Assembly (NCBI GenBank): GCA_002068815.1
Contig: MWAC01000096.1
Coordinates: 1 to 10,917, forward strand
Source: Firmicutes bacterium ADurb.Bin467
GTDB lineage: Bacteria; Bacillota; Clostridia; Christensenellales; Aristaeellaceae
DNA length: 10,917 bases
Direction: 5' to 3'
Shown piece by piece: positions 1 through 10,917 of the stretch (its first letter is position 1; the number at the start of each line of letters is the position of its first letter). A program made the position numbers and the translations under genes. Below the pieces are notes generated by a model. It saw only the letters and a list, made by a program, of their open reading frames with translations, was not told the DNA's origin and searched no databases.

Positions 1-1128
1 AACATCAGACTCTGCACGAAGGACTGCCTGTGCCTGTACGTCTGCCCCACCGGGGCCACGGACACCGAGAACAGCGTGATCGACCGCTCGAAGTGCTTAG
101 GATGCGGCGACTGCGCGGGCGCGTGCCCGTCGGGCGCGATCTCGATGGTGCCGGATACATTTCCGAAGCAGCAGCCGAAGGCTGAAACCGTCGCCGCCGC
201 GATGCGCGCGCTCGCCCGCAGCAAGGTCGAGCAGGAGAACATCGCCGCCGGGCTTCCGGGGCGGCTCGCGAAGGCCATCGAGAGATCGAACCGCATCATG
301 GCGGAGGATTTATTGCGCGAGGCCGGATACATGCTGCCGCAGAGCGGCAACACGCGCGCGCTTCTCAAGTCGCTCGCGGACGGGCCGATGGGGGGAGTTG
401 CGCGAGAGCTGCTCGACCGGATTGCGTTCAACGAAGGGGAGGAAAAGACGATGGAGAAATGGAAGTGCTCGATCTGCGGATATGTGCACGAGGGGCCGAT
501 GGAGGCCGATTTCCGCTGCCCGCGCTGCAAGCAGCCCGCGAGCATGTTCAACCTGATCCAGGAGAAGCCCGTTGCCGCCGGCATTGCCGAAACGAACCCC
601 TACGCGGGCACGAAGACCGAGAAAAACCTCGCCGACGCGTTCGCCGGCGAGAGCCAGGCGCGCAACAAGTACACGTATTTCGCCGAGGTTGCCAAGCGCG
701 AGGGCTTCGAGCAGCTCGCCGAGATCTTCCTCAAGACCGCCGCGAACGAGCAGGAGCACGCGAAGCTCTGGTTTGCGGAGCTCGGGCACATCGGCACGAC
801 CGCGAAGAACCTGCTTGCCGCCGCCGAGGGCGAGAACTACGAGTGGACCGACATGTACGAGCGGTTCGCGAAGGACGCCGAGGACGAGGGCTTCCCGGCG
901 CTGGCCGAGCGGTTCCGCCGCGTCGCGGCGATCGAGAAGGCGCACGAGGAGCGGTATAGGAAGCTGCTCAACAACGTCGAGATGCAGCAGGTGTTCGAGA
1001 AGGGCGAGCAGGTGATGTGGGAGTGCCGCGTCTGCGGGCACCTCGTCATCGGCAACAGGGCCCCGGAGGTCTGCCCGGTCTGCAAGCGCAGCCGGTGCTA
1101 CTTCGAGATGCGCAAGGAGAACTATTAG
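1..1128 (+). CDS. ferredoxin-rubredoxin-rubrerythrin-rubredoxin fusion protein (5' partial)
   Basis: The frame is open from base 1, so the N-terminus lies outside the window; probably only a few residues are missing, because the first Cys cluster is already at residue 5. Visible residues: a 2[4Fe-4S] ferredoxin domain (C5, C9, C11, C15; then C32, C35, C38, C42), a charged helical linker (about 55-150), a rubredoxin knuckle (C156, C159, C173, C176), a ferritin-like four-helix domain (about 199-325) and a C-terminal rubredoxin (C342, C345, C358, C361). The di-iron ligands expected of rubrerythrin are all present: E217, E250-x-x-H253, E278/E281 and E312-x-x-H315. The family reduces peroxide in the cytoplasm of anaerobes; the ferredoxin part would supply electrons through the rubredoxin irons to the di-iron site (inference). 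A strong ribosome binding site precedes an internal ATG at 451, where a free-standing rubrerythrin would begin. Very sure of the domains, less sure that a single polypeptide is the only product. Confidence 0.93.
435..453 (+). promoter_or_regulatory. internal ribosome binding site and possible internal start (ATG 451)
   Basis: AGGGGAGG at 435-442 lies 8 nt before the in-frame ATG at 451-453, inside the fusion gene. The protein from this ATG would begin [10 protein letters not shown], exactly at the first rubredoxin domain, and would be a 225-residue rubrerythrin with rubredoxins at both ends. Either the site is a relic of two once-separate genes, or it still makes a second, shorter product. 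Confidence 0.6.
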
Positions 1129-1157
1129 CGCATCAAAAACCGCGGTTTTTTGATGCG
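1129..1157. repeat. inverted repeat 1 of 4 between convergent genes
   Basis: A near-perfect palindrome directly behind the stop codon at 1126-1128. CGCATCAAAAA on the left pairs with TTTTTTGATGCG on the right around the centre CCGCGG, with one extra T. It has no U-run after it, so alone it is not a typical intrinsic terminator; the T-run is inside the stem. Confidence 0.8.
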
Positions 1158-1164
1158 TGAGGGG

Positions 1165-1205
1165 CCGGTCGCCTGAAATCCTCACGATTTCCGTGCGGCG
1201 ACCGG
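1165..1205. repeat. inverted repeat 2 of 4 (nested hairpin)
   Basis: CCGGTCGCC (1165-1173) pairs perfectly with GGCGACCGG (1197-1205). Inside it GAAATC (1175-1180) pairs with GATTTC (1186-1191) around the loop CTCAC. An alternative 7-bp pairing also exists: CGTGAGG (1156-1162) with CCTCACG (1180-1186), which would open the inner stem and the edge of repeat 1. Confidence 0.75.
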
Positions 1206-1213
1206 AGCGGGTA

Positions 1214-1248
1214 GGCATTTCCCTCCGCCTCAGCTCCCGGGAAATGCC
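1214..1248. repeat. inverted repeat 3 of 4
   Basis: GGCATTTCCC (1214-1223) pairs perfectly with GGGAAATGCC (1239-1248), leaving a 15-nt loop. There is no U-run behind it on either strand. Confidence 0.75.
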
Positions 1249-1249
1249 G

Positions 1250-1283
1250 CAAAACCGACGCACGTGCCGTCGGTTTTGTTTTT
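1250..1283 (+). terminator. intrinsic terminator of the redox gene (inverted repeat 4 of 4)
   Basis: CAAAACCGACG (1250-1260) pairs perfectly over 11 bp with CGTCGGTTTTG (1268-1278) around a 7-nt loop, followed at once by TTTTT (1279-1283). This is a standard Rho-independent terminator for + transcription. On the - strand the stem ends in TTTTG but is followed by GC-rich sequence, so termination of the lacI transcript here would be weaker. Confidence 0.78.
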
Positions 1284-1320
1284 GCAGGCGGTTCTGCATT
1301 CCTTTGCCGACAGTTTGAGA

Positions 1321-1342
1321 CAGCCCGCGAAAGGCTGCTTTT
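1321..1342 (+). terminator. possible second, weak terminator
   Basis: CAGCC (1321-1325) pairs with GGCTG (1333-1337) around a 7-nt loop and is followed by CTTTTT. The stem is only 5 bp. It abuts the stop codon of the converging lacI-type gene and could act as a backup terminator for + transcription. Confidence 0.35.
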
Positions 1343-1345
1343 TGT

Positions 1346-2377
1346 CTATCGGAGAGGCGCGGTCGTCCCGCCGTCCCAGAATTCGACGTCGGCGACGGAG
1401 CGCATCGGGTCGAGGGGGACCGGATCGGCGCCGATCTTGCGGAACAGGCGCTCGGCCGCGGCGAGGGCGGCCTCGGGCTGGTCCTCGCGACAGGTGATCG
1501 AGCTCATCGAAAACGGCAGGTTCGCGCGCCTGCAGATGCCGTCGAAGCCGACGATCGAGTAGTCCTCCGGCACGCGCTTGCCGCGGCGCCTGAGGTTCGT
1601 CCAGAGGTTGAAGCCCATCAGGTCGCTGAACGCGAACACGGCGGTGCAGGAGAGGCTTCCCGAGACCATCTCGTCGGCGACCTGCTCGCTGCCGTTGCCG
1701 ATCATCCGTATGCTGCGGATCAATTCCTCCCGGGCGGGCACGCCGAACTCCCGAAGCGCCTTCAGATACCCCTCGAGCCGGCCGAAGCGGTTCGAGACGG
1801 TCGACGAGGTGTTCAGCATCAAAATGTCGCGGTGGCCGAGCGTAAGCAGGTGCTTCGTCGCGAGGTAGCCGCCCTTTTCGTCGTCCCACATCGCGTAGTC
1901 GGCCTCGTCGTGGCAGCGGCCGATCAGGACGAACGGCGTGCCGAAGCGCCGAAGGAGCTCGATCGGCTCGTGCGAGTGCTGCGCGGGCGAGAGCAGGATG
2001 CCCGCGACGCGCTGGCTGTACGCGCGCTCGATCGCCTGGAGCTCGATTTCCTCGTCGTCGCGCGTGCAGATGATGTAGAGGAAGTAGCCGTGCTTCGCGA
2101 AGTACTCCTCGACGATCTTGATGTTCATCGCGTGGTAGGCGTTCGATACGTCGTCGACGAGCATCGCGACGGTCTTCGTGTGCCCGAGCCGAAGCGACGC
2201 GGCGACGGTGTTGTTGATGTAGCCGAGCGAGCGCGCGGTCTTGCGGATGTAGGCCTTCGTCTCGCTCGAGATGTCGCTCTTGTTGCGAAGCGCGCGGGAG
2301 ACGGTGTTGATGCTGTAGCCGGTGACCTCGGAGATGTCCCGCATCGTGACGACGCGCTTGCTGTCCGTAGGTTTCAT
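1346..2377 (-). CDS. LacI-family transcriptional regulator
   Basis: A 343-residue DNA-binding regulator of normal LacI-family length. The N-terminal helix-turn-helix is at about residues 11-31 (VTMRDISEVTGYSINTVSRA), followed by the hinge helix near 55-63 (NNTVAASLR). The sugar-binding core keeps family landmarks: VDDVSNAYHAMN (74-85), ILLSPAQ (127-133), PFVLIGR (148-154), GGYLATKHLLTLGHRDI (169-185), RLEGYLKAL (200-208) and VPEDYSIVGFDG (269-280). The start at 2377 is chosen because it leaves the usual short tail before the HTH and has AAGGA upstream, though at long spacing; an ATG at 2401 would add eight residues. It sits 31 nt behind thiN and probably shares its promoter. As the only regulator here, beside a sugar importer and amino-sugar-like enzymes, it likely represses those operons until ligand binds (inference). 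Confidence 0.93.
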   Translation of the reverse strand: MKPTDSKRVVTMRDISEVTGYSINTVSRALRNKSDISSETKAYIRKTARSLGYINNTVAASLRLGHTKTVAMLVDDVSNAYHAMNIKIVEEYFAKHGYFLYIICTRDDEEIELQAIERAYSQRVAGILLSPAQHSHEPIELLRRFGTPFVLIGRCHDEADYAMWDDEKGGYLATKHLLTLGHRDILMLNTSSTVSNRFGRLEGYLKALREFGVPAREELIRSIRMIGNGSEQVADEMVSGSLSCTAVFAFSDLMGFNLWTNLRRRGKRVPEDYSIVGFDGICRRANLPFSMSSITCREDQPEAALAAAERLFRKIGADPVPLDPMRSVADVEFWDGGTTAPLR

Positions 2378-2408
2378 GCGTGAACCGCCGTTCCTTTCCA
2401 TGCACTTT

Positions 2409-3044
2409 TCACAATTCGACCGCCGTGTGCGGCAGCGCGACGAGCAGCGTGCCGGACGCGACCGACGCGCGCGCGGGGCGGCCGACGAACGCGTTGCTGA
2501 CGCCGAGCGGATAGTCGCCGCGAAGCGTCGCGCCTTCCAGCGGATATCGAAGCCCCTCGAGCGCCACGCCTCGCGCCTCGCCGAGCGGCGCGAACACCGA
2601 GAGGACGCCCGTCGAGGCCGCGCCGAAGCGGAGCTCGCCGTCGGTAATCGCGGTGAATTGGCAGCTCTCGTCGACGAGACGGCCGCGCGCGCCCCTGAGC
2701 GACAGATAGCACAAGAGCTGCAGGTTCGCGACCGTGTGGTCGAGCCGGCCGCCGGTGCCGCCGTAGAGCCGGAAATCGCGGAAGCCGCGCTCCAGGCCCA
2801 ACCGGATCGCGGCGAGCATGTCGGTCTCGTCCTTTTCGACCGGCAGGCGCACGACCTCCGCGCCCTCGGGCGGGGAGGCGAGCGAGTCGAAGTCGCCGAC
2901 GACGGCGTCCGGGGAAACGCCGATTTGCGCGAGGCTCGCAAGCCCGCCGTCCGCCGCGACGACCCAGTCGCCGGGCGCGGGCGCGAAGCCCCGGGCGCAG
3001 AAGTCGCCCGCGCCCACGATCCAGCAGCGTGCCGGGGTGTTCAT
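2409..3044 (-). CDS. thiN: thiamine pyrophosphokinase
   Basis: A 211-residue cytoplasmic enzyme that transfers pyrophosphate from ATP to thiamine, giving thiamine diphosphate. The bacterial TPK motifs are in order: ADGG (31-34), GDFDS (50-54), KDETDML (71-77), GGTGGRLDHTVANLQLL (95-111) and a C-terminal SNAF...SGTLLVAL (183-204); the last motif more usually reads SNEF, so one acidic residue is replaced by Ala. Length fits the family. The ATG at 3044 is well fixed by AGGAGGG (3051-3057 on the - strand) with 6-nt spacing. A strong promoter lies about 40 nt upstream and the predicted leader is only about 30 nt, too short for a TPP riboswitch. It is first in a two-gene unit with the LacI-type regulator, a pairing with no obvious metabolic logic. 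Confidence 0.93.
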   Translation of the reverse strand: MNTPARCWIVGAGDFCARGFAPAPGDWVVAADGGLASLAQIGVSPDAVVGDFDSLASPPEGAEVVRLPVEKDETDMLAAIRLGLERGFRDFRLYGGTGGRLDHTVANLQLLCYLSLRGARGRLVDESCQFTAITDGELRFGAASTGVLSVFAPLGEARGVALEGLRYPLEGATLRGDYPLGVSNAFVGRPARASVASGTLLVALPHTAVEL

Positions 3045-3080
3045 GCGCGTCCCTCCTGCGCGTAAAATGAGAATAAGGCT

Positions 3081-3109
3081 ATCATAGCAGGCAAAGGGGC
3101 GGAAGTCAA
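3081..3109 (-). promoter_or_regulatory. promoter of thiN-lacI
   Basis: Read on the - strand: TTGACT (-35, at 3109-3104), exactly 17 nt, TATGAT (-10, at 3086-3081). Both hexamers match consensus in 5 of 6 positions. Transcription would start near 3074, about 30 nt before the thiN ATG. Confidence 0.8.
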
Positions 3110-3305
3110 GCGGTGCGGTGTTTGCACGGCGGCCGGACGGGGGGGCTCGCGGCCGAATCGCAAAACAGTCGGGGAGGGAGCGGTTTTCTTGCGCCCGCCG
3201 GAGGCGGGAAGCGGGGTCGGAGGCGCGGGAGGGGCCCCGATCCCCTTGCGGAAGCAAAAATCTGGAAGCTGCGTTTGCATGATTTGCATAAAAATATTGC
3301 GCTTT

Positions 3306-3334
3306 CGGTGCAATTTACGCTTGTATTTGCACCG
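3306..3334. promoter_or_regulatory. inverted repeat over the candidate forward promoter, possible operator
   Basis: CGGTGCAA (3306-3313) and TTGCACCG (3327-3334) are perfect inverted arms 13 nt apart, spanning the likely -35 of the forward operon. This is a good position for repression or activation, but the arm spacing is wider than a classical 14-16-bp LacI-family site, so the protein that would bind is unknown. Confidence 0.45.
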
Positions 3335-3349
3335 GATACATGTTAATAT
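3321..3349 (+). promoter_or_regulatory. candidate weak promoter of the three-enzyme operon
   Basis: TTGTAT (3321-3326), 17 nt, TAATAT (3344-3349). Only 3 of 6 and 4 of 6 match consensus, which would suit a regulated promoter. It is the best forward candidate in the AT-rich block. It implies a leader of roughly 155 nt that includes the direct repeats. Confidence 0.35.
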
Positions 3350-3385
3350 TCCGAAGGGGCTGATCAGGCAGGCCGGGGAGTTGCC

Positions 3386-3430
3386 TGCCGGCGGGCGGGG
3401 GTGCGGTACCGCACGTCGGTGATCGAATGA
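3386..3430 (+). repeat. 45-bp direct repeat, copy 1
   Basis: It matches copy 2 (3456-3500) at 42 of 45 positions by direct reading, with a 70-bp period. It contains a perfect 14-bp palindrome, GTGCGGTACCGCAC (3401-3414), and ends GATCGAATGA. Its left edge also pairs with upstream sequence: GGCAGGC (3367-3373) with GCCTGCC (3383-3389). Confidence 0.85.
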
Positions 3431-3437
3431 AGGATCA

Positions 3438-3454
3438 GAAAACCGGAGGTTTTC
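3438..3454 (+). repeat. short hairpin between the direct repeats
   Basis: GAAAACC (3438-3444), loop GGA, GGTTTTC (3448-3454): a perfect 7-bp stem with a 3-nt loop. No U-run follows, so it is not a clear terminator. Confidence 0.55.
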
Positions 3455-3455
3455 G

Positions 3456-3500
3456 TGCCGGCGGGCGGAGGTACGGTACCGCACGCCGGTGATCGAATGA
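3456..3500 (+). repeat. 45-bp direct repeat, copy 2
   Basis: The second copy, ending just before the ribosome binding site GAGGTGA of the next gene. The palindrome in it carries one mismatch (GTACGGTACCGCAC, 3471-3484), but here CCGGCG (3458-3463) can also pair with CGCCGG (3484-3489), making a nested hairpin close to the start codon. Confidence 0.85.
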
Positions 3501-3510
3501 GGTGAATGAA

Positions 3511-4839
3511 ATGCTGAAGGCGGGATTTGCACGGCTGCCGATTGCGCCGCCGCTTGGGATAACGATTACGGGATATTACGAGCCGCGCGTGGCGAAGGGG
3601 ACGCTCGATCCGCTCTTTGTGAGCGCGACGGCGTTTTCGGACGGGGAGAGCCGGTGCGTCCTCTTGTGCCTCGACGCGGTCGGCATACGGCAGGCGACGC
3701 TCGACGGGGTGCGCGAGCGGATCGGGAAGAACGTCGGGCTTCCGCGCGCGGCGGTGTTCGTGACGTGCACGCACACGCACACCGGGCCGGAGATCGACGA
3801 CGGCCTGTTCGAGCCGGACCCCGGCTACAACCAGCGGCTCGAAAAGCTGATGGAGCAGGCGGCGCAGGCGGCGCTCGACGATTTGAAGGACGCGCGGATA
3901 CTCGCCGCCGACGGGCGTGTCGAGGGGATCAGCTTCATACGGCGCTTCCGGATGCGCGACGGCTCGACCCGGACGAACCCCGGCTACGGGAACCCGGACA
4001 TCGTCGCGCCGGTCGGGGAGCCGGACTACCAGTTAAAGATCGCGCGGATCGTGCGCGAGGGCGCGGACGAGATACTGTTCGTGAACTTCCAGGTGCACCC
4101 GGACACGATCGGCGACTGCATGGGGAGCGTCGAGCTGTTTTCGGCCGACTATCCGGGCTTTGTCGTGCGCACGCTCGAGGGGGCGCTCCCGGGCGTGAAG
4201 GCCGTGTACCTGAACGGCGCGGCCGGAAACCTGAACCACGTGAACGTGTTCAAGCCCGACTGGGACCCGAACGGCGGCTACGAGCACACCGCGCACATGG
4301 GGCGGGCGATCGCCGGCGAGGTGCTCGGCATCTACACGAAGGCGCGGACGGTCGAGTCCGAGCGGGGCGTGCGCTTCGCGGAAACGCAGCTTCCGGCGCC
4401 GGCGAACAAGGCGCGGCCGGAGCAACTGCCGCTGGCGAAGGACTACGTCGAGTGGCACAGGACAGGGCGCGGCGATTTGATCCCGGAGACGGGCATGGGC
4501 ATCACGACCTTGGTCGCCGAGGCGACGCGTATGCTCGCGCTCGCCGACGCGCCGGACAATTTCCTGTTGAATATGACCGCGCTGTCGGCCGGCGGGCTGT
4601 GCCTCGCGGGGATCCCCGGGGAGGCGTTCACCGAGGTCGGGCAGCGCGTGAAGGCCAATTCGCCGTTCCCGCAGCAGATGGTGCTGGGCATCTCGAACGG
4701 CTACGAGGGGTATTTCCCGATGCGGGAGGCGTACGAGGAGGGCGGCTACGAGGCGCGCAGCTCGAGCTTCAAGCTGGGCATCGCCGAGAGCATCGCCGAG
4801 GCGGAGGCGGAGCTGGTTCGAACGCTTTGGGAGGGATAG
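3511..4839 (+). CDS. cytoplasmic neutral/alkaline ceramidase-fold hydrolase, substrate unknown
   Basis: A 442-residue protein resembling the N-terminal catalytic domain of neutral/alkaline non-lysosomal ceramidase (Pfam Ceramidase_alk). It has no signal peptide and lacks the C-terminal domain of secreted ceramidases. Family motifs seen: CTHTHTGPE (H88, H90), RR near 144-145, NFQVHPD (H196), GIPGEAFTEVG (E371) and SNGYEGYFPMREAYEEGGYE (Y398/Y401, 395-414). By memory of the Pseudomonas enzyme these cover the zinc ligands His, His, Glu, Tyr. The segment holding the catalytic Ser in ceramidases (GDVSPN) reads GNLNHV here (239-244), with Asn at the Ser position. The start at 3511 is preferred over GTG 3502 because GAGGTG lies 6 nt upstream. 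It is first in an operon, 1 nt before a NagA-like gene, so an amidase or deacylase acting on an imported sugar derivative is plausible but unproven. Confidence 0.85.
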   Translation: MLKAGFARLPIAPPLGITITGYYEPRVAKGTLDPLFVSATAFSDGESRCVLLCLDAVGIRQATLDGVRERIGKNVGLPRAAVFVTCTHTHTGPEIDDGLFEPDPGYNQRLEKLMEQAAQAALDDLKDARILAADGRVEGISFIRRFRMRDGSTRTNPGYGNPDIVAPVGEPDYQLKIARIVREGADEILFVNFQVHPDTIGDCMGSVELFSADYPGFVVRTLEGALPGVKAVYLNGAAGNLNHVNVFKPDWDPNGGYEHTAHMGRAIAGEVLGIYTKARTVESERGVRFAETQLPAPANKARPEQLPLAKDYVEWHRTGRGDLIPETGMGITTLVAEATRMLALADAPDNFLLNMTALSAGGLCLAGIPGEAFTEVGQRVKANSPFPQQMVLGISNGYEGYFPMREAYEEGGYEARSSSFKLGIAESIAEAEAELVRTLWEG

Positions 4840-4840
4840 C

Positions 4841-5971
4841 ATGCTTGCGGTTGTCAACGCGGTGCTCGTGATGCGGGACCACCTGATCCCGGACGGGGTG
4901 CTGCTCTCGGACGGCGGGAAGATCGTCGGCGTCGGCGCGCGCAGGGACGTCGATGTGCCCGCGGGCTGCGAGGTCGTCGACGCGAGGGGGAAGTTCGTCG
5001 GGCCGGGGCTCATCGACATGCACACGCACGCGGCGGGCGGCAAGTACTTCTTCGAGGACCCCGCGTACTGCGCGAGGACCGTGCTCGAGCATGGGGTCAC
5101 GGGCGTGCTTCCGGCTCTGTACTTCAACATGACGAAGCCCGAGTACCTCGGCGCGATGGAAAAAATCCGGGAGGCGGCCTGCCCGAACATACTCGGGCTG
5201 TACATGGAGGGCCCGTACCTGAACCCGAAGTTCGGCTGCGACCGCGAGAACAACCCGTGGAGGGGGCCGATCCGCCGCGAGGACTACATGGAGATCGTCG
5301 AAGCGGCGAGGGACATGGCGCGCGCGTGGGCGGTCGCCCCGGAGCGCGAGGGGATCGCGGAGTTCTGCGAGGACGTCGCGGCGGCGATCCCGGGCATCGC
5401 GTTCACGGTCGCGCACAGCGAGGCGTCGCCGGAGCAGATCGAGCGGCTGATTCCGCTGGGATTGAAGATCGGCACGCACCACACGAACGCGACCGGCGAC
5501 CTGCCGAAGTACCCGGAGTGCCGGGGCGTCTGCGTCGACGAGGTGGTCAACTTCCGCGACGACATCTTCGCGGAGCTGATCGTCGACAGAATGGGCATAC
5601 ACGTCGCGCCCTACATGCTTAGGCTCGTCAAGAAGATCAAGGGCGAGAGGCGGATCGTGCTGATCTCGGACGCGTGCGTGTTCGACGGGCCGGTGCCGCC
5701 GGGATACGACGGCGCGGACGACATCAACTTCGACTTCGAGGGCGAGATCGCCGGCTCGAAGCTGACGCTGGACGTCGCGTGCCGGAACATGATGGTGCAC
5801 ACCGGCTGCTCGATCGTCGACGCGTTCCGATACGCGTCCCGGAACCCCGCCGAGGCGCTGGGGCTCCGGGCGAAGGGCGAGCTCCGCATAGGCTTCGACG
5901 CCGACTGCGCAATTGTCGACAACTGGATGAACGTCGAAGGCGTCATCTTGAAAGGGGAGATAGTATCATGA
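4841..5971 (+). CDS. NagA-like amidohydrolase (N-acetylglucosamine-6-phosphate deacetylase family)
   Basis: A 376-residue amidohydrolase with a TIM-barrel metal-dependent deacetylase pattern. GPGLIDMHTHAAGG (54-67, with H61 and H63) is followed by YMEGPYL (metal ligand E123), VAHSEA (H192), GTHHTNA (H213), GIHV (H254) and ISDA (catalytic D277). Length matches NagA, which removes acetate from GlcNAc-6-phosphate in the cytoplasm. The loop after EGPYL differs: the usual GAHN/GTHN, with a substrate-contacting His, is replaced by FGCDRENNPWRG (131-142). R228 and H254 could still serve a phosphate. GGAGGG lies 5 nt before the ATG, inside the end of the upstream gene. The last bases overlap the next gene as ATGA. 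Deacetylation is likely; GlcNAc-6-phosphate as substrate is only a guess. Confidence 0.85.
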   Translation: MLAVVNAVLVMRDHLIPDGVLLSDGGKIVGVGARRDVDVPAGCEVVDARGKFVGPGLIDMHTHAAGGKYFFEDPAYCARTVLEHGVTGVLPALYFNMTKPEYLGAMEKIREAACPNILGLYMEGPYLNPKFGCDRENNPWRGPIRREDYMEIVEAARDMARAWAVAPEREGIAEFCEDVAAAIPGIAFTVAHSEASPEQIERLIPLGLKIGTHHTNATGDLPKYPECRGVCVDEVVNFRDDIFAELIVDRMGIHVAPYMLRLVKKIKGERRIVLISDACVFDGPVPPGYDGADDINFDFEGEIAGSKLTLDVACRNMMVHTGCSIVDAFRYASRNPAEALGLRAKGELRIGFDADCAIVDNWMNVEGVILKGEIVS

Positions 5972-6930
5972 ACCCGTTTTTCTTCGATCCACCGACCGAC
6001 TTCGCATTCCGGTGCGGAGACTACGTGCCGTTCAAGGACCGTGAACTCTGCGAAAAGCTGCGCAAGATCAGCGGAAAGGATTTGGAGAAGCACCCGAACC
6101 CGGACTTCAACATCAAGGTGATGATGAACCCGCACCCGGTGCTGATCGCGACCTTGTTCGAGCGCATCCGGAGGTCCGACGAGCTCGACAAGCGGTGCAC
6201 GCTGATCCTCGGAAACCCCGAGCCGGAGACGTACATACCGGTCGCGCAGCTGATCAACTACCACCGCGTCAACTGCCGCAACGTCCACCTGTTCGCGATG
6301 GACGAGTGGGCCGACGACCAGGACAACATCGCGCCGGAGACCTACAAGGCGGGGTTCGCGCACTCGATGCTGAAGTATTTCTGGGCGCAGATCGACGAGG
6401 AACTCCGGATGCCGCTCAAAAACGTCCACTATCCGACGAATCAGAACATCTCGTATTATTCGAAGCTGATCGCGGACACCGGCGACGGCGGCGCGGACTT
6501 CTGCAGCTCGTCGCCCGGCTGGACCGGCCATATGGCGTTCATCGACCCGGTGGACGACTTCATGCAGGTCTCGAGCATGGAGGAGTATCTGCAGCAGGAG
6601 GCGCGCATCATCACGCTGCACCCGCTGACGGTCGCGCAGAACTCGCTGCACGGCGTGTTCGGGCAGTCGGGCTACATCGCGGACGTGCCGCCGAAGGCCG
6701 CGACGATCGGGCCGGTCGACGTGCTTCGGTCGCGCGAGCGGATGGAGGTGCACGCGCTGCTTACGAACAACACGTTCTCCTCGTGGCAGCGGATGACCTC
6801 GCGGCTCGTGCTGCACGGCCCGGTGTGCCCGCAGGTGCCCAGCTCGATGCTGCAGCTGATGAAGACGCAGGTGCTCGTCTCCGACGAGATCGCCGCGCCG
6901 TTCGAGAGCTGGGAGAAGGTCGGATACTGA
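5968..6930 (+). CDS. NagB-like isomerase/deaminase-fold protein, non-canonical active site
   Basis: A 320-residue protein of the glucosamine-6-phosphate isomerase / 6-phosphogluconolactonase fold. The core is recognisable: TLILGNPEPETYIPVA (78-93), VHLFAMDEW (106-114, D112 aligning with E. coli D72), and PGWTGHMAFIDP (183-194, H188 aligning with H143). Several defining residues are changed. The phosphate loop TGGT/TGST becomes NPEP (83-86). D141 becomes T186, and E148 becomes D193. Segments aligned with R172 and K208, which hold the sugar phosphate in E. coli NagB, read NSLH (225-228) and NNTFSS (267-272). It is about 50 residues longer than NagB, mainly at the N-terminus. AAAGGGGAG lies 8 nt before the ATG, which overlaps the NagA-like stop. 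It may isomerise or deaminate a sugar that lacks the usual phosphate; true NagB activity looks unlikely. Confidence 0.82.
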   Translation: MNPFFFDPPTDFAFRCGDYVPFKDRELCEKLRKISGKDLEKHPNPDFNIKVMMNPHPVLIATLFERIRRSDELDKRCTLILGNPEPETYIPVAQLINYHRVNCRNVHLFAMDEWADDQDNIAPETYKAGFAHSMLKYFWAQIDEELRMPLKNVHYPTNQNISYYSKLIADTGDGGADFCSSSPGWTGHMAFIDPVDDFMQVSSMEEYLQQEARIITLHPLTVAQNSLHGVFGQSGYIADVPPKAATIGPVDVLRSRERMEVHALLTNNTFSSWQRMTSRLVLHGPVCPQVPSSMLQLMKTQVLVSDEIAAPFESWEKVGY

Positions 6931-7128
6931 GAGGTTCCGGGGGGCCGGCGGTCGCGGGGTTTTCAGCCGGGAAAGGTCGGGCGCTGTGTGCCGGGGGCAG
7001 TCCGGAGGCGTCCGGCGGGGTCGCGGCGGCGTTCGCGAACCGGAAGGCCGGGCGGGAATGGAGATCGACGGGCGGCGACCCGAAGAATGCTGTAGGTCGG
7101 CAAACCGGGCAAAGGGCCCGGCGGGGCT

Positions 7129-7166
7129 GCGGCGGCCGGTTGCGGATTGGGAAATCCGGCCGCCGC
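7129..7166. repeat. 11-bp perfect inverted repeat
   Basis: GCGGCGGCCGG (7129-7139) pairs with CCGGCCGCCGC (7156-7166) across a 16-nt loop. This is a very stable all-GC stem without a direct U-run. It may end or protect the upstream mRNA. Confidence 0.7.
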
Positions 7167-7227
7167 GCTCCGTCGAATTTGGACGGGAGTGTTAAGTTTT
7201 TACGGATTAATAACAATTGCCGGCCGG

Positions 7228-7237
7228 ATCAATTGAT
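7228..7237. promoter_or_regulatory. palindrome overlapping the -35, possible operator
   Basis: ATCAATTGAT is a perfect 10-bp palindrome that overlaps the -35 hexamer at 7233-7238. A second CAATTG lies 16 bp upstream (7214-7219). It could be a regulator site, but short AT palindromes also arise by chance. Confidence 0.3.
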
Positions 7238-7261
7238 TCGGAGTTTCGCAGATGTTATAAT
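7233..7261 (+). promoter_or_regulatory. strong promoter of the ABC importer operon
   Basis: TTGATT (-35, 7233-7238), exactly 17 nt, TATAAT (-10, 7256-7261) preceded by TGT, so a full extended -10 element. Transcription would start near 7268, giving a leader of about 33 nt with GGGAGGT as ribosome binding site before the ATG at 7301. Confidence 0.85.
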
Positions 7262-7271
7262 AACGGTTACA
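7258..7271. promoter_or_regulatory. candidate LacI/CcpA-type operator (cre-like)
   Basis: The reverse strand reads TGTAACCGTTATTA. This matches the catabolite-responsive-element pattern TGWAANCGNTNWCA at all fixed positions but one. It has the central CG typical of LacI-family sites and covers the end of the -10 and the start point. Either CcpA or the LacI-type regulator at 1346-2377 could bind. The half-site CGGWTACA also occurs at 3333-3340 near the other operon's promoter, but CGGATACA is found inside coding sequence near 152 and 324 too. Confidence 0.5.
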
Positions 7272-7300
7272 GAGTCCAAATAGCGGGAGGTATTTTCAAG

Positions 7301-8320
7301 ATGAGTCAAGTCGGCGCCAGGGCTGCGAAAGAGAACCCCGTTCTCAAGGCACTCTCGAAATTCAGCAAGGACTTCATGTCCGTATTGGGCATCATTTTTC
7401 TGGGCGCCATACTGTCGCTCACTACGGAGAAGTTCCTGCAGTGGGACAACCTAAAGCTCATACTGCTTCAGTCCTCGACGGTGGCCATCTGCGCGCTCGG
7501 CCAGGCGATCATCCTCTTGACCGGCAACTTTGACCTCTCGCTCGGGCGAAACGTCGCGTTCACGAGCTGCCTCGGCGCGCTTTTGATGAAGGGCATGCTC
7601 TACGACGGCATGGCGCCGATGAACCCGACGCTGGTGATCCTGATCATCCTCGCGGCGGGCACGTTCATCGGCGTATGCAACGGCCTTCTGACCGCGTACG
7701 TAGGCCTCCCGGCGTTCATCGCGACCTTGGGCTTGCAGAACGTCTGCTACGGCCTCGCGAAGGTCATCACGAACGCGACGCCGATCGCGACGTTCCCGAA
7801 CTCGATCGCGTGGCTCGGCCGCGGGTTCGCATTTCCGGAGATTCTGAAAAAGAACCTGCCCTGGTGCGTCGTGCTGATGCTGGGCATCTACATCTTCGCG
7901 CAGTTCATCTTCACAAAGACGAAGCTCGGCCGCAACATCTACGCGGTCGGCGGCAACAAGGAAGCGGCGTTCTTCGCCGGCATCAACGTCAAGCGGTACA
8001 CGTTCCTCGCGTTTGTGATGGCGGGCTTCCTGGCGGCGTTCTCGGGCGTCGTGCTGATGAGCCGGCTGAACTCGGTCGCGATCACGAACGGACAGAGCTA
8101 CGAGTTCGACGCGGTCATCGGCTCGATCATCGGCGGCATCAGCCTGACCGGCGGCAAGGGGCGCTTGATCGGCACGATGTTCGGCATCATCTTCGTGATG
8201 CTGCTGTTCAACGGAATGACGCAGTGGAAGGTCGATGCGTTCATGCAGGACGTTCTCAAGGGCATCGTGCTCGTCATCGCCGTGACGCTGGACGTGCTGC
8301 GCAACCGGAAGCGCGTGTAG
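7301..8320 (+). CDS. ribose-type (CUT2) sugar ABC transporter permease
   Basis: A 339-residue integral membrane protein of the RbsC/BPD_transp_2 family. A short cytoplasmic N-terminus is followed by hydrophobic segments at about 27-41, 53-74, 84-97, 109-130, 135-152, 187-204, 234-254, 268-282 and 290-305, with a last one near 319-333. Family landmarks: TGNFDLSLG (74-82; usually TGGIDLSVG), YAVGGNKEAAFFAGINVKRY (214-233), SRLNSV (254-259) and GGISLTGGKG (278-287). It forms the membrane channel, probably as a dimer, for an unphosphorylated sugar-like ligand. The start at 7301 has GGGAGGT 9 nt upstream; further upstream the same frame runs back through the promoter and is not credible. First gene of the importer operon, 33 nt before the ATPase. 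Confidence 0.95.
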   Translation: MSQVGARAAKENPVLKALSKFSKDFMSVLGIIFLGAILSLTTEKFLQWDNLKLILLQSSTVAICALGQAIILLTGNFDLSLGRNVAFTSCLGALLMKGMLYDGMAPMNPTLVILIILAAGTFIGVCNGLLTAYVGLPAFIATLGLQNVCYGLAKVITNATPIATFPNSIAWLGRGFAFPEILKKNLPWCVVLMLGIYIFAQFIFTKTKLGRNIYAVGGNKEAAFFAGINVKRYTFLAFVMAGFLAAFSGVVLMSRLNSVAITNGQSYEFDAVIGSIIGGISLTGGKGRLIGTMFGIIFVMLLFNGMTQWKVDAFMQDVLKGIVLVIAVTLDVLRNRKRV

Positions 8321-8353
8321 CCATCCGCCCCAACTTTTGGGAAAGGACAGGGA

Positions 8354-9844
8354 ATGATGGAGAACGAATACATTCTGAGATTGCAGGGCATAACGAAGAG
8401 CTTCCCCGGCGTCAAGGCGCTGGACGGCGTGAGCTTTGACGTGAAGCGCGGGACGATCCACGCGCTGGTCGGCGAAAACGGCGCGGGAAAGTCGACGCTG
8501 ATCAAGATACTCGCGGGCATCTACCACGCGGACGAGGGAGCTCTCCACTTCAACGGCAGGGACAACGTCGCCTTCCGCACGCCGCACGAGTCGCACCAGG
8601 CGGGCATCGGCGTCGTCCACCAGGAGATCAAGCTGGCCGATCCGCTGACCGTCGCCGAGAACATGTTCGTCGGGAACCTCGTCTACACAAAGCTCGGGCT
8701 CGTCGACTGGAAGACGATGAAGAAGCGCGCGAGGCAGATCATCCGCGACCTCGGCATCGACATCGACGTCAACGCGCCGGTGAGCGCCCTCTCGGTCGCC
8801 AAGCAGCAGATCGTCGAAATCTGCAAGGCGGTCAACCTCGAGATGAAGCTTTTGATCATGGACGAGCCGTCGGCGACCCTGACCGAGCGCGAGCTCGAGA
8901 TCATGTTCGGCATCGTCCGCAAGCTGCGCGACGAGGGCATCACGATCATCTACATCTCGCACAGGCTCGACGAGATCTTCGAGCTCGCGGACATGGTGAC
9001 GGTGCTGCGCGACGGGAAGCACATAGGCACCGTGCCGGTCTCGTCGGTCACGCGCGACCGGTTGATCGCGATGATGGTCGGCCGCGAGCTCGGGCAGCAG
9101 TACCCCAAGGAGGAGATCGCAATCGGCGAGACCGTGCTCGAGGCGAAGGGCATCGTGCGCAGGGGCGTCCTCAAGGACATCAGCTTCTCGGTCAAGAAGG
9201 GCGAGATCTTCGGGATTTCCGGGCTCGTCGACTCGGGGCGGACGGAGCTCGCGCGCGCGATCTTGGGGATCGACCGGCTCGATTCGGGCGAGGTGTTCGT
9301 CCGGGGCAAGAAGGTCAACTACCGCGGCTTTCGCGACGCGATCCACGACGGGCTGGGGCTGATCCCCGAGGACCGGAAGAAGCAGGGGCTCGTGCAGATA
9401 TTCGACATCAAGACGAACATCTGCATGGTGAACCTCAAAAAAGTCATCCGCGCCGGGATCGTTCGGAAGCGGCTCGTCAACCGCTACGGCACGGAGTACG
9501 CGAAGAAGCTGCGCGTCGTGATGCCCTCGCTCGAGACGCAGGTGCAGTTCCTCTCCGGCGGCAACCAGCAGAAGGTCGTCGTCGCGAAGTGGCTGATGCA
9601 GGACAGCGAGATATTGATCCTCGACGAGCCGACCCGCGGCATCGACGTCGGCGCGAAGGCCGAAATCTATCGGCTGATGACGGAGATGGTCAAGGAGGGC
9701 AAGACCGTCATCGTGATCTCGTCCGAGATGCCGGAGCTCCTGGGCATGTGCGACCGCATCATGGTCATGCACGAGGGGCAGAAGAAGGGCGAGCTGACCC
9801 GCGAGGAGGCGAACCAGGAGCGCATCATGGCGCTGTGCGTGTAG
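8354..9844 (+). CDS. sugar ABC transporter ATP-binding protein, two ABC domains (RbsA-like)
   Basis: A 496-residue cytoplasmic ATPase of normal RbsA/MglA length with two fused ABC domains. Domain 1: Walker A GENGAGKST (40-48), signature LSVAKQQ (146-152), Walker B LLIMDEP (166-172), H-loop H203. Domain 2: degenerate Walker A GLVDSGRTE (290-298, the lysine replaced by Arg), signature LSGGNQQ (400-406), Walker B LILDEP (421-426). A degenerate second nucleotide site and a divergent first signature are usual for this subfamily, so they are not defects. AAAGGA lies 6 nt before ATG 8354; a second in-frame ATG follows at 8357 and could be the true start. It drives the permease encoded just upstream. 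Confidence 0.95.
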   Translation: MMENEYILRLQGITKSFPGVKALDGVSFDVKRGTIHALVGENGAGKSTLIKILAGIYHADEGALHFNGRDNVAFRTPHESHQAGIGVVHQEIKLADPLTVAENMFVGNLVYTKLGLVDWKTMKKRARQIIRDLGIDIDVNAPVSALSVAKQQIVEICKAVNLEMKLLIMDEPSATLTERELEIMFGIVRKLRDEGITIIYISHRLDEIFELADMVTVLRDGKHIGTVPVSSVTRDRLIAMMVGRELGQQYPKEEIAIGETVLEAKGIVRRGVLKDISFSVKKGEIFGISGLVDSGRTELARAILGIDRLDSGEVFVRGKKVNYRGFRDAIHDGLGLIPEDRKKQGLVQIFDIKTNICMVNLKKVIRAGIVRKRLVNRYGTEYAKKLRVVMPSLETQVQFLSGGNQQKVVVAKWLMQDSEILILDEPTRGIDVGAKAEIYRLMTEMVKEGKTVIVISSEMPELLGMCDRIMVMHEGQKKGELTREEANQERIMALCV

Positions 9845-9855
9845 CGCAACAACGA

Positions 9856-9879
9856 TTCAAACGGGGACGCCCCGTTGAA
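9856..9879 (+). repeat. intercistronic hairpin ahead of the binding-protein gene
   Basis: TTCAA-A-CGGGG (9856-9866), loop ACG, CCCCG-TTGAA (9870-9879): ten pairs with one bulged A. It lies between the ATPase stop and AAGGAGG (9889-9895) of the next gene. No U-run follows, so full termination is unlikely. It could stabilise the 5' end of a processed mRNA for the binding protein, normally the most abundant part of such systems (inference). Confidence 0.6.
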
Positions 9880-9903
9880 TAAAACATCAAGGAGGAAGAT
9901 ACA

Positions 9904-10875
9904 ATGAAGAAACTTGCGGCTCTGGTACTGGTTATGCTTCTCGCCCTTTCGGTGATTTCGGTCGCCGGCGCGGAGGAGCTCCCGCTCGCCGGCAAGAAGA
10001 TCGGCAACACGATCGTCTACAAGGGCGACGTGTGGTGCTTCTTGCTCGCGGAGGAGTTTGAAAAGCAGGCGAAGGCGCTCGGCGCGGAGATCGTCGTCGA
10101 TGACGGCGAGCTGAACGCCGAGGTTCAGACCCGTCAGATCGAGACCTACATCGCCAATAAGGTTGACGTCATCTTCGCCGACCCGGCGACCACCGACGGC
10201 TGCACCGAAGCCTTCATCAAGGCCAACGAGGCGGGCATCCCCGTGTTCACCTATGACTCCGCGCCCGCGTTCGAGGGCGTCATCACCCACACCGGCTGGG
10301 ATCAGTACGAGACGGGCGTCATCACTGCCAACTACGTCATCGACTGGGTCAACGAGAATATGGGCGGCAAGGCCAAGGTCATCCTGATCGGCAACTACTC
10401 TTCCGAGCACTGCATGACCCGCGAGGTCGCGTTCGAAGACACGATCAAGGGCACCGGCATCGAGGTCGTCTACAAGGCCGACTGCGCGGGCAACCGCGAG
10501 ACCGGCGCGAACGCCATCATGAACTACACAGATGACTTCGACATCGTCGTCTCCGTCGTCGACAACGGCGCGTGGGGCGCCGTGTCCGCCATCGAGGCGC
10601 GCGGCCTGGACAAGTACGTGTTCTGCATGGGCGCCTACGGCGACGAGCCGTTCTGCGCGCTGTACAACGATCACCCGATCTACAAGGCCGGCCTGATCGT
10701 CGACCCGGCCGAGATCGCCCGCATCACGCTCGAGAGCTACATCGCCTTCCTCAAGGACGGCAAGCCCGCCGGCGAGACGATCTTTGACCGCACGGTCAAT
10801 ATCCCGCTGTACATGGGCGACCACGAGAACATCACCCAGTACTACCCCTTCCCGAACGGCTACGACGCCGCGTAA
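9904..10875 (+). CDS. sugar ABC transporter substrate-binding protein (periplasmic-binding type 1), non-lipoprotein signal
   Basis: A 323-residue secreted binding protein of the RbsB-like family (Peripla_BP_4). The signal peptide has a KK N-region, a hydrophobic core (residues 4-20) and a probable signal-peptidase-I site AGA|EE after residue 23. There is no lipobox Cys. The mature part shows the type-1 fold pattern: IGNTIVYKGDVWCFLLAEEF (33-52), VQTRQIETYIANKVDVIFADP (74-94), GIPVFTYDS (111-119) and VVDNGAWGAVSAIEARGL (218-235). Cys are at 45, 100, 170, 194, 241 and 251, many for an exported protein. AAGGAGG with 8-nt spacing makes this the strongest ribosome binding site in the window. It is last in its operon, where related systems often place it either first or last. 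It captures the ligand and delivers it to the permease; the ligand cannot be named from sequence. Confidence 0.94.
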   Translation: MKKLAALVLVMLLALSVISVAGAEELPLAGKKIGNTIVYKGDVWCFLLAEEFEKQAKALGAEIVVDDGELNAEVQTRQIETYIANKVDVIFADPATTDGCTEAFIKANEAGIPVFTYDSAPAFEGVITHTGWDQYETGVITANYVIDWVNENMGGKAKVILIGNYSSEHCMTREVAFEDTIKGTGIEVVYKADCAGNRETGANAIMNYTDDFDIVVSVVDNGAWGAVSAIEARGLDKYVFCMGAYGDEPFCALYNDHPIYKAGLIVDPAEIARITLESYIAFLKDGKPAGETIFDRTVNIPLYMGDHENITQYYPFPNGYDAA

Positions 10876-10917
10876 GGGCGGAGGACAGGACGAATCGCGG
10901 GGGCGCGGCGCGAGCCG
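10876..10917. other. 3' flank of the importer operon
   Basis: The last 42 bases hold no start codon after the GGAGGA-like motif (10880-10885) and no complete terminator hairpin. Whether the operon continues cannot be seen. Confidence 0.5.

Follow-up and report, generated by a model that had tools for sequence, protein, structure and literature searches.

We consider it an evenly balanced proposition that the operon described here forms the entry half of an uncharacterized catabolic pathway, in which an N-acylated amino sugar or conjugate would be deacylated and deaminated in its free form and the resulting ketose phosphorylated afterwards. The acyl group and the nitrogen probably leave the amino sugar before phosphate tagging, not after it. 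The observations set out below, taken directly from the data, are gene content, family assignments, residue losses, co-localization and genome-level co-occurrence.

The operon lies in a 10,917-nt stretch of DNA, here called the window, from a genome that is only 74% complete (Table 1). As an earlier note on this DNA had described, three closely packed genes for CER, NagA-like and NagB-like proteins follow one another in that order, coupled by a 1-nt gap and then an ATGA overlap, and are flanked by the genes of a CUT2 (ribose-type) importer and of a LacI-type regulator. The source bacterium is a relative of animal-gut species. The best NCBIfam matches of the permease are GguB, MglC and ribose permease, each below its own cut-off. 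Each copy of the direct repeat upstream of CER has a TRCGGTACCGCA core, a perfect 14-bp palindrome in copy 1 and near-palindromic in copy 2, and this core has two matches in the window against a mean of 0.01 in shuffles; we infer a candidate operator pair. An Rfam scan of the window gave no match at gathering scores.

Table 1. Features of the window
Feature	Position	Strand	Remarks
LacI-family regulator	1349..2377	-	LacI-type
58-nt direct repeat, two copies 86% identical	3373..3500	.	immediately upstream of CER
CER, neutral-ceramidase-fold zinc-hydrolase-like protein, 442 aa	3511..4839	+	alternative GTG start 3502
NagA-like amidohydrolase, 376 aa	4841..5971	+	binuclear-type metal site intact; TIGR00221 138.2 bits
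NagB-like protein, 320 aa	5968..6930	+	start overlaps NagA-like stop via ATGA
CUT2 (ribose-type) importer permease	7301..8320	+	PF02653
CUT2 importer ATPase, two ABC domains	8354..9844	+	ribose-type
CUT2 substrate-binding protein	9904..10875	+	Peripla_BP_4

The NagB-like protein has a NagB fold and scores 33.4 bits against TIGR00502 (glucosamine-6-phosphate deaminase), short of the cut-off of 236.9; 2598 of 3396 candidates scored are its relatives at E <= 0.001. We take the sugar-phosphate ligands of NagB to be Thr41-Gly-Gly-Thr44, Arg172 and Lys208. Residues were tabulated for the window plus 64 of 77 NagB, 50 of 54 NagA and 27 of 34 CER cluster members, the remainder falling outside length limits, and the table takes in paralogues. 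In it the phosphate-ligand loop is two residues shorter and Arg172 and Lys208 are each kept in 0/65 rows, a family-wide loss that bears out the earlier claim of a NagB-like protein stripped of its sugar-phosphate-binding residues. Asp72 and Asp141 are active-site residues of NagB. The available text of one source adds His143 and Glu148 (PMC4008608). Equivalents of Asp72 (65/65) and His143 (64/65) are retained, Glu148 is replaced by Asp (63/65) and Asp141 is absent throughout (0/65), so that deaminase activity is not assured; the Glu73 equivalent is also kept in the window's protein. Two arginines are newly conserved, R275 (62/65) and R279 (32/32), and might bind phosphate, sulfate or carboxylate, which counts against late phosphorylation.

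The NagA-like protein falls below the TIGR00221 cut-off of 225.65. The binuclear metal ligands of NagA, given as HxH, Glu, His, His and Asp in the accessible part of PMC6016474, are each kept in 51/51 rows, as is the His251 equivalent. The position of E. coli Arg227 holds Lys 19, His 10, Thr 8 and Arg 4 times (n=51); being basic in 33/51, it could still let the protein bind an anionic group, again a point against late phosphorylation. According to the same partial source, an Asn in MSNagA contacts phosphate (PMC6016474). The Asn219 position is Asn in 40 and Asp in 11 of the 51 rows, the latter including the NagA-like proteins of L066, L068 and L071, three loci where NagB shares 75% identity with that of the window.

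Structure prediction, proposed in the earlier note, agrees with a ceramidase fold for CER: the model has a pLDDT of 93 and its top Foldseek matches are 4wgk_A (E 1.8e-27) and 2zws (E 4.6e-27). Against PF04734, CER scores 28.2 bits, below the gathering cut-off of 32.1; a single-sequence PDB search with CER found no match, nor did a PF04734 search of its own genome or of the controls. What we take to be the zinc ligands of neutral ceramidase, His97, His204, Glu411 and Tyr448, align in 2zws with H88, H196, E371 and Y401 of CER, conserved in 28, 26, 28 and 28 of 28 rows. Ser250 of the 2zws chain, the ceramidase nucleophile, corresponds to Asn242 in the window's CER; within its group the position is Asn 11 and Gly 7 times and never Ser (n=18), and Ser occurs in 6/28 rows overall. 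CER-like proteins are also found without NagA/NagB neighbors (Caulobacter plasmid L124), which speaks against the proposed pathway. The earlier impression that canonical residues are lacking is right for the NagB-like phosphate ligands, Asp141 and the CER serine, and wrong for the NagA-like metal site, the CER zinc site and the Asp72/His143 pair, which are kept. A stricter version, in which all three enzymes lack catalytic residues, was rejected by the residue table.

To place the operon among its relatives, 66 NagB-like loci were surveyed; they were selected via six NagB-like peptide patterns and are thus neither an independent nor an unbiased sample, and a gene was counted wherever it lay in the retrieved sequence (flanks of at most 10 kb), short contigs included. 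L021, L022 and L029 were removed before clustering as repeats of L033, L040 and L094. NagA-like genes occur in 52 loci, CER in 30, FGGY kinase in 29, TIM in 25, UPF0047 in 21, SIS in 20 and TAL in 9; in the subset of 30 loci flanked on either side by 6 kb or more, the respective counts are 25, 18, 16, 16, 13, 12 and 6. The search for loci with all three genes, also suggested earlier, returned 28/66, in several gene orders. Most loci with an FGGY kinase (23/29) also carry a SIS, TIM or UPF0047 gene. In 15/66 loci there is a NagA-like gene and no CER, kinase or TIM/UPF0047/SIS, and in 8/66 none of them; these counts, in which some contigs are short, speak against the proposed pathway. Near NagA-NagB in L041, L046 and L076 there is a CUT2 importer of the same type as the window's (permease 60-62%, ATPase 65-68% identical); the importer of L033, the nearest named relative, is only distantly similar (permease 40%), which likewise weakens the case. 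PIG-L deacetylase genes occur in two clusters, L023 and L041. No sulfatase or sulfonate gene was found among annotated neighbor representatives, and no polyol dehydrogenase was seen among annotated recurrent neighbor clusters.

The earlier note had reasoned from a missing kinase and asked whether a ROK or PfkB kinase is always nearby. In a search of the 66 loci for these two kinase families with local query sequences (phmmer, 1e-6), PfkB matched in 1/66 and ROK in 8/66, all eight ROK matches lying in frames of regulator length (427-487 aa) whose N-terminal part looks, by eye, like a DNA-binding segment; we accordingly rejected the idea that the conserved partner is an amino-sugar kinase of the ROK or PfkB type. 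The idea that the system has no kinase did not survive either, because an FGGY kinase accompanies 29/66 loci, stands on another contig (C45) in G003, a complete same-genus genome, and is present in a distant version in the window's own genome. The L059 kinase belongs to FGGY (PF00370 177.2 bits, PF02782 98.7 bits); the best NCBIfam match of the module's kinase is XylB, below cut-off, and by sequence we assign it as a ketose/polyol-type FGGY kinase. The FGGY substrates named in the portion of PMC3245297 available to us are ketoses, polyols, gluconate and AI-2, with no amino sugar among them. The SIS protein of the module is KpsF/GutQ-type, and for the E. coli UPF0047 member YjbQ the function is given as unknown in the available part of PMC7954711.

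Co-occurrence was examined over 297 genomes of the order, out of 300 requested (E <= 1e-60). UPF0047 is present in 6/7 genomes with the NagB-like protein vs 4/290 others and SIS in 6/7 vs 5/290 (Fisher p 1.6e-9 and 3.5e-9, both uncorrected for relatedness); at genus level UPF0047 stands at 4/5 vs 2/120 (p 7.6e-6). In a set of 60 relatives, a kinase scoring over 500 bits (a limit picked after the scores were seen) occurs in 5/7 genomes whose NagB-like protein is at least 60% identical and in 1/53 others. FGGY genes are common (58/60 genomes, up to 21 each), a fact that tells against the proposed pathway. G055 (95% complete) and G001 (70%) have the NagB-like protein and no SIS or UPF0047 match at 1e-60; SIS and UPF0047 also occur in G040, G066, G088 and G216, where the NagB-like protein has no match at 1e-60, which means that NagB-like entry is not the only setting of the module. 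In the window's own genome the module is a distant subtype that fills contig C69, an FGGY kinase with TIM, UPF0047 and SIS neighbors (kinase 419-442 bits vs >500; UPF0047 218-255 vs about 400-430). The module kinase adjoins an AraA-like aldose-ketose isomerase in G088 and, judged from near-identical sequence, in G109, and in G127 a SftI-like isomerase (103.3 bits, far below the 700 cut-off) lies between NagA-like and kinase genes; these neighbors make a free ketose the natural shared entry point.

A similar set of NagA-like, NagB-superfamily and CER genes recurs in Alphaproteobacteria; Martelella mediterranea DSM 17316 is one cultured example, with its operon on plasmid pMM170. Its NagB is very different and best scored as glucosamine-6-phosphate deaminase (TIGR00502, 106.4 bits, below cut-off). 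The Martelella operon includes a GlcNAc_2-epimerase-family gene, which together with the PIG-L deacetylases of L023 and L041 fits an N-acyl amino sugar. Gaps in the gene tables of PLSDB mean that the plasmid operons could have an unlisted kinase nearby.

From these data we infer the chemical steps, their order and the substrate as follows. The CUT2 importer would take up the N-acylated amino sugar or conjugate unphosphorylated. CER may strip a first acyl or other group, the least certain step, and the NagA-like amidohydrolase, given its fold and intact metal site, would remove the N-acyl group. The NagB-like protein could then convert the free amino sugar by isomerization and deamination into a ketose, likewise free, with release of ammonia; its retained Asp/His pair would act in a pocket without phosphate ligands. 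The ketose would be phosphorylated by the FGGY-family kinase, as its family suggests; many relatives carry the kinase gene next to the three genes, and others have it at a different place. The KpsF/GutQ-type SIS isomerase, TIM-family isomerase and UPF0047 protein, sometimes with transaldolase/FSA and ribulose-phosphate epimerase, might lead to central metabolism. The complete scheme, with free-sugar de-N-acylation, NagB-fold deamination, a Ser-less CER as opening hydrolase and FGGY/SIS/TIM/UPF0047 downstream, is a tentative proposal to which we give somewhat less than an even chance. The undescribed amino-sugar route with unphosphorylated early intermediates envisaged earlier fits the data better than canonical NagA/NagB, shorn of its missing kinase. 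Of the pairing that was to count against it, a nearby kinase together with GlcNAc-6-phosphate activity, only the kinase half was found, as FGGY in 29/66 loci.

Other readings have to be weighed against this one. The substrate may be no amino sugar at all, with the NagB fold isomerizing some other polyol-type compound or acting on it as a lactonase, the NagA-like protein as another amidohydrolase and CER as esterase or lactonase; the alphaproteobacterial set with its deaminase-scoring NagB, the epimerase-family gene in one of its operons and the PIG-L deacetylases in two clusters make this unlikely. Quite unlikely is a disguised canonical order, in which a kinase elsewhere phosphorylates first and the NagA-like and NagB-like proteins use a phosphorylated amino sugar through a rebuilt phosphate site. 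The predominantly basic Arg227 position, the invariant His251 equivalent, R275 and R279, and a genome incomplete enough for a kinase to be missed would all suit it; the family-wide loss of classical NagB phosphate ligands with the shortened loop, the near absence of PfkB, ROK matches of regulator length only, a conserved kinase that is FGGY, and Asp at the MSNagA phosphate-contact position in 11/51 rows, L066, L068 and L071 among them, argue against it.

The new arginines could instead hold another anionic group, as in 6-sulfated GlcNAc or an amino-sugar acid, the FGGY kinase then phosphorylating a modified ketose. The SftI (sulfoquinovose isomerase)-like gene of G127 and TAL/FSA genes in 9/66 loci point the same way, and mycobacterial NagA accepts GlcNAc-6-sulfate with a 7-fold higher Km in the part of the source available (PMC6016474). 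The SftI match is remote and the annotated neighbors include no sulfatase or sulfonate gene, and we regard this reading as improbable. That common FGGY kinases merely adjoin the operon by chance, with no shared pathway, is scarcely credible and was rejected, contradicted by repeated co-localization in varied orders, co-occurrence over 297 genomes and recurrence in Alphaproteobacteria.

In the GlcNAc and GalNAc routes, as described in the available parts of two sources, phosphorylation precedes removal of acetate and ammonia (PMC3107205, PMC12118421). The operon resembles GlcNAc NagA/NagB in folds, gene adjacency, NagA metal site and NagB Asp72/Glu73/His143 equivalents, and differs in the lost NagB phosphate ligands and Asp141, in missing both equivalog cut-offs, and in having a CUT2 importer rather than a PTS, an FGGY module rather than NagE/NagK, and an additional CER. 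With the GalNAc (Aga) route it would share deacetylation by AgaA and then deamination/isomerization by AgaS to a ketose, and a SIS protein in the set, the deaminase/isomerase AgaS being a SIS member. Unlike the order proposed here, Aga phosphorylates first (PMC12118421), and the SIS protein of our module is KpsF/GutQ-type. CER shares fold and four zinc ligands with neutral/alkaline ceramidases (PF04734; P. aeruginosa 2zws, human 4wgk), whose chains are longer (646-688 vs 442 aa); its group has Asn/Gly for the nucleophilic Ser, and it differs further in its sub-threshold Pfam score and sugar-operon context. The proposed import of a free sugar and free ketose and the FGGY kinase recall the AraA/AraB, XylA/XylB and FucI/FucK routes, a likeness extended in G088, where an AraA-like isomerase adjoins a kinase module of this sort; here, by contrast, the ketose would come from a NagB-fold deaminase, and TIM, UPF0047 and SIS are extra. 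The erythritol (Ery) pathway combines an FGGY kinase with TPI-like and Rpi-type isomerases, and this pattern of FGGY kinase, TPI-like and aldose/ketose-phosphate isomerase is matched as a resemblance only, given that the SIS protein is not RpiB, UPF0047 is present and the annotated recurrent clusters hold no polyol dehydrogenase.

Literature searches found no paper characterizing the NagB-like, NagA-like and CER families together, in keeping with the earlier note; 'ceramidase-like' was absent among the matches listed for the triad, as was UPF0047 among those listed for UPF0047/FGGY, and searches on YjbQ and on residue-level roles found nothing relevant. No deaminase of the NagB superfamily that acts on an amino sugar lacking phosphate is known to us, and the one proposed here, if true, would be the first. 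A set working in this reversed order, if true, would change how genes annotated 'nagA/nagB' in genomes from gut and rumen should be read, provide a testable role for a Ser-less ceramidase-fold subfamily, and assign a role in metabolism to UPF0047, an orphan family.

Reading frames and family searches bear out the arrangement noticed earlier in the window, three coupled genes beside a CUT2 importer and a LacI-type gene. CER, the neutral-ceramidase-fold protein, is separated from the NagA-like gene by one base, and the NagA-like and NagB-like genes share an ATGA overlap. The window is the entire contig C96 of a 1.67 Mb genome that lies in 320 contigs and is 74% complete. The closest named locus, from Candidatus Pullichristensenella avicola (L033), encodes a NagB-like protein 88% identical to that of the window and shares the CER-NagA-NagB-importer order; it differs in its permease, which is only 40% identical, and in the orientation of its LacI-type gene. 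The direct repeat upstream of CER consists of two 58-nt copies, 86% identical and 70 nt apart, both with a TRCGGTACCGCA core that in the first copy lies inside a perfect 14-bp palindrome; a similar palindrome was not seen in the ~400 bases before CER in L033. Read by eye, the single frame at the start of the window, open at its 5' end, joins ferredoxin-like Cys clusters to a rubrerythrin-like protein whose two ends carry rubredoxin-like Cys motifs. The frame antisense to the importer genes (773 aa) was taken as a high-GC product and not a gene.

Positions of features in the window and in collected loci (L numbers)
Locus	Feature	Position	Strand
Window	Ferredoxin/rubrerythrin-like frame	1-1128	+
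Window	LacI-type gene	1349-2377	-
Window	Thiamine diphosphokinase gene	2412-3044	-
Window	Direct repeat	3373-3500	
Window	CER	3511-4839	+
Window	NagA-like gene	4841-5971	+
Window	NagB-like gene	5968-6930	+
Window	CUT2 importer, complete, downstream of NagB-like	7301-10875	+
Window	Rejected antisense frame	7451-9772	-
L032 (G000:C25)	Second NagB-like gene	12435-13400	
L041	Genes upstream of NagA-NagB	1007-7752	
L114 (G088)	TIM, SIS and two UPF0047 genes	8309-10739	
L115 (G109)	TIM, SIS and two UPF0047 genes	8579-11263	
L116 (G109:C1)	Tandem NagB-like genes and kinase	7597-10499	
L125	Nucleoside-gene neighborhood	3893-9750	

Scanning a collection of species genomes with the NagB-like protein yielded 65 loci (66 with the window). 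Most are in records labelled Clostridia, Clostridiales, Lachnospiraceae or Oscillospiraceae; a few come from Actinomycetota and Spirochaetaceae and one from Lentisphaerae. Profile searches in all reading frames placed a NagA-like gene in 52 of the 66, CER in 30 and all three, the combination that the earlier note proposed to look for, in 28. The order is CER-NagA-NagB in the window, L033 and L042, NagA-NagB-CER in L038, L056 and L083, CER-NagB-NagA in L055 and L084, NagB-NagA-CER in L085, L090 and L091, and NagA-CER-NagB in L095. In genome G046, NagA, a kinase and CER (split over two frames) share a contig and NagB lies on another. Importers of the window's CUT2 type occur near NagA-NagB in L041, L046 and L076; in L041, the upstream genes comprise a PIG-L deacetylase, the importer, an oxidoreductase-cluster gene and a PfkB kinase.

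No Pfam family matches the NagB-like protein, which reaches only 33.4 bits against TIGR00502, but profile comparison leads to E. coli NagB (hhalign probability 97%, E 9e-11), and its AlphaFold model (pLDDT 87) resembles solved GlcN6P deaminases. Residues were counted in the window and cluster members within length limits, with E. coli residue identities checked. The phosphate-binding residues are indeed lost, as had been claimed: Arg172 is present in 0 of 65 rows (Leu in 63), Lys208 in 0 (Gln in 64), and the T41-G-G-T44 loop is replaced by Asn-Pro and two residues shorter, which also holds for 32/32 rows of a separate alignment. Catalytic residues had also been thought lost, but the main Asp/His pair is kept (Asp72 in 65 of 65, His143 in 64), as is Glu73 (65); Asp occupies the Glu148 position in 63 and Asp141 is found in 0. 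New conserved residues at these sites are Trp273 (64), Gln274 (64) and Arg275 (62); the 32-row alignment has Arg279 in every row.

CER scores 28.2 bits against PF04734, under the cut-off, and its model (pLDDT 93) convincingly matches only the neutral ceramidases 4wgk and 2zws. The zinc ligands are kept in 28, 26, 28 and 28 of 28 rows. The claimed absence of the nucleophilic Ser holds for the window's group (Asn or Gly in 18/18), with Ser in 6 of 28 overall. The NagA-like protein (138.2 bits against TIGR00221, under the cut-off) did not show the supposed loss: its metal ligands, scored like the phosphate contacts as named in PMC6016474, are present in 51/51 rows. The Arg227 position varies (Lys 19, His 10, Thr 8, Arg 4 of 51). 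According to that paper, mycobacterial NagA is inactive on GlcNAc that lacks the phosphate, and its Km for the 6-sulfate is 7-fold higher. Six loci (L064, L065, L066, L068, L070, L071) combine a NagB that is 74-75% identical to that of the window with a NagA-like protein only 28-30% identical, as if the deacylase were exchangeable.

Clustering of neighbors and family searches revealed a module of further genes: an FGGY-family kinase in 29 of 66 loci, a TIM-family protein of archaeal triosephosphate-isomerase type in 25, a UPF0047/YjbQ-type protein in 21, a KpsF/GutQ-type SIS isomerase in 20 and transaldolase/FSA in 9; ribulose-phosphate epimerase and DeoR-type regulators occur in 4 and 12 of 75 clustered loci. 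At least one of TIM, UPF0047 and SIS accompanies the kinase in 23/29 loci, and NagA, CER and kinase in 14/66. The earlier note had no kinase in the window; many relatives encode one near the three genes, and PfkB, a family that the note asked about, is matched in 1/66 loci (L041). The module can lie apart from the three genes: in G003 (100% complete) C3 holds the three genes and C45 holds SIS, TIM, UPF0047 and kinase; in G015, kinase/UPF0047/SIS are likewise on a separate contig; and in the window's own genome a more distant subtype of kinase, TIM, UPF0047 and SIS fills C69 (4,045 bases). At E <= 1e-60 across 297 genomes of the order, NagB-like occurs in 7, UPF0047 in 10 and SIS in 11, NagB-like overlapping with each of the latter in 6. 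Among 60 relatives, kinases >500 bits, a threshold set after scores were known, occur in 5/7 genomes with a NagB-like protein of >=60% identity versus 1/53 others. Exceptions are G055 and G001 (70% complete; outside the 297), with NagB-like and without SIS/UPF0047. Kinase, SIS, TIM and UPF0047 occur without NagB-like in G002 (78% complete), as do SIS and UPF0047, at E <= 1e-60, in G040, G066, G088 and G216, so the module is broader than amino-sugar entry. In G088 and G109, TIM lies beside SIS between two UPF0047 genes, which suggests two specialized UPF0047 proteins in one operon.

FGGY kinases are common (58/60 genomes, each of the 58 with 1 to 21 matches and a median of 6), so their presence alone means little; their proximity in 29/66 loci does count. 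Substrates named in the FGGY study PMC3245297 include ketoses, polyols, gluconate and AI-2. An AraA-like isomerase adjoins the module's kinase in G088, G109 looks alike, and G127 has an SftI-like isomerase (103.3 bits; cut-off 700) between NagA-like gene and kinase. Both isomerases would deliver a free ketose, as would a deaminase of NagB type if its substrate were a free amino sugar.

Relatives of these proteins occur in other settings. The CER search of plasmids matched 14 records, with Alphaproteobacteria among the matches listed. Two Nitratireductor records and Martelella mediterranea DSM 17316 combine LacI, NagB-superfamily (L122, 106.4 bits against TIGR00502, under the cut-off), SIS, NagA-like (190.7 bits against TIGR00221, under the cut-off), CER and CUT1 importer genes, Martelella adding a GlcNAc_2-epimerase-family gene (PF07221 28.3 bits; cut-off 23.4). 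The genes listed inside these operons include no kinase; in N. sp. OM-1, an adjacent divergent cluster contains a ROK gene. Searching with the window's NagB-like protein gave 5 records, Nitratireductor and Martelella not among these; the NagB of those operons is too distant in sequence for such detection. CER is not bound to the NagA/NagB set, since a Caulobacter plasmid carries a CER-like gene whose neighbors include neither. Within the window's own genome, a second NagB-like gene (41% identical) lies downstream of another CUT2-type importer, with genes nearby that are peptidase-like by eye. G109 carries three NagB-like paralogues in tandem, followed by an FGGY kinase and a frame that is amidohydrolase-like by eye. 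A plasmid of Vibrio nigripulchritudo encodes a NagB-superfamily protein (32.6% identical, with 72% of the query aligned) next to genes for a nucleoside hydrolase, an adenosine deaminase, a ribokinase and a nucleoside transporter, a hint that ribose-type compounds may be substrates of some NagB-like relatives.

Our search of open-licence papers found no description of the set; its unphosphorylated intermediates we infer. The boldest form of the model, with deacylation and NagB-fold deamination both on free sugars and phosphorylation last, is tentative, and we lean somewhat against it. The whole model, an amino-sugar catabolic set with early steps on unphosphorylated sugar and an FGGY kinase acting on a ketose, we judge evenly balanced. 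As a single reading, early steps on unphosphorylated sugar best account for the lost residues, the type of importer and the family of the kinase, and a conserved catabolic set of amino-sugar type is well supported.
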